From Spirochaetia bacterium (GTDB lineage Bacteria > Spirochaetota > Spirochaetia > CADAEX01): 64,000 bases of DNA. The translations under genes and the position numbers were made by a program. Under the pieces are notes generated by a model. That model was given only the letters and a program-made list of their open reading frames with translations. It was not told the origin of the DNA and searched no databases. Numbering within the stretch: the stretch's first letter is position 1; the number at the start of each line of letters is the position of its first letter. Shown piece by piece: positions 1-64,000 of the stretch. The DNA lies in contig JAFSOR010000020.1 in assembly GCA_017446885.1 (NCBI GenBank), positions 1 through 64,000 on the forward strand. The letters run 5' to 3'.

Positions 1-1796
1 CTGTGCTCAAAGTGGTTACCGAGTCAAACGGCAATATCATCCTATTTATTGATGAGCTCCATACCCTTATGGGTGCCGGAGCCGCAGAGGGGGCAATGGA
101 TGCCTCCAACCTGCTTAAGCCTGCCCTTGCAAGGGGCGAGCTGCGGTGCATAGGTGCCACAACATTGGATGAGTACCGGAAGTATGTGGAAAAGGATGCA
201 GCCTTTGAAAGGCGGTTCCAGACAGTCTACACAAAGGAGCCTTCGGTAGAGGATACTATCGCGATTCTGCGCGGTCTTAAGGATAGGTACGAGGTGCATC
301 ACGGTGTGCGGATCAAGGACGAGGCTATAATTGCATCGGCAGTCCTTTCGGACAGGTACATAACATCCAGGTTCCTGCCGGACAAGGCTATAGACCTTAT
401 GGACGAGGCTGCCAGCAAGCTTAAGATGGAGATCGAGAGCCAGCCTACCGAGCTTGATAAGATAGAGCGGAAGATTCTCCAGCTGAATATCGAGAAGCAT
501 GCCCTGACACGTGAGACGGACGATGCCTCCAAGGAGAGGCTTGCAAATATTGAGAAGGAGCTGGCGGAGCTTAAGAATAAGCAGGATGCCATGAAGCTCC
601 AGTGGAAGAACGAGAAGAGCGCGATTGATGAGATCCGCGGCCTTAAGGAGAAGCTTGAAGAGCTTAAGAGCGAGGAGGCAAAGTACGAGAGGGAAGGAAA
701 CCTTGCCAAGGCCGGCGAGATCAAGTATGGCCTTATCCCTCAGATAGAGGCTCAGCGCAAGGCTAAGACAGAACAGCTCCAGAAGATTCAGGGCGAGACC
801 AGCATGCTCCAGGAGGAGGTCGGCGAGGAGGATATAGCCAAGGTTGTATCGGCCTGGACCGGTATTCCAGTTTCCAAGATGATGGCATCGGAGATTGAGA
901 AGTACATCAACCTTGAGTCAATCCTGAGTAAGCGTGTTGTGGGGCAGGAGAAGGCTATAAAGGCTGTATCCGATGCCATAAGGCGTAATAAGACTGGACT
1001 TTCAGAGGAAGGTAAGCCGCTGGGTACATTCATATTCCTGGGACCTACCGGAGTTGGAAAGACAGAGCTTGCCAAGACATTGGCCGACTTCCTCTTTGAT
1101 GATGAGCATGCCCTGACCCGTATCGATATGAGCGAGTATATGGAGAAGCACACAGTCTCAAGGCTTATTGGAGCTCCTCCGGGATATGTGGGCTACGACC
1201 AGGGCGGCCAGCTGACCGAGGCAGTGCGGAGAAGGCCTTATTCTGTAATCCTGTTTGATGAGATTGAGAAGGCCCATCCCGATGTATTCAACATCATGCT
1301 GCAGCTTCTGGACGACGGCCGGCTTACCGATGGTCAGGGACGGGTGGTGGACTTTAAGAACACCATCATAATCATGACCAGCAACTTGGGAAGCGAATAT
1401 ATTCTTCAGGTGGACGACCCGGAGAAGGCAAGGCCACAGGTGGATGCACTCCTTAGGCAGACCTTTAAGCCCGAGTTCCTGAACAGGATTGACGAGATAA
1501 TCATGTTCAACAGGCTGGGTGAGGAGCATATCAGCAAGATTGTGGACATCGAGCTTGAGCATATTGCAGCCCGTCTTAAGGCACGGAAGCTGGGCATCAC
1601 AGTATCTGATGCGGCCAAGAAGCTGTTTGTCAAGGAAGGCTACCAGCCGCAGTTTGGAGCAAGGCCTCTCAAGAGGACTATCCAGAATATGCTGCAGAAC
1701 CAGCTGGCAAAGCACCTTTTGGCAGGGGAATTCCCAGAAGGCTCCACAATTGCTGTGGATGCCAAGGATGGCCAGCTGACCTTCGACAAAAAGTGA
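1..1796 (+). CDS. clpB: ClpB disaggregase, C-terminal part (5' end outside window)
   Basis: This is the C-terminal two thirds of ClpB, the Hsp100 AAA+ hexamer that pulls proteins out of aggregates together with DnaK and DnaJ, which are encoded at 16-19 kb. The reading frame is open from the window edge, and the visible part begins just before the NBD1 Walker B (LFIDELHTL). The arginine-finger region (FERRFQ) and the charged coiled-coil middle domain (about fragment residues 140-260) follow. NBD2 has Walker [10 protein letters not shown] near residue 347, Walker [12 protein letters not shown] near 414, and the C-terminal small domain with QFGARPLKR. The middle domain separates ClpB from ClpA and ClpC. 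The gene ends at a strong terminator. Only the N-terminal domain and NBD1 Walker A are missing, because of the window boundary. Confidence 0.97.
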
Positions 1797-1813
1797 AATA
1801 TAACAAAATATTA

Positions 1814-1846
1814 GGGGACTTTCTTTCTGAAAGTCCCTTTTTTTTT
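1814..1846 (+). terminator. Rho-independent terminator of clpB
   Basis: A perfect 9-bp stem GGGACTTTC/GAAAGTCCC with a 5-nt loop is followed by nine T residues. It lies 17 nt after the clpB stop and separates clpB from the MATE gene. Confidence 0.93.
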
Positions 1847-1875
1847 GCCTTTGGTTTTTATATACTGACATCAGT

Positions 1876-3231
1876 ATGAAAAAAGAGCTTACTGAAGGGA
1901 AGATGCTTCCTATCCTTATAGCATTCTCTGTGCCGTTCCTAATCTCTTCTTTCCTCCAGACATTCTATGGTCTTGCAGACCTGTTCATAACAGGGCAGTT
2001 CAACGGAGCCTCCACCATCACTGCGGTGGCAGTGGGAAGTCAGGTCATGCATATGCTCACTGTGGTCATAGTGGGGCTTTCCATGGGCGGCACTATTGCC
2101 ATAGGCAGGGCAGTGGGTGCCAAAAATTCCGATGAGGCTGCAAAGAGCGTGGGCAATACTGCCACCATATTCTTGGTTTTCTCGGTGGCATCCTCGGTAG
2201 TGCTTATATTCCTTGCAGACAGAATAATAAGCCTTTTAGCAACTCCGCCCGAAGCGGTGGCGGAGACCCGGCAGTACATAACAATCTGCTTCGCAGGAAT
2301 CCCATTCATAACCGCATACAATGTCATAAGCAGCATATTCAGGGGATTCGGCGACACCAGAACCCCCATGTACTTTGTGCTGGTGGCAGGCATAGTTAAT
2401 ATTATCCTGGACTACATACTCATAGGCCCTTTGGGCATGGGGGCTGCCGGGGCGGCTGTGGCAACAGTCGCAGCCCAGGCGTTCAGCGTGGCCTTGGCAT
2501 TCTGGGTGCTTAAGAAGACCGACACCGGTATTTCGGTTGCAAAAAAAGATTTTGTCATAGACCGGGCAGTTTTCTCTGCCATACTGCGGGTAGGGGTGCC
2601 GGTGGCGGTGCAGGAGGGCTTTATCCAGATATCTTTCCTGGTAATCACTGCAATAGCCAATATGCGGGGCGTAACTATAGCGGCCAGCGTAGGAATTGTT
2701 GAAAAGCTTATATGTTTCTTCTTCCTGGTGCCGTCAGCCATGATGTCGTCGGTATCGGCTATTGCAGCCCAGAATGCCGGGGCAGGAAAGGACAAAAGGG
2801 CAACACAGGTTCTTGTTTACGGCATTGTGATATGTGTCTGCTTCGGAGCTGTAATTTTTACAATATGCCAGTTCTTTGCCGAGCCTATAGTGAGGCTTTT
2901 CGTAAAAAGCGACGAAGGTGTCGTCCACTACGGCGGCCAGTACCTGCGCTCTTATACAATCGACTGCATGCTGGCCTGTGTACACTTCTGCTTAAGCGGC
3001 TACTTCTGCGCCTACAACAAGGCATTTTATTCATTTATACACAATGTGCTGTCGGTTCTTTTAATCCGCATACCGGGCGCATGGTTTGCATCGGTATACT
3101 GGCCAGCAACACTGTATCCTATGGGGCTGGCCGCCCCGGCAGGCTCCCTCCTGTCCAACATAATCTGCGTTGCATTCCTTATCCATCTGTGGCACAGCAG
3201 GAAGCTGGACCAATCTGAACTTGAAGCATAG
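1876..3231 (+). CDS. MATE family multidrug/cation exporter
   Basis: A 451-aa polytopic membrane protein of the MATE (multidrug and toxic compound extrusion) family, close to the usual 450 aa. It exports organic cations in exchange for Na+ or H+ across the inner membrane. The N-terminus (TEGKMLPILIAFSVPFLIS) and the motifs ADLFITGQFNG and IFRGFGDTRTP are typical of the bacterial NorM/MepA/DinF-like group, and two similar six-helix halves can be followed along the sequence. No Shine-Dalgarno is visible. A TATACT box at 1861-1866 lies only 9 nt before the ATG, so the mRNA may have almost no leader, although no good -35 accompanies it. The gene ends 3 bp before the stop of the convergent protease. 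The substrate cannot be told from sequence. Confidence 0.93.
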   Translation: MKKELTEGKMLPILIAFSVPFLISSFLQTFYGLADLFITGQFNGASTITAVAVGSQVMHMLTVVIVGLSMGGTIAIGRAVGAKNSDEAAKSVGNTATIFLVFSVASSVVLIFLADRIISLLATPPEAVAETRQYITICFAGIPFITAYNVISSIFRGFGDTRTPMYFVLVAGIVNIILDYILIGPLGMGAAGAAVATVAAQAFSVALAFWVLKKTDTGISVAKKDFVIDRAVFSAILRVGVPVAVQEGFIQISFLVITAIANMRGVTIAASVGIVEKLICFFFLVPSAMMSSVSAIAAQNAGAGKDKRATQVLVYGIVICVCFGAVIFTICQFFAEPIVRLFVKSDEGVVHYGGQYLRSYTIDCMLACVHFCLSGYFCAYNKAFYSFIHNVLSVLLIRIPGAWFASVYWPATLYPMGLAAPAGSLLSNIICVAFLIHLWHSRKLDQSELEA

Positions 3232-3234
3232 TGA

Positions 3235-4941
3235 TTATTCTTCTTTTGTCACAGTAAAACTTCCGCTGGAGCTTCCTGCCGGACAGTTTACCGTGATTCT
3301 GATGCCAGAGATTCCTGTCTTGGATGTAATTTCTTCGCTTTCGTAGTAATTTGTGTTCGGTATATCCTGTCCTTTTATGTTAGGAATAACAGTACCGCCA
3401 TTATCATCACCGCTTTCGGAGCTGTTGGTTCCTCCGCCGTCATCGCAAGCTATTATGCACACCAGACAGCAGATCAGAAGCAGTATTCCAAGCTTCTTCC
3501 TCTTCCTGTGCAGCAGTAAAAGTGATACAAGGATACCGATGCCTGCCGCTGCCTTCGGATAGGAAGGGACAAGAATATATTTTGTATTATTCCTGAAGCA
3601 GACGATGCCTGACATAATAAAGGGGTCGTTCCATAGATTTCCCAGGCCTGTGCTTTCATAGTATGGCGATTCTGATTCCACGATATTTATTCCATGAACC
3701 CTGGTTTTGCCGGTGTTGATGTAATTGCCCCAGTAAGTGGATAGTATATCTTCATCTATATGTGTTATAAGCAGACCATCTTCAGGGACATACCATCCGG
3801 TTCCTGTTGAATTTTCCTTTTTACCCTCAAGTAAGAGGTACTGACTGCCTGAAGGATTCAGATTTATCCTCCATGCTTTTCCAGATTCTTCTATATCAGA
3901 GAAGTAGAAGGTCTGAGGTTCTGCAGTCGGAGTGATTGCAGCAGGGGTAAGCCATCCTAGATAATATTTCTCCCATGCCAGAAGAGGAGCAGGATCAGTG
4001 CCGGGTATGGAATTCCCGGCCCCAAAGCTGCCCCAGGAACCCATGGACATCAGACTCCAGTATCCTGCTCCATTAGTTTCATATGTGGTGTCATATGAAT
4101 CCATAAGCCCCAGAATGTGGCCATATTCATGACAGAATATCCCGATGGAGGCACCGGCGACATTACCGCTAGTATTATACTCAGGCTCTATTGTATAAGA
4201 ATTGAAGAACTTTTTTTTACCACCGAATTCTAAACTGCGGGCTGAATAATCTGAGCGATCATAAAATTTTGCTGAATTCAGACTCCATCGGCTGGAGTAA
4301 AGAGCATCGGAATTGGTTCCCTCCTCTTCACCTATCCCAGCGTGAATAACAAAAATAGAATCTATATAATCATTGTTATTATAATCCCAGTTATCTGCAT
4401 AATTTGCCCAAAGTTCGGCATTTAAGTCTCCTGTATCGAGTGCTTCACTTATAGCGTCATAAATCAGATTTCCAGGCTTATCATCACCTAATCCATCACT
4501 TTTTGGGGTATTTTTCCCATAGTATGCCATCGGGTTGTCCAGAGTATAGGGCCCCAGCACTGTAAAAGTAAGGTTCAGCTTGCCATAGGACATATCCTGG
4601 TAATATCTGCGCATGGAATAAGTGTTGTTCTGTAATAAACCCAGATAATAGTTTCTGTAATCTTCATCAGTTGCACCAGCACCTAAAACACTGAATATTT
4701 TGTCATTAAATCCCACCAGAATGACCAGAAGATTCCGGTTTTCGACAGCGGAAGGGGAAAGGGGAGCACTCTTCTGCATTGATGAATCGGCTGAATGGCT
4801 GGAGGGGCTTCTGAATGGCACTGGATTAATCTCAGGATGCTGGCTTCCATCATGGGTCGGATATGAGCCCGGGGATGGCGGCATTGCATAAAGTACAGCT
4901 GCTGTGAGGCACAACATTACAACACAAATTAATTTTCTCAT
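3235..4941 (-). CDS. Secreted M6-family metalloprotease with C-terminal membrane/lipoprotein-like tail
   Basis: A predicted exported zinc protease of the M6 (immune inhibitor A-like) family, 568 aa from the ATG at 4941. That start gives a clean signal peptide (MRKLICVVMLCLTAAVLYA); an AAGGA lies about 12 nt upstream, and an in-frame extension to 5055 lacks a signal peptide. The catalytic motif is FCHEYGHILGLMDSYDT (HExxH plus the following Asp), then the M6-typical W-S-L-M-S-M-G-S-W segment. The C-terminus is odd. After the catalytic part comes a hydrophobic anchor ending in basic residues (LLLLHRKRKK). A second hydrophobic stretch follows, with a lipobox-like CIIAC-DDGGG and about 70 Ser/Gly/Asp/Asn-rich residues. 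This looks like a small lipoprotein fused to the protease. A possible promoter is TTGTAT-N17-TATATT. It is convergent with the MATE gene. Confidence 0.88.
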   Translation of the reverse strand: MRKLICVVMLCLTAAVLYAMPPSPGSYPTHDGSQHPEINPVPFRSPSSHSADSSMQKSAPLSPSAVENRNLLVILVGFNDKIFSVLGAGATDEDYRNYYLGLLQNNTYSMRRYYQDMSYGKLNLTFTVLGPYTLDNPMAYYGKNTPKSDGLGDDKPGNLIYDAISEALDTGDLNAELWANYADNWDYNNNDYIDSIFVIHAGIGEEEGTNSDALYSSRWSLNSAKFYDRSDYSARSLEFGGKKKFFNSYTIEPEYNTSGNVAGASIGIFCHEYGHILGLMDSYDTTYETNGAGYWSLMSMGSWGSFGAGNSIPGTDPAPLLAWEKYYLGWLTPAAITPTAEPQTFYFSDIEESGKAWRINLNPSGSQYLLLEGKKENSTGTGWYVPEDGLLITHIDEDILSTYWGNYINTGKTRVHGINIVESESPYYESTGLGNLWNDPFIMSGIVCFRNNTKYILVPSYPKAAAGIGILVSLLLLHRKRKKLGILLLICCLVCIIACDDGGGTNSSESGDDNGGTVIPNIKGQDIPNTNYYESEEITSKTGISGIRITVNCPAGSSSGSFTVTKEE

Positions 4942-5009
4942 TTTGAGATACTGTCCTTTCTTCTTTAAATATATCACTGTACTATGTGGGATACAACAAT
5001 AAAGTTTTA

Positions 5010-5046
5010 TTGACCACCAACTCTGTTTGGAGTATGATTTCAGGCG
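5010..5046 (+). promoter_or_regulatory. Promoter of mnmE placing the start codon near +1
   Basis: TTGACC (5010-5015), a 17-bp spacer, TATGAT (5033-5038), then 8 nt and the ATG at 5047. The predicted start of transcription falls at or next to the start codon. No Shine-Dalgarno is present. Confidence 0.7.
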
Positions 5047-6393
5047 ATGAAACACGGATACGACACAGAAGACCTCATTGCCGCACTGGCCACCCCCTGG
5101 GGAGAGAGCGCCCTGGCAGTAATCCGCACAACGGGCACCGGCTCGGTGGAGAAAGTGGCTTCAATATTCAAAGGAAATAAAGATATAACCAAGCTCCCGG
5201 GCTACTCACTTGCTTTCGGTATGCTTATGGATGGCGATAAGGCTGTGGACCAGGTGGTGCTGGGTATATACCGTGCCCCTAAAAGCTACACAGGCGAGGA
5301 TATGGTGGAGATTTTCTGCCACGGAAGCCTGCCAGGCATACAGGCTGTGCTGGAACTGCTTCACAAATCAGGCTTCCGCGACGCCCAGCCAGGGGAGTTT
5401 ACCATGCGCAGCTTTATAAACGGCAAGGTGGATCTGACCAAGGCCGAGGCTGTGAACGAGCTTATCCTGGCAAAGAGCAGGCAGGCTCAGAGGCTTGCCC
5501 TGGACAGGCTTTCAGGCAGTATCTTTGATGCCATAGACCAGGCAAAGCATCTTCTTACCGATATTCTTGCCGCAGTAGAGATACAGCTGGACTATGCCGA
5601 GGACGAGGCAGACCCCGCTGCCGGCTTTGATATGGACACTCTGGATAAGGCTGCCGATATCCTTAGCCGCCTTGCCGCCACATATCAGGTGGGCAAACTG
5701 TACAAAGAGGGTATACGCATAGCCCTGGCCGGGCGGACCAATGCTGGCAAATCCAAGCTTTTCAACCTGTTCCTTAAGGAAGACCGTTCCATTGTCTCCG
5801 ATATAAAGGGCACCACCCGTGATTACATAGAATCCTCTGTTGCAATCAATGGTATCCCTGCCGTAATTATCGACACCGCAGGGTTACGCAACTCTGATGA
5901 TCCGGTGGAGGCGGAGGGAATAAGGCGCAGTAACTTAGTTATAGAAAATTCCGATATAATCCTGTACCTGGTGGACAGCACCGAGGGGCTTACAGACGAA
6001 GATACAGCCTTTATAAAAGAGCATCCATGCATTCCACTTTGGAACAAGATAGATAAAACCGATGCTGCTGCGCCGGATGGGTTTGTCCCGATAAGCGCCG
6101 CCACCGGAGCCGGGTTCGATGAGCTTGAGAAATTGATATACACCAAAGCCATGGGAAGCGGCCGCCTGGATGCGGGGGAGGCTGTGATAGATTCCCAGCG
6201 GCAGAAAGACCTTATAGACAGGGCTCTGGATGCGATAGGGAAGGTTAAGGCAGGCATGGCCGCCCAGATGCCGCTGGATGTGGTCGCCGTAGATTTAGAG
6301 GAAGCAGCCTGCGCCCTGGGCGAGCTGACCGGCGAGATAACCAGCTCTGATATTCTGGAGAATATGTTCTCCCGTTTCTGCGTAGGTAAGTGA
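5047..6393 (+). CDS. mnmE: tRNA uridine-5-carboxymethylaminomethyl GTPase MnmE
   Basis: MnmE, 448 aa, is the GTPase half of the MnmE-MnmG complex that installs (carboxymethyl)aminomethyl groups on U34 of tRNAs reading split codon boxes. The N-terminal formyl-THF-binding domain begins TEDLIAALATPWGESALAVIRTTG and includes the PGEFTMRSFINGKVDLTKAEAV segment. The G domain inserted in the helical region has G1 GRTNAGKSKL, G2 GTTRD, G3 DTAG and G4 NKID. The C-terminus is FCVGK, the family's essential (C[IV]GK) motif. mnmG follows 1 nt after the stop, giving an operon of the two partner subunits. The ATG is preceded by a promoter rather than a ribosome-binding site. Confidence 0.97.
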   Translation: MKHGYDTEDLIAALATPWGESALAVIRTTGTGSVEKVASIFKGNKDITKLPGYSLAFGMLMDGDKAVDQVVLGIYRAPKSYTGEDMVEIFCHGSLPGIQAVLELLHKSGFRDAQPGEFTMRSFINGKVDLTKAEAVNELILAKSRQAQRLALDRLSGSIFDAIDQAKHLLTDILAAVEIQLDYAEDEADPAAGFDMDTLDKAADILSRLAATYQVGKLYKEGIRIALAGRTNAGKSKLFNLFLKEDRSIVSDIKGTTRDYIESSVAINGIPAVIIDTAGLRNSDDPVEAEGIRRSNLVIENSDIILYLVDSTEGLTDEDTAFIKEHPCIPLWNKIDKTDAAAPDGFVPISAATGAGFDELEKLIYTKAMGSGRLDAGEAVIDSQRQKDLIDRALDAIGKVKAGMAAQMPLDVVAVDLEEAACALGELTGEITSSDILENMFSRFCVGK

Positions 6394-6394
6394 T

Positions 6395-8275
6395 ATGGAT
6401 TTTGATGCTATAGTGATAGGCGGCGGCCACGCCGGAATAGAGGCTTCCCTGGCTTTGTCCCGGCTTTGTTTCAGCACCCTGCTTATAACCCAGAATATAG
6501 ACACCATAGGCAAACTCTCCTGTAACCCTGCGGTGGGAGGCCTGTCCAAGGGCAACATAGTGCGGGAAATCGACGCCCTTGGGGGCGAGATGGCCCACCT
6601 TATAGACCACACCATGATACAGTTCCGCATGCTTAACAAAAGCCGCGGTCCTGCTGTGCAGGCTCCCAGGGCGCAGGCCGACAAGTTTGCATACAGTGCG
6701 CTGGCCAAATATACTCTTGAGCATCAGAAGAACCTGCACCTTTTCCAGGATACAGTTACAGACTTCATACTCTCCTCGGATGGCCATTCCATTGAAGGTG
6801 TAATCACAGAACGGGGCATGCGCTTTTCAGCCCGGGCCGTGGTCCTTACCACCGGAACATTTATGGAGGGGCGTATCTTCATAGGTCCTTATTCCAAGGT
6901 CTCTGGCCGCATTGGCGAACCTGCTGCCGAAGGGCTGGGCGTAAGCCTGCGCCGTATGGGGTTTGATGTAGGTCGCCTTAAGACCGGCACCCCGGCCCGG
7001 GTCAAGAGGAGTTCTCTTGACTACGATAAGATGGAGATGCAGAAAGGGGATGAAGAGGTGCTTCAGTTCTCGTTCTTCGGAGAAAAAGTGGTACGTCCGA
7101 AAGAGCCATGCTGGATTACCTACACAAACGAGAAGACACATCAGATTATACGGGACAACTTCCACCGTTCACCCCTTTTTTCCGGCATGATTGTGGGACT
7201 TGGACCCCGGTACTGCCCATCAATAGAGGATAAAGTAAAGCGTTTCCCGGACCGCTCAAGACACCAGATTTTTGTGGAGCCAGAAGGCTTGGATTCCGAG
7301 GAGATGTACCTTAACGGCATCTCATCATCGCTGCCTGAGGAGGTGCAGAATCAGTTCCTGCACACACTGCCAGGCCTTGAGCATGTGGAGGTTGTGCGCC
7401 CCGGCTATGCGGTGGAATACGATTATCTGAACCCGCTTCAGCTTTATCCATCACTTATGACCAAACGCCTTAGAGGGCTTTTCATAGCAGGGCAGACCAA
7501 CGGAACCTCGGGCTACGAGGAAGCCGGCTGCCAAGGGCTTATGGCAGGAATCAACGCCGCCATGTACCTTCAGGAAAAATCTCCTCTGGTGCTTTCCCGT
7601 ACCGAGGCCTATATCGGCGTGCTTATCGATGACCTTGTCACACTGGGCACCAAAGAGCCCTACAGAATGTTCACATCGCGTGCAGAGCATAGGCTGTCGC
7701 TGCGTCATGACACCGCCGACTTCCGCCTTCTGGAAAAGGGCTATATGGCAGGGCTGGTAAGCGAGGAGATACATCAGCAGTTCATAGAAAAACGGACTAA
7801 GATAGACGAAGTCAAGGAACTCCTTACACAGCGTCATCTGGGGGCAAAAGAGCTTGAGAAAATAGAACAGGAGGATCTTGCCAGCACCCTCCGCCACCAC
7901 ATAGGAAAGACATTTGACCAGATAATACGCGACCCTGCGATTAAACTTGAGCAGCTTCTTGAGCTTGATTCATCCATAGGCCGTGGAGTGCGCAAGGAGT
8001 GGCTTGACCAGATAGAGCTTGACCTTAAATACGACGGCTACATAGCCCGCCAGGAGCGGCAGAACAGCCGCATAGAGCGTATGGAGAAGCTGCGTATACC
8101 CGATGGCTTTGACTACGATGCGGTAGAAAGCCTTTCTGCCGAGTCCCGCCTTAAGTTCAAACAGGTTCTTCCTGCCACACTGGGACAGGCCTCGCGCATT
8201 TCAGGGGTGCGGACATCTGATATTGCAATCCTGATGATTCATTTGGGGAAGAAGAATGGAAACACTGCTGGATAA
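6395..8275 (+). CDS. mnmG: tRNA uridine-5-carboxymethylaminomethyl modification enzyme MnmG (GidA)
   Basis: MnmG, 626 aa, is the FAD/NADH-dependent partner of MnmE. The N-terminal Rossmann motif is VIGGGHAGIEAS, followed by the family signatures SCNPAVGG and GTFMEGRIFIG. A later GYEEAGCQGLMAGINAA segment and the C-terminal helical domain follow, for a typical full length. It starts 2 nt after the mnmE stop, so it is probably translationally coupled. Its 3' end overlaps rsmG by 20 nt. The mnmE-mnmG-rsmG order matches the classic trmE-gidA-gidB cluster. Confidence 0.97.
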   Translation: MDFDAIVIGGGHAGIEASLALSRLCFSTLLITQNIDTIGKLSCNPAVGGLSKGNIVREIDALGGEMAHLIDHTMIQFRMLNKSRGPAVQAPRAQADKFAYSALAKYTLEHQKNLHLFQDTVTDFILSSDGHSIEGVITERGMRFSARAVVLTTGTFMEGRIFIGPYSKVSGRIGEPAAEGLGVSLRRMGFDVGRLKTGTPARVKRSSLDYDKMEMQKGDEEVLQFSFFGEKVVRPKEPCWITYTNEKTHQIIRDNFHRSPLFSGMIVGLGPRYCPSIEDKVKRFPDRSRHQIFVEPEGLDSEEMYLNGISSSLPEEVQNQFLHTLPGLEHVEVVRPGYAVEYDYLNPLQLYPSLMTKRLRGLFIAGQTNGTSGYEEAGCQGLMAGINAAMYLQEKSPLVLSRTEAYIGVLIDDLVTLGTKEPYRMFTSRAEHRLSLRHDTADFRLLEKGYMAGLVSEEIHQQFIEKRTKIDEVKELLTQRHLGAKELEKIEQEDLASTLRHHIGKTFDQIIRDPAIKLEQLLELDSSIGRGVRKEWLDQIELDLKYDGYIARQERQNSRIERMEKLRIPDGFDYDAVESLSAESRLKFKQVLPATLGQASRISGVRTSDIAILMIHLGKKNGNTAG

Positions 8276-8879
8276 AGGGCTTGGAGAGCTTGGAATATCG
8301 TTTTCAGATGCCCAGTGCCGGCAGCTTGAGACCTACTGGTCGGAGCTTGCGTTTTGGAACGGCAAGTATGGCCTTGTGAACGCATCTGGCGATGAGCTTG
8401 TCATAAAGCATTTTCTTGACTCCTTGGCTGCTGTGCCTGTGCTTAGGGATATTCCTTTCAGGACAGCCTGCGATGTGGGCTCGGGCGGAGGTTTTCCAGG
8501 GCTTGTGCTTGCCATAGCATTTCCCGACAGAAAGTTCACCCTTATAGAACGTTCAGGCAAAAAGGCACTGTTTCTGGCCAATACCGCTGTAATGATGCAT
8601 GCTTCCAATGTGGAGGTGCTAGATGCGGATGCCGGCCAGGTCAAGGATAGGTTCGACCTGGTGCTGTTCCGTGCACTGGGGCAGTTTGCCCAATATTTTC
8701 CTGTGCTTTATCGGCTTGCATCTCCTTATGGCCACCTGTTTGCCTTTAAGGGCAGAAAATCGGAAATCCAGCATGAGATTCAATCCATTGATTCAGATAT
8801 TCAGAATAAGACAGTAATCAGAGCTGCCCATGTCCCATTTATGGATGATGAGCGGAACTTTGTGATAATAGAACGGTAG
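8256..8879 (+). CDS. rsmG: 16S rRNA (guanine527-N7)-methyltransferase RsmG (GidB)
   Basis: A 207-aa SAM-dependent methyltransferase that makes m7G527 in 16S rRNA. The SAM-binding motif I is DVGSGGGFPGLVLAI, and the following LIERSGKKALFL is the characteristic RsmG motif. The N-terminal L-x-x-Y-W-x-x-L-x-x-W-N segment is also typical of GidB. The start lies inside the end of mnmG (20-nt overlap), which supports co-translation. nudC follows after 12 nt with its own strong Shine-Dalgarno. Confidence 0.95.
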   Translation: METLLDKGLGELGISFSDAQCRQLETYWSELAFWNGKYGLVNASGDELVIKHFLDSLAAVPVLRDIPFRTACDVGSGGGFPGLVLAIAFPDRKFTLIERSGKKALFLANTAVMMHASNVEVLDADAGQVKDRFDLVLFRALGQFAQYFPVLYRLASPYGHLFAFKGRKSEIQHEIQSIDSDIQNKTVIRAAHVPFMDDERNFVIIER

Positions 8880-8891
8880 AGGAGGCTTTGT

Positions 8892-9728
8892 ATGACATTT
8901 GTGCCTGGTGTTTTCTGCGATAAAAAGGAAGAGCGTGGCTATTGGTTCCTTTTCAAGAAGGATACAGTGCTCTATTTCGGTAAGGAAGAGAATATCCGAT
9001 TCCCGGAGCTCCTTTCGCCGTCCGAGCTTGGACTTAAGACAACAGAGCCTCAGTTCATAGGCACTATCGATGGCAAGAACGCTTTTGCCGCCCAGGTATT
9101 AGAGGGCGAGGAAATATGCTACAACTGCTGCGGAGTTGCCCAGTACACCTATGCCAACCTCAGGGAACTCTATCCTAAAATAGGCCGGGAGATGTTCACT
9201 ATAGTTGGCAGGGCCCTCCATATCTGCCGCTGGCACGAAAGCTGGAAGTTCTGCCCATCCTGCGGCGCCCCCATGGAGGATTCAAAGACAGAACGGGCAA
9301 AGGTATGCACCAAGTGCGGCCGCATAGACTACCCGGTCCTGTCGCCGGCTGTAATAACTGCGGTGTCAAAAGGCGATAAACTCTTGCTGGCCCACAATGT
9401 CCGCTTTACCGACGGCCGCTACAGCATTATCGCTGGCTTTGTGGAAAGCGGCGAGAGCGCAGAGGATGCAATCCGGAGGGAAATCATGGAAGAGGTAGGA
9501 ATAAAGGTCAAGAATATCCGCTACTTCGGCAGCCAGTGCTGGCCGTTCCCCAATTCATTCATGCTTGGATTCACCGCAGAATGGGAATCGGGCGATATCA
9601 AGCCCGACGGCGTGGAGATTGACAAGGCAGATTGGTTTTCTGCCGACCAGTTCCCGAGCCTTCCATCCTTTGCCAGCATAAGCAGGGCTCTGATAGAAGA
9701 CTTTAAGGAAAAACACCCTGTCAGATAA
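8892..9728 (+). CDS. nudC: NAD+ diphosphatase / NADH pyrophosphatase NudC
   Basis: A 278-aa Nudix hydrolase of the NudC type, which splits NAD(H) to NMN(H) and AMP and can remove NAD caps from RNA. A four-cysteine zinc ribbon (FCPSCGAP...VCTKCGRIDYP) is followed by the full Nudix box GFVESGESAEDAIRREIMEE. The NudC-specific SQCWPFPNSFMLGF comes next, with Cys in place of the usual Pro in SQPWPFP. An AGGAGG lies 7 nt before the ATG. It is the last gene of the mnmE operon. The weak GATAAC/GTTATC hairpin after it has no U-tract, so I do not call it a terminator. Confidence 0.93.
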   Translation: MTFVPGVFCDKKEERGYWFLFKKDTVLYFGKEENIRFPELLSPSELGLKTTEPQFIGTIDGKNAFAAQVLEGEEICYNCCGVAQYTYANLRELYPKIGREMFTIVGRALHICRWHESWKFCPSCGAPMEDSKTERAKVCTKCGRIDYPVLSPAVITAVSKGDKLLLAHNVRFTDGRYSIIAGFVESGESAEDAIRREIMEEVGIKVKNIRYFGSQCWPFPNSFMLGFTAEWESGDIKPDGVEIDKADWFSADQFPSLPSFASISRALIEDFKEKHPVR

Positions 9729-9822
9729 CTTTTTGTTATCTAAATTATGAAAAAAAATACTCAAAAATAGCCCTGTTGGTAAATTCAGAAGGTAGAAGAA
9801 AAAACCATAATATAGTAAACTT

Positions 9823-9861
9823 TTGTCGGCTATATATAGTAGTCTATACTTCACAAAGTAT
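9823..9861 (+). promoter_or_regulatory. Promoter of the mmdADCB operon with a palindrome over the -10/+1 region
   Basis: TTGTCG (9823-9828), 16 bp, TATACT (9845-9850), about 50 nt before the mmdA start. A palindrome ATACTT-CACA-AAGTAT (9846-9861) overlaps the -10 and the expected start of transcription, a typical repressor position. The binding protein is unknown. Confidence 0.55.
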
Positions 9862-9900
9862 GAAAGTAAGTTTCAAATAATAACCGACAGGAGGATTAAG

Positions 9901-11451
9901 TTGGGTAACAAAGAAGCCTTACAGAAGTTTAAGGACATGCGTTCCAAGATGCTTGCAGGCGGTGGCGAAGACCAGATGGCCAAGCAGCATGAGAGAGGAA
10001 AGCTGACTGCCAGAGAGAGAATCAACCTTCTTTTCGACGAAGGTTCATTCATTGAGGACGGCACTTATATCACAGGCCGTGCTGACAAGTTCGGACTCGA
10101 CAAGAAGAAATTCTTGGGAGACGGAGTTGTGACTGGCTGCGGAAAAGTTGATGGAAAGCAGGTATTCGTTTCATCACAGGACTTCACAGTCCTTGGCGGA
10201 TCCCTGGGAGAGATGCATGCAGAGCGCATTGCAGCTGCACAGGCTCTTGCACTTAAGAACGGAACACCATTCGTACAGGTTAACGATTCCGGCGGAGCAA
10301 GAATCCAGGAAGGTATCCTGGCTCTTGGCGGCTATGGAAAACTGTTCAGAAACAACACCATTTCTTCCGGTGTAATCCCACAGATTTCTGTAATTCTGGG
10401 ACCATGTGCCGGCGGTGCTGTATATTCACCAGCTATCACAGACTTCATCTTCATGGTTGACGGCATTTCCAACATGTATATCACCGGACCAGATGTAATC
10501 AAGGCTGTTACAGGCGAGGAAATCTCTCACGAGGCTCTCGGTGGAGCAGGAGCACACTGCGGTACAAGCGGTGTTGCACACTTCCGGTTCCCAACAGAAG
10601 AAGCTTGCCTTGAGGGTGTAAGAAAGCTTCTTAACTACCTCCCTGCAAACAACATGGAGCCTTCTCCTGTTGCACCATGCACAGACCCTGTTGACAGAGA
10701 GACTCCAGAGCTTATGGACATTCTTCCTGACAACATCAACCAGGGCTATGACATGAAGGAATTCATCTACTCAATCTTCGATGCAGACAGCTTCATGGAA
10801 GTTCAGGCTGACTTTGCAAAGAACGTTATAGTAGGTTTCGCAAAACTCAACGGCCGGACAGTGGGCGTTTTCGCAAACAACCCTAAGTTCTTCGCTGCTT
10901 CACTGGATATCAACTCATCCGACAAGGGTGCACGGTTCATCCGGTTCTGCGATTCATTCAACATTCCTATCGTTTCTCTGGTAGACGTACCGGGCTTCCT
11001 CCCAGGCGTTGAGCAGGAGCACGGTGGAATCATCCGCCATGGAGCAAAGATCCTCTACGCTATCGCAGAGGCAACAGTTCCAAAGGTAGCACTTATCGTA
11101 AGAAAGTCCTACGGTGGAGCATTCATCGCTATGTCAGCTAAGCAGCTGGGCTATGACCGCACACTGGCATTCCCGACATCACAGATTGCTGTAATGGGTG
11201 CTCAGGGCGCTGCAAACATCATATTCAGAAAAGAGATCAATGCTGCTGATGATCCAGCTGCAAAGAGAGCAGAGAAGATTGCAGAGTTCGAGGCAGAGGT
11301 CATGAACCCATTCGTTGCAGCCGGCTACGGATATGTTGACGATGTTATCGATCCTAAGAATGCAAGAATCGAACTCATCAGATCTGTAGAGATGCACATT
11401 ACCAAGAGAGAAGACAGACCTGCTAAGAAGCACGGAAACATTCCTCTGTAA
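9901..11451 (+). CDS. mmdA: Methylmalonyl-CoA decarboxylase alpha subunit (carboxyltransferase)
   Basis: This is the carboxyltransferase subunit of a sodium-pumping acyl-CoA decarboxylase, most likely for (S)-methylmalonyl-CoA. It moves the CO2 from the acyl-CoA to the biotin on MmdC. The protein has the two crotonase-like carboxyltransferase halves, with oxyanion-hole Gly pairs (DSGGARIQEG, GPCAGGAVYSPA) and the C-terminal SYGGAFIAMSAK segment. The start is chosen as TTG at 9901 because an AGGAGG sits 6 nt upstream. The longer frame from 9823 would run through the promoter. The result is 516 aa, the normal size. It heads a tight operon A-D-C-B, the order known for Veillonella mmd apart from mmdE. 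Glutaconyl-CoA decarboxylase is the main alternative. Confidence 0.9.
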   Translation: MGNKEALQKFKDMRSKMLAGGGEDQMAKQHERGKLTARERINLLFDEGSFIEDGTYITGRADKFGLDKKKFLGDGVVTGCGKVDGKQVFVSSQDFTVLGGSLGEMHAERIAAAQALALKNGTPFVQVNDSGGARIQEGILALGGYGKLFRNNTISSGVIPQISVILGPCAGGAVYSPAITDFIFMVDGISNMYITGPDVIKAVTGEEISHEALGGAGAHCGTSGVAHFRFPTEEACLEGVRKLLNYLPANNMEPSPVAPCTDPVDRETPELMDILPDNINQGYDMKEFIYSIFDADSFMEVQADFAKNVIVGFAKLNGRTVGVFANNPKFFAASLDINSSDKGARFIRFCDSFNIPIVSLVDVPGFLPGVEQEHGGIIRHGAKILYAIAEATVPKVALIVRKSYGGAFIAMSAKQLGYDRTLAFPTSQIAVMGAQGAANIIFRKEINAADDPAAKRAEKIAEFEAEVMNPFVAAGYGYVDDVIDPKNARIELIRSVEMHITKREDRPAKKHGNIPL

Positions 11452-11465
11452 TATTGGAGTAGAGT

Positions 11466-11810
11466 ATGGATATAGAAGTATTCAGCTATACACTGGTTTC
11501 CACAGTCGTTGGACTTTTTGTGGTATTCTCCTTCCTGGCAATCCTGGCTATAGTCATGGTTTTCCTGGGAAAGTGGGATGTCGCAAAAGCCAAGAAAGCT
11601 GCTCCTAAGGCTGCTGCACCTGCTGCCGCTGCCGCAGAGGCACCTAAGGCAGAGAGCATGGACTGGCTTATCGCAGCTGTTGCCGCATTCGTGGCACAGG
11701 ACGAGGAGCCTGTATCTGCAGAGGCATGGACACCAAGTGATATTTTAAGAGAGAGCCCATGGGCAAAGGCACCAAGGGTATCAAAAAGACTTTCTGGAGT
11801 TAACAGATGA
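11466..11810 (+). CDS. mmdD: Decarboxylase delta/gamma membrane subunit (OadG/MmdD family)
   Basis: A small membrane-anchor subunit of 114 aa that tethers the carboxyltransferase and carrier to the membrane beta subunit. It has one N-terminal transmembrane helix (about residues 10-35, VVGLFVVFSFLAILAIVMVF), an Ala/Pro/Lys-rich linker (about 45-65), and a short C-terminal segment with MDWLIAAVAAFVAQD, the usual architecture of OadG/MmdD proteins. It starts 14 nt after mmdA and overlaps mmdC by 4 nt (ATGA type). Confidence 0.88.
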   Translation: MDIEVFSYTLVSTVVGLFVVFSFLAILAIVMVFLGKWDVAKAKKAAPKAAAPAAAAAEAPKAESMDWLIAAVAAFVAQDEEPVSAEAWTPSDILRESPWAKAPRVSKRLSGVNR

Positions 11811-12232
11811 AAAAAGAGATTAATTTTGAGTTCGATGGTAACAAGTACAAAGTAGACGTTGAGTCAGACGGTGAAAACCTTGTTATCACAAAAGATGGAA
11901 AGACATACAATGTAAAGCTTATCGGCGGTGCTGCCAAAAAACCAGCTCCTCGGAAGGCACCTGTTGCAGCACCTGCAGCAGCTCCAGTTGCCGCTCCTGC
12001 ACCAGTTGCAGCAGCAGGCGCTAAGGATGTAGTTGCTCCAATGCCTGGAACAATCAAGGATGTCAAGGTAAAAGTTGGCGACGCAGTTAAGAACGGACAG
12101 CTGGTCTGCATCATGGAAGCTATGAAGATGGATATGGAAGTGTTTGCTTCTGCCGACGGAACTGTAGCTGAAGTTTGCCTTGCAGGCGGTTCCAGCGTTC
12201 AGAAAGGCCAGCCTATTGTTAAACTGGCATAA
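11807..12232 (+). CDS. mmdC: Biotin carboxyl carrier subunit (MmdC)
   Basis: A 141-aa biotin carrier protein. The N-terminal region is followed by an Ala/Pro-rich flexible linker (about residues 47-70) and a biotinyl domain with the canonical site MEAMKM, whose modified lysine is K107. The carrier shuttles CO2 from MmdA to MmdB, where decarboxylation drives Na+ export. It overlaps mmdD by 4 nt and is followed after 11 nt by mmdB. Biotin must be attached by a BirA enzyme, which is not in this window. Confidence 0.93.
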
Positions 12233-12243
12233 GGGGTAATTGC

Positions 12244-13359
12244 ATGTTAGAATTATTGACAAATTTCTTGTCCAATACAGGTTTTGCAAACCTTACATGG
12301 CAGTACCTGGTAATGATAGGCATGGGCTGTTTCCTGCTTTATCTGGGTATTGTACGTGGGTTTGAGCCGCTGCTCCTGGTTCCGATCGGATTCGGTTGTA
12401 TCCTTTGCAACCTTCCTATCACCGGACTTATGGATGAGGGCGGTCTGCTTAAGTACTTCTATTTCGGAGTAGAGCATGGTCTGTTCCCACCGATTATCTT
12501 CCTGGGTATCGGTGCAATGACAGACTTCGGTCCGCTCCTGGCAAACCCGATCACATTCCTTCTGGGTGCAGCTGCCCAGCTGGGTATCTTCGTAACCCTT
12601 ATCGGTGCAAGAGCCCTGGGATTCACATTCTGCGAGGCTGCTTCCATAGGTATCATCGGTGGAGCCGACGGTCCTACAGCTATCTTCCTGACATCCAAAC
12701 TGGCACCGCACCTTCTGGGACCTATCGCTGTTGCAGCATATTCCTACATGGCACTGGTTCCATTCATCCAGCCACCTATCATCCGGGCACTTACCTCCAA
12801 GAAAGACCGTATGATCCACATGGCCGAGGTTCGCCAGGCTTCTAAAACAGTTAAGATTCTGTTTCCTATCATCGTATGTATCCTTGCATCACTCCTGGTA
12901 CCAGATGCAGCATCCCTTTTAGGTATGCTCATGCTTGGTAACCTGTTCAAGGAATGCGGTGTTACAGAGCGTCTTACCAAAACAGCTGGAAACGAGCTTA
13001 TCAACATCGTAACTATCTTCCTGGGTCTTGCAGTAGGTTCCAAGATGTCTGCAGAACACTTCCTGACTATCCAGACAATCATGATTATCTGTATGGGTCT
13101 GGTTGCATTCTGTTTCGGAACAGCAGGTGGAGTTCTTCTGGGACAGCTCCTTAAGGTCATTACAAAGGGTAAGGTTAACCCGATGATCGGTGCTGCCGGA
13201 GTATCCGCTGTACCAATGGCTGCCAGAGTAGTTCAGAAAGAAGGACAGAAGGAAGATCCTTCCAACTTCCTCCTTATGAACGCTATGGGACCAAACGTTG
13301 CCGGAGTTATCGGATCTGCAGTTGCTGCAGGTATCCTCCTGTCGCTGTCCAGAGGTTAA
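12244..13359 (+). CDS. mmdB: Sodium-pumping decarboxylase beta subunit (OadB/MmdB/GcdB)
   Basis: A 371-aa integral membrane subunit that decarboxylates carboxybiotin and pumps Na+ outward. Conserved family segments are [27 protein letters not shown] (containing the Asp used for Na+ coupling in the family), and the C-terminal [14 protein letters not shown] with [14 protein letters not shown]. Its length matches MmdB/GcdB. It is the last gene of the operon and is followed by a strong terminator. The codons are notably uniform (many GGT/GCT), as in highly expressed genes. Confidence 0.95.
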
Positions 13360-13377
13360 CACCTTCGGATATATAAT

Positions 13378-13405
13378 AAGCTCCCCGGTTGGGGAGCTTT
13401 TTTTT
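13378..13405 (+). terminator. Terminator of the mmd operon
   Basis: A 9-bp perfect stem AAGCTCCCC/GGGGAGCTT with a GGTT loop runs into a T-tract. It lies 18 nt after mmdB. Confidence 0.93.
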
Positions 13406-13427
13406 GCCCCTAATGCAACATTTCGGC

Positions 13428-13462
13428 TTGAAAAAAGGGGCTTTTAGGTTTACATTTTAAGT
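13428..13462 (+). promoter_or_regulatory. Leaderless-type promoter of the HAD gene
   Basis: TTGAAA (13428-13433), 17 bp, TACATT (13451-13456), 6 nt (TTAAGT), then the ATG at 13463. No Shine-Dalgarno is present. The layout and the TTAAGT just before ATG match the promoter of the alarmone synthetase at 21262. Confidence 0.75.
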
Positions 13463-14128
13463 ATGACATCAGATTCTCAGATCAAGGCTGTCCTTTTTGA
13501 CGTGGACGGAACATTGTACCCCCAGTCATTTTTCATAAAAACCAGCCTTCAGTTCTTTTTACGCCATCCAAAGCTCAGTGCAGCATTCCGCCATCTAAGG
13601 CATGATGTTCGGGCTATAGGCGGGGTAGAGGATCTGCATCTGGCCCAGGTCTCGCTTTGCGCAGGATACATGAGGATTCCCGCAGAAAAGGCCCAGGCTC
13701 TTCTAGAAACACATATTTACGGCACCTATATGGATATGCTTTCAAAGGCAAAGCCGTATCCGCAGGTGGAGGGGCTCCTGGCAGACCTTAAGAAGGCAGG
13801 GCTGCGGATGGGGGTAATAACCGACTACCCGGTGGGGGCCAAGGTTTCGGCCCTGGGCTTTGACCAGTACTGGGATGTAGCCATATCTGCCGACACCATG
13901 GGGCATCTTAAGCCAGAGCCCGATGCATTCCTTCTGGCAGCCGAAGAATTAAAAATTGCCCAGGAACAAATAATTTATGTTGGAAATGAATATAAATATG
14001 ATATAATAGGGGCAAAGAGAGCTGGAATGAAGGCTGCCCATCTGGCCAAAAAAGCTGTGCCGGACAGCGTTGCAGACATCACTTTCTCGGATTTTGACGA
14101 TTTACGGAGCTATATACTTGGGAATTAA
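13463..14128 (+). CDS. HAD-family hydrolase (phosphatase)
   Basis: A 221-aa haloacid-dehalogenase superfamily phosphatase of the phosphoglycolate-phosphatase/YjjG-like type. Motif I is FDVDGTLYP, with the nucleophile Asp and acid Asp. Motif II is GVITDYP, motif III the Lys in LKPEPDAF, and motif IV IYVGNEYKYDIIGAKRAGM. A helical cap lies between motifs I and II. The substrate is unknown; small sugar phosphates or nucleotides are usual. It starts directly after a promoter and its 3' end overlaps the next gene by 11 nt. Confidence 0.88.
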   Translation: MTSDSQIKAVLFDVDGTLYPQSFFIKTSLQFFLRHPKLSAAFRHLRHDVRAIGGVEDLHLAQVSLCAGYMRIPAEKAQALLETHIYGTYMDMLSKAKPYPQVEGLLADLKKAGLRMGVITDYPVGAKVSALGFDQYWDVAISADTMGHLKPEPDAFLLAAEELKIAQEQIIYVGNEYKYDIIGAKRAGMKAAHLAKKAVPDSVADITFSDFDDLRSYILGN

Positions 14129-15560
14129 CAGCGTTAATATTTTCTTCTTTTTATTTTCTCTTGCTGTTGAACTTCTGATTCTTTTTGCATTCCGTAGGGT
14201 CGACACATATAACCGTACACTGAAAAGAGTCCGCCTTTATTTTGAAGAAAATGTAGAGAAACTTGATAAGGTTGTAGACGAGAAGAAGCTTGAACTCAAT
14301 GATATCAATAAGGCCATGGAGGTGAGCGAGCAGAATGCCCGTGATCTTATAAAGAGTTTCGAGACCAGTTTCAATATGGTGCGTAAGCGGGATGATGAGA
14401 TTAAAGTGATTAACAGCCAGCTGGACACATTCCGCACTGCTTTCAACGAGATGGCCGATGCTTCCCAGAAGGCCGACAAGAACCTGCAGCTTCTTAAGCA
14501 GGAGTCCAAATATATAGAGATAGTGCGTCGCAGTGTTCAGAACCTTACCGAACAGATGGGGACCATAAAGGAGAGCACCGACTCTATCCTTGCCGATTTC
14601 AACAAAAAGAACGAAGAGGCTTTCGAGCAGCTAAGGCTTAACCTGCTGAATACAGTGAACCTGAACATGGGCTCCCTGCAGGATGGCCTTGAGATGGCTG
14701 GAAAACGGCTTGACACATTCAACACCCAGATAGAGGACCTTACAGCGCGCCAGGAGCTTGCATCCGAGAAAGCGGTCAACAGACTTACCAACACCATGAA
14801 CGAGCAGCTCGATTCTTTCAAGAACAGCATAGAAAGCTTCGGAAAAGCCTATATGGAACGGCTTGAGCTTTTTAAGGACAAGAACACAGCTGTTGAGTCA
14901 GAGTTCTTTGCAACCCTGGATAAGGAGAGCCGAAGCCGCCTTGAGGTTGTAAAGGGCGAGATAGAGAAGGAATTTGCCGATTATCAGGCATCAATCAGCG
15001 ATAAGATCTCATCGGTCGACAACCTGAAGCAGGATATAGCATCCCTGGGCGATGCTCTGGAAGCGATAAGGACTGATATGGATGAAGTCAGGGCAAAAGC
15101 TGTGGATGAGCTTTCGGGCAAAGTGCAGAGTGCCGAAAACCTCTTTATGGAGAACTTCAAAGGGCGTATGGCAGACCTTGAGAAGCTTTCAGCCGACCGT
15201 ATGGCCAAGTTCGAGCAGGCTGTAAAAACCCTTGACAACCTTAGTCAGCTGGAAGAAAAGTTTGCATTCACCGAGGCAAGCATAGCCAAGATAGACAAGG
15301 TAATGGAGTGGCTTGCCAAGACCGAGACCCGCCTTAACGATTCTATCCACAAGGGCGAAGAGACTATAGCAGTGCTTGGAGAGCTGGTAGAGAAACCTGT
15401 TCCTATATCGTCTCCCGATACCCAGATGTCCCAGACCGAGAAGAACGAGACTGCAAAACAGCTTATACAGCGTGGCTGGAGCAACGAGAAGATAGCAGAA
15501 ACCCTGGGCATCGGCGAAGGCCAGGTAGAGCTTATAAGAGATTTTTATTCATCACATTAA
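14118..15560 (+). CDS. Membrane-anchored coiled-coil protein (SpiroCoCo-like)
   Basis: A 480-aa protein with one N-terminal transmembrane helix (NIFFFLFSLAVELLILFAF) followed by about 400 residues of almost unbroken heptad-rich coiled coil. A short C-terminal helix-turn-helix-like segment (QRGWSNEKIAETLGIGEGQVELI) closes the protein. This matches the spirochaete-restricted SpiroCoCo coiled-coil family, whose role is not established; a structural or cell-shape role is a guess. I chose the TTG at 14118 because GGAG lies 8 nt upstream and overlaps the end of the HAD gene, suggesting coupling. An ATG at 14070 would add 16 residues inside the HAD gene without a ribosome-binding site. Confidence 0.82.
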   Translation: MGINSVNIFFFLFSLAVELLILFAFRRVDTYNRTLKRVRLYFEENVEKLDKVVDEKKLELNDINKAMEVSEQNARDLIKSFETSFNMVRKRDDEIKVINSQLDTFRTAFNEMADASQKADKNLQLLKQESKYIEIVRRSVQNLTEQMGTIKESTDSILADFNKKNEEAFEQLRLNLLNTVNLNMGSLQDGLEMAGKRLDTFNTQIEDLTARQELASEKAVNRLTNTMNEQLDSFKNSIESFGKAYMERLELFKDKNTAVESEFFATLDKESRSRLEVVKGEIEKEFADYQASISDKISSVDNLKQDIASLGDALEAIRTDMDEVRAKAVDELSGKVQSAENLFMENFKGRMADLEKLSADRMAKFEQAVKTLDNLSQLEEKFAFTEASIAKIDKVMEWLAKTETRLNDSIHKGEETIAVLGELVEKPVPISSPDTQMSQTEKNETAKQLIQRGWSNEKIAETLGIGEGQVELIRDFYSSH

Positions 15561-15577
15561 TTATTTTTCACTAACTA

Positions 15578-15606
15578 TTGACTAATATATTTTCATATTA
15601 TTATCT
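15578..15606 (+). promoter_or_regulatory. Promoter of grpE-dnaK-dnaJ
   Basis: TTGACT (15578-15583), 17 bp, TTATCT (15601-15606), about 35 nt before grpE. No CIRCE inverted repeat is visible, so HrcA control is not apparent here. Confidence 0.6.
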
Positions 15607-15640
15607 TTTAATTAAAGAAAACATCTGAGGTTACACAAAA

Positions 15641-16216
15641 ATGAAAAAGGGTACTGAGGAAGAAAAGATAGAGCAGGAGATTGAGCCAGAAGTTTCTGCC
15701 GCAGCTGCAGAGCCGGAGAAAGAGCCTGTGGACGAGGTTTCTGCCCTTAAGGAGCAGATTCAGAAGCTTGAGGCCGAAAAGGCCGAGATGAAGGACCAGT
15801 TCCTCCGCAAGGCAGCCGATTTTGACAATTTCCGCAAACGGCTTATCCGCGACAAGGAGGATGCAGTTAGCTTTGCCAATACATCTCTTCTGACCGATCT
15901 TATTGATGTGCTCGACGACTTCGAGCGGGCCGAGGCTGCAGCCAAGAAATCGCAGGATTTCGAGACTTTGGCAAACGGCGTGGATCTTATAGAGAAACGG
16001 CTTGCCACGCTGCTCGAGAAAAAGTGGGGGCTTACAAAGTATGTTCCTCTTAACGAGGCATTCGACCCCGAGAAGCACGAGGCTCTTATGATGACAGAGT
16101 CTCCTGATGTAAAGGAAGCTACTGTAGCAGAGGTGTTCCAGAACGGATATATCCTGCATGACAGAGTTATACGGCATGCAAAGGTAAAGGTGAGCATGCC
16201 TGCAAAAAATAATTGA
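15641..16216 (+). CDS. grpE: Nucleotide exchange factor GrpE
   Basis: GrpE, 191 aa, releases ADP from DnaK. A long acidic, Ala/Glu-rich N-terminal helix (residues 1-50) is followed by the conserved core FLRKAADFDNFRKRL, the segment LLTDLIDVLDDFERA, and the C-terminal beta domain with HDRVIRHAKVKVS. It is the first gene of grpE-dnaK-dnaJ. The ribosome-binding site is weak (GAGG about 10 nt upstream). No hrcA gene precedes it. Confidence 0.95.
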   Translation: MKKGTEEEKIEQEIEPEVSAAAAEPEKEPVDEVSALKEQIQKLEAEKAEMKDQFLRKAADFDNFRKRLIRDKEDAVSFANTSLLTDLIDVLDDFERAEAAAKKSQDFETLANGVDLIEKRLATLLEKKWGLTKYVPLNEAFDPEKHEALMMTESPDVKEATVAEVFQNGYILHDRVIRHAKVKVSMPAKNN

Positions 16217-16244
16217 AAAATTTTATCTATAAGGAAGGAATATT

Positions 16245-18212
16245 ATGGGAAGAGTAATTGGTATTGATCTTGGAACAACAAACTCTTGTGTTGCAGTTAT
16301 GGAAGGTGGAGAACCTATCGTAATCGCAAACTCCGAAGGACAGCGGACTACTCCGTCTGTTGTGGCTTTTACCGACAAAGGTGAGCGTCTTGTAGGACAG
16401 CCGGCCAAGAACCAGATGGTTACAAACCCCGAGAACACTGTCTATTCAATCAAACGGTTCATCGGCTGCAAATATGGCGAGATGGCATCCGATGCAGCAC
16501 TTATGCCATATAAGATGGAAGCAGGCCCTGCCAGCGACATCAGAGTCAATATCAGAGGCAAGCAGTATTCTGCACCCGAGATTTCTGCAGCAGTTCTGCA
16601 GAAGATGAAAAAGACTGCCGAGGATTATCTTGGAGAACCTGTCACCGAAGCTGTAATCACAGTTCCAGCATACTTCAACGACGCCCAGCGTCAGGCAACC
16701 AAAGATGCAGGCAAGATTGCAGGCCTTGAGGTAAAGAGAATTGTAAACGAGCCTACAGCCGCATCCCTTTCCTACGGGTTCGGCAAGGATAAAAAAGAAG
16801 AAAAAATCGCAGTATACGACCTGGGCGGCGGTACATTCGATATTTCCATCCTGGAGCTGGGCGACGGCGTTTTCGAGGTTAAATCCACCAACGGCGACAC
16901 CCACCTGGGAGGCGATAACTTTGACCAGGAAGTGATCCACTGGATGATTGACACCTTCAAGAACGACACAGGAATCGACCTGTCCAAGGACAGGATGGCA
17001 CTCCAGCGGCTCAAGGAAGCTGCAGAAAAGGCTAAGATTGAGCTTTCAAGCGCACAGTCCACAGAGATCAACCTGCCGTTCATCACAGCCGATGCAACAG
17101 GTCCTAAGCACCTTCAGATGTCCCTTACCAGAGCAAAGTTTGAGGGCATGGTAGAGCATCTGATCAACAAGACTAAGGAGCCATGTGTAAAGGCTCTTAA
17201 GGATGCAGGCCTTTCTGCTTCCGAGATTGACGAGGTTATCCTGGTTGGCGGTTCCACAAGAATCCCTGCTGTGCAGACTATGGTAAAGCAGATTTTCGGC
17301 AAGGAGCCAAACAAGAGCGTAAACCCGGACGAGGTTGTAGCAATGGGTGCAGCAATCCAGGGCGGTATCCTGGGCGGCGATGTAAAAGATATCCTGCTTC
17401 TTGATGTAACTCCGCTTTCGCTGGGTATCGAGACTCTTGGCGGTGTATTCACAAAGCTTATCGAGCGGAACACCACTATTCCTACACGGAAGAGCCAGAT
17501 TTTCTCCACCGCAGCAGACGGCCAGACCGCAGTTTCCATCCATGTCCTCCAGGGCGAGCGTGAGATGGCTGCAAACAACAAGACACTGGGCAACTTTGAC
17601 CTGGTAGGTATTCCACCTGCACCACGGGGAGTTCCTCAGATCGAGGTTACATTCGATATCGATGCCAACGGTATTGTCCATGTTTCTGCAAAGGATATGG
17701 CTACCGGAAAAGAGCAGAGCATCAAGATTGAGTCTTCCTCCGGTCTTTCCGAGAGCGAGATCGACCGTATGGTGAAAGAGGCCGAGGCACATTCCGAAGA
17801 AGATAAGAAGGAAAGGGCACGGATCGAGGTGAAGAACGAGGCCGACAGCATGATCTACCAGACCGAGAAGTCCCTTAAGGACTATGGCGACAAGATCGGT
17901 GCCGACGACAAGGCTAAGATTGAGGCTGCCCTTAAAGACCTTAAAGAAGCTGCCAAGACCGACAACATCGACGACATAAAGGCCAAGATCGAGGCACTTA
18001 AGCAGTCTGCATACAAGCTGGCAGAGCAGATGTATGCCGCAAATGCAGCTAAAAACGGCGGTGCAAACCCAGGAGCCGGCGCTTCTGGTCCAAACCCTGG
18101 TGCTGGCCCACAGGCAGGTCCTAATCCAGGTGCAGGTGCACAGGGTGCAGGCCCAAAGAGCGGTACGGTCGATGACGTAGACTTCGAAGTAGTGGACGAC
18201 GACAAAAAATAA
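16245..18212 (+). CDS. dnaK: Chaperone DnaK (Hsp70)
   Basis: DnaK, 655 aa, is the ATP-driven chaperone. The ATPase domain starts [20 protein letters not shown], with the phosphate-2 loop [13 protein letters not shown] and the adenosine motif [14 protein letters not shown]. The [11 protein letters not shown] linker leads into the substrate-binding domain. The tail is Gly/Pro/Ala/Asn-rich (about residues 615-645) and ends [10 protein letters not shown]. An AAGGAAGG lies before the ATG. It sits 28 nt after grpE and overlaps dnaJ by 1 nt (TAATG), so all three chaperone parts are co-transcribed. Confidence 0.98.
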
Positions 18213-19342
18213 TGGCAACCAAGAGAGATTACTATGAGGTTTTGGGGGTAGAGAAATCTGCCTCCAAAGAAGACATAAAAAAAGCTTACAGAAAGCTGGC
18301 TATCAAATACCATCCCGACAGGAATGCCGGAAACCCCGAGGCCGAGGAGAAGTTCAAAGAAGCTACCGAGGCCTACGAGGTGCTTGGAGATGATAAGAAG
18401 CGCCAGGCCTACGACCAGTTCGGCTTTGCCGGGGTAGAGGGCAACATGGGAGCCGGCGGAGCACACGATTACTCCAACGTATTCCACGATTTCCAGGATA
18501 TCTTTGGCGGCGACTTCTCTATATTCGACACCTTCTTCGGGGGCGGCGGCACCAGATCAGGGCGTGGTTACGGCGGCCAGTACCGCGGCGCAGACCTAAG
18601 GTACAACCTGGATATCTCCTTTAAGGATGCTGTCTATGGTACTAAGGTAGAAATCTCGTACAACAGGAATGTAAGCTGCACAGAGTGTGGCGGCACAGGT
18701 GCATCTGCCGGTTCGGGACGCAAAAGGTGTCCTACCTGCGGCGGTACTGGCCAGGTGCGCCGAAGCTCTGGCTTCTTCTCTCTGGCTTCCACATGCTCAA
18801 CCTGCCATGGCGAGGGTTCTATAATAGAAAAGCCCTGCAGCCACTGCGGCGGCAGCGGCACCAACCGCAAGGTTCAGAAAATCAAGGTAACTATCCCTCC
18901 TGGAATAGAGCCTGACAAGCAGATAAGCATACCGGGGCAGGGCGATTCCGGGCCATCGGGCGGCATTCCTGGCGACCTGTATGTGTTTGTGAACGTGCGG
19001 CCGCACGAATACTTTGAGCGCAGCGGCAACGACCTTTACTGCATGGTTCCTATAAATGTGGCCCAGGCAGCGCTTGGGTGCAGCATAAATGTAGATACCC
19101 TGGATGAAAAGAAGGTAAAGCTCAAGATTCCGGCAGGAATCCAGAACGGCAAGCTGCTCCGCCTTAAGGGCGAGGGTGTGCCATACCTCCATAATCCTAA
19201 CAAGAAGGGAGATTTGTATATAAAAATCCAGATTGTGACCCCCGAGCGTCTTTCATCCAAGGCCAAAGCACTTATGGAAGAACTGTCTCAGCAGCTTGGC
19301 GAGAACGAAAACCCTAAGCCGGTGCGGCTTTCTACCTTATAA
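18212..19342 (+). CDS. dnaJ: Co-chaperone DnaJ (Hsp40)
   Basis: Full-length type I DnaJ, 376 aa. The J domain carries the HPD motif (YHPDRNAG), followed by a Gly/Phe-rich region (about 75-120). Four zinc repeats follow ([32 protein letters not shown]) and then two C-terminal peptide-binding domains. It stimulates DnaK ATPase. The ATG shares its A with the dnaK stop codon, indicating coupled translation. Confidence 0.97.
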
Positions 19343-19351
19343 AAGGTGATT

Positions 19352-20560
19352 ATGGCTGTAGAGCGCTCCCGATGCTACAAAGTAAGCGAGATCACAAAGT
19401 GCATCAAGGACTATCTGGAAGGGGAATTCTACTCTATCCAGATAGAGGGTGAGGTCTCGGGGTTCAAGCCATCCAGTTCGGGCCATTTCTATTTTACACT
19501 CAAAGACACAGGGGCAGCTATAAGCGCTGTCCTTTTTGCAAGGTCTGCCAAGAATGCAGGATACCTGCCCAAAGATGGCGACCTGGTAATTGTTACAGGC
19601 TATGTGACAGTCTACGCCAAAAGCGGAAACTATCAGATAGTCTGCAGCTACATAGAAAAGGCTGGGCAGGGCGATATCTTTGCCGAGCTTGAAAAACGCA
19701 AGCAGCGCCTTGCATCAGAAGGCCTTTTCGACGAGGCAAACAAAAAGCCTATACCGCTGTATCCTAAACGCATAGGGGTGGTGACATCCCCTAACGGCGC
19801 CGCAATACGCGATATCCTGCGGGTCTTAAAACGCCGTAACAACTCCATAGACCTTATTATTCTGCCGGCGCCGGTGCAGGGGGACGAGGCTGCACCAATC
19901 ATCGCCTCACAGATACGGCGGGCCAATATGTTCAAGATGTGCGATGTCCTGTTGGTATCCAGAGGGGGCGGTGCACCCGAGGATCTTCTGCCATTCTCCG
20001 ACGAGGAGGTGGTACGGGCTGTGGCAGCTTCCCAGATTCCTACAATCTCTGCCGTGGGGCACGAGATAGATGTGGTGCTTACCGATTTTGCGGCCGACCT
20101 AAGGGCACCGACCCCATCTGCTGCAGCCGAGGTTGTATCACGCGAGGCAGATAATGTTTTAGGCAGGATACTGGATTGCAGCCAGTCTATTCGGAAAGAG
20201 ATGCTGGACAGGCTTGACAGGGCCCGCCTGGTATTGGACAATTGCTCCAAAGACAACCTTAAGCGCAGTATGGAAGGGTATTTGGATGACCTGCACCAGA
20301 ATCTTGACGACCAGCACGAGGATCTGGTACGCTCGGCTCAGGATATCCTTAAGGATAACCGCCACCGTCTGGAGCTGGTTTTGGAGGGGTTAAGGGCATC
20401 GTCGCCCGAATCTATCCTTAAGCGGGGATATGCCGCAGTTTACAACATAAGTGCAGAATCCTATGCAGGCTCTGCCGCATCAATCAAAGCCGGAGACCGG
20501 CTTGATATCACCTTCTATGATGGCAAAGCAGCTGCCGTTGCCGAAAAACAGGGAGAATGA
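19352..20560 (+). CDS. xseA: Exodeoxyribonuclease VII large subunit XseA
   Basis: XseA, 402 aa, is the catalytic subunit of exonuclease VII, which degrades single-stranded DNA to oligonucleotides. An N-terminal OB fold (YSIQIEGEVSGFKPSSSGHFYFTLKD) is followed by the catalytic domain (KRIGVVTSPNGAAIRDIL, RGGGAPEDLLPFSDE, SAVGHEIDVVLTDFAADLRAPTPSAAAE) and a long coiled-coil region. The ATG at 19352 is preferred over the GTG at 19346 because AAGG lies 5 nt upstream. It begins 9 nt after dnaJ and is followed immediately by xseB. Confidence 0.95.
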   Translation: MAVERSRCYKVSEITKCIKDYLEGEFYSIQIEGEVSGFKPSSSGHFYFTLKDTGAAISAVLFARSAKNAGYLPKDGDLVIVTGYVTVYAKSGNYQIVCSYIEKAGQGDIFAELEKRKQRLASEGLFDEANKKPIPLYPKRIGVVTSPNGAAIRDILRVLKRRNNSIDLIILPAPVQGDEAAPIIASQIRRANMFKMCDVLLVSRGGGAPEDLLPFSDEEVVRAVAASQIPTISAVGHEIDVVLTDFAADLRAPTPSAAAEVVSREADNVLGRILDCSQSIRKEMLDRLDRARLVLDNCSKDNLKRSMEGYLDDLHQNLDDQHEDLVRSAQDILKDNRHRLELVLEGLRASSPESILKRGYAAVYNISAESYAGSAASIKAGDRLDITFYDGKAAAVAEKQGE

Positions 20561-20562
20561 GT

Positions 20563-20805
20563 ATGAGTTTTGAAGAAAAATTGAACCGGCTTGAAGAGAT
20601 CAACGACAATATGAAAGATGGGGATGTCCCTATCGAAAAGGCCATGAAGCTCTTTGAGGAGGGGATAAAACTGGCATCTTCCCTGGAAAAGGAGCTTGGC
20701 AAGATGGAGCGGAAGGTGGAGATTCTTATCAATAAACCTGACACCCCGGAAGAAGAGCCCAAGCTTGAGCTTTTTACCGATGTGGACGAGGAAGATAAAG
20801 ACTAA
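20563..20805 (+). CDS. xseB: Exodeoxyribonuclease VII small subunit XseB
   Basis: XseB, 80 aa, is the helical small subunit of exonuclease VII, with the family core FEEKLNRLEEINDNMKDGDVPIEKAMKLFEEG. Two ATGs six bases apart are possible. I chose 20563 because GGGAG is 7 nt upstream; the ATG at 20557 overlaps the xseA stop but has only about 1 nt of spacing. The stop codon overlaps that of the convergent DUF192 gene (CTAA shared). Confidence 0.92.
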   Translation: MSFEEKLNRLEEINDNMKDGDVPIEKAMKLFEEGIKLASSLEKELGKMERKVEILINKPDTPEEEPKLELFTDVDEEDKD

Positions 20806-21233
20806 GGCGTTATAAACTCAAACTTGTCGCCTGGTTTTATACCGTGCATGTCAAAAGCCCCCTGATTAACCTCCAGCGCATATCGCACCGAATATCTTGA
20901 GTCTACTATCCGTGTGGAAAGGGGCTCCATATCGTATATCTCCCTGATAGTTCCATCGGCTGCAATATAGGCTATGGAAAGGGGTATAAGGGTGTTCTTC
21001 ATCCAGAACGACTTGCGCGAATCCCTGTCGTAGACAAACAGCATTCCCCGGTCCTCATCAAGGCTTTTCCTGTTCATAAGCCCTTTCTCCTGGCTTTTCT
21101 GGGTATCGGCAATCTCCACTGTAAGATTCCACTGGTTTATCCTGATGTCCCTGGTCTGCAAAACTTCATCCTTACTGCAGGAAAAGCTGGATAAAACCAG
21201 CAGCAGCACAAGAACGAGACGGTAAATTTTCAT
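20802..21233 (-). CDS. DUF192 family lipoprotein
   Basis: A 143-aa protein with a lipoprotein signal (LVLLLVLSSFSC-SKDE, lipid Cys at about residue 19) and a DUF192 domain. The domain includes QEKGLMNRKSLDEDRGMLFVYD and FWMKNTLIPLSIAYIAADG. DUF192 proteins are small exported beta-barrel-like proteins of unknown function. The start codon lies 6 nt after a -10 box with no Shine-Dalgarno, so the mRNA is predicted to be leaderless. It is divergent from the alarmone synthetase and shares its -35 region. Confidence 0.88.
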   Translation of the reverse strand: MKIYRLVLVLLLVLSSFSCSKDEVLQTRDIRINQWNLTVEIADTQKSQEKGLMNRKSLDEDRGMLFVYDRDSRKSFWMKNTLIPLSIAYIAADGTIREIYDMEPLSTRIVDSRYSVRYALEVNQGAFDMHGIKPGDKFEFITP

Positions 21234-21296
21234 ACTTTAAGTCTATACCCCAAAATGTTGGTTGTCAAATCGGGTTTTATGTCGTACCTTTTAAGT
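21234..21296. promoter_or_regulatory. Divergent leaderless promoters with overlapping -35 boxes
   Basis: Forward: TTGTCA (21262-21267), 17 bp, TACCTT (21285-21290), 6 nt, ATG 21297. Reverse: TTGACA (21268-21263), 17 bp, TAGACT (21245-21240), 6 nt, ATG 21233. The two -35 hexamers overlap by 5 bp and neither gene has a Shine-Dalgarno. Simultaneous RNA polymerase binding at both should be impossible. Confidence 0.78.
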
Positions 21297-21983
21297 ATGA
21301 TAGATTTCAAGAAAATGCTTCTTGCCCTTATGCCCAAGACCAAGATTCGGGACTGGATGAGCAAGAATGCACTCCCATATAGAGAGCTTATGGCATATTA
21401 CAAGTGTGCCATGATGGAGATGGAGACCAAGTTCCGTGTCCTTAACGAGGAGCTTTCCCTTAAGTACGACCGTAACCCTATAGAATCGATAGAATCGCGC
21501 CTTAAGTCGCCGGAGAGCCTTTTCGACAAGCTGGACAGGCGGAACCTGCCCATGAGCGCAGAAAGCATAGAGAATAACATATTCGACATTGCCGGAGTGC
21601 GGGTTATCTGTTCCTATCCTACAGATATCTATATGCTCTCCGATGCCCTTCTGAAGCAGGACGATATAAAACTGGTGGAAAAGAAGGACTATATCAAGAA
21701 TCCTAAGCCCAACGGCTACCGGAGCCTGCACCTTATAATCGAGATACCTATATTCCTGCACGACTGCAAGAAAATGATGAAAGTTGAGGTTCAGTTCCGC
21801 ACTATATCCATGGACTGGTGGGCAAGCCTTGAGCACAAGATACGCTATAAAAAGAATATTCCACAGGATGTGGCAGACAAAATTTGGAACGACCTGTACC
21901 TGTGTGCCGAGGCAAGTGCCGAACTTGACAGGCGTATGGAGGCTATCCAGGCCCAGGTGAATGAATACGCCCAGACCGAATAA
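21297..21983 (+). CDS. Small alarmone synthetase, (p)ppGpp synthetase (RelQ/YjbM-like)
   Basis: A 228-aa single-domain RelA/SpoT synthetase, with no hydrolase or regulatory domains. Hallmarks are GVRVICSYPTDIYMLSDAL, the ATP/GTP-site segment KDYIKNPKPNGYRSLHLII, VEVQFRTISMDWWASLEHKIRYKK, and a tail helix. It transfers pyrophosphate from ATP to GDP or GTP. The ATG at 21297 fits the promoter (6 nt after the -10). The in-frame ATG at 21255 lies upstream of the -35 and cannot be on this transcript. The gene may be co-regulated with the divergent DUF192 gene. Confidence 0.9.
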   Translation: MIDFKKMLLALMPKTKIRDWMSKNALPYRELMAYYKCAMMEMETKFRVLNEELSLKYDRNPIESIESRLKSPESLFDKLDRRNLPMSAESIENNIFDIAGVRVICSYPTDIYMLSDALLKQDDIKLVEKKDYIKNPKPNGYRSLHLIIEIPIFLHDCKKMMKVEVQFRTISMDWWASLEHKIRYKKNIPQDVADKIWNDLYLCAEASAELDRRMEAIQAQVNEYAQTE

Positions 21984-22001
21984 TTATTTTTATTATAGTA
22001 A

Positions 22002-22030
22002 TTGATATAAAATACCAAAAAGAGTAAAAT
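22002..22030 (+). promoter_or_regulatory. Promoter of hppA
   Basis: TTGATA (22002-22007), 17 bp, TAAAAT (22025-22030). The start of transcription is expected near 22037 and a GGAGG Shine-Dalgarno precedes the ATG at 22057. Confidence 0.65.
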
Positions 22031-22056
22031 AACCCGAAATTATTGGAGGTAATATA

Positions 22057-24069
22057 ATGTCACTCGCACTTATTGCCGTGCTTGCAGCTGCATTTGGTCT
22101 TTGTGTTGCATTTATGCTTGCAAAGTGGATCGGATCTTGCGATGCCGGCACAGACAGAATGAAAGAAATCTCTGGATTCATCAGAGAAGGAGCTTTCGCT
22201 TTCCTTAAGAGAGAGTACAAGTCAATGGCTATTGTTATTGTAGTTCTCTTCTTTGTAATCGGATTTGCACTTAACTGGACAACAGCTGTGCTGTATCTTT
22301 TCGGTGCACTGCTTTCAGTTCTTGCCGGATTCTTCGGTATGAACGTAGCTACCAAGGGTAACGTTCGCACTGCAGCAGCAGCTAAGGATTCCGGAATGAA
22401 CAAGGCCCTCAAGGTTGCATTCAGATCCGGTGCAGTCATGGGACTTTGTGTTTCCGGCCTTGGACTTTTAGGTGTCGGAATTGTAGTTACCTGCCTTGAC
22501 CTGGCAACAGTTACAGAGTGCATCACCGGATTCGGTTTCGGTGCTTCTTCCATGGCTCTGTTCGGCCGTGTAGGTGGCGGTATCTATACAAAGGCAGCAG
22601 ACGTTGGAGCTGACCTGGTAGGTAAGGTAGAGGCCGGAATTCCTGAGGACGACCCACGTAACCCTGCAGTTATCGCAGATAACGTAGGAGACAACGTAGG
22701 TGACGTTGCTGGTATGGGTTCAGACCTGTTCGAGTCCTATGTAGGATCTATCATCTCTGTAATCACTCTGGCAGCAGTTGCAGCAGCCAACAATCCGTTC
22801 GGCTTCTCCAAAGAGACAGCAGCTGTATTCCCGCTCATCATCTCTGCAATCGGTATCATCGCATCTGTAGTAGGAATCATGGGTGTCAAGGGCAAAGAGG
22901 GACAGAACCCTGCATCTGCTCTTAATATGGGAACATATATCAGCGGTATCGTAGTTATCATCGCTTCCATCATCCTGTCAAAGGCAATGCTTGGAACATT
23001 CAACTACGCATGGTCAATCATCGCAGGTCTTATCGTAGGTATCGCAATCGGAAAGGTTACCGAGATCTACACATCTGCAGATTACAAATATGTAAAGAAA
23101 ATCGGCGAGCAGTCACAGACTGGTGCTGCGACAACCATCATCTCTGGTCTCGGAGTTGGTATGATGTCCACCCTGTGGCCTATCATCTTCGTATGTATCG
23201 GAGTATTTGTGGCATATAAATTTGGCGGAATGTACGGAATCGCACTTTCTGCAGTAGGTATGCTCTCAACAACAGGTATGACAGTAGCAGTTGATGCTTA
23301 CGGTCCTGTTTCCGACAACGCAGGTGGAATCTCCGAGATGTCCGAGCTTCCAGAGGGCGTAAGAAAGATTACCGATACCCTGGACTCTGTAGGTAACACC
23401 ACAGCAGCTATCGGAAAAGGCTTTGCAATCGGTTCTGCAGCTCTTACAGCACTGGCTCTGTTTGTTGCTTATGCCGCAGTTTCCAACCTCAAGGCTATCG
23501 ACCTCTTGAACCCTATCGTAGTAGTAGGTCTTTTCATAGGCTCTATGCTGCCGTTCCTGTTCTCTGCTATGACAATGAACTCTGTAGGAAAGGCTGCAAA
23601 CCAGATGATCGAGGAAGTAAGACGCCAGTTCCGCGAGGATAAGGGAATTATGGCCGGTACTTCCAAGCCAGACTACAAGCAGTGTGTATCTATCTCTACA
23701 GGAGCTGCTCTTAAAGAGATGATCATGCCTGGTGTTATGGCAATTGTTGCACCAATCGCAGTAGGAATCATCCTTGGACCAGCTGCCCTGGGTGGAATGC
23801 TGGCTGGAGCTCTGGCTGCAGGTGTCCTCCTTGCTATCATGATGGCTAACGCTGGTGGAGCATGGGACAATGCAAAGAAGTATATCGAGGGCGGTGCTTA
23901 TGGTGGAAAGGGTTCTGACACCCACAAGGCTGCAGTTGTCGGCGATACAGTAGGCGACCCGTTCAAGGATACATCCGGTCCTTCCATCAACATCCTTATC
24001 AAGCTGATGACAATCATCGCAGTAGTATTTGCTCCGCTGTTTGTATCAATCGGCGGTCTTCTTAAATAA
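22057..24069 (+). CDS. hppA: Membrane-bound, K+-dependent ion-pumping pyrophosphatase
   Basis: A 670-aa membrane pyrophosphatase with about 16 transmembrane helices that couples PPi hydrolysis to Na+ or H+ export. The substrate-site motifs are [39 protein letters not shown], and near the C-terminus [14 protein letters not shown] with [15 protein letters not shown]. The segment [11 protein letters not shown] has Ala where K+-independent enzymes have Lys (GNTTKA), so this is the K+-dependent subfamily, many of whose members pump Na+. That would fit the Na+-pumping decarboxylase at 10-13 kb. It is a single-gene unit with its own promoter and terminator. Confidence 0.96.
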
Positions 24070-24093
24070 GCTGCAAGCTGGTTAGACAAATAT

Positions 24094-24120
24094 AAAGGCG
24101 TCCGAAAGGACGCCTTTTTT
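24094..24120 (+). terminator. Terminator of hppA (possibly bidirectional)
   Basis: Perfect 10-bp stem AAAGGCGTCC/GGACGCCTTT with a GAAA tetraloop and a T-tract. It lies between hppA and the convergent gene at 24138. The reverse strand has a shorter U-rich run after the stem. Confidence 0.94.
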
Positions 24121-24137
24121 ATGCTTTGCTCTGGTGT

Positions 24138-24713
24138 TTAGATAAGCATTAGGCCGGTGACCAGCGGAATAAGCAGATTGTCGTAGTCCTTGATAGGCAG
24201 CAGCTCGGTAAGGGTGGCGGCCAGGGCTACGCAAAAAGCCTTTAAAGCACTGCTGCCAGTTGCCTGATACGAGAGCAGAAACACTGTGGTAAAACATGCC
24301 AGTGAACCTTCCAGAGTCTTGCCGGTGTATGGAATTCTGGTTCTGCCTATGCTTTTGCCCACCAGGCATGCAGCTGTGTCGCCGAATGCCAGGGCATAGA
24401 TAGCTACTGCGGCAGCCGGCATAGGGAACAGCGCCAGTGCTCCCATGGCTCCCAGGGCCAGTGTCACCGGGGCTTTGGCAAAGTGTATCATGTCCTGGCT
24501 GCGGAAAGCCTTTGCCTTTATCTCGGAGAATACAGGCACATAATGGCCGGTCAGCCGCTGGAATTCCGACCAGGAGTAGATGATAATTCCTGCCGACAGC
24601 AGGAAATAGGCCAGGGAATAGCTGTAGCCGGCTATGAATGGAACAAATACTATAAGACAATGTATAATCTTTCTGAGTGCTTCCTGATGCACTACTGTAA
24701 TAATTCTCTGCAT
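24138..24713 (-). CDS. CTP-transferase / dolichol-polyprenol kinase-like membrane protein
   Basis: A 191-aa polytopic protein of the phosphatidate cytidylyltransferase/dolichol kinase superfamily. The diagnostic segment is ALAFGDTAACLVGKSIGRTRI followed by GKTLEGSLACF. At this short length it resembles bacterial phytol/dolichol-kinase-like or SEC59-like proteins more than CdsA (about 260 aa). A role in lipid or isoprenoid phosphate metabolism is likely, but the substrate is unknown. The AAGG ribosome-binding site is only about 3 nt from the ATG. It is divergent from the phosphoribosyltransferase gene. Confidence 0.75.
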   Translation of the reverse strand: MQRIITVVHQEALRKIIHCLIVFVPFIAGYSYSLAYFLLSAGIIIYSWSEFQRLTGHYVPVFSEIKAKAFRSQDMIHFAKAPVTLALGAMGALALFPMPAAAVAIYALAFGDTAACLVGKSIGRTRIPYTGKTLEGSLACFTTVFLLSYQATGSSALKAFCVALAATLTELLPIKDYDNLLIPLVTGLMLI

Positions 24714-24763
24714 ACCTTTTTAATCGGCATCTTATATTAATATATTAAAAAAAATAGATATTT

Positions 24764-24791
24764 TTGATTGTGTTTTTATTCACCGTAATAT
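24764..24791 (+). promoter_or_regulatory. Promoter of the PRTase-ECF operon
   Basis: TTGATT (24764-24769), 16 bp, TAATAT (24786-24791), followed by AGGAGGAGG and the ATG at 24815. The leader is too short for a known vitamin riboswitch. Confidence 0.55.
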
Positions 24792-24814
24792 AAAATTACC
24801 AACAGGAGGAGGTT

Positions 24815-25369
24815 ATGGGCAAGTATTATGAGATGAACATCGTGGGCTGCATCCGCAGGCTTCCCATTGTCAGAATAGAAGACAACCTGGATATCGCAAG
24901 CTTTGTCCTTTTGGGCGATGCCGAGCTGGTGGTAAAGGCTGCCCAGGCTCTGGACAGCAAGCTGCCTGAAGCCGATTACCTTATCACTGCCGAGGCCAAA
25001 GGTATTCCTCTGGTGCAGGAGCTTGCACGGCTGCGGGGTATGAAACGCTATTTCGTGGCACGCAAAAGTGTCAAGCCATATATGACAGACCCCTTTGTCA
25101 CTGAGGTCTATTCCATAACTACCAAGAAAAAGCAGATTCTCTGCCTTGACCGGGAAGAGAGTGACCTGATAAAAGGGAAACGGATTCTTATTGTTGACGA
25201 TGTCATAAGCACTGGAGAATCTCTTAAGGCTATGGAGACTCTGGTGGAGAAGGCTGGAGGCGTTATTGTAGGCAAGGCCAGTATATTGGCCGAAGGCGAT
25301 GCCAAGGAGCGCAAGGATATAATATACCTTGAGGCTCTTCCTGTTTTTCCTGTAACTCCAAGCAGATAG
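24815..25369 (+). CDS. Adenine phosphoribosyltransferase-like purine PRTase
   Basis: A 184-aa type I phosphoribosyltransferase. The PRPP loop is RILIVDDVISTGESLKAM, and a flexible-loop region and an E-A-K-G-I-P segment (ITAEAKGIPLVQELA) resemble APRT/XPRT enzymes. It would join a purine-like base to PRPP. The gene leads an operon with an ECF transporter, a creatininase-family hydrolase and an S-component, so its base is probably delivered by that transporter. APRT is the closest general label, but true adenine specificity cannot be claimed. It has a strong ribosome-binding site (AGGAGGAGG). Confidence 0.82.
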   Translation: MGKYYEMNIVGCIRRLPIVRIEDNLDIASFVLLGDAELVVKAAQALDSKLPEADYLITAEAKGIPLVQELARLRGMKRYFVARKSVKPYMTDPFVTEVYSITTKKKQILCLDREESDLIKGKRILIVDDVISTGESLKAMETLVEKAGGVIVGKASILAEGDAKERKDIIYLEALPVFPVTPSR

Positions 25370-25378
25370 GCATTTACA

Positions 25379-27043
25379 ATGGATTTCAGTGTACGCAACT
25401 TAAGTTATAAATACAGCAAGGAAGGAAAACCTGTCCTCGACGACGTAAGCTTTTCCATAGAGCAGGGGAAGGTTACTGCCATTGTGGGACCCAGCGGCTG
25501 TGGAAAGTCCACGCTGCTTGAGATTTTAAGCGGTGTTATCCCGACACTTATTTCTAACGGAGAGCTTTCTGGCACATTCGACAAGCCCGATGACAGCCTT
25601 ATAAGTGTAGTCAGCCAGACCCCCGAGAACCAGCTTTTCGGCTACGGAGTCGAGGATGCCATAGCGTTTGGCCTTGAGAACATGGGCATACCCCAGGCAG
25701 AGATTGCCCAGCGTATGGACTATGTGCTTGACCTTTTAAGCCTTCAGTACCTGAGGTCCCGCAGTGTCGCAAACCTGTCGGGAGGCCAGAGGCAGGCTGT
25801 GTGCATAGCTTCGGTTCTGGCAATGCAGCCCGACATACTTATCATGGACGAGCCTGTAAGTTCACTGGACCCTAATGGCAAGAGGCTGGTCCAGATGGTG
25901 CTTAAGCAGATAAGCCTTGACGGAAACACTGTAATACTGGTGGACAACAATCTGGTATGGTCTGCCGGCATAGTTGACCATATAATTGGAATGCTGGATG
26001 GCAAGGTTGTGTTCGACGGCAGCAAAGAGGAGTTTTTCCAGGACTTTGAGCTCCAGCACAGGCTGGGTGTAATAATACCCCAGGAGGTCGAGATTTACCG
26101 CGGCCTTCTGCCTCATTTCCCAGACCTTAAGATGTTCTACACAGTGGAGGATGGCCTTACTCAGCTGGCCGAGATGGTGGACACCAAGCTCTTTACCCAG
26201 GAGAAGCCTGAACCGGATGAGGATGAAGAGAATATAATATCGGTCCACAACCTGGAGAAGGTGTTTAACGACAACTTCCATGCACTTATTGATGTCAACG
26301 CCAATATACCGGGTGGAAAGATCGTGGCAATACTGGGGCAGAACGGAAGCGGAAAGACTACATTCGTAAAACACTTAAACGGTCTGTATAAGCCTACTTC
26401 GGGCGATGTCCGGTATAAGGGGCAGTCACTTTTGGAAAAGTCGGTGGCCCAGATTTCCAGGAATATAATACTGGTGTTCCAGCACCCTGAGCACATGCTG
26501 TTCGAGGAGACAGTGGAGGCAGAGCTTACATTCTGCGCACGGCAGCAGGGTATTCCGTTCACCAAGGAAAAGATAACCGAAGTCCTTGAGAAGAACAATA
26601 TGCTGGAAGACAGGGAGACTTTCCCGCTAAACCTTTCTATGGGCAAGAAGCACATCCTTACAATACTATCTGTCCTTTTCTCCAGTGCCGATGTGATAAT
26701 ACTGGATGAGCCTACGCTGGGCATGGACGGCTTCTTGATGGAAGAGCTTGAGAATCTGATTCAGCATCTTAAGGCACAGGGCAAGACTGTCATAGTCATA
26801 AGCCACGAGATTCCTATGGTGTTCCGCAACGTAGACCATGCCATAATTCTGAACAAAGGAAAGAAGATATTCCAAGGGTCGCGGCAGGAGCTGGCCCACA
26901 GGGACGATATCTTCGATTCCATACACATATCAATGCCTCCTGTGGTGGTTATGTCCAAGGCTCTGGGCTTTGACAGGATTTGCTACAATGTGGCCGACTT
27001 TGTGGAACAGGCCAAGACTCTTAAAAGAAAGGAGGCTGAGTGA
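25379..27043 (+). CDS. ECF transporter double ATPase (EcfA-EcfA' in one chain)
   Basis: A 554-aa protein with two complete ABC domains, the energy-coupling ATPases of an ECF importer. Domain 1 (1-230) has Walker A GPSGCGKST, signature LSGGQRQ and Walker B DILIMDEP. Domain 2 (290-520) has Walker A GQNGSGKTT, Q-loop VFQHPEHMLF, Walker B VIILDEPTLG and switch SHE. The second signature is degenerate (LSMGKKH instead of LSGGQ). ECF systems normally use two separate EcfA genes or a YkoD-like fusion, and this is the fused form. The stop codon overlaps the GTG just before the EcfT ATG. Confidence 0.9.
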   Translation: MDFSVRNLSYKYSKEGKPVLDDVSFSIEQGKVTAIVGPSGCGKSTLLEILSGVIPTLISNGELSGTFDKPDDSLISVVSQTPENQLFGYGVEDAIAFGLENMGIPQAEIAQRMDYVLDLLSLQYLRSRSVANLSGGQRQAVCIASVLAMQPDILIMDEPVSSLDPNGKRLVQMVLKQISLDGNTVILVDNNLVWSAGIVDHIIGMLDGKVVFDGSKEEFFQDFELQHRLGVIIPQEVEIYRGLLPHFPDLKMFYTVEDGLTQLAEMVDTKLFTQEKPEPDEDEENIISVHNLEKVFNDNFHALIDVNANIPGGKIVAILGQNGSGKTTFVKHLNGLYKPTSGDVRYKGQSLLEKSVAQISRNIILVFQHPEHMLFEETVEAELTFCARQQGIPFTKEKITEVLEKNNMLEDRETFPLNLSMGKKHILTILSVLFSSADVIILDEPTLGMDGFLMEELENLIQHLKAQGKTVIVISHEIPMVFRNVDHAIILNKGKKIFQGSRQELAHRDDIFDSIHISMPPVVVMSKALGFDRICYNVADFVEQAKTLKRKEAE

Positions 27044-27864
27044 TGGATTATTTAAAATACGTCGATTCAAACTCCTTCCTGCATAAGCTGGATCCACGCA
27101 CCAAGTTCGCATTCTTTGTGGTCATGGCTGTGCTTACCAGCGTAATAAAATCATTTGTGGCACTGGCATTCCTTCTGGTGTTCTTTATGGTCATATGGAA
27201 GAGCTGTCATATAGGGACTCATATACTTACCCTTCTTTCCAAGCTCAAGATATTGCTTATATTCATCTTCCTTCTGTGGCTGGTACTGGGGCTTTTCCAG
27301 CTTCCAAAGGTGGAGGGCGGTCCTGTATTCTACAAGACCACATTCAGCTGGGTAGGGCAGCAGCATATATTCTGCTTCGACTGGTACGACTTTTATAAAG
27401 GTGCAGTCTACTCGCTCCGCATATTCCTTATGATATCATCGTTCTACACAGTGCTCCTGACCACCAACTTCAGCGAGATGATACTGGGGCTCCGCAAGTG
27501 GCATATACCTTATTCTGTGGCTTTTGCAATAGGCCTTGTGTTCCAGATTATCCCGATTACCATAAAGGAGCTTCAGGCAATAATGGATGCCCAGAGCTCC
27601 CGGGGACTTGAGATAGATAAATGCAATTGGGCAACCAAGGTGAAGAACTATGTCACATTCTCGTTCCCGCTCCTGTTCAGGGTATTAAGCAAGGGGCAGT
27701 CGATTTCGCTTGCCATGCATTACTACAAGCTCGATTTCTCGGTCAAGCGCACTGCATACAAGATCATAAGGGCAAGCCGCCTGGATGTTTACTTTGTTGC
27801 CGCAAATATTGTGGCAATCGCAATAACTATAGTGCTCAGGGTTATGTTCTACATACCGGTCTGA
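27043..27864 (+). CDS. ECF transporter transmembrane subunit EcfT
   Basis: A 273-aa T-component with 5-6 transmembrane helices that connects the ATPases to the substrate-binding S-component. The N-terminal LDPRTKF is the usual EcfT opening. The first coupling motif is present (AQSSRGLEI). The second, usually Ala-Arg-Gly, reads S-L-A-M-H-Y-Y-K-L and is atypical. ATG 27043 is preferred because GGAGG is 7 nt upstream. It sits between the ATPase gene and the hydrolase gene in one operon. Confidence 0.9.
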   Translation: MDYLKYVDSNSFLHKLDPRTKFAFFVVMAVLTSVIKSFVALAFLLVFFMVIWKSCHIGTHILTLLSKLKILLIFIFLLWLVLGLFQLPKVEGGPVFYKTTFSWVGQQHIFCFDWYDFYKGAVYSLRIFLMISSFYTVLLTTNFSEMILGLRKWHIPYSVAFAIGLVFQIIPITIKELQAIMDAQSSRGLEIDKCNWATKVKNYVTFSFPLLFRVLSKGQSISLAMHYYKLDFSVKRTAYKIIRASRLDVYFVAANIVAIAITIVLRVMFYIPV

Positions 27865-27879
27865 GCTAAAGGAGGTTTT

Positions 27880-28662
27880 ATGATAAAACGATGGGAAAAT
27901 CTTTCCAGAGATGAGATAGGGGCTCTGGATAAGGACAAGAGCATTGTAATGCTCCCGCTCTCTGCAACCGAGCAGCATGGATCGCACCTTCCGGTGGGAA
28001 CCGATGCCATCATACTCGAGACCCTGATAGACAAGATTATAGAAGGGGAGAAATTCGAGAAAGGCAACCTTATATTTGCACCGCAGTTCCTGATTGGAAA
28101 GAGCAACGAGCATATGTGCTTCCCCGGCACACTTACATTCAAAGCCCAGACATACTATTCTATGATCTACGATATTGCAGGGTGCATAGCACATCACGGA
28201 TTTAAGAAACTGGTGCTGTTCAACAGCCACGGCGGCAACACCGATATGGCAAACCTTATAAGCAGGGATCTGCGTATTGATTTCGGCCTCCAGGTATATG
28301 TGTTTGACTGGTGGTTCACAAACTTCTGGGCCGACGGTCTTAAAGGACTTAAGGAGTCCGGCATGTACGGTGTTTTCCATGCCTGCGAGCTTGAGACCAG
28401 CCTTATGCTGGCAGCCCGACCCGACCTGGTGGATATGTCCAAGGCGGTTGACGAGGATCCTGCCGACTGCTTCAAGGGCGAGGGCAAGTATGTGACAGTA
28501 TTCGGCCCTGTCAATGCGGGCTGGAAGACTACAGATGTGACAAAGAGCGGTGTAATAGGGGCGCCGACTTTTGCCACAGCAGAAAAAGGTAAAAAGCTTT
28601 TTGATTACGCGTGCAAGAAGCTTATAAATATATTCAGCGAAATTGCAGATATAAATTATTGA
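27880..28662 (+). CDS. Creatininase-family amidohydrolase
   Basis: A 260-aa metal-dependent hydrolase of the creatininase family. Metal ligands are visible in SATEQHGSHLPVGTD, FNSHGGN and HACELETS. The family opens cyclic amides or cleaves formamides and peptides (creatininase, the archaeal ArfB deformylase, MftE). It lies between EcfT and the S-component in an operon that begins with a purine-type PRTase. It therefore probably processes the imported compound before or after ribosylation. The exact reaction is unknown. AAAGGAGG lies before the ATG. Confidence 0.88.
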   Translation: MIKRWENLSRDEIGALDKDKSIVMLPLSATEQHGSHLPVGTDAIILETLIDKIIEGEKFEKGNLIFAPQFLIGKSNEHMCFPGTLTFKAQTYYSMIYDIAGCIAHHGFKKLVLFNSHGGNTDMANLISRDLRIDFGLQVYVFDWWFTNFWADGLKGLKESGMYGVFHACELETSLMLAARPDLVDMSKAVDEDPADCFKGEGKYVTVFGPVNAGWKTTDVTKSGVIGAPTFATAEKGKKLFDYACKKLINIFSEIADINY

Positions 28663-28675
28663 TCAGGAGGGAAAC

Positions 28676-29245
28676 ATGGCTAAAAAATTCTCATTCGTCA
28701 ATATCATCTTCTTTGTAGTATTTGGTGTATTGACAGGAGTTCTGTGGGCTTATCTTTGCCCAATTCCACTTATTCCTGGAGCAGTTCACTTCAGGACATT
28801 CGCTTTCATCATTCCGGTTATAGGCTATCTGTTTGGACCTGTCTCGGGCTTCTTTGCAGGCTATATCGGAACCATTGTATGGGCACTGCTGTCCGGAAAC
28901 TTCATTCCGCTGCATTCACCTATTGCAGATGGTATCACAGTAGGTCTTTCTGCATTCTTCCCGGCATACTTCCATCTTAAGAATGGAAAACTGGATCTGG
29001 TGAAGCTTATCGAGGAAAACAAGAGCAAATTCATCTGGAAGAGCCTCTTCCTAAGCGTTCTGTTCGGTATCCTCATGATTCTTTCAACCAGTGCATCGCT
29101 GGCATACTTTGCCGGACTTGAGTACTCTTTCTGTGTAATCTGGATTGGAATCGCAGATGTTGTTCCTATAGCTCTTACTCCATTTGTTGTGCTTCTCCTT
29201 GCAAAACGGATGAAGAACATCAGGAACATTATTCCATACGTTTAA
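28676..29245 (+). CDS. ECF transporter S-component (substrate-binding membrane subunit)
   Basis: A 189-aa membrane protein with about six helices, consistent with an ECF S-component. The N-terminal small-residue face expected to touch EcfT is present (ITFGVLTG-like: FVVFGVLTGVLWAY), as is the GYLFGPVSGFFAGYIGT segment. It is the last gene of the operon and is followed by a terminator. The ligand is unknown; the neighbours suggest a nucleobase-like or cyclic-amide compound. I do not recognise it as one of the well-known vitamin S-components. Confidence 0.75.
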   Translation: MAKKFSFVNIIFFVVFGVLTGVLWAYLCPIPLIPGAVHFRTFAFIIPVIGYLFGPVSGFFAGYIGTIVWALLSGNFIPLHSPIADGITVGLSAFFPAYFHLKNGKLDLVKLIEENKSKFIWKSLFLSVLFGILMILSTSASLAYFAGLEYSFCVIWIGIADVVPIALTPFVVLLLAKRMKNIRNIIPYV

Positions 29246-29266
29246 TGAAAAAGACACGCGTAAACA

Positions 29267-29293
29267 AAGCCGGGGCACCCACCCCGGTTTTTT
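29267..29293 (+). terminator. Terminator of the PRTase-ECF operon
   Basis: CCGGGG/CCCCGG stem, extendable by A-T and G-T pairs, with a 6-nt loop, followed by six T residues. It lies 22 nt after the S-component stop. Confidence 0.88.
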
Positions 29294-29316
29294 ATTCCAC
29301 ATATAACCTTATCACA

Positions 29317-29551
29317 CACAACAAAAGGCACCCCTGCATGCAGTACCTGCCTCCAGATAACACCTGGCGTGTCCCGGTACGCTCCTACAGACAGGCAAAG
29401 GGCATACAGACCAGTAAACGACTTTTTTAAAAAGTCATTCCGAATTTAGTTCGGAATCTGTCCCGTATACCCATGCCTGTTGCTGTAGTCCGTAATGTCC
29501 ACGCCAGGTGCTTCTTGCGGCAGGCACTGCCACAGGGTGCCTTTTGTTGTG
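29317..29551. repeat. Degenerate long inverted repeat with two central palindromes
   Basis: CACAACAAAAGGCACC at 29317-29332 is repeated inverted at 29536-29551, and CACCTGGCGTG at 29361-29371 is inverted at 29500-29510, with nearly equal spacing (44 and 41 nt). The centre holds two palindromes: an 8-bp GACTTTTT arm pair (29420-29436) and ATTCCGAA/TTCGGAAT (29437-29457). Translated outward-in, the arms give related peptides (TKGT...Q...PGV). They look like two diverged head-to-head copies of one coding tail. I recognise no intact gene here. Confidence 0.7.
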
Positions 29552-29627
29552 TAATTACCTATACAGTGTGGAACAAGAAACCTTTGGTAGACGGACGGGG
29601 TGGGTGTCCCTTGGAGGAGTGGAGGGG

Positions 29628-29663
29628 GGTGTACGACCTGCTGATTTCGGAAGGTCGTAAAAG
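29628..29663 (+). repeat. 36-bp direct repeat, copy 1
   Basis: Identical to 30414-30449. It contains an 8-bp inverted repeat TACGACCT/AGGTCGTA around a 12-nt loop. It lies at the left edge of the phage-like fragment. Confidence 0.9.
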
Positions 29664-29983
29664 AAAACATAAAAAGCAAATATCATCCGATTGGGACAGA
29701 AAGTATAAAAGCTGATTTCGAACATGAGCTGGCGCATTTACTTGACGAATTACTTGACATATCACACAACAATGATATTATTAAACTGTATGATAGCCTT
29801 ACAGCTGAGCAGATAACTGAAGGTCTAAGTGGATATGCAGCAACCAGCGATGACGGAATAGCGGACTTTATCGCCGAGGCATGGAGTGAATACAGGAACA
29901 ATAAAGTCCCGAGAGAAATCGCCCAAGCCGTGGGCGATATAATGATGGAGATGTACGAAACATGGAAGAAGAAGAATTTGTAA
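29645..29983 (+). pseudogene. Remnant of a phage minor-head/MuF-type protein, C-terminal domain
   Basis: An open frame of 112 codons without a start codon at its head. It encodes the end of a protein resembling the C-terminal region of phage head-morphogenesis proteins. HPIGTESIKADFEHELAHLLDE contains a zincin-type HExxH (HELAH), followed by ITEGLSGYAAT, then FIAEAWSEYRNN and PREIAQAVGD. The frame opens within repeat copy 1, as if the upstream part was removed by recombination there. The assignment is from remembered family patterns and needs a profile search. The fragment is probably not expressed. Confidence 0.55.
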
Positions 29984-30162
29984 AAAAATGCAAAGAAACT
30001 GCAGTTCCGCAAAACCGCATCGACGACATGATCGAGGCTTCTAAAGAGCTACGTAAAAAGTTTAAGAAATATCCTATTCCAGTTCTTGACAAGCTCGTTA
30101 AAATTTTCTTTGATACCGCTTTCCAAAATGTTCATTATTCCATACATTCTTACAAACTTTAA
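29962..30162 (+). CDS. Small ORF overlapping the phage remnant, hypothetical
   Basis: A 66-aa ORF starting with ATG inside the last codons of the phage-like fragment (22-nt overlap). It is Lys/Glu-rich and helical (FVKKCKETAVPQNRIDDMIEASKELRKKF). I do not recognise the family. The position suggests the gene that followed the phage protein, or an immunity-type partner if the HExxH domain was a toxin; neither can be shown. It could be truncated, since the last 15 residues look unrelated to the rest. Confidence 0.35.
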   Translation: MEEEEFVKKCKETAVPQNRIDDMIEASKELRKKFKKYPIPVLDKLVKIFFDTAFQNVHYSIHSYKL

Positions 30163-30413
30163 TTGCCCTTGACGATCTGCCGAAAAAAGCAGCTCAAAAC
30201 CTAAAAAACCACCCAAAATGACAAACCCGCACCCAGCCTCAAACCATTAGACCGTTGAACAACCCGTTGAAAGTCTCCGTACAGACACACTGACCCAAAA
30301 TACGGCAAATATATCGCCCGATGCCTAAAACGTGCCTCTAAGGCCCCATTTTTAATTTCTGATATAAATTCCCCAGGCGTGGGAGTCCTCAAACCTCAAA
30401 TGTGCATACTTGA

Positions 30414-30449
30414 GGTGTACGACCTGCTGATTTCGGAAGGTCGTAAAAG
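30414..30449 (+). repeat. 36-bp direct repeat, copy 2
   Basis: Perfect copy of 29628-29663, 786 bp downstream. Between 30163 and 30413 I see no gene. Copy 2 ends 18 bp before the candidate small-RNA promoter. Confidence 0.9.
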
Positions 30450-30467
30450 CCCTAAAAAAACTTTTTA

Positions 30468-30496
30468 TTGATATCTCAGCTGGGCTAGAGTATATT
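30468..30496 (+). promoter_or_regulatory. Promoter of a candidate small RNA
   Basis: TTGATA (30468-30473), 17 bp, TATATT (30491-30496). No gene follows on the plus strand; an intrinsic terminator lies about 80 nt downstream. Confidence 0.55.
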
Positions 30497-30502
30497 TAAA
30501 TT

Positions 30503-30585
30503 GTTCGATGGCGAAAGCCTTCAAGGCCTGGGGGTTAAAGCCTTTGGGCAGCAAAGGGGAGGCTTGTTTCAACTCTCCTTTTTTG
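30503..30585 (+). ncRNA. Candidate ~80-nt structured small RNA ending in a terminator
   Basis: The stretch between a good promoter and a hairpin plus T-run (AAAGGGGAG/CTCTCCTTT then TTT) contains a GGC-GAAA-GCC tetraloop hairpin. It also has several mutually exclusive pairings of GCCTT/AAGGC blocks. One alternative (CTTTG-GGCAG-CAAAG with AAGC/GCTT) would compete with the terminator stem, as in an attenuator. It ends just before the stop codon of the convergent PIN toxin gene. I recognise no known RNA family. Confidence 0.4.
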
Positions 30586-30984
30586 TCAGCTGAGTACAGG
30601 GATGCCCAAGGTTTTTGCCAAGGTACGGAACTTTTTGTCTGTAGTCAGCAGAGTAGCTCCGTTGTGTCTTGCAAGGACGGCATAAAACATATCGTAAATG
30701 CTGTGGTTAAGCCGTATCCCCTCGTGAAGAGCCTCTATAGCCAGCTCGCTGGTATCTGTATATTCATCAACCATCTGAAAAAGACAAACCAGAGTTTTCT
30801 TGGCATTCTCCTCATCAATTATTCCAGAACGGACATACTGCCATAACACATTGGTGACTTCGGAATCAAACAATGTCGGAGCAATTATTTTATCTGCCTT
30901 GTCAAATGCATTCTTAAAAAGCGTATATTTAGGGCCATGAAATGCTATCTCAAAGGCGGCACAAGTATCTAAAACATAAATCAT
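30586..30984 (-). CDS. PIN-domain toxin (VapC-like ribonuclease)
   Basis: A 132-aa PIN domain with the usual acidic residues: N-terminal LDTCAAFE, a central acidic helix (LFDSEVTNVLW), SIYDMFYAVLAR and LLTTDKKF. VapC toxins cut tRNA or rRNA. The gene overlaps the upstream antitoxin by 4 nt, the standard order for a type II toxin-antitoxin pair. The 3' end meets the candidate small RNA on the other strand. Confidence 0.85.
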   Translation of the reverse strand: MIYVLDTCAAFEIAFHGPKYTLFKNAFDKADKIIAPTLFDSEVTNVLWQYVRSGIIDEENAKKTLVCLFQMVDEYTDTSELAIEALHEGIRLNHSIYDMFYAVLARHNGATLLTTDKKFRTLAKTLGIPVLS

Positions 30985-31253
30985 CTTAACCTGCCTCCCT
31001 TGTCAAAACCGTCTCTGTCGCGCCGAACTAAAAAAGCTGGAGTTGGGCTGTCGGCTGGCAGATGTAGATCAAGTGAATCTAATTCAGCGAGGACTTTACG
31101 TCTTCTGTAAGTTAAAGAATTATTCTCTGTATTAAGGACGGAGGAAAGGAAAAAAATCACCTGCTGAGGTATAGTGCGATTCTGTTCTTTGGCCACTTGT
31201 GCCAGAACCTGATAAGTCTCCTGTGGAAAATCCCTGACCTGTAATAATGCCAT
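30981..31253 (-). CDS. VapB/FitA-like ribbon-helix-helix antitoxin
   Basis: A 90-aa antitoxin. The N-terminal MALLQVRDFPQETYQVLAQVAKEQNRTIPQQ is a ribbon-helix-helix DNA-binding pattern of the FitA type (LQVRDFPE...). The C-terminal part would wrap the toxin. The start at 31253 is chosen because AAGGAG lies 4-5 nt upstream; the longer frame to 31283 runs through the operator. The operator and promoter just upstream suggest autoregulation. Confidence 0.78.
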   Translation of the reverse strand: MALLQVRDFPQETYQVLAQVAKEQNRTIPQQVIFFLSSVLNTENNSLTYRRRKVLAELDSLDLHLPADSPTPAFLVRRDRDGFDKGGRLR

Positions 31254-31264
31254 AGTTGCTCCTT

Positions 31265-31327
31265 GTATGCAAAATGATAGCAACTTGCATACATATAAAA
31301 TATATTTTATTTCATCCTCATAGTCAA
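31265..31327 (-). promoter_or_regulatory. Promoter and operator of the VapBC pair
   Basis: On the minus strand TTGACT (31327-31322), 17 bp, TATATT (31304-31299). An inverted repeat GTATGCAA/TTGCATAC with a 12-bp centre (31265-31272 and 31285-31292) covers the start of transcription, as expected for an RHH antitoxin operator. Confidence 0.7.
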
Positions 31328-31376
31328 CCTTTAAGTTAAGTTTTTAATTTAATCTCTTATTCTAAGGCAGATTCAG

Positions 31377-32096
31377 TTATCCCTGTTCCACGTGCTTGAT
31401 TTCGTCTTTTGATGCATTCTTAAGGGCATAGGTGTCAAAGGCGGGGTCTTTGGGCAGCTGGATCTCTATGCTGGTTTTCCTGGAAAGCTTGACGCTTACA
31501 TGCGACATCTTAAGTTCATACACATGGCCGCCCTTTGTCCGGGTGTCGTTTATAAAATGAAGATGCCAGCCTGCTGCATTAATTCCATCCATGTAGTCTG
31601 GATAATAGACTCCCACAAGGCTTCCGCTTATATTGCTGAACTCAAATGATGTCTGCGTGGTATCGAGCATCTCTTTTAGCGTAACATGATGAGCTCTGTA
31701 AGGGGCTTCGGAGCGTGCGTAGATTTTTTCGAATGTGCCGTGTATCTGGATGACATGCATGCTGTTCAGGGCAAAATCCTCTTCTATGCGGTTGTTAAGC
31801 TCATTCTTGAGGGCTGTCATATCGTAATTGCCTGCAAGCTCAAACTCCCTGCATCCATCCATGTATGCCACAGAAGAGAAGGGGACTCCCCGGGTTTCGC
31901 CTGCATCCTCTACTGTCCCGTCCTGCATTGCCCGGTAGCATTTTCCGTCTATGGCTATCATCTCGCCGTTCACATCCTCGAATGTGCCCAGTCCAGTCTC
32001 GCCATGCTTCATAAGCTGACCCACAGTTATGACTGTCTTGGAGTATCCTAGAGCCAATGCCTGCAATGTGGAGACCTGAAACATCTTTGAATCCAT
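31377..32096 (-). CDS. budA: Alpha-acetolactate decarboxylase
   Basis: A 239-aa cytosolic enzyme converting 2-acetolactate to acetoin. The family core is clear: ISGSLVGVYYPDYMDGINAAGWHLHFINDTRTKGGHVYELKM, which carries the zinc-binding His residues (HLHF and GGHV). The N-terminal MFQVSTLQALALGYSKTVITVGQLMKHGETGLGTFEDVNGEM is also typical. The ATG at 32096 has GGAG 6 nt upstream; a GTG at 32108 is possible. No acetolactate synthase is adjacent; the upstream neighbour is an M15 peptidase. Its role is probably overflow or pH-neutral fermentation, or limiting flux to branched-chain amino acids. Confidence 0.93.
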   Translation of the reverse strand: MDSKMFQVSTLQALALGYSKTVITVGQLMKHGETGLGTFEDVNGEMIAIDGKCYRAMQDGTVEDAGETRGVPFSSVAYMDGCREFELAGNYDMTALKNELNNRIEEDFALNSMHVIQIHGTFEKIYARSEAPYRAHHVTLKEMLDTTQTSFEFSNISGSLVGVYYPDYMDGINAAGWHLHFINDTRTKGGHVYELKMSHVSVKLSRKTSIEIQLPKDPAFDTYALKNASKDEIKHVEQG

Positions 32097-32111
32097 TTTC
32101 TTCTCCACTTG

Positions 32112-32855
32112 TTACTTCTGGTACTTTTCAGACCAGACGCTTGTTATAGATGTGGGAAGCTCAAAATGCTGATAGTCCTTTCTGTCATTCCAGTTGCCAC
32201 CCCACTCAAAACCTTTCTCGGTAAAGAGCTTGTAGCAGAGGTCGTCTTTGACAATCTTATAATCAAACTTCTTAGTGCGGTCCAGATACGGTTTCCCAGT
32301 TGCAGGTTCGATAACTTCTTTCTTTGTTCCGTCTGAATTCTTCACCATCTTATGGTACGGATTGTACAGTGTATTGATGTCAACTGCCATGCCAAGACCA
32401 TGCTTTGATACCTTGGTGGTGTGCGATATAAAGCGGAAATTGAAACAGGATGAATTGTTGTCCCTCATCATGATCTCATCGTCAGCCATATAATTGTCAG
32501 GGAGCACCATCCGCTCAATAGGGTAGCCGGCATCATAAAGCTTTTCCAGAATCTCAAGCACATCCTCGGCAATAAGACGGTGTACCACCATCTCGCCCAA
32601 ATGAACATTGCCATCCTTATCTTTATGCAATGCCTGTATATATCGCAAGTCCTCCCGCGGCACAATGCAGTTTTCCTTGAAGGTGTTTCCCTGCTGCATC
32701 CTGAAAAAGAGATCGTCGGAAATAGGCAGGACTGCAAATCCTGGTCTTGTGTTTTTAATAGGATGTGCCGATGCATTGTTTCCAGCTGTAAAGCATCCAG
32801 CCAGAATATAAGCGGAAAGTAGAATGTACAAAAATGATCTGATTCTCTTTCTCAT
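32112..32855 (-). CDS. M15-family D-Ala-D-Ala/L-Ala-D-Glu peptidase-like lipoprotein
   Basis: A 247-aa lipoprotein (signal SFLYILLSAYILAGC, lipid Cys near 21) with an M15 zinc peptidase domain. The metal ligands are in SKHGLGMAVDINTLYNP (His, Asp) and YQHFELP (His). This matches the VanY/CwlK-like M15 group acting on peptidoglycan peptides in the periplasm. AAAGGA lies 7 nt before the ATG. It follows the acid phosphatase lipoprotein gene by 20 nt. Confidence 0.85.
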   Translation of the reverse strand: MRKRIRSFLYILLSAYILAGCFTAGNNASAHPIKNTRPGFAVLPISDDLFFRMQQGNTFKENCIVPREDLRYIQALHKDKDGNVHLGEMVVHRLIAEDVLEILEKLYDAGYPIERMVLPDNYMADDEIMMRDNNSSCFNFRFISHTTKVSKHGLGMAVDINTLYNPYHKMVKNSDGTKKEVIEPATGKPYLDRTKKFDYKIVKDDLCYKLFTEKGFEWGGNWNDRKDYQHFELPTSITSVWSEKYQK

Positions 32856-32875
32856 AATTTAATCCTTTAATTTTA

Positions 32876-34180
32876 TTATTCAGCAGATTTTGCAAAATGC
32901 TCCAAAAGCTTATCCAATGGGTACAGCCCATCTTCATTCATCTTGATTCCGTTTAGGGAAACTCCGTACTTTGCAGGTGGGTCTTCAAGCGAGAGCATAC
33001 GGCATGAACGAAGCTGTTCTATAGTCTGGTATACAAGATTGAGGGAGACGAACTCATCACCATTTTTGTCCTTCCAGACCTCAAAGACAAGCTTTGTACC
33101 GATTGGTATCTTTTTCTCGATTGCATCTGGAAGCGAGTATTCTTTTACATCAAGTGCAGAAAGGACGCTTGCTATATTCGATTCATGACCGCACAGGAAA
33201 GAGAACTTACGGTTCTCCTCTTTCAGTTCATCTGAAATAAGTATCAGGAGTGGGCGGGCAAGCTCCTTTGCCACTGCAGGAGGAGTATAAAGCACATCTA
33301 CAAATACGTCTTTTATCAAAGCTATTTTTTCCCACTCTTCCAAGGAGATATTGTGTCCGAATGCAGCTTTTTTATCATCAGTTTCCTCATAATACTGAAG
33401 GACAAGGGCATCGCTTGCGCTGGTGGCAATTCTAAGGGAGCCTCTCATGCCAGGTTCTGACCTTTCCTTAAAGAACACCTCTGTGTCATCATTCTTGAAA
33501 TGGGGGAAATTGTTAGCCTGTGCATATGCTGATTTTTCAAAATCAAGCACTCTCTCAAGCACATCGTAAGATGGCCGTAAAGTCTCACACAGCTCGGAAA
33601 GAGAAGAGTAACCATACATAGAATTGACCTCTTCCATAGCCTTATTTATAAAGTCATCGGAAAGGGTGACAGTCTGAGGATTGAATACATCATCCATCCT
33701 GCTTGGAGCATACAGATGCTCGATTGTCACATTTGCCACAGGAAGCATTCCGCTTGAGAAATACTGGGCTGTGGCAATTGTCCTTTGCATTGAATTTGAA
33801 TAGAATCTGACCTCTCCATCTTTAGGAATATAGTTTTCGGGAATGAAGTCTTCGCTTTCAAGCCATTTCCTGAAATATTGACCCATTATGGTCTCAAGGA
33901 CTCCACCTTTGAGCGAAAGCTCGCTTGCCCTGCTGGTCCAGTTGAACCATTGGTGCGGTGTGACCTGCGAAAGTACCGATGAACCGTCGGAAAGCGGGGA
34001 ACGCATATTGTGCCGGCTCAGGACGACAACTTTATCAAGAGTATATTCGTTTCTGAATGATTCAGAACCAGGAGATACCTCAGTTTTTGGAACAGAGGCA
34101 CAGCCTATAATAAAAATCGACAGGACAAAAATCGCAATCGAAATTTTAACAAGAAATGCAGCTTTTTTCATTTGTCTCAT
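32876..34180 (-). CDS. Histidine acid phosphatase-like lipoprotein
   Basis: A 434-aa lipoprotein (lipobox FIIGC) with a histidine phosphatase clade-2 fold (phytase/AppA/glucose-1-phosphatase-like). The catalytic motif is VVLSRHNMRSPL (RHxxRxP). The distal motif is CGHESN, with Glu where most clade-2 enzymes have HD. It probably removes phosphate from sugar phosphates or phytate outside the cytoplasm. An AAGGA lies 7 nt before the ATG. It is the upstream gene of a likely three-gene unit with the M15 peptidase and budA. Confidence 0.85.
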   Translation of the reverse strand: MRQMKKAAFLVKISIAIFVLSIFIIGCASVPKTEVSPGSESFRNEYTLDKVVVLSRHNMRSPLSDGSSVLSQVTPHQWFNWTSRASELSLKGGVLETIMGQYFRKWLESEDFIPENYIPKDGEVRFYSNSMQRTIATAQYFSSGMLPVANVTIEHLYAPSRMDDVFNPQTVTLSDDFINKAMEEVNSMYGYSSLSELCETLRPSYDVLERVLDFEKSAYAQANNFPHFKNDDTEVFFKERSEPGMRGSLRIATSASDALVLQYYEETDDKKAAFGHNISLEEWEKIALIKDVFVDVLYTPPAVAKELARPLLILISDELKEENRKFSFLCGHESNIASVLSALDVKEYSLPDAIEKKIPIGTKLVFEVWKDKNGDEFVSLNLVYQTIEQLRSCRMLSLEDPPAKYGVSLNGIKMNEDGLYPLDKLLEHFAKSAE

Positions 34181-34232
34181 AAAGTTTTCCTTATGCTATC
34201 TTATATCAGCTTGTCGTTTTTGTCATTAATTT

Positions 34233-34667
34233 TTACACCCTCTGAAGCACTTTGTCGTATGTCTTGAGGGGGACTGCCAGGCGGCGGGCAAGCTCAAGAT
34301 AAGAGGCATCGTAGTATGTAAGACCATGCTCTGCGGCCAGGTCAAAAATCCTCTGCCTAATCTCTCCGGTATTCTGTATATCTGTTACAATAGGCAGCTG
34401 CTGCAGGTTGAACATCAGGTCTCTTGCATCAGCTTTTGAGAGAGGTATCTGTTTTGAGTTTCTCCTTCGGGTACGGCAGAGCAGAACGTTTCCAATCTCG
34501 TACCAGAAAAGCTGTGGCACATGGATCTGCCCGTTGTGTGTAATTATATATTCAATATCCTTGACGCATTCTGAGAGCTCATCATCGCAGATTCCGTTCA
34601 ATAGATATGCAGCCATAAAAGAGGTGTCTGCCACAAAGCAGGGGAATGTGTCAGTATTTTCTTCCAT
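34233..34667 (-). CDS. PIN-domain toxin VapC
   Basis: A 144-aa PIN ribonuclease toxin. Active-site acids are visible in FVADTSFMAAYLL, VPQLFWYEIGNVLL and LTYYDASYLELARR, and the C-terminal PLKTYDKVL is a typical VapC ending. The start overlaps the antitoxin gene by 17 nt. It is the second toxin-antitoxin pair within 4 kb. Confidence 0.87.
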   Translation of the reverse strand: MEENTDTFPCFVADTSFMAAYLLNGICDDELSECVKDIEYIITHNGQIHVPQLFWYEIGNVLLCRTRRRNSKQIPLSKADARDLMFNLQQLPIVTDIQNTGEIRQRIFDLAAEHGLTYYDASYLELARRLAVPLKTYDKVLQRV

Positions 34668-34935
34668 AATCTTTCATCTCCTTGATGTCAGAAGCTGTAA
34701 GGGGAGCAAGCCCACCTTTCTCCATTCTGAAGGACAGTTCTGAGGATATCCTCATGATCCGCCTGTGGGCTTCCATTGCTGCTGTGTTCTGTATTTTCTT
34801 CTCTCCCTGGAGCACTGCCACCTGCTTGCCGTTCTTTGAGATGTTCACAGTTGTCCCCTCCTGCACTTTGCGGAGCAGTTCGGAGAAATGGGTCTTTGCA
34901 TCGAATGCACCTACATTGATTACTGCCAATGCCAT
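34651..34935 (-). CDS. Phd/YefM-family antitoxin
   Basis: A 94-aa antitoxin with the Phd/YefM DNA-binding pattern GAFDAKTHFSELLRKVQEGTTVNISKNGKQVAVL, followed by a toxin-neutralising tail. The ATG at 34935 is chosen because GGAGG is about 6 nt upstream; a longer frame to 34962 is not supported. It is paired with the downstream PIN toxin, which makes this a Phd-VapC type module. Confidence 0.85.
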   Translation of the reverse strand: MALAVINVGAFDAKTHFSELLRKVQEGTTVNISKNGKQVAVLQGEKKIQNTAAMEAHRRIMRISSELSFRMEKGGLAPLTASDIKEMKDYGRKY

Positions 34936-35058
34936 ATATGCCTCCTGCTTATAAAATAACACAGCCTTTTGATAAAATCAACCAGTTTTTAAACCAGTCT
35001 GATTATGCCCCCTCCAAACCATACGCCTGAGCCACAACCACTGATATTGCACAACACA

Positions 35059-35136
35059 GCCAGCAAAAGGCATGCCGGTCGGTATCCCTGGCCCGTAGGG
35101 AGCAGGACCACCGAGCCGGCGTGCCTTATTGCTGGC
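35059..35136 (+). ncRNA. ffs: Candidate small SRP RNA (4.5S-like)
   Basis: A 78-nt single rod. Outer stem GCCAGCAA/TTGCTGGC (8 bp), then GGCA/TGCC, GCCGG/CCGGC, TCGGT/ACCGA. The apical part (35084-35109) includes GGGAGCAGG, close to the conserved GGAAGCAGC of SRP helix 8, opposite CTGGCCC. The tetraloop is unusual: GTA or CGTA in place of GGAA. I see no clear promoter directly upstream. An alternative is an unrelated stable hairpin; a covariance-model search would decide. Confidence 0.5.
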
Positions 35137-35141
35137 TATTA

Positions 35142-35170
35142 TTGACTAAAGTACCTGTTTGTGGTACAAA
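35142..35170 (+). promoter_or_regulatory. Promoter of the T-box-controlled acyl-CoA synthetase
   Basis: TTGACT (35142-35147), 17 bp, TACAAA (35165-35170). The start is expected near 35177, just upstream of T-box stem I. Confidence 0.55.
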
Positions 35171-35176
35171 AGCTAT

Positions 35177-35461
35177 AACTGCGATGACGAAAATCCAGTA
35201 GGATGCCGTTAACCTTCGTAGAGAGCTGCCGGTTGGTGCAAGGCAGTGGAGGCCGGTGCTCCGAATTACCTTTCCGAGCAGCGCCTTGAAACACTTCCAA
35301 AGTGGAGTAGGGGTCGCCGGGTACGCCCGTTACAGCGCCAGGGTATGTCAGTACCTGACAAGGCTTTTCCTGCGAGGGAAAGGCAAACAGAGGTGGTACC
35401 GCGGGAACTCTCGCCCTCTGTGTTTTCTTAAGATAACACCGGGATAACATTTTTAGGAGTA
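35177..35461 (+). promoter_or_regulatory. T-box leader (tRNA-sensing riboswitch), Ile- or Leu-type specifier
   Basis: Standard T-box parts occur in order. AGTA of the specifier loop is at 35197-35200 and AGAGAG at 35220. The distal stem CTGCC/GGCAG encloses GGTTGGTGCAA (35226-35246). The specifier strand GAATTACC is at 35263-35270. Stem III-like GTCAGTACCTGAC and GCTTTTCC/GGGAAAGGC follow, and then the T-box core TGGTACCGCGG (35394-35404) flanked by CAGAGG/CCTCTG. The specifier reads ATT (Ile, followed by the usual ACC) or TTA (Leu). The T-box UGGU fits a tRNA with discriminator A. No U-tract terminator is seen before the AGGAG, so control may be translational. Confidence 0.88.
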
Positions 35462-35465
35462 ACTT

Positions 35466-37100
35466 ATGGTTATTACCGAACTTCTTGAACGCAACTCACG
35501 GCTGTATGGAGCGGAGTGCGCACTGGTGGAGATCAATCCTTCCGAAAGCCGTGACAAGGCTGTGACCTGGCGGGAGGCAAGCCTTATAGAAGGCTCCCAG
35601 GATGCCCCATACCGCCGTGAGATGTCCTGGAGATCCTTCGACCGCCGGGCAAACCGCATTGCAAACCTTCTTTTAAGCCGCGGTCTTAAACGGGGCACCA
35701 AGGTGGGAATCCTTATGATGAACTGCCTTGAGTACCTGCCTGTATACTTCGGAATCCTCAAGGCTGGCTGCATCGTGGTGCCTATGAACTTCCGCTATTC
35801 CAGCGACGAGATTGCCTACTGCCTTGACCTGGCCGATGTTGAGACCCTTATATTCGGGCCTGAGTTTGTGGAGCGCATGGATGCGATCCAGGACCGGATT
35901 CCAAAGGTAAAATATCAGTTTTTTGTAGGAAAGAACGGCCCTGTATATACCGAGAACTTCTTTGGCCTTATGTACTATTTCTCTGCCGATGCTCCTCCTG
36001 TGCTCCTTACCGAGGATGATTTTGCAGCGATATACTTCTCTTCCGGCACCACAGGGTTCCCCAAGGCTATCCTGCACAAGCACCGCTCCCTTATCACATC
36101 GTGCATGGTGGAGCAGAATCATCATGGCCAGACCAGGAGCGACGTGTTCCTGTGCATTCCACCGCTGTACCACACCGGCGCCAAGATGCACTGGTTCGGA
36201 AGCCTCCTTGCTGGGAGCAAGGCTGTCCTCCTTAAAGGGGTCAAGCCGGAGTGGATTCTCCGCACCATAACAGAAGAAAAATGCACCATCGTATGGCTTT
36301 TAGTGCCATGGGCTCAGGATATTCTGGATGCAATAGACTCGGGCCGCATAAAGCTTGAGCACTATATGCTTGACCAGTGGCGCCTTATGCATATTGGAGC
36401 ACAGCCTGTGCCCCAGAGCCTTATCCAAAGGTGGCTCAAGGTGTTCCCTCATCATCAGTACGACACCAACTACGGTCTTTCCGAGTCCATCGGACCAGGC
36501 TGTGTACACCTTGGAGTTGAGAATGTAAACAAGGTTGGTGCAATAGGCAAGGCAGGCTACCTGTGGCAGACCCGGATTGTGGATTCGCATCATAATGATG
36601 TCAAGAGGGGAGAGATCGGCGAGCTTGCAGTTAAAGGCCCTGGAGTCATGGAATGCTACTATAAGAACCCGAAGGCTACTGCAGAAGTTCTGTCTGACGG
36701 ATGGCTCTTTACCGGCGATATGGCCAAGGAGGATGAAGATGGCTTTATCTACCTGGTTGACCGCAAGAAGGATGTCATCATAACAGGAGGCGAGAACCTA
36801 TATCCTGTAGAGATAGAGAACTACCTGCGCAAGTTCGACAAGATAAAAGATGTGGCCGTAATCGGCTTCCCGGAGCCACGGCTTGGAGAGATTGCCGGTG
36901 CCATAATAGAGATTAAAGAGGGTATGACCTGCACCGAGGAAGAGGTGAACGATTTTGCACAGGGACTTCCACGCTACAAGAGGCCTAAGAAGATTATCTT
37001 TGCCAAGGTGCCCCGTAACCCGACAGGCAAGATAGAGAAGCCACTTTTACGCAAGATGTACAGCACCACAAACCTGGTTGCAGAGGAGATTGGCGAATAA
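35466..37100 (+). CDS. AMP-forming acyl-CoA synthetase/ligase
   Basis: A 544-aa class I adenylate-forming enzyme that activates a carboxylic acid to acyl-AMP and then acyl-CoA. The P-loop is YFSSGTTGFPKAILHKH, followed by YGLSES, the hinge LFTGDMAKEDEDGFIYLVDRKKDVI, TGGENLYPVEIEN, and the catalytic Lys in NPTGKIEKPLLR. The substrate is unknown. The gene lies directly behind a T-box with an Ile/Leu-type specifier. A branched short-chain acid (2-methylbutyrate or isovalerate) feeding amino-acid synthesis is therefore an attractive inference. AGGAG is 5-6 nt before the ATG. folP follows after 6 nt. Confidence 0.92.
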   Translation: MVITELLERNSRLYGAECALVEINPSESRDKAVTWREASLIEGSQDAPYRREMSWRSFDRRANRIANLLLSRGLKRGTKVGILMMNCLEYLPVYFGILKAGCIVVPMNFRYSSDEIAYCLDLADVETLIFGPEFVERMDAIQDRIPKVKYQFFVGKNGPVYTENFFGLMYYFSADAPPVLLTEDDFAAIYFSSGTTGFPKAILHKHRSLITSCMVEQNHHGQTRSDVFLCIPPLYHTGAKMHWFGSLLAGSKAVLLKGVKPEWILRTITEEKCTIVWLLVPWAQDILDAIDSGRIKLEHYMLDQWRLMHIGAQPVPQSLIQRWLKVFPHHQYDTNYGLSESIGPGCVHLGVENVNKVGAIGKAGYLWQTRIVDSHHNDVKRGEIGELAVKGPGVMECYYKNPKATAEVLSDGWLFTGDMAKEDEDGFIYLVDRKKDVIITGGENLYPVEIENYLRKFDKIKDVAVIGFPEPRLGEIAGAIIEIKEGMTCTEEEVNDFAQGLPRYKRPKKIIFAKVPRNPTGKIEKPLLRKMYSTTNLVAEEIGE

Positions 37101-37106
37101 CACAAT

Positions 37107-37925
37107 ATGGGCCTTATCAGAACCCTGTACGAAAAAAAGAAGATGCCCCTGGTAATGGGGATTCTCAATGTTACACCAGACTCCTTCTATGCCAAAAGCA
37201 GGAAGGAGTCGCCGTTTTCGGCCCTTGAGGCTGCCCTGGAAATGGAGCGTTCGGGGGCTGACATTATAGACATAGGGGCAGAGAGCACCAGGCCCGGCTT
37301 TACCACCGTGAGCCCCGAGGAAGAGATAAGACGCATAGTCCCTGTCATTTCACAGATACGTGCCCACACCAGTATTCCCATATCGGTGGATACCCGGAAG
37401 GGTGCTGTAGCTAAGGCAGCACTGGATGCCGGTGCCGACATTATAAACGATATTTCTGCCGGAACCTACGATTTTTCAATAATAGAAATTGTAAAAAATT
37501 ATAAATGTGATATTATATTAATGCACAGTCAGGAAAATCCTCTTTATTCTGATGTGGTTCAAGAGGTTAAGGATTATCTTGTGTCCCGGACACAGGTCTT
37601 TAAGAATGCAGGGATTCTGCAGGATAGAATAACGCTGGACCCTGGTCTGGGTTTTGGAAAGGATACGGAGCACAACCTTGAGCTGATGCGTCAGATGGGG
37701 CAGCTTGCAGCGTTGGGATATCCTGTTCTGATTGGCTGTTCCCGCAAGCGGTTTGTGGGGGCAGTGACTGGTGCCGATGTTGATGACAGGCTGGCAGGCA
37801 CTTTGGCGGTGAATGCTTTTGCTGTAGCCCATGGGGCTGCTGTGCTCAGGGTTCATGATGTAAAAGAGACATCTGACATGGTCAAGATGCTCTTTGCCCT
37901 TGGAGATATTTCAGTCAGGAGGTGA
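37107..37925 (+). CDS. folP: Dihydropteroate synthase FolP
   Basis: FolP, 272 aa, joins p-aminobenzoate to dihydropterin pyrophosphate in folate synthesis. Family motifs are VMGILNVTPDSFY, GADIIDIGAESTRPG, ISVDTRKGAVAKAALDAGADIINDIS, DPGLGFGKDTEHN and IGCSRKRFVG. The ribosome-binding site before the ATG at 37107 is poor; a later ATG (37143) would remove 12 residues but would start at the core motif. It may be read by coupling from the upstream synthetase. It lies directly before cdaA, and the TGA is inside the cdaA Shine-Dalgarno. Confidence 0.95.
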   Translation: MGLIRTLYEKKKMPLVMGILNVTPDSFYAKSRKESPFSALEAALEMERSGADIIDIGAESTRPGFTTVSPEEEIRRIVPVISQIRAHTSIPISVDTRKGAVAKAALDAGADIINDISAGTYDFSIIEIVKNYKCDIILMHSQENPLYSDVVQEVKDYLVSRTQVFKNAGILQDRITLDPGLGFGKDTEHNLELMRQMGQLAALGYPVLIGCSRKRFVGAVTGADVDDRLAGTLAVNAFAVAHGAAVLRVHDVKETSDMVKMLFALGDISVRR

Positions 37926-37928
37926 CGA

Positions 37929-38720
37929 TTGGAAAGTTTTGTCTCTTTCTTCACAACCTATATCCGGCCGTTTCTGGATGTGGTTGTCCTTGCTTTCCTG
38001 ATTTATCAGGTCTATAAGATACTTCTCCAGAACAATGCGCTCCCTGCCATAAAAGGTGTCGTTACTGCCGCAGCTCTCTACGCCCTGGCATTTATCCTTA
38101 AGCTGGATACTATCCTGTGGATTCTTAACAGGCTGGCAAGTGCCCTTATCATCATTGTTGTAGTCATCTTCCAGTCCGAGATACGTAACTTCTTCAGCAA
38201 GGTTGGACAGAGCCGGTTTCTTCAGCGTAGGCATAGGACGATAGGTACCGAGGTCGAGTCTGTGGTGAGTGCCGCCGAGATTCTGGCATCCATGAAGCGT
38301 GGTGCTCTGGTTGTCTTCTCCCGTCAGACTGGTCTTAAGAATATTATAGATACAGGAACTGTTCTGAATGCAGATATATCATCCAGCCTTATTGTGACAA
38401 TATTCGGCAAGGATACAGCGCTGCACGACGGTGCTATAATCATATCTGGAAAAAAGATTGTGGCTGCAGGTTGTTTCCTTCCACTTTCCGAGCAGAAGGG
38501 AATAAGAAAGAGCTTTGGAACCCGGCATAGGGCAGCCTTGGGAACTGCCGAGACCACCGACGCAGTTGTCCTTATTGTCTCCGAGGAGACAGGAGCAATA
38601 TCCCTGGCTTACAACTCCAATCTTTACTACGATCTTAAGCATGATGAGCTTTTAAGTACATTGAATAACCTGGTGGTACTGGGACTTGACCAGAGCGACA
38701 GCGGGGAGGATGAGGAATGA
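37929..38720 (+). CDS. cdaA: Diadenylate cyclase CdaA (c-di-AMP synthase)
   Basis: A 263-aa membrane DAC protein with three N-terminal helices (about residues 10-80) and a DAC domain carrying the DGA motif (LHDGAIII) and RHR motif (FGTRHRAALG). It makes c-di-AMP from two ATP. It starts with TTG at 37929, preceded by AGGAGGTGA that overlaps the folP stop. It overlaps the gene of its regulator CdaR by 4 nt. In Firmicutes cdaA-cdaR is followed by glmM; here truA follows. Confidence 0.95.
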   Translation: MESFVSFFTTYIRPFLDVVVLAFLIYQVYKILLQNNALPAIKGVVTAAALYALAFILKLDTILWILNRLASALIIIVVVIFQSEIRNFFSKVGQSRFLQRRHRTIGTEVESVVSAAEILASMKRGALVVFSRQTGLKNIIDTGTVLNADISSSLIVTIFGKDTALHDGAIIISGKKIVAAGCFLPLSEQKGIRKSFGTRHRAALGTAETTDAVVLIVSEETGAISLAYNSNLYYDLKHDELLSTLNNLVVLGLDQSDSGEDEE

Positions 38721-39745
38721 CAGCCAGAAATCTATTCAAGATTATCACCCGGAACTGGGCTGCCAAGCTTTTCTGTTTCGCTATTGCAGTTGTTGTTGTA
38801 CTTTTCAACAGGATGAGCAAGATAGAGGACCGCTCCATGAACGTTCCTTTCAAGCTCTATACTAACACCGAATATATTACCACACAGGATATTCCCCGTA
38901 CTATAAAGGTTACTCTGCGCGGAAACAAAGATGATATCTATTCAATCATCACAAGCGACCTGACTGCTTATGCAGATTTCAGCAATGTGTCGGAGAACGG
39001 AAACTATGTGCGGCCTATAAAGATAGAGCGGAGCGGAAGTGCACTGTACATAACTCCTCTGGAGATTCACACTACAATAAGCCAGATAAGCTTTGTCTTC
39101 GAGCGCAAGACTATAAAACGCATTCCTCTGGAGCCAGTGGTCACAGGTACACCTGCCGAAGGTTTTGAGCTTTCGGGCACACTCCTTTCGCCGAATGCAG
39201 TTACAGTGGAAGGCCCCGAGAGCGTTCTTGATTCTATTTCATCATTCAAGACCACATCGGTGGATCTGGATGGCCACTCCGACAACTTCTCGGTTAAGGT
39301 GGGAGTTGAGAACAGCAATAAATTTGTCCATGTCCTTAATTCCGATGTAAGTCTGTCGCTGAGTATTGCCAAGATTATGGTTGTAAGGACAGTTCAGAAT
39401 GTAACTATTCTGCTGGCACGCTGTGCAGATCATCTTACTGCAGTGCCCAATGTCCAGGCCGGCTCCATAAAGCTGGAGGTAAACAGCAAGAGGGCAGACA
39501 CTATTTCGGCATCTTCCATGAAACTGGTGGCAGAACTGGACAATATACAAGAGCCTGGGACCTATGTACTGCCACTTAAGCCAGCAGTTCCAAAGGGGAT
39601 GAACATGGTAGGTTTCTCGCCAGAGACTGTCGAGGTTACCTTTACTGCCAAGAATATAACCCAGGAATCACAGGAAACACCTGCAGAACCTGCCCCAGCT
39701 GCACCAGCTGAACCAGCTGCTCCAGCAGAAAAACCTGCTCAGTAA
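38717..39745 (+). CDS. cdaR: YbbR-domain protein CdaR, regulator of CdaA
   Basis: A 342-aa protein with one N-terminal transmembrane helix (KLFCFAIAVVVVLFNRM) and about three YbbR repeats on the outer side (for example VPFKLYTNTEYITTQDIPRTIKVTLRG and the AVTVEGPESVLDSI segment). The C-terminal tail is Ala/Pro/Glu-rich (last 30 residues). CdaR contacts CdaA and tunes c-di-AMP production. It overlaps cdaA by 4 nt. Confidence 0.9.
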   Translation: MTARNLFKIITRNWAAKLFCFAIAVVVVLFNRMSKIEDRSMNVPFKLYTNTEYITTQDIPRTIKVTLRGNKDDIYSIITSDLTAYADFSNVSENGNYVRPIKIERSGSALYITPLEIHTTISQISFVFERKTIKRIPLEPVVTGTPAEGFELSGTLLSPNAVTVEGPESVLDSISSFKTTSVDLDGHSDNFSVKVGVENSNKFVHVLNSDVSLSLSIAKIMVVRTVQNVTILLARCADHLTAVPNVQAGSIKLEVNSKRADTISASSMKLVAELDNIQEPGTYVLPLKPAVPKGMNMVGFSPETVEVTFTAKNITQESQETPAEPAPAAPAEPAAPAEKPAQ

Positions 39746-39757
39746 AAGAGGTAAGCT

Positions 39758-40501
39758 TTGGCAAATATCAAGCTTACTGTTGCATACGATGGTACATCCT
39801 ACTGCGGCTGGCAGATTCAGAATGATGATGACACAATCCAGGGGCGCCTGGAAAAAGCCCTTGAGAAGCTGCATGGCCACCCAGTCAAGATAACAGGGGC
39901 GGGGCGCACCGATTCCGGAGTCCATGCCAGAGGACAGTGTGCCAACTTTATCACCGACATGGCCATGCCGGTAGAGAAGTTCAGAGAAGCCCTCAATTCT
40001 TTTCTACCTTCCGATATCAGGATTCTGAAAAGCGAGGCAGTCTCTGACAGCTTCCATGCCCGCTACGATGCCACAGAACGGATTTATAAATATTATATTC
40101 TTCCAAAAGACTTAAGCTATCCCTGGCTTGAGCGTTACTGCCTGACTGTCAAGGGCACTCTGGATATAAACAGGCTAAATGCTCTGGTGTCACCACTGGT
40201 GGGTTTTCACTCCTTTGCATCCTTTGCTTCGGTCATGGAAGATGGATACCCCATGGAACGGACTGTGAACTCTGCTGTATTTTACCAGAGCCATGGCTAT
40301 ACTGTATTCAAAATATCGGCCGACGGTTTTTTAAGGCGCATGGTGCGCTCCATTGTAGGCACTGTGCTTGAACTGTATGAGAAAGGGGAGAATGGCCTAG
40401 CCATGAATGCTGTCCTGGAAGCCCAGGACCGTTCTGCGGCAGGTGCCTGTGCCCCGGCCAAAGGGCTTTTCCTTGACCAGGTGATATATGGAAAACTTTG
40501 A
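39758..40501 (+). CDS. truA: tRNA pseudouridine(38-40) synthase TruA
   Basis: TruA, 247 aa, makes pseudouridine in the tRNA anticodon stem. The catalytic Asp is in GAGRTDSGVHARGQ. Other motifs are VAYDGTSYCGWQIQ, ARYDATERIYKYYIL and GFLRRMVRSIVGT. The start is TTG at 39758 with GAGG 6 nt upstream. It overlaps the next gene by 14 nt. Confidence 0.95.
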   Translation: MANIKLTVAYDGTSYCGWQIQNDDDTIQGRLEKALEKLHGHPVKITGAGRTDSGVHARGQCANFITDMAMPVEKFREALNSFLPSDIRILKSEAVSDSFHARYDATERIYKYYILPKDLSYPWLERYCLTVKGTLDINRLNALVSPLVGFHSFASFASVMEDGYPMERTVNSAVFYQSHGYTVFKISADGFLRRMVRSIVGTVLELYEKGENGLAMNAVLEAQDRSAAGACAPAKGLFLDQVIYGKL

Positions 40502-41168
40502 TTCTGAACTTTGGAAACTGATCAATAACACAGAAGATTATATAAAGTACGGCTCTATATCTGACCGCAAATTGCCCGACATGGTTCTGAAAAAAGAAGA
40601 ACCCGATACCCTTGAGGCAATTGCCGCACAGATTGCAGGATGCAGGAAATGCCGCCTATGCGAGAAACGCAGGAATGTGGTGCCTGGCATGGGTGTGCTT
40701 AATCCCGATGTCCTGGTGGTGGGCGAAGGGCCGGGCGGCGACGAGGATATGCAGGGACAGCCTTTTGTCGGCAGGGCGGGGCAGTACCTGGACAAGTGGC
40801 TTGATGCCATAGGGCTTTCCCGCCACACCAACTGCTATATAGGCAATGTGGTTAAGTGCCGCCCCCCTATGAACCGCGACCCGCAGCCCGATGAGATAGA
40901 TTCCTGTCTGCCGTATCTTGAGCGGCAGATTGCCATTCTTAAACCCAAGTTCATACTTACAGTAGGGCGTATCTCATCGGCTGTCCTTGCAGGACAGGAG
41001 GCCGGAATCGGCCGGCTGCGGGGCAGGACATACAGCTATAAAGGCATTCCGCTTATACCTACATACCACCCCAGTGCCGTGCTCCGGGACCCGACCCTCC
41101 GTAAGCCGGTATGGGATGACTTAAGGCGGCTTAAGGCCGAACTTGAAGAGATAAAGAATGGCAGATGA
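40488..41168 (+). CDS. Uracil-DNA glycosylase, family 4 (Fe-S type)
   Basis: A 226-aa DNA repair enzyme removing uracil. It has the four Fe-S cysteines of type 4/5 UDGs (CRKC near residue 53-56, KCRPPMNR, and SCLPYL). The catalytic loop is GEGPGGDEDMQGQPFVGRAG and the His loop TYHPSAVLRD. The usual GEAPG reads GEGPG here. Residues 1-40 are extra to the core. It overlaps truA by 14 nt and priA by 11 nt. Confidence 0.92.
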   Translation: MENFDSELWKLINNTEDYIKYGSISDRKLPDMVLKKEEPDTLEAIAAQIAGCRKCRLCEKRRNVVPGMGVLNPDVLVVGEGPGGDEDMQGQPFVGRAGQYLDKWLDAIGLSRHTNCYIGNVVKCRPPMNRDPQPDEIDSCLPYLERQIAILKPKFILTVGRISSAVLAGQEAGIGRLRGRTYSYKGIPLIPTYHPSAVLRDPTLRKPVWDDLRRLKAELEEIKNGR

Positions 41169-43131
41169 GAAAAAATCTGTATACATAAAAGTTGCCTTCA
41201 ACCTTCCACTTAAAAAGGTATTCACCTATCTGCCTGCCGAAAACATGGAGTGTGCCGTTGGAATGCGGGTAAAGGCTCCGTTCGGCCGCCGCGAGATACA
41301 GGGGTTTGTTGTGGATGTTGCCGAAACCCTGGATGAGGATGTATCTAACCTTAAGGCAATAACCAAGATAATGGAGACAGAGCCTCTGTTTGGGCCAGAT
41401 ACCTGGCAGACAGCCCTGTGGATTGCCGACATGTATATGTGCGGCTGGGGCGAGGCGCTCTATGCCATGCTCCCCGGAGGCAAGCGGGAGAAAGACCTTG
41501 AGGACGAGCTTGATGGAGCCTACGGGCTTCCTGGCTCAATAACCCTTACCGATGAGCAGCAGAACGCTGTAGCAAGTGTCCTTGCAGGCTCTGGTTCCCT
41601 CTTCTATATCCACGGCATAACAGGAAGCGGCAAGACCGAGGTGTTCCTTACACTGGCCGATAAAATGCTTGCCGAAGGAAAAGGGATAATCTACCTTGTT
41701 CCCGAGATTGCATTGACCCACCAGATGGTGGATGCCGTTAAAAAACGGTTTGCAGACACAGTGGCAGTTCTCCATTCAGCCCTTACTCCGGCTCAGCGTC
41801 TTAAGCAGTGGCGCCGTATTCAAAGCGGTGAAGCCAAAGTGGTCATAGGGGCGCGCAGCGGCATTTTTGCTCCGGTGCAGAACCTGGGGCTTATAATAAT
41901 AGACGAGGAGCATGAGAACTCGTACAAGTCGGGCTCCTCGCCACGCTACCATGCACGGCAGGTTGCCATGTACAGGGCCAGAAAAGAGAATGCGAAGCTG
42001 GTCATGGGCAGTGCCACCCCGTCGGTAGAGGCTTATTATCTTATGGAGCAGGGGACTATAGCCAGGCTCCCGCTTACCAAGCGTGTCTCGGGCGGAAAGC
42101 TGCCGCAGATTCAGGTGGTGGATATGAGCAGGGAACACTATGCTGTCTCTGATGTGCTGCGTAAAGAGATTATACGTGTGTGCGGCGAGGGAAAGCAGGT
42201 TATCCTGTTCCTTAACCGAAGGGGTTTTTTCTACAACTTCTCCTGCATGGACTGCGGCTTTGAGGCCAAGTGCTCGCACTGTTCCATACCCCTTACATAC
42301 CATAAGGACAGAGGCCTTCTGATATGCCACTACTGCGGCTATTCCCAGCGCCCGGAGCGAGCCTGCCCGCAGTGCGGCTCGCTGCAGGTGGGGTACAGCG
42401 GCTTCGGCACCGAGAAGATAGAAGACGATATTCAGCGCCTTTTCCCCCACCTTAAGACCCTCCGCCTGGACAGCGACACCGCATCGGACAAACGAAAGAC
42501 CAAGGAAGTTCTGGACAGCTTTGCCAAAGGGCAGGCCGATATACTCCTGGGTACCCAGATGGTAGCCAAAGGCTTCAACTTCCCCAAGGTGTCGCTGGTA
42601 GGGATAATCCTGGCCGATACTACGCTCCAGATGCCGGACTTCAGGTCGGCAGAGCGGACTTTTGCCCTCCTTACCCAGGTGTCGGGCCGGTCCGGGCGTT
42701 ATTCGTCCGACGGCAAGGTTATAATCCAGACCTACAGGCCAGACAACTATGCCATAGCCTGTGCCGCAGCCCTGGATGAGAAAAAATATTATGCTAAGGA
42801 ACTTGCCTCTAGAAAGATGCTGGGATTCCCGCCGTTCTCCAGGCTGTTCCGCTTTGTTTTCCGCAGCAAGGACCAGCAAAAAGCATCTTCTGCTGCCGCT
42901 GATTTTGCCCAGATGTTATTACAGATGCAGCCTTCCGGCTACCGCTTCCAGATGCTGGGGCCAGCCGAATGTCCTTTGGCTGTTATTTCAGACAACTATA
43001 GATATCAGATTATCATAAATACAGATAAGTTTGCCAAAGCTCATGGCATTCTATCGGCTGCCCTTGCCGCATTCAAAGCTCCATCGGGAGTCTATGTGGA
43101 AGCAGATGTGGATCCTGCCAGCCTTATGTAA
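41158..43131 (+). CDS. priA: Primosomal protein N' (PriA helicase)
   Basis: PriA, 657 aa, is the superfamily 2 helicase that restarts stalled replication forks. It has an N-terminal DNA-binding domain, Walker A ITGSGKTEVFL, DEEH box IIIDEEHENSYK, and the zinc-binding block CMDCGFEAKCSHC...CHYCG...CPQCGS. The helicase C domain contains DILLGTQMVAKGFNFP. Length is slightly short but all motifs are present. It ends 3 bp from the convergent HEAT-like gene. Confidence 0.96.
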   Translation: MADEKKSVYIKVAFNLPLKKVFTYLPAENMECAVGMRVKAPFGRREIQGFVVDVAETLDEDVSNLKAITKIMETEPLFGPDTWQTALWIADMYMCGWGEALYAMLPGGKREKDLEDELDGAYGLPGSITLTDEQQNAVASVLAGSGSLFYIHGITGSGKTEVFLTLADKMLAEGKGIIYLVPEIALTHQMVDAVKKRFADTVAVLHSALTPAQRLKQWRRIQSGEAKVVIGARSGIFAPVQNLGLIIIDEEHENSYKSGSSPRYHARQVAMYRARKENAKLVMGSATPSVEAYYLMEQGTIARLPLTKRVSGGKLPQIQVVDMSREHYAVSDVLRKEIIRVCGEGKQVILFLNRRGFFYNFSCMDCGFEAKCSHCSIPLTYHKDRGLLICHYCGYSQRPERACPQCGSLQVGYSGFGTEKIEDDIQRLFPHLKTLRLDSDTASDKRKTKEVLDSFAKGQADILLGTQMVAKGFNFPKVSLVGIILADTTLQMPDFRSAERTFALLTQVSGRSGRYSSDGKVIIQTYRPDNYAIACAAALDEKKYYAKELASRKMLGFPPFSRLFRFVFRSKDQQKASSAAADFAQMLLQMQPSGYRFQMLGPAECPLAVISDNYRYQIIINTDKFAKAHGILSAALAAFKAPSGVYVEADVDPASLM

Positions 43132-43134
43132 GAA

Positions 43135-44304
43135 TTACTTAGAAAGCAGGTTGTTCAATGCAATGTCGGCAGCTTTTGCAATCTCTGGAGGCCAGCCGGC
43201 ATCCTTGGCCACTATAAGCTGGTCTGCCGCATTGGCATCGCCTGAATTACCAAGGGAATTTATGACCATAAGGACAATCTTATGATTCTCGTACCTGGTG
43301 GCTCCCTCGCGGGTATATTGGTTCTGTTCCCGCAGGTAATCGGAAAGCACCTTTACACCGTTCTGGCAGTGGGGTGCAGCCTTTATGGCCTGGTCGGTAA
43401 AGGTAGGGCTGTAAGAGCCTGAAAGTATCTTTTTAATCGCTTCCTCGGTTCCTCTTACTTTATATGGAGAATTTTCTATGGCAGTGCAAGCGTTGAACAT
43501 ATAATCGCCAAACTCATAGTCTTTTACAATAGTCTCGGCAAAAATATAGGCAGCCAGATCCACCTTCTGGACATCGAGGGCTTTTGATTTTCTGCTTATA
43601 TCCAGTATAAGGGCTCTGCCTTTTGAGGAGTGTTCCCTGTCCGATATATCCTTGAGTATAGAGGTAGGATTGCGGACAATGACAGTCATGGCCTTGGCGG
43701 CCCGGTTCTGCACACCCGATTCTTTGGAGTAGTCGCTCATCCTGGTATAGAATAAAGACTCATAACCTTCCCGGGAATGGAGGTTTTCCAGTGCCAGAAC
43801 ACAGGACCAGGCTGTCTTCTCGTTTTCCTTAAGCATGTTCTCATACCCTTGGGAAATAAGAAAATACTGCTTGGAGTTGGAATCATCTAGAAGCTCTATT
43901 ATGCCTCCTGAATACTGCACAGCCCCAATCTTTCCTATGGCCTCGGCAGCCGACCTTGTAAGCTCGATATTGTCGGAATCGTGGAATATGCTGAATATTA
44001 TATCTGCATCCCCAATTGAGTTGACTTCGCCCAGCCGGTCTATAAGCACCTTCTGGAAAGCTTCGACAGCCTCATCGCTATAGTCCGAATACTTTCCGTC
44101 AATTGTCTCTTTAAGCTGTGCCGATGCATAGGCACCAGCAACAAGGTCGTCTTTTTCAAATGCATTCTCAAGCAGGTCGGTCTTATACTCAAGGTCTGCC
44201 TGCTCCATAATCCGCATCATGGTCATGGACTGATCAAATGTGCCTGCACTTACAGGGAGAACCAAAGAAAGGGCCAGCAGGGCAGATGCAAACAATTTTT
44301 TCAT
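43135..44304 (-). CDS. Secreted HEAT-repeat-like protein, hypothetical
   Basis: A 389-aa exported protein with a signal peptide (KKLFASALLALSLVLPVSA-GTF). The rest is all-helical, with weak HEAT-like repeats (for example SAAEAIGKIGAVQYSGGIIELL, VLMVINSLGNSGDANAADQLI). No catalytic motif is visible. Its likely place is the periplasm, perhaps in protein-protein contacts. GGAGG lies before the ATG. It is downstream of a lipoprotein gene by 9 nt, probably one operon. Confidence 0.75.
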   Translation of the reverse strand: MKKLFASALLALSLVLPVSAGTFDQSMTMMRIMEQADLEYKTDLLENAFEKDDLVAGAYASAQLKETIDGKYSDYSDEAVEAFQKVLIDRLGEVNSIGDADIIFSIFHDSDNIELTRSAAEAIGKIGAVQYSGGIIELLDDSNSKQYFLISQGYENMLKENEKTAWSCVLALENLHSREGYESLFYTRMSDYSKESGVQNRAAKAMTVIVRNPTSILKDISDREHSSKGRALILDISRKSKALDVQKVDLAAYIFAETIVKDYEFGDYMFNACTAIENSPYKVRGTEEAIKKILSGSYSPTFTDQAIKAAPHCQNGVKVLSDYLREQNQYTREGATRYENHKIVLMVINSLGNSGDANAADQLIVAKDAGWPPEIAKAADIALNNLLSK

Positions 44305-44313
44305 TCTGTCCTC

Positions 44314-45252
44314 CTACCTTTCATACAGGATGCAGCTCTGCTCAAGCTGCTCCAGCTCCCTGCCGTCGCCCGAGAAAGTGGTTTTAAGCACTTTAAGGTA
44401 CTGCTCCGAATAGGTATAGGTTATATACCACTGGAGCTGCTTGTCCTCGCCCTGGAATTCCTCGCGGTAGATAAGGCCGTTCCGGAATGTCGACCTGTGC
44501 TGCGCAAGAAGGTTGTCGTCGTTGTCATATGCGCTTTCGCATATCAGGTTTCCATTTTTATCGTATTCATTGATAAAATATTCAGACAGGATTCCGTTGG
44601 GGTTATAGCTGTCCACCCTGGTGTTCCTGCCGTTTTTATAAGTATAAATATTATAAGAAAGCAATGTCTTGTTGCCGTTGTATACGCGCCATTCAGCGGT
44701 ACGGCCAGATTCGTTGTATTCGTATTCCTCTATGGCTATAAGCTTGTTGGAGCCGTTGAACAGAAGCTGTTCCGAAATCTTTCCAGCCGCGTTTTTGTTT
44801 ATGACATAGTAGCGGATGATATTATTGTCTTTATCCAGGTATCTCTTGCGTTCGGTGCGCACCTCGATTTTTTCGGTTACAACCTGCTCTATAAGCTCGT
44901 TGTGGATATCGTATATCTCGATTCGCTCTGGATTAAGCTTGTCCTGACCGTAGGTGTATACCGATGTGGAGACAGTGTGTCCGTTCTCTTTCTTTATCTC
45001 TTTAAGAGGAACATGGGTCTTGGTGAACTTTATTCCTGTCTCGGCAGTCTGCTGCTCCTGCTCCTTCTCGGAATCTATCTCTTTTTCTTTGGACTGTTTT
45101 TTTGCCTCTTTCTTTGTTTCCTTTTTTGACTGTTCCTTAGGTGGGGTAGAAGGGGCTAAAGTAGATGGTTCTTTCTTCTGAACTGTAGTTGTGGTGCATG
45201 CTGTAATAATAAGGCAAGCTGCTATAAGCAGCCAAGCCAGCCGTTTGGCCAT
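44314..45252 (-). CDS. Lipoprotein with repeated YD/toxin-antidote-like strands, hypothetical
   Basis: A 312-aa lipoprotein (signal LAWLLIAACLIITAC-TTTT). A Lys/Glu/Ser-rich low-complexity spacer (about 30-75) is followed by a beta-rich part with repeating units of the form Y-D-x-x-G-x-L/N-x-x-x-x-x-Y (NEYDKNGNLICESAYDNDDNLLAQHR). This resembles the short beta repeats of exported 'MORN/YD-like' proteins; the function is unknown. The start at 45252 has GGAG 5 nt upstream and gives a proper signal; the longer frame to 45312 does not. Confidence 0.75.
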   Translation of the reverse strand: MAKRLAWLLIAACLIITACTTTTVQKKEPSTLAPSTPPKEQSKKETKKEAKKQSKEKEIDSEKEQEQQTAETGIKFTKTHVPLKEIKKENGHTVSTSVYTYGQDKLNPERIEIYDIHNELIEQVVTEKIEVRTERKRYLDKDNNIIRYYVINKNAAGKISEQLLFNGSNKLIAIEEYEYNESGRTAEWRVYNGNKTLLSYNIYTYKNGRNTRVDSYNPNGILSEYFINEYDKNGNLICESAYDNDDNLLAQHRSTFRNGLIYREEFQGEDKQLQWYITYTYSEQYLKVLKTTFSGDGRELEQLEQSCILYER

Positions 45253-45269
45253 AATTTCTCCATAATGAT

Positions 45270-45440
45270 ATAAAGCCCGCAAAGCCGCTTGGAGATAATC
45301 TCTTGAACTCATTGTTCAGGTGGGTTTTTAGTCCTCAGATTTCATGAGTATTCCCGAAGGAATGTCAATCTATCCTGGAAAAATCCCTCTTCTATGGTTT
45401 GCTCCAAGAGATTTCCACTCCGCCCGCACCCCGCAGGCAC
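45270..45440 (-). ncRNA. ssrS: Candidate 6S RNA (RNA polymerase regulator)
   Basis: A stretch without coding potential directly after zapA, the position of 6S RNA in many bacteria. On the minus strand it folds into one long rod. AATCTCTTG (45413-45405) pairs with CAAGAGATT (45305-45297), and GGGATTTTT with AAAAACCC. AGATT/AATCT and an apical ATTCC-TTCG-GGAAT (UUCG tetraloop, 45363-45350) follow. A large asymmetric bubble lies between the first two helices, like the open-promoter mimic of 6S RNA. Ends are approximate. No promoter was identified, so it may be processed from the zapA transcript. Confidence 0.65.
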
Positions 45441-45442
45441 AC

Positions 45443-45733
45443 TTATTCTTCTTCTGTAAGTGCAGCATCGATGCTGCTGATGAGCCGCTGAGCCAATGCC
45501 TCTGCATCGGTCCTGTCTTTTTCAGCGGAGTTCTGTTCCCTGAAAAGCTCATCTATTAAATTTATACAAGTTAATAAAGATATTTTCAAGGGTTCTTTGA
45601 TATGGAATGATGATTGTGCTTTATTTATTTCCTGCTCAAGGTAGGAAAGGATTCTGTTGATATAATCAGGATCCTCATTCGTCTGGAACGAGAACGAGGA
45701 CCCTAATAAGTTAATTTTGAAAGTGTTGCTCAT
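45443..45733 (-). CDS. zapA: Cell division protein ZapA
   Basis: A 96-aa FtsZ-ring stabiliser. The N-terminal FKINLLGSSFSFQTNEDPDYINRILSYLEQEI matches ZapA, followed by the long dimerising coiled coil with SLLTCINLIDELF. It is next to a ZapB-like coiled-coil gene, with the candidate 6S RNA directly downstream. Confidence 0.9.
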   Translation of the reverse strand: MSNTFKINLLGSSFSFQTNEDPDYINRILSYLEQEINKAQSSFHIKEPLKISLLTCINLIDELFREQNSAEKDRTDAEALAQRLISSIDAALTEEE

Positions 45734-45745
45734 ATCTGCTTAAAA

Positions 45746-46135
45746 TCAGAAAATATTGAGCTGTTCCTTGCCAGATGTGCTGTCATCTGGACCCAGCTGG
45801 ATGTTCAGGCTGTCTTCCTGTGGGGCAGAGAAGGAGAATGCGCTCTGGGCATCCTTTATTTCGTTTACCTGGGACTGAGTTCCGGAAACAGGTTCCAGAT
45901 TGTCAAAGTCATCAAAAATCTTGATGGCGTTGGCAAGTTCGTTCTCAACCTCATCGTTGCCGCTCTTAAGCGAGGATACAATGCTCTCAAGCTCTTCTTC
46001 CCTCATCTTTGCATTTGCAAGATTGGTCTTAAGCTGTGCGTTTTCGGCTCTGAGTGCCTTGATCATCTCGATTGCTTTTGCAATGCGGTCTTCCAGTGCC
46101 TTGATCTGTTCCATTATGCTCATCCTGTTCTCCAT
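45746..46135 (-). CDS. ZapB-like coiled-coil protein
   Basis: A 129-aa protein with an N-terminal 75-residue coiled coil (MSIMEQIKALEDRIAKAIEMIKALRAENAQLK) like the division factor ZapB, plus a low-complexity Ser/Gln/Asp-rich tail that ZapB lacks. It is next to zapA, which supports a role at the Z-ring. The ATG at 46135 overlaps the rplT stop (TGATG). Homology to ZapB is by pattern only. Confidence 0.65.
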   Translation of the reverse strand: MENRMSIMEQIKALEDRIAKAIEMIKALRAENAQLKTNLANAKMREEELESIVSSLKSGNDEVENELANAIKIFDDFDNLEPVSGTQSQVNEIKDAQSAFSFSAPQEDSLNIQLGPDDSTSGKEQLNIF

Positions 46136-46494
46136 CAAGCCTTAAGGGCTTCTTTTGCTTTTTCCACAAGTGCTGTGAAAGCAGCCTTGTCCTCGATAGC
46201 CATGTTGGAAAGCGCCTTTCTGTTAAGAACGATGTTTGCCTTTGCCAGGCCGTTCATGAACTGTGAATAGGTGGTTCCCTGGTTTCTGCATTCTGCAGAG
46301 ATTCTGGCAATCCAGAGCGATCTGAAATGTCTTCTTCTCTGTTTTCTATGGTCATATGAGTTCTGAAGCGCTCTTGCTACAGTCTCTTTCGCAGTCTTGA
46401 AAAGCAGGCTTCTTGAGCCTCTGAATCCTTTTGCTCTTTCTAAGATTTTCTTTCTTCTATCATGACGTCTTGTTCCGTCCACTGCTCTTGGCAT
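46135..46494 (-). CDS. rplT: 50S ribosomal protein L20
   Basis: L20, 119 aa, a 23S rRNA assembly protein. The family pattern is PRAVDGTRRHDRRKKILERAKGFRGSRSLLFKTAKE and LWIARISAECRNQGTTYSQFMNGL. It is the third gene of infC-rpmI-rplT and overlaps the ZapB-like gene by 1 nt, linking ribosome and division genes in one unit. Confidence 0.98.
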   Translation of the reverse strand: MPRAVDGTRRHDRRKKILERAKGFRGSRSLLFKTAKETVARALQNSYDHRKQRRRHFRSLWIARISAECRNQGTTYSQFMNGLAKANIVLNRKALSNMAIEDKAAFTALVEKAKEALKA

Positions 46495-46515
46495 AATCTA
46501 ACTCCTTTAATTTAA

Positions 46516-46713
46516 TTAACTGTAAGGCATCAAAACCTTTGCTCTTGCCTGCTCAGCCTTGCTGAGGATTCCAGAATGTCTAAGGTTTCTCTTCCGCTTT
46601 GTAGACTTCTTGGTCAGAATATGACGCAAGCCCATCTTCTTGTACTTGATCTTTCCTGTTCCAGTGAAGGAATATCTTTTTGCCGCAGATTTGCGTGTCT
46701 TCATTTTTGGCAT
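46516..46713 (-). CDS. rpmI: 50S ribosomal protein L35
   Basis: L35, 65 aa, with the typical [21 protein letters not shown] start and [19 protein letters not shown] core. It lies between infC (11 nt upstream) and rplT (21 nt downstream). Confidence 0.97.
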
Positions 46714-46724
46714 TTAAACATCTC

Positions 46725-47243
46725 CTATTTTTTGCCTTTTGGACTCAACAACATGGACATATAGCGGCCCTCCATCATAGGAGCCTTGTCCAGGATGTAC
46801 TCGCCGTTCAAAAGCTCAAGAATCTTTTCCAGTGTCTCACGGCCTATCTCGGTATGAGCCAGCTGTCTTCCCTTGAACCTTACGGTGATCTTTACTTTGT
46901 TACCTTCGTCGAGAAATTCTTTAACGTGTTTGGTCTTGAACTGCAGGTCATGTATTTCTATTAATGGCTGCATTCTTACTTCTTTTATTTTAATCTGCTT
47001 CTGCTTCTTCTTTGACTCCTTGAGCTTTTTCTCCTGGTCAAAGACATATTTTCCATAATCCAGCAGCTTGCAGACTGGCGGATTGGCCTGGGGTGCCACC
47101 TCAACTAAATCGTAGCCCCTTTCCTGCGCTAAAGTAAGTGCCTCCTGAATTGATACGACGCCTTTCTGTTCGCCGTTTTCATCCAACAGTCTAACTTCTC
47201 TAACTCTTATACCCTCATTGATTCTTAATTCCTTTTCAGCCAA
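46725..47243 (-). CDS. infC: Translation initiation factor IF-3
   Basis: IF-3, 172 aa, binds the 30S subunit and checks the start codon. It has both domains: N-terminal INEGIRVREVRLLDENGEQKGVVS and C-terminal KIKEVRMQPLIEIHDLQFKTKHV. The start is TTG at 47243 with AGGAGG 5 nt upstream. No in-frame ATG fits, and the AUU start used for autoregulation in enterobacteria is absent. The operon promoter is TTGACT-N17-TATTTT upstream. Confidence 0.96.
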   Translation of the reverse strand: MAEKELRINEGIRVREVRLLDENGEQKGVVSIQEALTLAQERGYDLVEVAPQANPPVCKLLDYGKYVFDQEKKLKESKKKQKQIKIKEVRMQPLIEIHDLQFKTKHVKEFLDEGNKVKITVRFKGRQLAHTEIGRETLEKILELLNGEYILDKAPMMEGRYMSMLLSPKGKK

Positions 47244-47285
47244 TAGTCCTCCTAATATAAATTTGAGTAATATTTATGTTCAAAA

Positions 47286-47314
47286 AAAATATCATATACA
47301 AATAAATTAGTCAA
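47286..47314 (-). promoter_or_regulatory. Promoter of infC-rpmI-rplT
   Basis: On the minus strand TTGACT (47314-47309), 17 bp, TATTTT (47291-47286). The leader to infC is only about 36 nt, too short for an L20-type autoregulatory leader. Confidence 0.6.
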
Positions 47315-47356
47315 TATCGGCGCCGAAATGACGATAATTGTGAATAGGGAACAGCT

Positions 47357-48265
47357 ATGAGCAGCACATCGTACACAATAATAGGAGGGGAAAAGCCTAA
47401 TATTACCCCCCATACAATACCATGGACTCTTCTGGTGCTCAACAGGGGGCGCACAGCTTTGCAGACCTCGCAGATGGGGTTTGCCGAGATTATTTCTATA
47501 GAAAGCTCTTCCCTTAGAAGACACGAGGCTGTCCCCCATGTCAAAACCCTTATCACCGACACGGCAGTGAATCCTGGTGAGCAGATAAACATAGGAATCA
47601 GTGCTGCAAGTTATCCTTTTGTGGCTGTAATCTGGAACGATATGCAGCTTAAGACCCTTTTCTCGCCCCAGTTCATAAGCGAGGTAGAGGATAGCGGGGT
47701 TGTATGCTCTGTTCCCATGCTCTACAGCCGCCATGGAGACCTGATTCCTTCCATTCCCACCCCTGCCAGCAGCATGCGCACTGTTAAAACTATTCCTATG
47801 ACAGCCATAGAGACAGGCACCAGGGCACTTTATCCGTTCGATTATGCCGGCATATATAATAAGAAGCTGTTCCTGCATGCCGGCGGCTATGACAATGATA
47901 TAAACAGCAGTTTCTGGCAGAAGATGGACTTTGGGTTCAGGAACTGGCTCTGGGGCGAGAAAATAGTGCTGAATGCATCGCTTAGGATTTATTATACCTG
48001 CGACTTCCAGCAGGACGACCAGACTATAGACCAGGGGTACCGCCGTTTCTACCTGCATAACCTGGCAGTGCGGATAAAGGACAACCTGGCGTATCTGCCC
48101 AAAACTGGGGTTTTCAGCTATATTTTCAGGTCGGGCGAAGGCCCTATGGTGGCGCTGTCCGAATACAAAGAGGCTGCCTCCTGGATAGACCAGAACAGCA
48201 CACGGTTCATGCAGAGTGGCCGCACACTGGTTGAAAGATGGAATCAGAGGCCGGAGGAACAATAG
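47357..48265 (+). CDS. GT-A-fold glycosyltransferase-like protein
   Basis: A 302-aa protein with features of a family 2-like glycosyltransferase. LVLNRGRTALQTSQMGFAEIISIESS forms the first beta-alpha unit. FVAVIWNDMQLK holds a metal-site-like N-D. The acceptor-side block YAGIYNKKLFLHAGGYDNDINSSFWQKMDFGFRNWLWGEKI follows. The donor and acceptor are unknown. AGGGA lies 7 nt before the ATG. The gene is followed after 4 nt by a peptidoglycan amidase gene, hinting at an envelope role. Confidence 0.7.
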   Translation: MSSTSYTIIGGEKPNITPHTIPWTLLVLNRGRTALQTSQMGFAEIISIESSSLRRHEAVPHVKTLITDTAVNPGEQINIGISAASYPFVAVIWNDMQLKTLFSPQFISEVEDSGVVCSVPMLYSRHGDLIPSIPTPASSMRTVKTIPMTAIETGTRALYPFDYAGIYNKKLFLHAGGYDNDINSSFWQKMDFGFRNWLWGEKIVLNASLRIYYTCDFQQDDQTIDQGYRRFYLHNLAVRIKDNLAYLPKTGVFSYIFRSGEGPMVALSEYKEAASWIDQNSTRFMQSGRTLVERWNQRPEEQ

Positions 48266-48269
48266 TAGA

Positions 48270-49295
48270 ATGACCAAAAGATTTGCCTTTGTACTTTTGC
48301 TTCTCCTGTTGTCAGCATCGCTCTTCGGTGCCGACACCGATATATTCTCATTTGCAAACTCCATATCAGGCAAGGTTATATGGGATTCCCGCACAGGGAG
48401 CGGCCAGGTTGCGACATCCCGCTATGTGTATAACTTTATACCTGGAATTCCTTGGGTTGTCACAGACAAAGGTGATAAGATAGGGCAGGATGCCGTCTAC
48501 CTCAAGGACGGAATGGTCATGATTCCCGAAGCTTTGGCAAAGGCTATCACAACCTACCAGAGGGGCTCGGTAAAAAAGGATACAAGCGGCCACAGGGTAG
48601 CTGCCATATTCATAGATCCAGGACACGGCGGCAAGGACCCAGGTGCCATTGGAACCCATAAGAAGAACGGCAGGACTTTCAAAGTCATGGAAAAAACTGC
48701 TGTCCTGGAAGTAGGGAAGAAACTAAGGACTCAGCTTGTCTCCACATATCCGGACAAAAAGATACTCATGAGCCGCACCGGCGACACATATCCGACCCTG
48801 GATGAGCGTGCAAAAATGGCAAACCGTGTCAAACTGGGACCTAACGAGACCATCCTGTTTGTCTCTATCCATGCTAATGCCTCGTTAAAGCCCCAGGCAA
48901 ACGGCTTTGAGGTTTGGTATCTGCCGCAGGAATACAGGCGCACAGTTGTCGATTCCCAGTCCATAGGCTCAACCAACAAGAACCTTCTTTCGGCTGTAAA
49001 CACCATAACCGAGGAGGAGCTTTCAATAGAGAGCGAGCTTCTGGCAAAATCGGTTATGACCGGCATGAAAGATAAAATAGGAAAAGATATTCCGTGCCGT
49101 GGAATAAAGCAGGAATCATGGTTTGTGGTGCGCAATACAAAAATGCCTGCAATCCTTATAGAAATCGGGTTTGTAACCAATCCCAAGGAAGGGGAACTCC
49201 TGGCAAACACCAACTACTTGCAAAAAATCTCCGATGGAATTTATAATGGTATAAAGGACTTTGTCTATACTTTCGAGCATTCGGGGAAAAAATGA
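48270..49295 (+). CDS. N-acetylmuramoyl-L-alanine amidase (Amidase_3)
   Basis: A 341-aa exported zinc amidase that cuts peptidoglycan peptides from MurNAc. The signal peptide is KRFAFVLLLLLLSASLFGA. The catalytic domain has IDPGHGGKDPGAIG (His), the Glu of KVMEKTAVLEV, VSIHANAS (His) and ILIEIGFVTNPKEG (Glu). About 110 residues of N-terminal region precede it. The start at 48270 is chosen for the signal peptide; GGAGGA is 11-13 nt upstream. It overlaps the GerMN gene by 4 nt. Confidence 0.9.
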   Translation: MTKRFAFVLLLLLLSASLFGADTDIFSFANSISGKVIWDSRTGSGQVATSRYVYNFIPGIPWVVTDKGDKIGQDAVYLKDGMVMIPEALAKAITTYQRGSVKKDTSGHRVAAIFIDPGHGGKDPGAIGTHKKNGRTFKVMEKTAVLEVGKKLRTQLVSTYPDKKILMSRTGDTYPTLDERAKMANRVKLGPNETILFVSIHANASLKPQANGFEVWYLPQEYRRTVVDSQSIGSTNKNLLSAVNTITEEELSIESELLAKSVMTGMKDKIGKDIPCRGIKQESWFVVRNTKMPAILIEIGFVTNPKEGELLANTNYLQKISDGIYNGIKDFVYTFEHSGKK

Positions 49296-49738
49296 AAAGG
49301 GTTTTTCAGATCATACTATTTCTGGCTCTTATAGTTCTGGTGGTATCCGGTATCTACTGTTACAAGAGGCAGAGCGTCTATACCGAGCGCACCCTTTTCT
49401 TTGTGGAGCCTGTATCCAAGGCCGTAGTCCTGGAACACCGGCTTATAGCCGAAAAGCACGACCTTGAGCTGAATGTGGAGCTTCTGATAAAGGACGAACT
49501 CCTTGGGCCTGTGCTTCTGGTGCGCGACAGCGTATTCCCGACTGGTACCAGGCTTAACCACGTGCTTCTTAGGGATGGCACCCTCTATGCCGACCTTAGC
49601 TCCGAGGCCATGTTCCCATCGGCCCACAGCGGCCTTAACTTCAACGACAGCATAAGAATACTGGAAGAGACAATTCGCTTCAATTTCCCGGAAATAGAAA
49701 AAATAGTGGTAACTATTGACGGAAGCATTCCAAATTGA
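49292..49738 (+). CDS. GerMN-domain membrane-anchored protein
   Basis: A 148-aa protein with an N-terminal membrane helix (VFQIILFLALIVLVVSGIYCY) and a GerMN-like domain (PTGTRLNHVLLRDGTLYADLSSEAMF, IRILEETIRFNFPEIEKIVVTIDG). GerMN domains are found in spore-germination and envelope proteins, and often beside amidases as here. Function unknown. It ends just before the tRNA-Phe promoter. Confidence 0.8.
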   Translation: MKRVFQIILFLALIVLVVSGIYCYKRQSVYTERTLFFVEPVSKAVVLEHRLIAEKHDLELNVELLIKDELLGPVLLVRDSVFPTGTRLNHVLLRDGTLYADLSSEAMFPSAHSGLNFNDSIRILEETIRFNFPEIEKIVVTIDGSIPN

Positions 49739-49742
49739 CATA

Positions 49743-49771
49743 TTGACATTTTTTTGGCAGTGTTATATAAA
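49743..49771 (+). promoter_or_regulatory. Promoter of tRNA-Phe
   Basis: TTGACA (49743-49748), 17 bp, TATAAA (49766-49771). The start is expected near 49778, 7 nt before the tRNA. Confidence 0.85.
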
Positions 49772-49784
49772 CTTCTAATGTCAA

Positions 49785-49857
49785 GCCGCTGTAGCTCAGT
49801 TGGTAGAGCAATAGACTGAAAATCTATGTGTCATCAGTTCGATTCTGATCGGTGGCA
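49785..49857 (+). tRNA. tRNA-Phe (GAA)
   Basis: A 73-nt cloverleaf. Acceptor GCCGCTG/CGGTGGC with G-U pairs, D arm with AGCTCAGTTGGTAGAGC, and anticodon arm ATAGA-CTGAAAA-TCTAT with anticodon GAA at 49818-49820. The T arm includes GTTCGATTC. The discriminator is A and CCA is not encoded. Confidence 0.98.
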
Positions 49858-49861
49858 GCTT

Positions 49862-49892
49862 AAACTGGATCTTTTAGGTCCAGTTTTTTTTT
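49862..49892 (+). terminator. Terminator of tRNA-Phe
   Basis: A 10-bp stem AAACTGGATC/GGTCCAGTTT (one G-U) with loop TTTTA and a run of nine T. Confidence 0.93.
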
Positions 49893-49894
49893 GC

Positions 49895-49923
49895 TTGATT
49901 ATACTTTAATAAATAGATATACT
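49895..49923 (+). promoter_or_regulatory. Leaderless-type promoter of the outer-membrane barrel gene
   Basis: TTGATT (49895-49900), 17 bp, TATACT (49918-49923). ATGs follow at 4 nt (49928) and 7 nt (49931); the second coincides with the expected +1. No Shine-Dalgarno. Confidence 0.7.
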
Positions 49924-49927
49924 TTTT

Positions 49928-50551
49928 ATGATGAAAGATTTAAAAACGAAGATTATTATTTTGCTTACTTTGCTGGTATTTATATCTGGTCCACTTTTTG
50001 CCGCCTCGGATGACGATGATGACTACGACACTTATCAGGAGACTTTCAGCCTGGGCGACCAGATGTTCTTTATAAACGGAGGTGTATTTATCCCTCTGTT
50101 CTTCTTTGACAGGAGCCTGGATGTAAAAGATACAAACCTTACCCTGGGCGGCACAGGTTCTTTGTGCTGGCAGGTGTTCCTTACCAATCATCTTTCGGTG
50201 GGAGCCGAGCTGGGCGGCATGTTCGCATTAAGTCCCAACAAGCGTGTCCTGTACATGATACCTCTTATGCTTAAGGCTACCTACTGGATCAGGTTCTATC
50301 CATTTGAGATACCTTTATCCCTGGGATTGGGCGGAAACCTCTCGATTCTTGAAGAGGCGGCCCATATAGATTTCATAGCCAAGCCTGGCATAGGCTTCTA
50401 CTGGAACTTAAACGAGGAATGGGCTTTCGGAGCAAACGCAACCTACTGGTTCGTGCCACAGATGTACTCCGGGAGCGGAAAAGTACCAAGCGACAACAGC
50501 ATGTTCGGAAATTTCATGGACGTGACACTTTCGGTGCTGTTCAGGTTCTAG
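49928..50551 (+). CDS. Outer-membrane beta-barrel protein (treponemal small barrel)
   Basis: A 207-aa exported protein. The signal peptide (KIIILLTLLVFISGPLFA) is followed by an acidic stretch (SDDDDDYD) and about eight amphipathic strands ending in LSVLFRF, a C-terminal Phe as in outer-membrane barrels. It resembles the OmpW/OprG-like eight-stranded proteins described in treponemes, from memory. Either of two ATGs (49928 or 49931) may be used; the promoter favours 49931. It is followed after 9 nt by a lipoprotein gene. Confidence 0.78.
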   Translation: MMKDLKTKIIILLTLLVFISGPLFAASDDDDDYDTYQETFSLGDQMFFINGGVFIPLFFFDRSLDVKDTNLTLGGTGSLCWQVFLTNHLSVGAELGGMFALSPNKRVLYMIPLMLKATYWIRFYPFEIPLSLGLGGNLSILEEAAHIDFIAKPGIGFYWNLNEEWAFGANATYWFVPQMYSGSGKVPSDNSMFGNFMDVTLSVLFRF

Positions 50552-50560
50552 GGGGCAGAT

Positions 50561-51736
50561 ATGGGTAAAAAGATTCTTTCTATAGCTGTTCTGCTTATAA
50601 CAGCAGCTGCTCTGCTTATATCCTGCAACGAAAGCGATATTGGTGTATTCTATGGACTTGCACACGAGGAAAAGGTAAAGAACTATGCCCTTCCTGACCA
50701 CTGCACATCTGAAAGCATGGTAAAGACAGGCGGCTACCTCTATGTCGCAGCTGGCTCCATATATAGAAAAAAGGCCGAAGGTGGCGAGCTGGACTGGCAT
50801 AAAGTCAAATCGCCCGAAGATTATCACAATGTCACAGAAATGGGACTTGCCAACGATACAATCTTTATTCTGGCCTACGATGCTGACGATGCAAAGCCAT
50901 ATCTTTTCAGCGGTACCGGCGACGGCAGCTGGGAAAAGAAGTCTACTCCCATAGACGGCAAAATATCACGCATGAGGGTGACTAACAACGTAATATTCAT
51001 AACCGACAGAAGTGGCCATCTGTATTATTCAGATGATGATGCCGGCTCGTTCACTCAGGATACATCGCTTCCAGATTCAAAGCTTTTCAGCACATCCACA
51101 GGTGGCTTTGACATGACTTATGGCGGCGGCAGCTATTATCTGAATGCTCAGTACGACCTGTACAGGGGCAACCCCGGAAGCTGGACCAAGTTCTCTCCTA
51201 CACATAATGGAAAGATATGGAAGGATGATGAGGATGTCTTTACCCGGCTCTATTATGACGAGGACGATGACAGGCTTTATACAGCCGACAACTCAGGCTA
51301 TATTTATGCAGTGGATTCCCCGTCGGGAGCTTCAGGCTCTTCTTGGGTAAAGAGCGAAAACCATGCACGGAGCGGTATGGGACTCCAGGGCATGATAGTG
51401 CTGCGTATTCCAACTTCAACTGGAGGCACCCACAAAGTTCTGCTGGCAGGTTCTGGAATTAATGCAGGGCGGGGCTATTTCGAGGTGCACAATCCGCGTA
51501 CTTCGGACAGGGATTTTCTTGACCCTGAGGTTCCAAAGCACAAGGCCGCAACAGAGCTTTTAACCGATTATTATGACTATATGTCATTTGATATTTCCAA
51601 GGCTGCTATAAACTCGTTCTTTATCGATGAATATTCAGACGGCAACAGCTTTGATTTATATGCCCAGACATTCGGCTACGGTGTTTGGAAAAACACCAAC
51701 AAAGGCGGCTATGTGCGGGCCTGGAACCAGGAGTAG
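50561..51736 (+). CDS. Lipoprotein with a predicted beta-propeller, hypothetical
   Basis: A 391-aa lipoprotein (signal VLLITAAALLISC-NES). The body has repeated blade-like units (KTGGYLYVAAGSIYRK, RVTNNVIFITDRSGHLYYSDD, DDRLYTADNSGYIYAVDSPSG) as in BNR/WD-type propellers. No enzyme motif is visible. It lies in an operon with the barrel protein before it and the SpoIIE phosphatase after it (9 nt). Confidence 0.75.
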   Translation: MGKKILSIAVLLITAAALLISCNESDIGVFYGLAHEEKVKNYALPDHCTSESMVKTGGYLYVAAGSIYRKKAEGGELDWHKVKSPEDYHNVTEMGLANDTIFILAYDADDAKPYLFSGTGDGSWEKKSTPIDGKISRMRVTNNVIFITDRSGHLYYSDDDAGSFTQDTSLPDSKLFSTSTGGFDMTYGGGSYYLNAQYDLYRGNPGSWTKFSPTHNGKIWKDDEDVFTRLYYDEDDDRLYTADNSGYIYAVDSPSGASGSSWVKSENHARSGMGLQGMIVLRIPTSTGGTHKVLLAGSGINAGRGYFEVHNPRTSDRDFLDPEVPKHKAATELLTDYYDYMSFDISKAAINSFFIDEYSDGNSFDLYAQTFGYGVWKNTNKGGYVRAWNQE

Positions 51737-51745
51737 AGGGAACAG

Positions 51746-53374
51746 TTGAAAAAGTTTTCTGTCATAACATTAAGGATAGTCTCTATTATGGTGGGTGCCA
51801 GCATACTGCTGTGCACTGCATTGTTTTTTGTAGGTTTCTACCAGTTCGACCATCAGTTTGACAAGCAGTACCGCTCCACCATGCTCTCCATAGCCAAGAC
51901 AGCCCGTGATTCCCTTAATGCAGACCTGTTTCCAAAGTACCTTGAGACAGGCATCCCAGATGGCTCATGGTATGCGGTGCATGACATCCTGCAGCGGATA
52001 GTCAACGATTTTGAGCTTAACCTTATGTATGTCTCATATGTGGAGGCACCCGACTATAACAAGGTCCACTATATCTACAACCCAGTCCGCACAGGCAGTA
52101 AATACAAGGAATTCCCGCTGGCTCATTTCGAGGTTTATAAACAGCCTATCTACAACAATTCCATGAAAAAAGTTTTTGAGAAAGGCGAGACTATTGTACG
52201 CAATACATTGAACACACGCACAGGTGCTCATATTACAGCCAATGTCCCTGTCAGAAACCACCTTGGAGAGATTGTGGCAGTGCTGGGAGCCCAGAAATCG
52301 GTGGCAGAGTTTGCCAGAGTCCGGCAGAATTACTTTATGTATACATTGGGCATAGAGATTATTTTTATAGCCCTTTATGTAGTTCTATTGTCAGCATATT
52401 ATAGAAGGACACTTATAAATCCTATTGTAGACATAACCAAAGAGGCAGTGCGCTTTGCAGCAAACTCCGATCACAGCTCCGACATTCTTGAAAAAGTTAA
52501 GAGCCACGACGAGATAGGCACTCTGGCCAAGTCTATCAACAAGATGGAGCAGGACATAAGGGAATACATCACTAACATCACCCAGATAACCTCCGAGAAG
52601 GAGAGGATGAACACCGAGCTCAATATAGCCACCAGTATCCAGGCCGGCCTTCTTACAACCAAGCCTATATGCACAGACACAGTATCTGTAATGGCCAGCA
52701 TGACCCCTGCCAAGGAAGTGGGCGGCGATTTCTATGATTATTCGCTCCTTGGCGATGAGCATGTGGTTATCATTGTTGCCGATGTTTCGGGCAAGGGAGT
52801 TCCTGCCGCCCTGTTCATGGCTATGGGAACCACACTTCTGCGTGATCATGTGGGAATGGTCAGATATGAGAATATCTCTTTCTCCGGCGAGGTTGGCGAA
52901 GTCAACAATGTGCTGTGCCGCCATAACGAAGGAGGACTCTTCATTACAGCCTGGATTGGAATTCTTAATACTAAGACAGGGCATCTTACCTACATAGATG
53001 CAGGCCACAACCCGCCGCTGTTGATGCACGATGGAAAGTTTGCCTATGTTCCATTAGGCAAAAAAGGGCTTCCTCTGGCCGCCATGGAGGATTTCCCATA
53101 TAAGAAGAACGAACTCTACCTGGCTCCGGGCGACAGGCTTATTCTGTATACCGATGGAGTCACCGAAGCCCAGGATACAAAAGGCCAGCTCTATGGTGAG
53201 GACAGGTTTAAGAAGTATGCAGAAGACCATAAGGAAGAACAGCAGAAACAGTTTATAGATGGGCTTCTTGATGAGTTGTCCAGCTTCCAGAAAGACCAGT
53301 TCGATGATATAACTGTGCTTCTGCTTGATTATAAAGCAGCAGGCGGCAGTAACCTTGACAATGTCCTTGGTTGA
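51746..53374 (+). CDS. Membrane HAMP-SpoIIE PP2C-type phosphatase
   Basis: A 542-aa signalling protein. It has a transmembrane helix (about 10-30), an extracytoplasmic sensor region (about 30-195), a second helix (about 200-222), HAMP (NPIVDITKEAVRFAANSDHSS...DEIGTLAKSINKMEQ), a short coiled coil, and a SpoIIE/RsbU phosphatase domain. Metal Asp residues are in EVGGDFYDY, VADVSGKGVPAALFMA, TYIDAGHNPPLL, LILYTDGVTEAQ and FDDITVLLL. It probably dephosphorylates an anti-anti-sigma protein. The start is TTG at 51746 with GAGGG 6 nt upstream. Confidence 0.92.
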   Translation: MKKFSVITLRIVSIMVGASILLCTALFFVGFYQFDHQFDKQYRSTMLSIAKTARDSLNADLFPKYLETGIPDGSWYAVHDILQRIVNDFELNLMYVSYVEAPDYNKVHYIYNPVRTGSKYKEFPLAHFEVYKQPIYNNSMKKVFEKGETIVRNTLNTRTGAHITANVPVRNHLGEIVAVLGAQKSVAEFARVRQNYFMYTLGIEIIFIALYVVLLSAYYRRTLINPIVDITKEAVRFAANSDHSSDILEKVKSHDEIGTLAKSINKMEQDIREYITNITQITSEKERMNTELNIATSIQAGLLTTKPICTDTVSVMASMTPAKEVGGDFYDYSLLGDEHVVIIVADVSGKGVPAALFMAMGTTLLRDHVGMVRYENISFSGEVGEVNNVLCRHNEGGLFITAWIGILNTKTGHLTYIDAGHNPPLLMHDGKFAYVPLGKKGLPLAAMEDFPYKKNELYLAPGDRLILYTDGVTEAQDTKGQLYGEDRFKKYAEDHKEEQQKQFIDGLLDELSSFQKDQFDDITVLLLDYKAAGGSNLDNVLG

Positions 53375-53416
53375 TTTTAATATTTATAAATAAATTTATA
53401 TATTATTGGAGTGGAT

Positions 53417-54226
53417 ATGAAAAAGGTTTTGTCGTTTATAGCGGTTTTTCTTGTTGCAACGGCCATTTTTGCAGACGATGCAGAGGCTAAGAAACTTCTT
53501 GAAAACTATAAAATGGTGGAAATCGAGGCCGAGAACTATACATTCACAGTAGGAGTGACCGAGGTAACACAGCAGCTTTACGAGGCAGTGACAGAAGAAA
53601 ATATTTTCAAGAACAAATATAAATTCCTGCCAGCAGAAAGCATGAGTTTCTTCGATGCTGTCTATTTTTGTAATAAAATAAGCAAAATCATGGGCTACCA
53701 GCCAGTTTATGCTTTGGACGAAGACTTTGATGCAGATAACTGGGATTATGTTCCTCACACAGGTCAGAAGATAGAGATGGGCCATCTTACATGGGATCAG
53801 ACTAGAAACGGTTACAGGCTCCCTATGATAGCAGAATGGAAATATTGTGCCGATGGCGAAGAGGAGTATCTTTACAGCGGAAGCGATAAGTTGGATGAAG
53901 TAGGCTGGTACGACAAGAACAGCGATTTCAAATCTCACAATGTGGGAAAGAAAAAGCCCAACGCTTTCGGGCTGTATGATATGAGTGGCAATGTATGGGA
54001 ATGGTGCTGGGACCAGAATCCCAAGTTCACCCATGATGTACGCTATTATTGTGGCGGTTCCTACAAGACCACCGAGAAGCAGTGTGCCACCAAGATTACT
54101 TCTTCCAGTAAGCCGGAAAAGGGTTCTGTCAATGTAGGAATCCGCCTGTTCCGCTCAACTGTTCCTCCAGAGCCTGAAAAGCCGGTGGAAAAACCAAAGC
54201 AGAAGCCTAAGATGACTGTTAATTGA
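53417..54226 (+). CDS. Exported FGE-sulfatase-domain protein
   Basis: A 269-aa protein with a signal peptide (KKVLSFIAVFLVATAIFA) and a formylglycine-generating-enzyme-like (SUMF1) domain. The domain includes TVGVTEVTQQLYEAV, SMSFFDAVYFCNKIS, YRLPMIAEWKYCADG, AFGLYDMSGNVWEWCWD and NVGIRLFRS. A Pro/Lys-rich tail follows. Many bacterial members are binding rather than enzymatic. The ATG at 53417 has GGAG 7 nt upstream. An RND transporter gene follows after 5 nt. Confidence 0.85.
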   Translation: MKKVLSFIAVFLVATAIFADDAEAKKLLENYKMVEIEAENYTFTVGVTEVTQQLYEAVTEENIFKNKYKFLPAESMSFFDAVYFCNKISKIMGYQPVYALDEDFDADNWDYVPHTGQKIEMGHLTWDQTRNGYRLPMIAEWKYCADGEEEYLYSGSDKLDEVGWYDKNSDFKSHNVGKKKPNAFGLYDMSGNVWEWCWDQNPKFTHDVRYYCGGSYKTTEKQCATKITSSSKPEKGSVNVGIRLFRSTVPPEPEKPVEKPKQKPKMTVN

Positions 54227-54231
54227 AGATT

Positions 54232-56604
54232 ATGATTAAAATATCAAAGATAAATGCTTTGTTCCGCCGGATAGGGGAACTTCAGATACAGCACAGATAC
54301 GCAGTCCTGTTCATTTTTATAATTATTACAGCAGTATGCAGCGCCGGGCTTGTCAAGTTCAAGATTGCAAACAGCAGCGAAGGGTGGTATGGCAGCGGCG
54401 ACCAACTCAGGATAAACAAAAACCGTTATGAGTCTGTGTTCGGCAACAGCAACAGCCTTGGTATACTGGTGTGTGCCGACGATGTATTCTCGGAAGAGAT
54501 TCTGACTCTGATTCAGAACCTGGGTGACAGGATGATGGCAGAGATTCCTTATGCCGACAAGCTTACCTCCTTGATTGAGGTGGAGATTCCTGTAGGCAAT
54601 GAAGAGGGCTTTGAGGTTGTAAAGCCTTATGAAAAGGGGATTCCCTCCGATCCCGAGGCACTTGCGGAGCGGAAAAAGTTTATTATGCGCGGCACAGGAA
54701 AGACCAATGCGCTTATAAATTCTCTGGTGAACGAGAAGGGTACAGAGACCTGGATAACCCTTTCCCTGCTGCCCCTTGAAGGTGATGCCGACGAAGAAAG
54801 CCTTGAGATAGGCTATGCTTTTGACGATATTCTCCATAGCCCGGAATTTAACTCAGATTCCTTTAAACTGTATGGCACAGGTCAGTATTATGCCGATGCC
54901 CAGGAAGAAAAATACGAGTTCCCAGATTATGCTCTTAGGGTGGCTCTTGGCTTTATAGTCATGGTTATTTGCCTTATAATCTTTGTCCGCTCCATAGCCG
55001 GGGTTGTTATACCGTCACTGGCTACTTTGGGAGCTATAGCATCGGTTCTGGGTGGTATGGCCTACTTTGGTGTCAAGGCAGACTCTTCCCTTATTACACT
55101 GCCTATATTGCTGGGTATGGCTCTTTCCATTGGCTATTCCATCCACTATATAAATATGTTCAGGCTATTTTACAACCGCACAGGAAAACGCATAGAATCG
55201 GCTGTAAGCACTGTTGAGGAGTGCGGCTGGTCTGTGTTCTTTACTGTCCTTACCACAGTGGCATCCCTTATAAGTTTTGCCCTGGTTGATATGAAGCCTG
55301 TGTCATGGGTTGGAACAACAGCCTGTCTTATTGTACTGGCCGTCTATCTGTATATCTCTATTCTTATTCCAGTGTTCCTCTCTTTTGGAAAAGACTCGGT
55401 TCCCAATACCAAGTTCGAGAAAGGTGCCACCAGAGTGGACATGGCATTTTCACGCTGGGCCGATGTGGTGCAACGTAAGCTTTTTCTTATAATAATTGTT
55501 TCTGTGCTGGTTTTAGGGGCTTGTATCCCAGGAATAATGAGGATAGAGGTCAAATATGATGCCCTTAAGACAACAGGAATTAAATTGCCTCATACTAAGG
55601 AGCTGGTTCAGCTTATAAAGAAGGATCTGGGGGTTCAGTACAGCTACACTGTCATGATTGCTTATGGCGAGGATGATATTGATATTTTCAAGCAGCCTGA
55701 GCAGATGAATAAACTTGTGGAGTTTGAAGACTTTCTGGGACAGCTTTCCCTGACCAAGAAATCGGGTGACAAGCCAAGGGTTGACTCTGTTCTTGATATT
55801 CTTAGGGAGATGAACCGGGCTCTGAACGAAGGGCAGGATGAGTTCTATACTGTGCCGGATGATGAATATGTGCTTGCCCAGCTTATAGAGCTTTCAAACA
55901 TAGATATGCACAAGGATTTTTCCGATGTCATGGATGACGAATTCCGGATTGTCTCCATAGGTGTGGATATGAGCAATTACCAGTCGGAGGAAGCAGTGGA
56001 GAACGTGCGTGCTATCAATGCAAAGCTTGCAGAGCTTTTCCCCGATGCCCAGTGCTGCATACTTGGCGATATGATAGAGTTTGCCGAAATGTCTTCACGC
56101 ATGGTCAGGGGAGAGATAAAATCCTTCCTCTTCTCTTTTGTTGTCATAGCAATCATGCTTATTCTGGCATTCTCCAGCCTTAAGACTGGTCTTATAGGCA
56201 TGATTCCAAATATTGCACCGGTAATTCTTATTGCTGGATTCATGGGATATATCGGTTATTATCTGGATTATGTGACCATGACTGTAATGCCTATGATCCT
56301 GGGTATTGCGGTGGACGACACAATCCACCTGACCACACATCTAAAGTATGGGCTTGAGAAACACGGCTCCTATAAGCTGGCTATGGAAGCCTCATTCAGG
56401 GAGATAGGCAAGTCCATGTTCATGACCACCGCCATACTCTGTGCTGTATTCTCGGTCTATATTTTCAGTCCAATGAACTACATATTAATCATCGGTGTCC
56501 TGTGTGTCCTGGGTCTTGCCGGGGCTCTGGCCGCCGACTATACTATTACACCAGCGCTGCTGTATCTTATAAAGCCTTTCGGAAAGGAAAAGAATAAGGA
56601 GTGA
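54232..56604 (+). CDS. RND-superfamily exporter (MMPL/HpnN-like)
   Basis: A 790-aa transporter with two six-helix blocks, each preceded by a large periplasmic loop (about residues 40-230 and 420-610). Conserved segments are LPILLGMALSIGYSIHYINMF and MPMILGIAVDDTIHLTTHLKYG, the RND/MMPL Gly-Asp motif. It probably moves lipids to the outer membrane. The start is uncertain: TTG 54223 or ATG 54232; both have weak ribosome-binding sites. The next genes are a LolA-like protein and an outer-membrane barrel, a common trio. Confidence 0.9.
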   Translation: MIKISKINALFRRIGELQIQHRYAVLFIFIIITAVCSAGLVKFKIANSSEGWYGSGDQLRINKNRYESVFGNSNSLGILVCADDVFSEEILTLIQNLGDRMMAEIPYADKLTSLIEVEIPVGNEEGFEVVKPYEKGIPSDPEALAERKKFIMRGTGKTNALINSLVNEKGTETWITLSLLPLEGDADEESLEIGYAFDDILHSPEFNSDSFKLYGTGQYYADAQEEKYEFPDYALRVALGFIVMVICLIIFVRSIAGVVIPSLATLGAIASVLGGMAYFGVKADSSLITLPILLGMALSIGYSIHYINMFRLFYNRTGKRIESAVSTVEECGWSVFFTVLTTVASLISFALVDMKPVSWVGTTACLIVLAVYLYISILIPVFLSFGKDSVPNTKFEKGATRVDMAFSRWADVVQRKLFLIIIVSVLVLGACIPGIMRIEVKYDALKTTGIKLPHTKELVQLIKKDLGVQYSYTVMIAYGEDDIDIFKQPEQMNKLVEFEDFLGQLSLTKKSGDKPRVDSVLDILREMNRALNEGQDEFYTVPDDEYVLAQLIELSNIDMHKDFSDVMDDEFRIVSIGVDMSNYQSEEAVENVRAINAKLAELFPDAQCCILGDMIEFAEMSSRMVRGEIKSFLFSFVVIAIMLILAFSSLKTGLIGMIPNIAPVILIAGFMGYIGYYLDYVTMTVMPMILGIAVDDTIHLTTHLKYGLEKHGSYKLAMEASFREIGKSMFMTTAILCAVFSVYIFSPMNYILIIGVLCVLGLAGALAADYTITPALLYLIKPFGKEKNKE

Positions 56605-56606
56605 CT

Positions 56607-57395
56607 ATGAGAAAAATTTCATTGCTTTGTGCCGGATTTATACTTGTTTTAGGAACAGCGCTCTATGCTCAGGATGCCAACGAGATTGCAAAGAAAGTGC
56701 ATGACCTGCCGGATGGAAAGACATCCTATTCCGAGGTCACCCTTACTCTTTTGGATAAAAACGGCAAGAGCCGTGTGCGCGAGGTTGCAACTTACAATAT
56801 GAAGGATGGCACCACCGACAAGAGTATAACTGTATTCCGCAGCCCCAAGGATGTGGCAGGTGTAAGCTACCTTTCTTTCGATTATCCTGACAACCCTGAC
56901 GGAAGCCCAAAGGACAGCGACAGCTGGCTCTACCTGCCTGCCATGAAGAAGGTGCGCCGTGTATCGGGCTCCAGCAAGGACGACGACTTCCAGGGAACCG
57001 ACTTCACCTACGACGATATCGGCGACAGGGCACTGGGCAAGGATACCTTTGCTATTATTGGAGACGACACTGTAGATGGCAGATCATGCTGGAAGCTTGA
57101 ATATACTGCAAAGGATAAGAATGCCAAGATAAGCCGCCGTGTGCTGTGGATAGACAAGGAGACCTATGTCACCTATAAAGGTGAATATTTTGACAAGCAG
57201 AACAAGCTGTTCAAGACAATGGTGTGCGAGGATATAAGAGAGCAGGACGGCTACTGGACAACAGGTAAGATGACTATGACTACTATTCCTACAAACCATA
57301 CTACTGTCTATGAAGTTAAAGAAATTAAGTATGACACCGATATAAACCCATCATTCTTTACAGTTAGTGCCCTGGAGCGGGGGCAGGTTAAATGA
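56607..57395 (+). CDS. LolA-like outer-membrane lipoprotein-sorting protein
   Basis: A 262-aa exported protein (signal ISLLCAGFILVLGTALYA). It shows the DUF/LolA-like fold segments SYSEVTLTLLDKNGKSRVREV, SWLYLPAMKKVRRVSGSSKDDDFQGTDFTYDDIG, KLEYTAKD and INPSFFTVSALERG. It resembles the family annotated as outer membrane lipoprotein-sorting protein, partner of MMPL transporters. The ATG at 56607 has AGGAG 5 nt upstream. It overlaps the next gene by 4 nt. Confidence 0.87.
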   Translation: MRKISLLCAGFILVLGTALYAQDANEIAKKVHDLPDGKTSYSEVTLTLLDKNGKSRVREVATYNMKDGTTDKSITVFRSPKDVAGVSYLSFDYPDNPDGSPKDSDSWLYLPAMKKVRRVSGSSKDDDFQGTDFTYDDIGDRALGKDTFAIIGDDTVDGRSCWKLEYTAKDKNAKISRRVLWIDKETYVTYKGEYFDKQNKLFKTMVCEDIREQDGYWTTGKMTMTTIPTNHTTVYEVKEIKYDTDINPSFFTVSALERGQVK

Positions 57396-58651
57396 TACGC
57401 AGAAATCTGCTTATCGCTGTTGTGCTGCTTGTGCTATGTAGCGCACTCTTTGCCCAGGACATGGACTACAGTGGCACCTTTATTACCCAGGCAGGGGTGG
57501 GGCTTCCGAATACTCACCATAACAGCGGCGACTTCCTTATAGGCCAGACCAGCTTTGACTCCACATTCAAAGTCTACTCCGACGAGACCATGCTTTATGT
57601 GAACACCATATTGCTCTATGATGCTATTGCAGGGCAGAGCTCTAATGGAACATCGGCCTTTGTGAGCGGTGATAACAATTTTGCTTTGCAGCTTAGAGAG
57701 GCATATTTCGACTGGCGGGGTGATGTCCTGGCTCTGCGTGTCGGGCGCCAGATCTCGGCCTGGGGCAAGGCAGATGATATACAGATTGTAGATATTCTAT
57801 GCCCTCAGGATGAGGCATCGGGGCTGGTCAACGATTATCAGGATAACAGGCTTGGAATTGATGCAGTCAGGTTATCATATATAGGAGAAAGCACCCAGAC
57901 TGACTTCTACTGGATTCCTTTCTTTACTCCCAGCCCTCTGCCTTTGGCAGAAGGAAACCCCCTTAATGATGTGATGTTTGGAAGCTATGACACTGCTCCT
58001 GGCAGCTATGATGATTTTGATCTGCCAGACAGGGAGCTTGCCTCAGGAGAATATGCTGTCAGGTTCAGCGCTTATATGTCTGCTTTCGATTTCTCGTTGT
58101 ACGGCTTCTATGGCTGGGATGACATGCCTTTCTATACAGCTGATATGAATGGAAAATACAAGCGTATGGCTATGGTGGGTGCCGATGCTGCTATTCCGGC
58201 AGGCGATTTTGTATTTAGGGTTGAGACCGCTTTTTTCCCACAGCGCTATATCCAGGCATCGGAAGGGGGAACTAAACAGCGTAACCAGATTATGGCTTTA
58301 GGCGGCGTAGACTGGACTCCTGCCGGAGGCTGGACTATTACAGCACAATATGTGGCAGATATAGTCACCGGCAGCGACAGTGCATTGGACCGGCATACCT
58401 ATGAGCACCAGGCTACACTTAGCGTAGAAAAGCCGTTCCTTAACGAGACTCTGACTCTGTCAGGCTCCTTTGCTGTGGACCTGCGTTATTTCTCCACAAG
58501 TACAGAACTTATGGCAGAATATAAATTGACCGATTCCATCACAATCTCTCTTGCAGGAGATTTCTATTTTGCAGGACCTGATAAAGATGGCGATTACGGA
58601 AGCTGGAAAGATGTAAGCTGCATTATATTAAAGGGAAAATATTCTTTCTAG
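57392..58651 (+). CDS. Outer-membrane barrel partner of the RND system (DUF1302-like)
   Basis: A 419-aa exported protein with signal peptide (LLIAVVLLVLCSALFA) and many amphipathic strands. LREAYFDWRGDVLALRVGRQISAWGKADDIQIVDILCPQD is typical of DUF1302-like barrels, and the protein ends KGKYSF (terminal Phe). It forms an envelope-spanning lipid-export system with the previous two genes, by analogy. The ATGA overlap with the LolA-like gene supports co-translation. Confidence 0.85.
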   Translation: MIRRNLLIAVVLLVLCSALFAQDMDYSGTFITQAGVGLPNTHHNSGDFLIGQTSFDSTFKVYSDETMLYVNTILLYDAIAGQSSNGTSAFVSGDNNFALQLREAYFDWRGDVLALRVGRQISAWGKADDIQIVDILCPQDEASGLVNDYQDNRLGIDAVRLSYIGESTQTDFYWIPFFTPSPLPLAEGNPLNDVMFGSYDTAPGSYDDFDLPDRELASGEYAVRFSAYMSAFDFSLYGFYGWDDMPFYTADMNGKYKRMAMVGADAAIPAGDFVFRVETAFFPQRYIQASEGGTKQRNQIMALGGVDWTPAGGWTITAQYVADIVTGSDSALDRHTYEHQATLSVEKPFLNETLTLSGSFAVDLRYFSTSTELMAEYKLTDSITISLAGDFYFAGPDKDGDYGSWKDVSCIILKGKYSF

Positions 58652-58655
58652 CATA

Positions 58656-59612
58656 ATGTGGATTATATGGTCTTTAGTTTCGATCCTGCTTTTCTCTTTC
58701 AGTGCTATATTTGAGAAGCAAGGTTCCAGGGTAGAGGAAGAGTGCACCGAGCTTAAGTTTTTAGTATGGTTTGGTATATTCAGTTTTTTAGTGGCAGTGT
58801 GTATCCAAACCTTCGGCCTCAGGGAGCTGGACTCAAGCCTGTTTGAGTTCATAAAACATAATCCAGCTATTCTTCTGTGTCCTGTTTTCTACATGCTTTC
58901 CCTCCTTTTTCTTTTTTTATCTTTAAAGTTCATACCTCTTTCAATCAATGTCCCTATAACAAGCACCAATGGAATCTACTGCTTTGCAGGGGCAGTAATC
59001 ATTTATGCAGCCCTTGGAAAATTCCAGGAGGTCAGGGAAGAGGTATCCCCCATAAAAGTGGTGCTTGTCATTGCAGTAACCCTTACAATAGCTGCCTCTT
59101 CAATCCTATACAACAGGTTTGTCCATAATAATTATGAGGATATGGATTATCGGGTGCTGAAGAAGAAGACCCCGCTTTTTGTGATAGCTGGAATAATATT
59201 TGCAATTGTCTCGGCTCTCTGTGACGCCTCTGATTCTGTGGTAACCTATTACATTCTGGAGGAGGTATGCAGCTCCTTTGACTACATTTTCATCTACTAT
59301 CTCATGAGCGGCATAATTGCAAGTTTTGCCTATATTATTCTGAGCATTAAAACCAGAAAGCTGTACAATCCTTTTGCAATATCAGAAAAAAACAGAATAG
59401 CAGGGTCTGGCCTTGACTGTCTGGGGACAGTTACTTCCAACCTGGCAGTGGCTTTGAATCCCTTTTTCGCCGATCCCCTTATTTCAACCTACTTTATATT
59501 CACCATATTTTTCTCCAGAATGCTGCTTAAGGAAAAATATGACAGAAGGCAGTACTTGTGCATAGCTGCAATATTTGTCTGTATAGTGCTTTTTTCAATA
59601 TATGAATTATAG
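58656..59612 (+). CDS. EamA/DMT-family transporter
   Basis: A 318-aa protein with ten transmembrane helices in two five-helix halves, as in EamA drug/metabolite transporters (MWIIWSLVSILLFSFSAIFEKQG, a long loop at 152-170, and the second half from FVIAGIIFAIVSALCDAS). The substrate is unknown. It begins 4 nt after the barrel gene and has no clear ribosome-binding site. Its stop overlaps the convergent gene by 6 bp. Confidence 0.8.
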   Translation: MWIIWSLVSILLFSFSAIFEKQGSRVEEECTELKFLVWFGIFSFLVAVCIQTFGLRELDSSLFEFIKHNPAILLCPVFYMLSLLFLFLSLKFIPLSINVPITSTNGIYCFAGAVIIYAALGKFQEVREEVSPIKVVLVIAVTLTIAASSILYNRFVHNNYEDMDYRVLKKKTPLFVIAGIIFAIVSALCDASDSVVTYYILEEVCSSFDYIFIYYLMSGIIASFAYIILSIKTRKLYNPFAISEKNRIAGSGLDCLGTVTSNLAVALNPFFADPLISTYFIFTIFFSRMLLKEKYDRRQYLCIAAIFVCIVLFSIYEL

Positions 59613-60959
59613 ATATACGATGAAAATATAGACAGTGCAGATTCCCATTGCTAAAACCGAGGCAGGGGCAAGCCATTTGCAGTATCTTCCCCAGCTTATT
59701 GGATGATCCGATTTTGCGCATATCGATGTTCCTACCACATTTGCCGATGCTCCGATAGGGGTGGCACAGCCTCCAACGTCGGTGCCCATGGAAAGGGTCC
59801 AGGCCAGGGTGTGCATGCTTACTCCGGTTGTGGCTGCCAGCGATTCTATTACAGGTATCATGGTGGCAGTGAACGGAATATTGTCCACAAAGGCGCTGGC
59901 AATGCCGGAAACCCACATCACTATGCCTATCATAAGGTAGGGGTTTCCGCCGCTTATAGTCTTGATTCCCTTGGCTATGATTCCAAGTACACCAGTAAGC
60001 TCAAGGCCGCTTATTACAACAAAAAGCCCAATGAAGAACAGCAGCGTCTTGTAGTCAACCCGCTTAAGAATATATGGAATATACTTTGGTGCAGCCAGGA
60101 ATGTTATTGCCGATATTATGACACCTATTGCCGGTACAGTAAGCCCGGTCTGGGCATGGGTAACCAGAAGCACAACAGCGCATAGGAATGTTATTATGCT
60201 GAACACAAAGCCTCTGAATGATTTTATTACAGACTCAGGGCGTGGAAACTTGGTGGGATCCACCGATGCTGTCTTTACTGCAAGCTCCTTGCGGAAAGCG
60301 AAGTAGAAGAACACCATCACTGCAACCAAAGAGAGCCCTGCCATGGCTCCGGTGTTGTCCAGAAAGTCGCCGAATGTGTAACCCAAGGAGGTGCCTATTA
60401 TGATGTTTGGAGGATCTCCGCACATGGTGGCGCTGCCCCCTATGCTGGCACAGAAAATCTCGGGCAGGATCATCGGAATAGGGTTGAACCCAAGTCTATA
60501 GGAAAGCTCTACTGTTATGGCTGCCAGGAACAGTATTACAGTTATGCTGTCTATGAACATGGAAAGGAGGGCAGATAAGAGCATGAATGCAATGAAAATA
60601 GGAATGACTCTGTAGTGCACTATCTTTGCAATCCACATGCAAAGCCATGCGAAGAATCCTGTGCGGGCCATACCCTCAACCATAATCATCATCCCGGCTA
60701 TGAATATGATTGTGGCCCAGTTGACGCCTATGTTTATATCGGCCTCCACACCCTTGGCATACCAGAAGCTTTTAACAAGCATAGAATCAAGGCTAAGGGC
60801 AGTCCATACCGAATCCATGCTGTGCATACAGAACCCGAATACAATAATCAAGGTTGCCGCCGCACTTACCATGGAAATATAGTGACGTTCGAATTTCTCG
60901 CTGATTATGAAAGCGAACATGATGACAAAAATTAAGATTGCCGAAATCTGCGCCCACAT
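59607..60959 (-). CDS. ArsB/NhaD-superfamily (SLC13-like) ion transporter
   Basis: A 450-aa membrane protein of the ion transporter superfamily, with repeats GVNWATIIFIAGMMIMVEGMARTG, ASIGGSATMCGDPPNIIIGTSLG and SAFVDNIPFTATMIPVI. The last is an ArsB/NhaD-type substrate loop. GTDVGGCATPIGASANVVG is the second conserved loop. The substrate may be Na+/H+, a carboxylate or an anion. The ATG lies 7 nt after a -10 box, so a leaderless mRNA is predicted. Confidence 0.9.
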   Translation of the reverse strand: MWAQISAILIFVIMFAFIISEKFERHYISMVSAAATLIIVFGFCMHSMDSVWTALSLDSMLVKSFWYAKGVEADINIGVNWATIIFIAGMMIMVEGMARTGFFAWLCMWIAKIVHYRVIPIFIAFMLLSALLSMFIDSITVILFLAAITVELSYRLGFNPIPMILPEIFCASIGGSATMCGDPPNIIIGTSLGYTFGDFLDNTGAMAGLSLVAVMVFFYFAFRKELAVKTASVDPTKFPRPESVIKSFRGFVFSIITFLCAVVLLVTHAQTGLTVPAIGVIISAITFLAAPKYIPYILKRVDYKTLLFFIGLFVVISGLELTGVLGIIAKGIKTISGGNPYLMIGIVMWVSGIASAFVDNIPFTATMIPVIESLAATTGVSMHTLAWTLSMGTDVGGCATPIGASANVVGTSICAKSDHPISWGRYCKWLAPASVLAMGICTVYIFIVYL

Positions 60960-60995
60960 ATTAGTGATATTATATTTTAAATAATTTTAGTTCAA
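60960..60995 (-). promoter_or_regulatory. Leaderless-type promoter of the ArsB/NhaD-type gene
   Basis: Minus strand: TTGAAC (60995-60990), 17 bp, TAATAT (60972-60967), 7 nt, ATG at 60959. No Shine-Dalgarno. Confidence 0.7.
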
Positions 60996-61029
60996 GATAT
61001 TCATGACTAATATAAATTTTATAAATCAT

Positions 61030-61575
61030 TCACCATTTGAAATTGACAAATGGAGGGTAGGCTTTTCTTACTGTGGAGTAGAGGAGATATCCTCCTATTA
61101 TTCCAGCCAGATTCTGAATTATATTTCCTGGAATCTCCACCACAGCAGCCCCAGCGCCAGCCATCAGGCAGCCAACTGCAAAGTAACCTCCAGCCATTAT
61201 TATTGTTCCCACTGCAAATACAATGATTCCAGAGACAATCACAGAGAACTTGTTTTCCCGGTACAGGAGCAGCTTTAGTATCAGTCCCACAGCCAGCCCC
61301 TGAAGACCGTGGATAATGAAAGAGAATGGTGCCCACTGGGAAAAACCGCTTATTATATCGGCAATAGCAGTACCCAGTCCCCCAGCGATGAATGCTGTCA
61401 TAGGGCCAAAGGAGAGGGCAGTGAAGTAGATGGCCAGGTCTCCCAGGTTGATGTAGCCTCTGGTGGGGGCAATTGGGATGCGCACAGCTATGGTCATCAC
61501 TACAGTTACAGCAGTAAGGATTGCGGCCGAGGCGATTTTGAAAGAAATGCTTCTAGTACCAAGAGAAGAATTCAT
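61030..61575 (-). CDS. ECF transporter S-component (COG4720-like)
   Basis: A 181-aa protein with six helices and the S-component pattern RIPIAPTRGYINLGDLAIYFTALSFGP, then FIAGGLGTAIADIISGFSQWAPFSFIIHGLQG. This belongs to the HmpT/COG4720-like group, which imports vitamin-like compounds (pyrimidine or related). No EcfA/EcfT is adjacent; it may share the ECF module at 25-28 kb. The start at 61575 has AAGGAG 7 nt upstream. It differs from the S-component at 28676. Confidence 0.82.
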   Translation of the reverse strand: MNSSLGTRSISFKIASAAILTAVTVVMTIAVRIPIAPTRGYINLGDLAIYFTALSFGPMTAFIAGGLGTAIADIISGFSQWAPFSFIIHGLQGLAVGLILKLLLYRENKFSVIVSGIIVFAVGTIIMAGGYFAVGCLMAGAGAAVVEIPGNIIQNLAGIIGGYLLYSTVRKAYPPFVNFKW

Positions 61576-61599
61576 GTCTGCTCTCCTTTGCAAATGCTA

Positions 61600-61654
61600 C
61601 CTACTTGTGAAGTAGGCAAGTCAAAACTATATTGATTCACCAGCTGTCTGTCAA
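61600..61654 (-). promoter_or_regulatory. Promoter with downstream palindrome, ECF S-component gene
   Basis: Minus strand: TTGACA (61654-61649), 17 bp, TATAGT (61631-61626). Just after the expected +1 comes a palindrome CCTACTT-CAC-AAGTAGG (61616-61600). It may be an operator or an mRNA hairpin. The core TACTTCACAAGTA resembles the mmd operon palindrome TACTTCACAAAGTA. Confidence 0.65.
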
Positions 61655-61685
61655 TATATTTTTTTGTTATATTTTTTAATGTTAC

Positions 61686-61720
61686 TTGAAACACAATATC
61701 CCTCTGATATAAAATAAATT
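61686..61720 (+). promoter_or_regulatory. Leaderless-type promoter of purB
   Basis: TTGAAA (61686-61691), 16 bp, TATAAA (61708-61713) preceded by an extended TG, then 7 nt and the GTG start at 61721. No Shine-Dalgarno. Confidence 0.72.
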
Positions 61721-63142
61721 GTGATAACCAAAAACATCTTTTCAAACATCTGCCCTCTGGACCACCGTTATTATCTTGCCAACCGCGCTGTATTCGACGA
61801 GCTGGCAAAATATCTGTCCGAAGAGGCTGTAATCAGGTACTCTGCACTGGCAGAGGCCGCACTGGTAAAAACTCATGTCTATTTGAACATGCAACACCCC
61901 CAGCAGTATTACGCTGCAGTGGATGAGGCCATAGCAAAAGTCCAGCCCGACGAGGTTTATGCCGAAGAGGAGAAGACCCAGCACAACATCCGGGCTCTGG
62001 TGAACGTGATAAAGCGTTACATTCCCAAAGAGCTGAGCCCGTATGTCCACCTGGGGGCCACCTCGGTGGATATAATGGACACCTCTGCTTCCATGCGGAT
62101 CCGCGATGCGGTGCAGAAAGTTATAGTGCCGCTCCTCATCGAGGTGGAGGAGCTTCTTATAAAGATTGCAGCCGACCACGCTGCAACCCCCCAGGTGGGC
62201 CGCACCCACGGCCAGCATGCTGTCCCTATAACCCTGGGCTTTGCATTCTCTGAATATGTATCCAGGCTTGGCAAGTCCATAATCGAGATTGAGAAACGCT
62301 CCCACAACCTGCGTGGCAAGCTGGCCGGGGCAGTAGGGGCATACAACTCCACCAGCCTTATGGTGAAAGACCCCGAGGCTATGGAGAAAAAGTACCTTGA
62401 GTTCCTGGGTCTTGAGCCTTCGGAGCACTCCACACAGCTGGTGGAGCCTGAGTATCAGCTGCGGCTGCTGCTCGAGATAAACACAGCCTTCGGCATAATC
62501 GCAAACCTGGCCGACGACATGCGTAACCTCCAGCGCTCCGAGATTTCCGAAATCCGCGAGATGTTCACATCCACCCAGGTGGGCTCATCAACCATGCCGC
62601 AGAAGCGTAACCCATGGAACAGCGAGCACGTAAAAAGTCAGTGGAAGGCATTTGCGCCGCGTATCATGACCTTCTTCATGGATCAGATATCAGACCATCA
62701 GCGTGACCTGACCAACTCGGCATCCCAGCGCTTTATAACCGACTATCTGGCTGGATTCAGCGCAGCTGTAAACCGGCTTAAGAAGGTGCTTTCTTCCCTC
62801 CATGTGGACAAGGAACGCCTTATGAGAAACCTCTCTTTCACAGGAGACCTGGTCCTGGCCGAGGCTGCCTACATACTCCTTTCCTGCGGAGGCGAGAGCG
62901 ATGCCCACGAGATAATCCGCAAGATTACCCTGGAAAGCGAGAAAACAGGCGAGCGAATGTGCACAATCCTTAAACAGAATGACAAAATCTGGAACACAAT
63001 CAAGACCCAGATGGAAAGGACTATCGGCATAGAGCCAGAGGAGTTCTTCAGCCATCCAGAGCTTTACCGCGGTCTTGCCTCCCAGAAGGCAGAAAAGCTT
63101 GCAGCCAAGTACAAGGCAGAGATGGAGAAACTCAAGAAATGA
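61721..63142 (+). CDS. purB: Adenylosuccinate lyase
   Basis: PurB, 473 aa, catalyses two steps of purine synthesis (SAICAR to AICAR, adenylosuccinate to AMP). Conserved parts are HLGATSVDIMDTS, GRTHGQHAVPITLG (catalytic His), and the signature VGSSTMPQKRNPWNSEHV. The start is GTG at 61721, fitting the promoter 7 nt away. The stop overlaps the purA ATG (ATGA), so both AMP-branch enzymes are coupled. Confidence 0.95.
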   Translation: MITKNIFSNICPLDHRYYLANRAVFDELAKYLSEEAVIRYSALAEAALVKTHVYLNMQHPQQYYAAVDEAIAKVQPDEVYAEEEKTQHNIRALVNVIKRYIPKELSPYVHLGATSVDIMDTSASMRIRDAVQKVIVPLLIEVEELLIKIAADHAATPQVGRTHGQHAVPITLGFAFSEYVSRLGKSIIEIEKRSHNLRGKLAGAVGAYNSTSLMVKDPEAMEKKYLEFLGLEPSEHSTQLVEPEYQLRLLLEINTAFGIIANLADDMRNLQRSEISEIREMFTSTQVGSSTMPQKRNPWNSEHVKSQWKAFAPRIMTFFMDQISDHQRDLTNSASQRFITDYLAGFSAAVNRLKKVLSSLHVDKERLMRNLSFTGDLVLAEAAYILLSCGGESDAHEIIRKITLESEKTGERMCTILKQNDKIWNTIKTQMERTIGIEPEEFFSHPELYRGLASQKAEKLAAKYKAEMEKLKK

Positions 63143-64000
63143 ATATTGTAGTTATCGGAGCCCAGTGGGGCGATGAAGGCAAGGGAAAGATTGTAGACTA
63201 CCTGGCAGGCGAATCTGCCGTGGTGACACGCTTCTCGGGCGGAGCCAACGCAGGCCATACCATAGTCAGCGGCGGCATCACATACAAGCTGCATCTGGTT
63301 CCATCAGGCATTGTATACCCCGATAAAACTGTAATACTCGGAACAGGCATGGTCATAGACCTGGAATCTCTCTTTTCAGAGCTCAAGACTCTGGAAGAGC
63401 AGGGAATAAACTGGAGAGGGCGTGTCCTTATCTCGGACCGGGCCCACCTGGTGTTCCCCACCTATAAGGCTATGGACCTTGAGATGGAAAAGAAGCGGCG
63501 CCACCCCATAGGGACCACAGGGCGTGGAATCGGCATAGCCTATGCCCAGAAAGCAGACCGCGACGGTGTGCGCTCAGGCGATGTATTCAACCCAGATGTC
63601 TGGAACCGACTGAGCGAAGAAGAAAAAGCTTTTATTACCCCATATATGGAAGACCTTAAAACCATGCTTGTGGACCTGGTCTCCTACATGGCTGCCCATA
63701 AGGAAGAAAACAAACTGTTCGAAGGGGCTCAGGGAGCACTCCTGGACATCGATACTGGAACTTATCCATATGTTTCATCCGGTTACTCCATAGCTTCCGG
63801 TGCCTGTGCCGGCGGCGGTATAGGTGCCCTGGACATAGATGCAGTCTATGCCGTGTTCAAGGCCTATTCCACCAGGGTAGGCAACGGGCCGTTCCCCACC
63901 GAGTTCGACCACGATTCCGAAGGGGAGCTTGAGAACAAGGTGCGGGTAACAGGGCGCGAGTTCGGCGTTACCACAGGCAGGCCCAGGCGGTGCGGCTACC
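63139..64000 (+). CDS. purA: Adenylosuccinate synthetase PurA, 5' part (runs off window)
   Basis: The N-terminal 287 residues of PurA, the GTP-dependent enzyme joining IMP and aspartate. It begins NIVVIGAQWGDEGKGKIVDYLA (GTP-binding loop). FSGGANAGHTIV, GTTGRGIGIAYAQKADRDGVR, EGAQGALLDIDTGTYPYVSSGYS and GVTTGRPRRCGY follow. No stop occurs before the window end. The ATG overlaps the purB stop. Confidence 0.96.
   Translation, partial: MNIVVIGAQWGDEGKGKIVDYLAGESAVVTRFSGGANAGHTIVSGGITYKLHLVPSGIVYPDKTVILGTGMVIDLESLFSELKTLEEQGINWRGRVLISDRAHLVFPTYKAMDLEMEKKRRHPIGTTGRGIGIAYAQKADRDGVRSGDVFNPDVWNRLSEEEKAFITPYMEDLKTMLVDLVSYMAAHKEENKLFEGAQGALLDIDTGTYPYVSSGYSIASGACAGGGIGALDIDAVYAVFKAYSTRVGNGPFPTEFDHDSEGELENKVRVTGREFGVTTGRPRRCGY

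Follow-up and report, generated by a model that had tools for sequence, protein, structure and literature searches.

A T-box leader most likely specific for tyrosine precedes a predicted arylacetate-CoA ligase gene in a ruminant-gut spirochaete

Introduction

What does a T-box, a tRNA-sensing leader RNA, do in front of an acyl-CoA synthetase gene in a spirochaete? A 2008 survey found T-boxes in none of six spirochaetes (PMC2494555), and a 2013 survey gave them as confined to Firmicutes, Actinobacteria, Chloroflexi and Thermus/Deinococcus, together with Geobacter (PMC3766115). The question arose from a reading of 64,000 nt of DNA from a Spirochaetia bacterium (the whole stretch is called the window here). 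This original prediction placed a T-box with an Ile or Leu specifier before the gene, held such an RNA to be unexpected in spirochaetes and suggested a laterally acquired regulator reused for a new purpose. Here we follow it up computationally, from the leader and its homologues to the gene neighbourhoods of its target and the T-boxes of other Spirochaetota.

Results

A class I T-box upstream of an acyl-CoA synthetase gene

The window leader is a true T-box. The Rfam model RF00230 matches the plus strand over its full length (model positions 1–219 of 219) with 109.1 bits, above the gathering score of 93, and E = 3.5e-23 for the whole window; the antiterminator fold is kept, and every part that the original prediction had listed is found in its place (Table 1). 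The specifier loop carries the AGUA/GAA S-turn and a codon, and the antiterminator carries a UGGN bulge whose N is U, complementary to A73 of the tRNA. The genome's own tRNA-Tyr (GUA) has an A73 discriminator when its acceptor stem is read by inspection from G1 (ARAGORN makes the stem one pair longer); A73 cannot distinguish between Tyr, Leu and Phe. In a set of 20 homologous leaders, the four pairs of the element in the stem II region are invariant (20/20), the antiterminator pairs form in 92% of cells, against 45–63% when the partner strand is slid, and double changes preserve pairing at 21 of 42 predicted consensus pairs.

Table 1. Features of the T-box leader and the gene that it precedes, in window coordinates
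Feature	Position	Strand	Basis
Candidate promoter: TTGACT 35142–35147, 17-nt spacer, TACAAA 35165–35170	35142–35170	+	read from sequence; predicted
Class I T-box leader RNA with a long stem I	35175–35421	+	full-length RF00230 match
Stem I with specifier loop	35189–35274	+	covariance-model alignment and sequence
Stem I lower helix, GAAA / UUUC	35189–35192 / 35271–35274	+	covariance-model alignment
AGUA (AGTA in DNA), facing GAA in stem I	35197–35200 / 35263–35265	+	
AGAGAG, stem I	35220–35225	+	
Closing strands of distal loop, CTGCC / GGCAG	35226–35230 / 35242–35246	+	
Distal loop GGTTGGTG (RNA GGUUGGUG)	35231–35238	+	
Specifier strand GAATTACC	35263–35270	+	
Specifier, most likely UAC; predicted partner, tRNA-Tyr anticodon GUA	35267–35269	+	alignment columns, thrS calibration, codon usage in PMC7778990
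Stem II region element CGGG-UACG-CCCG	35318–35329	+	alignment and 20 leaders
Antiterminator / antisequestrator	35388–35420	+	covariance-model alignment and pairing count
Antiterminator helix A1	35388–35393 with 35415–35420	+	
T-box bulge UGGUACC, in antiterminator	35394–35400	+	
Antiterminator helix A2	35401–35405 with 35410–35414	+	
Competing 3′ fold (predicted)	35414–35459	+	folding
Hairpin CCC..GUGUU / AACAC..GGG	35414–35443	+	
U-run	35450–35454	+	
Shine–Dalgarno sequence AGGAG	35455–35459	+	
AMP-forming acyl-CoA synthetase (ACS), 544 aa	35466–37100	+	Pfam PF00501 (E 6.6e-70) and PF13193

With RF00230 class I leaders such as that of Bacillus subtilis tyrS, the window leader shares stem I with its specifier and distal loops, the stem II region, stem III and the UGGN-bulge antiterminator, and with Tyr T-boxes the UAC specifier. 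It differs from them in its spirochaete host, in the absence of an evident strong intrinsic terminator in its clade, and in its target, an acyl-CoA ligase rather than an aminoacyl-tRNA synthetase, a transporter or a classic biosynthetic gene. Upstream lies a candidate promoter whose TTGAC box recurs at the equivalent position in most homologous leaders; a consensus promoter scan stayed below its threshold at this site.

The leader ends 45 nt upstream of the ATG of the ACS gene, whose PF00501 and C-terminal PF13193 domains place the product in the ANL superfamily, as an AMP-forming acyl-CoA synthetase in agreement with the original prediction. In NCBIfam, the model that scores best is that of a long-chain-fatty-acid ligase, below cut-off, and no equivalog model reaches its cut-off. 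A search of PDB sequences for a relative that would define the substrate returned generic FadD, 4CL and feruloyl-CoA ligase matches only. In the window, the ACS gene is followed by folP and cdaA rather than by amino-acid genes; folP also neighbours the gene in a related locus (L003), and another (L007) has a different downstream neighbourhood.

T-boxes in Spirochaetota

The host is a ruminant-gut spirochaete, represented by a metagenome-assembled genome (MAG). The nearest ACS loci, 93–94% identical, come from 'Spirochaetia bacterium' MAGs of yak, buffalo and sheep stomachs, in keeping with the predicted spirochaete origin, and a horse-faeces spirochaete has the locus at 82% identity. The host's own genome sequence, which we rebuilt from regions, amounts to 1.75 Mb in 28 contigs and is 94.5% complete, a MAG in which genes may be missed. 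It holds exactly two RF00230 matches, the leader of the ACS gene and that of a gene for an SSS-family symporter.

A T-box in a spirochaete is not exceptional, because 72 of 393 Spirochaetota genomes carry one, mostly before the threonyl-tRNA synthetase gene (thrS). These genomes were drawn evenly and searched with RF00230 at a cut-off of E <= 1e-6; those with a match usually have one, and several are single-contig assemblies. The gene 3′ of the T-box is thrS in most loci read, and thrS T-boxes occur widely within the class Spirochaetia (for example, L087–L111 and L219–L232). The survey rules out the idea that spirochaetes have no T-boxes, so the surprise that the original prediction had voiced falls away, and it brings in a phylum that earlier surveys gave as T-box-free (PMC2494555, PMC3766115). 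In a search of mostly open-access papers, we found no report of spirochaete T-boxes. Contamination of the MAG was rejected as a cause: five other assemblies share the leader and the ACS gene, and single-contig spirochaetes have thrS T-boxes.

Other targets occur as well. In a genome of the window genome's family (G337; loci L086 and L218), a UAC (Tyr) T-box precedes a gene of the tyrosine phenol-lyase / tryptophanase family. At loci L222 and L231, one T-box, with a GAA-UGG-A specifier (Trp), stands before the gene of an ABC substrate-binding protein resembling TrpX, and the other before two consecutive genes, the first trpB-like and the second trpA-like.

The specifier most likely reads tyrosine

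The specifier loop reads GAAUUACC and is followed by the UUUC that pairs with GAAA. Which codon it presents depends on where counting starts: UUA (Leu) from GAA, AUU (Ile) from GA, and UAC (Tyr) from the lower helix. The original prediction had called Ile or Leu. We find UAC the most likely specifier, because the Rfam alignment, a calibration on thrS leaders, the 'C-rule' and the homologous leaders agree. In the Rfam alignment, the window UAC shares its columns with UUC of one ACS leader (L013) and UAC of three others (L001, L011 and L045), and at this position 15 of 20 aligned ACS leaders have UAC and 5 have UUC. The calibration used 23 spirochaete thrS leaders, 22 matched directly by script and one by eye; the Thr codon ACC lies one nucleotide ahead of the lower helix, within GAAAACC[A/C] in 21 of the 23, within GAACACCC in one and, by eye, within GAAAACCC in the last. 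The window loop is one nucleotide longer than that of the clostridial leaders. Of the Tyr specifiers in TBDB, 99% are UAC, whereas UUA accounts for 1% of Leu specifiers and the rare Ile codons AUU and AUA for 1% each of Ile specifiers (PMC7778990). Readings from GAA or GA are rejected on the thrS calibration and the C-rule (PMC7778990); given the longer loop, UUA or AUU keeps a small formal probability. The predicted tRNA specificity of the leader is therefore for Tyr, and through the pathway proposed below the specifier amino acid would match the regulated gene.

Expression platform

In the window clade, a conserved GUGUU/AACAC hairpin is joined by CCC/GGG pairs, and these are in competition with the antiterminator; a U-run follows about 7 nt beyond. 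Folding also gives weak pairing, in some orthologues, of the Shine–Dalgarno sequence with CUCU of the antiterminator strand. Strong terminators are present in ACS leaders of Bacillota (clostridial) and Chloroflexota, in that of L001 and in the leader of the host's own SSS gene; the ACS leaders of window-clade spirochaetes lack one and have only the weak hairpin and the distant U-run. The predicted 3′ fold is weak as an intrinsic terminator and may sequester the Shine–Dalgarno sequence. Control in this clade would act by weak termination or by masking of the Shine–Dalgarno sequence, and we lean slightly towards masking.

ACS orthologues lie beside genes of a proposed route from aryl acids to aromatic amino acids

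Gene context points to the substrate of ACS. Among the neighbourhoods of 80 orthologues that we fetched are iorA/iorB (indolepyruvate:ferredoxin oxidoreductase, IOR; about 30 loci), paaK (phenylacetate-CoA ligase; about 16), an aminotransferase gene and the SSS symporter gene, identities backed by NCBIfam and Pfam, with IorA over its cut-off in 27 of 41 genomes searched. The iorA and iorB genes lie directly 3′ of the ACS gene or after the symporter gene, often followed by paaK and the aminotransferase gene, and several Bacillota show the arrangement T-box, ACS, SSS, iorA, iorB, paaK. Linkage to iorAB extends over Bacillota, Chloroflexota (Anaerolineaceae) and spirochaetes (L008–L010 and L032). 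The culturable Ruminococcus callidus has iorAB with ACS at L053. Where T-boxes precede ACS orthologues or their operons, they read Tyr or Phe; none was found upstream of the ACS gene at L008–L010, L032, L016–L019, L021 or L027. The operonic association with iorAB, paaK and an aminotransferase gene points to the making of aromatic amino acids from aryl acids, and from these neighbours we predict that ACS is an arylacetate-CoA ligase, acting on 4-hydroxyphenylacetate or phenylacetate.

In the window genome, the ACS gene is not adjacent to iorAB, and the parts that relatives hold in a single operon are scattered. The ACS gene with its T-box is on contig C16. The symporter gene is on C24 behind the second Tyr T-box, and its product shares 58% identity with the SSS encoded in the L013 ACS operon. 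On C17, paaK stands before an ACT-domain-like gene, and iorAB is on C19 (42652–44828), adjoining an aminotransferase gene and a UbiD-family gene; the latter, a predicted decarboxylase (L114, 4360–5700), is flanked by the aminotransferase gene and iorAB. The IorB of this genome meets the NCBIfam cut-off of NF005324, and its divergent IorA scores 514 bits against the 650.9 of TIGR03336, below cut-off, with the C-terminal part of the model missing.

Shikimate genes are present, as are those for chorismate synthase (aroC) and prephenate dehydratase (pheA). Prephenate dehydrogenase (tyrA) was not found in five of six genomes compared (G000, the window genome, where tblastn also gave none, and G001, G002, G004 and G005); the congeneric G003 has it, and the matching site on C19 of the window genome is without it. 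A complete loss of aromatic biosynthesis is thus ruled out, tyrA alone being missing. In Bacillota and Chloroflexota that carry the operon, pheA and tyrA are mostly kept, so the route there would be an addition and not a replacement.

We consider it likely, on this combined evidence, that a class I Tyr T-box governs an arylacetate-CoA ligase that feeds reductive carboxylation by IOR and transamination to Tyr or Phe. When tyrosine runs short, the GUA anticodon of uncharged tRNA-Tyr would pair with the UAC specifier, and the ACCA end of this tRNA with UGGU in the bulge, stabilizing the antiterminator and allowing the ligase to be expressed. The ligase would activate scavenged 4-hydroxyphenylacetate, phenylacetate or both to the CoA ester, with PaaK as a further enzyme for this step; IOR would carboxylate the arylacetyl-CoA reductively to the arylpyruvate, and the aminotransferase would yield Tyr (or Phe). 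The sign of the T-box, on when starved, agrees with biosynthesis. The logic would then be the usual response to amino-acid starvation, and what the original prediction took for a new purpose is better placed in the pathway, which is the new part.

Precedents exist for the separate components. In a 2026 report (PMC13285125), an AMP-forming ligase of Bacteroides that is co-located with IOR was characterized by assay as an arylacetate-CoA ligase, with a proposed role in aromatic amino-acid synthesis, as we propose here; the organisms are different, and its available text mentions no T-box. Rumen microbes form Phe from phenylacetate, as older physiology has it (cited in PMC7356843). Methanogens make aromatic amino acids from aryl acids through IOR, but these are archaea and no T-box is involved. 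Outside Bacillota, the geobacterial leuA and Dehalococcoides trp T-boxes likewise serve amino-acid biosynthesis (PMC2494555, PMC2700814); they control canonical pathway genes, whereas the window T-box would control acid activation for reductive carboxylation. A search of mostly open-access literature gave no paper linking T-boxes to this class of pathway, and a known RNA device appears here to control one without an earlier T-box link.

Alternative explanations

The strongest competitor takes the specifier as UUA or AUU, from GAA or GA, and has ACS activate isovalerate or 2-methylbutyrate, from which reductive carboxylation would lead to Leu or Ile. In its favour, rumen bacteria make Leu, Ile and Val by reductive carboxylation (PMC7356843), the window genus has VOR and lacks ilvC and ilvD (both absent in six of six genomes, G000–G005, with VorB present in five of the six), and Val and Ile T-boxes stand on ACS genes in two other spirochaetes. 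We nevertheless regard it as unlikely, since counting from the GAA side fails on the thrS leaders, and homologous leaders of a single gene would be assigned to Leu, Phe and Tyr, or else carry the rare Ile codons AUU/AUA. Moreover, ACS orthologues adjoin iorAB and paaK rather than vor; the window genome has a separate cluster of vor, HTH and ACS genes on C3, without a T-box; and the Val/Ile T-box genes encode an ACS of another type, fused to HTH and cupin domains.

A genuine T-box might instead serve lipid metabolism, with ACS activating fatty acids and amino-acid starvation acting as a growth signal. Generic fatty-acyl-CoA ligase models score on ACS, and folP and cdaA rather than amino-acid genes follow it, but the recurrence of operons with iorAB, paaK and the aminotransferase gene across at least three phyla, where the specifiers are aromatic throughout, makes this very unlikely; ACS is probably not a stray fatty-acid target. 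We think it highly improbable that ACS and IOR run oxidatively in the fermentation of aromatic amino acids to aryl acids, with the T-box tied to this. Amino-acid fermenters do use IOR-type enzymes in this way, as in the p-cresol pathway with its ADP-forming or kinase partners. AMP-forming ligases favour CoA-ester synthesis (both from PMC13285125); a T-box turns genes on under amino-acid shortage, which is the wrong sign, and the window genome is without tyrA. Decay of the T-box to a non-functional relic would fit the lack of a strong terminator in the window clade and one weakened homologue (L026, 64 bits). Its probability is close to negligible given a leader that is 81–91% conserved over six spirochaete assemblies, including L007 with its other downstream neighbourhood, and whose antiterminator and specifier are intact.

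Probable lateral transfer of the gene with its leader

In an ACS tree built by a quick method, phyla are mixed and spirochaetes are found at three positions; a 34-row set (SH-aLRT 97) contains the window clade and that of L008, L009, L010 and L032, alongside Chloroflexota and Bacillota. The window T-box shares 61–72% identity with the ACS T-boxes in other phyla, and groups with ACS T-boxes; its identity is 62% with the T-box of the host's own SSS gene and 45–51% with spirochaete thrS T-boxes. Because the tree mixes phyla and the leader is nearest to ACS T-boxes of other phyla, the gene and its T-box look to have been acquired as a unit from outside the phylum. This supports the lateral acquisition originally suggested. 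The ACS gene and its T-box may have spread across phyla together, which would make this a clear example of an RNA regulator that travels between phyla with its gene.

A parallel for valine and isoleucine

Two other spirochaete genomes (G422 and G266) have two T-boxes each, with GUC (Val) and AUC (Ile) specifiers by the same counting rule. These four T-boxes (L216, L217, L233 and L234) come with terminators and precede genes for HTH–cupin–AMP-binding ACS fusions. In both genomes ilvC and ilvD are absent and VorB lies about 5 kb from the Ile T-box; five further members of G422's genus, with a single T-box match each, keep ilvC and ilvD and are without VorB. The parallel lends support to a more general view, and no other finding argues as strongly that the window case is more than a curiosity. 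That view, towards which we incline with moderate confidence, is that in gut anaerobes T-boxes recur as a laterally mobile layer of control where scavenged carboxylic acids are turned into amino acids by reductive carboxylation: Tyr/Phe specifiers go with arylacetate-CoA ligases (and IOR), Val/Ile specifiers with HTH–cupin–acyl-CoA ligases (and VOR), and the regulated route replaces the classic pathways in spirochaetes that have lost ilvC/ilvD or tyrA. A specifier that names the amino acid would thus give a substrate prediction for generic 'long-chain fatty-acid-CoA ligases', and specifiers could reveal the volatile and aryl acids of the rumen on which uncultured gut spirochaetes depend.

In the window genome, VOR genes on C3 (122586–131776; L168) are followed by alternating HTH and AMP-forming ACS genes, with no T-box. 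This cluster is probably the branched-chain counterpart.

Sequences adjoining the leader

On the minus strand of the window, a Phd-family antitoxin gene (34651–34962) overlaps a gene for a 144-aa partner, possibly a PIN-type toxin; the two span 34233–34962 and form a putative toxin–antitoxin pair adjoining the leader. Between the Phd gene and the candidate T-box promoter, positions 35060–35138 form a long, near-perfect hairpin (−57.9 kcal/mol as RNA). It is a REP-like palindromic repeat, with about ten further copies in the genome that are 82–89% identical.
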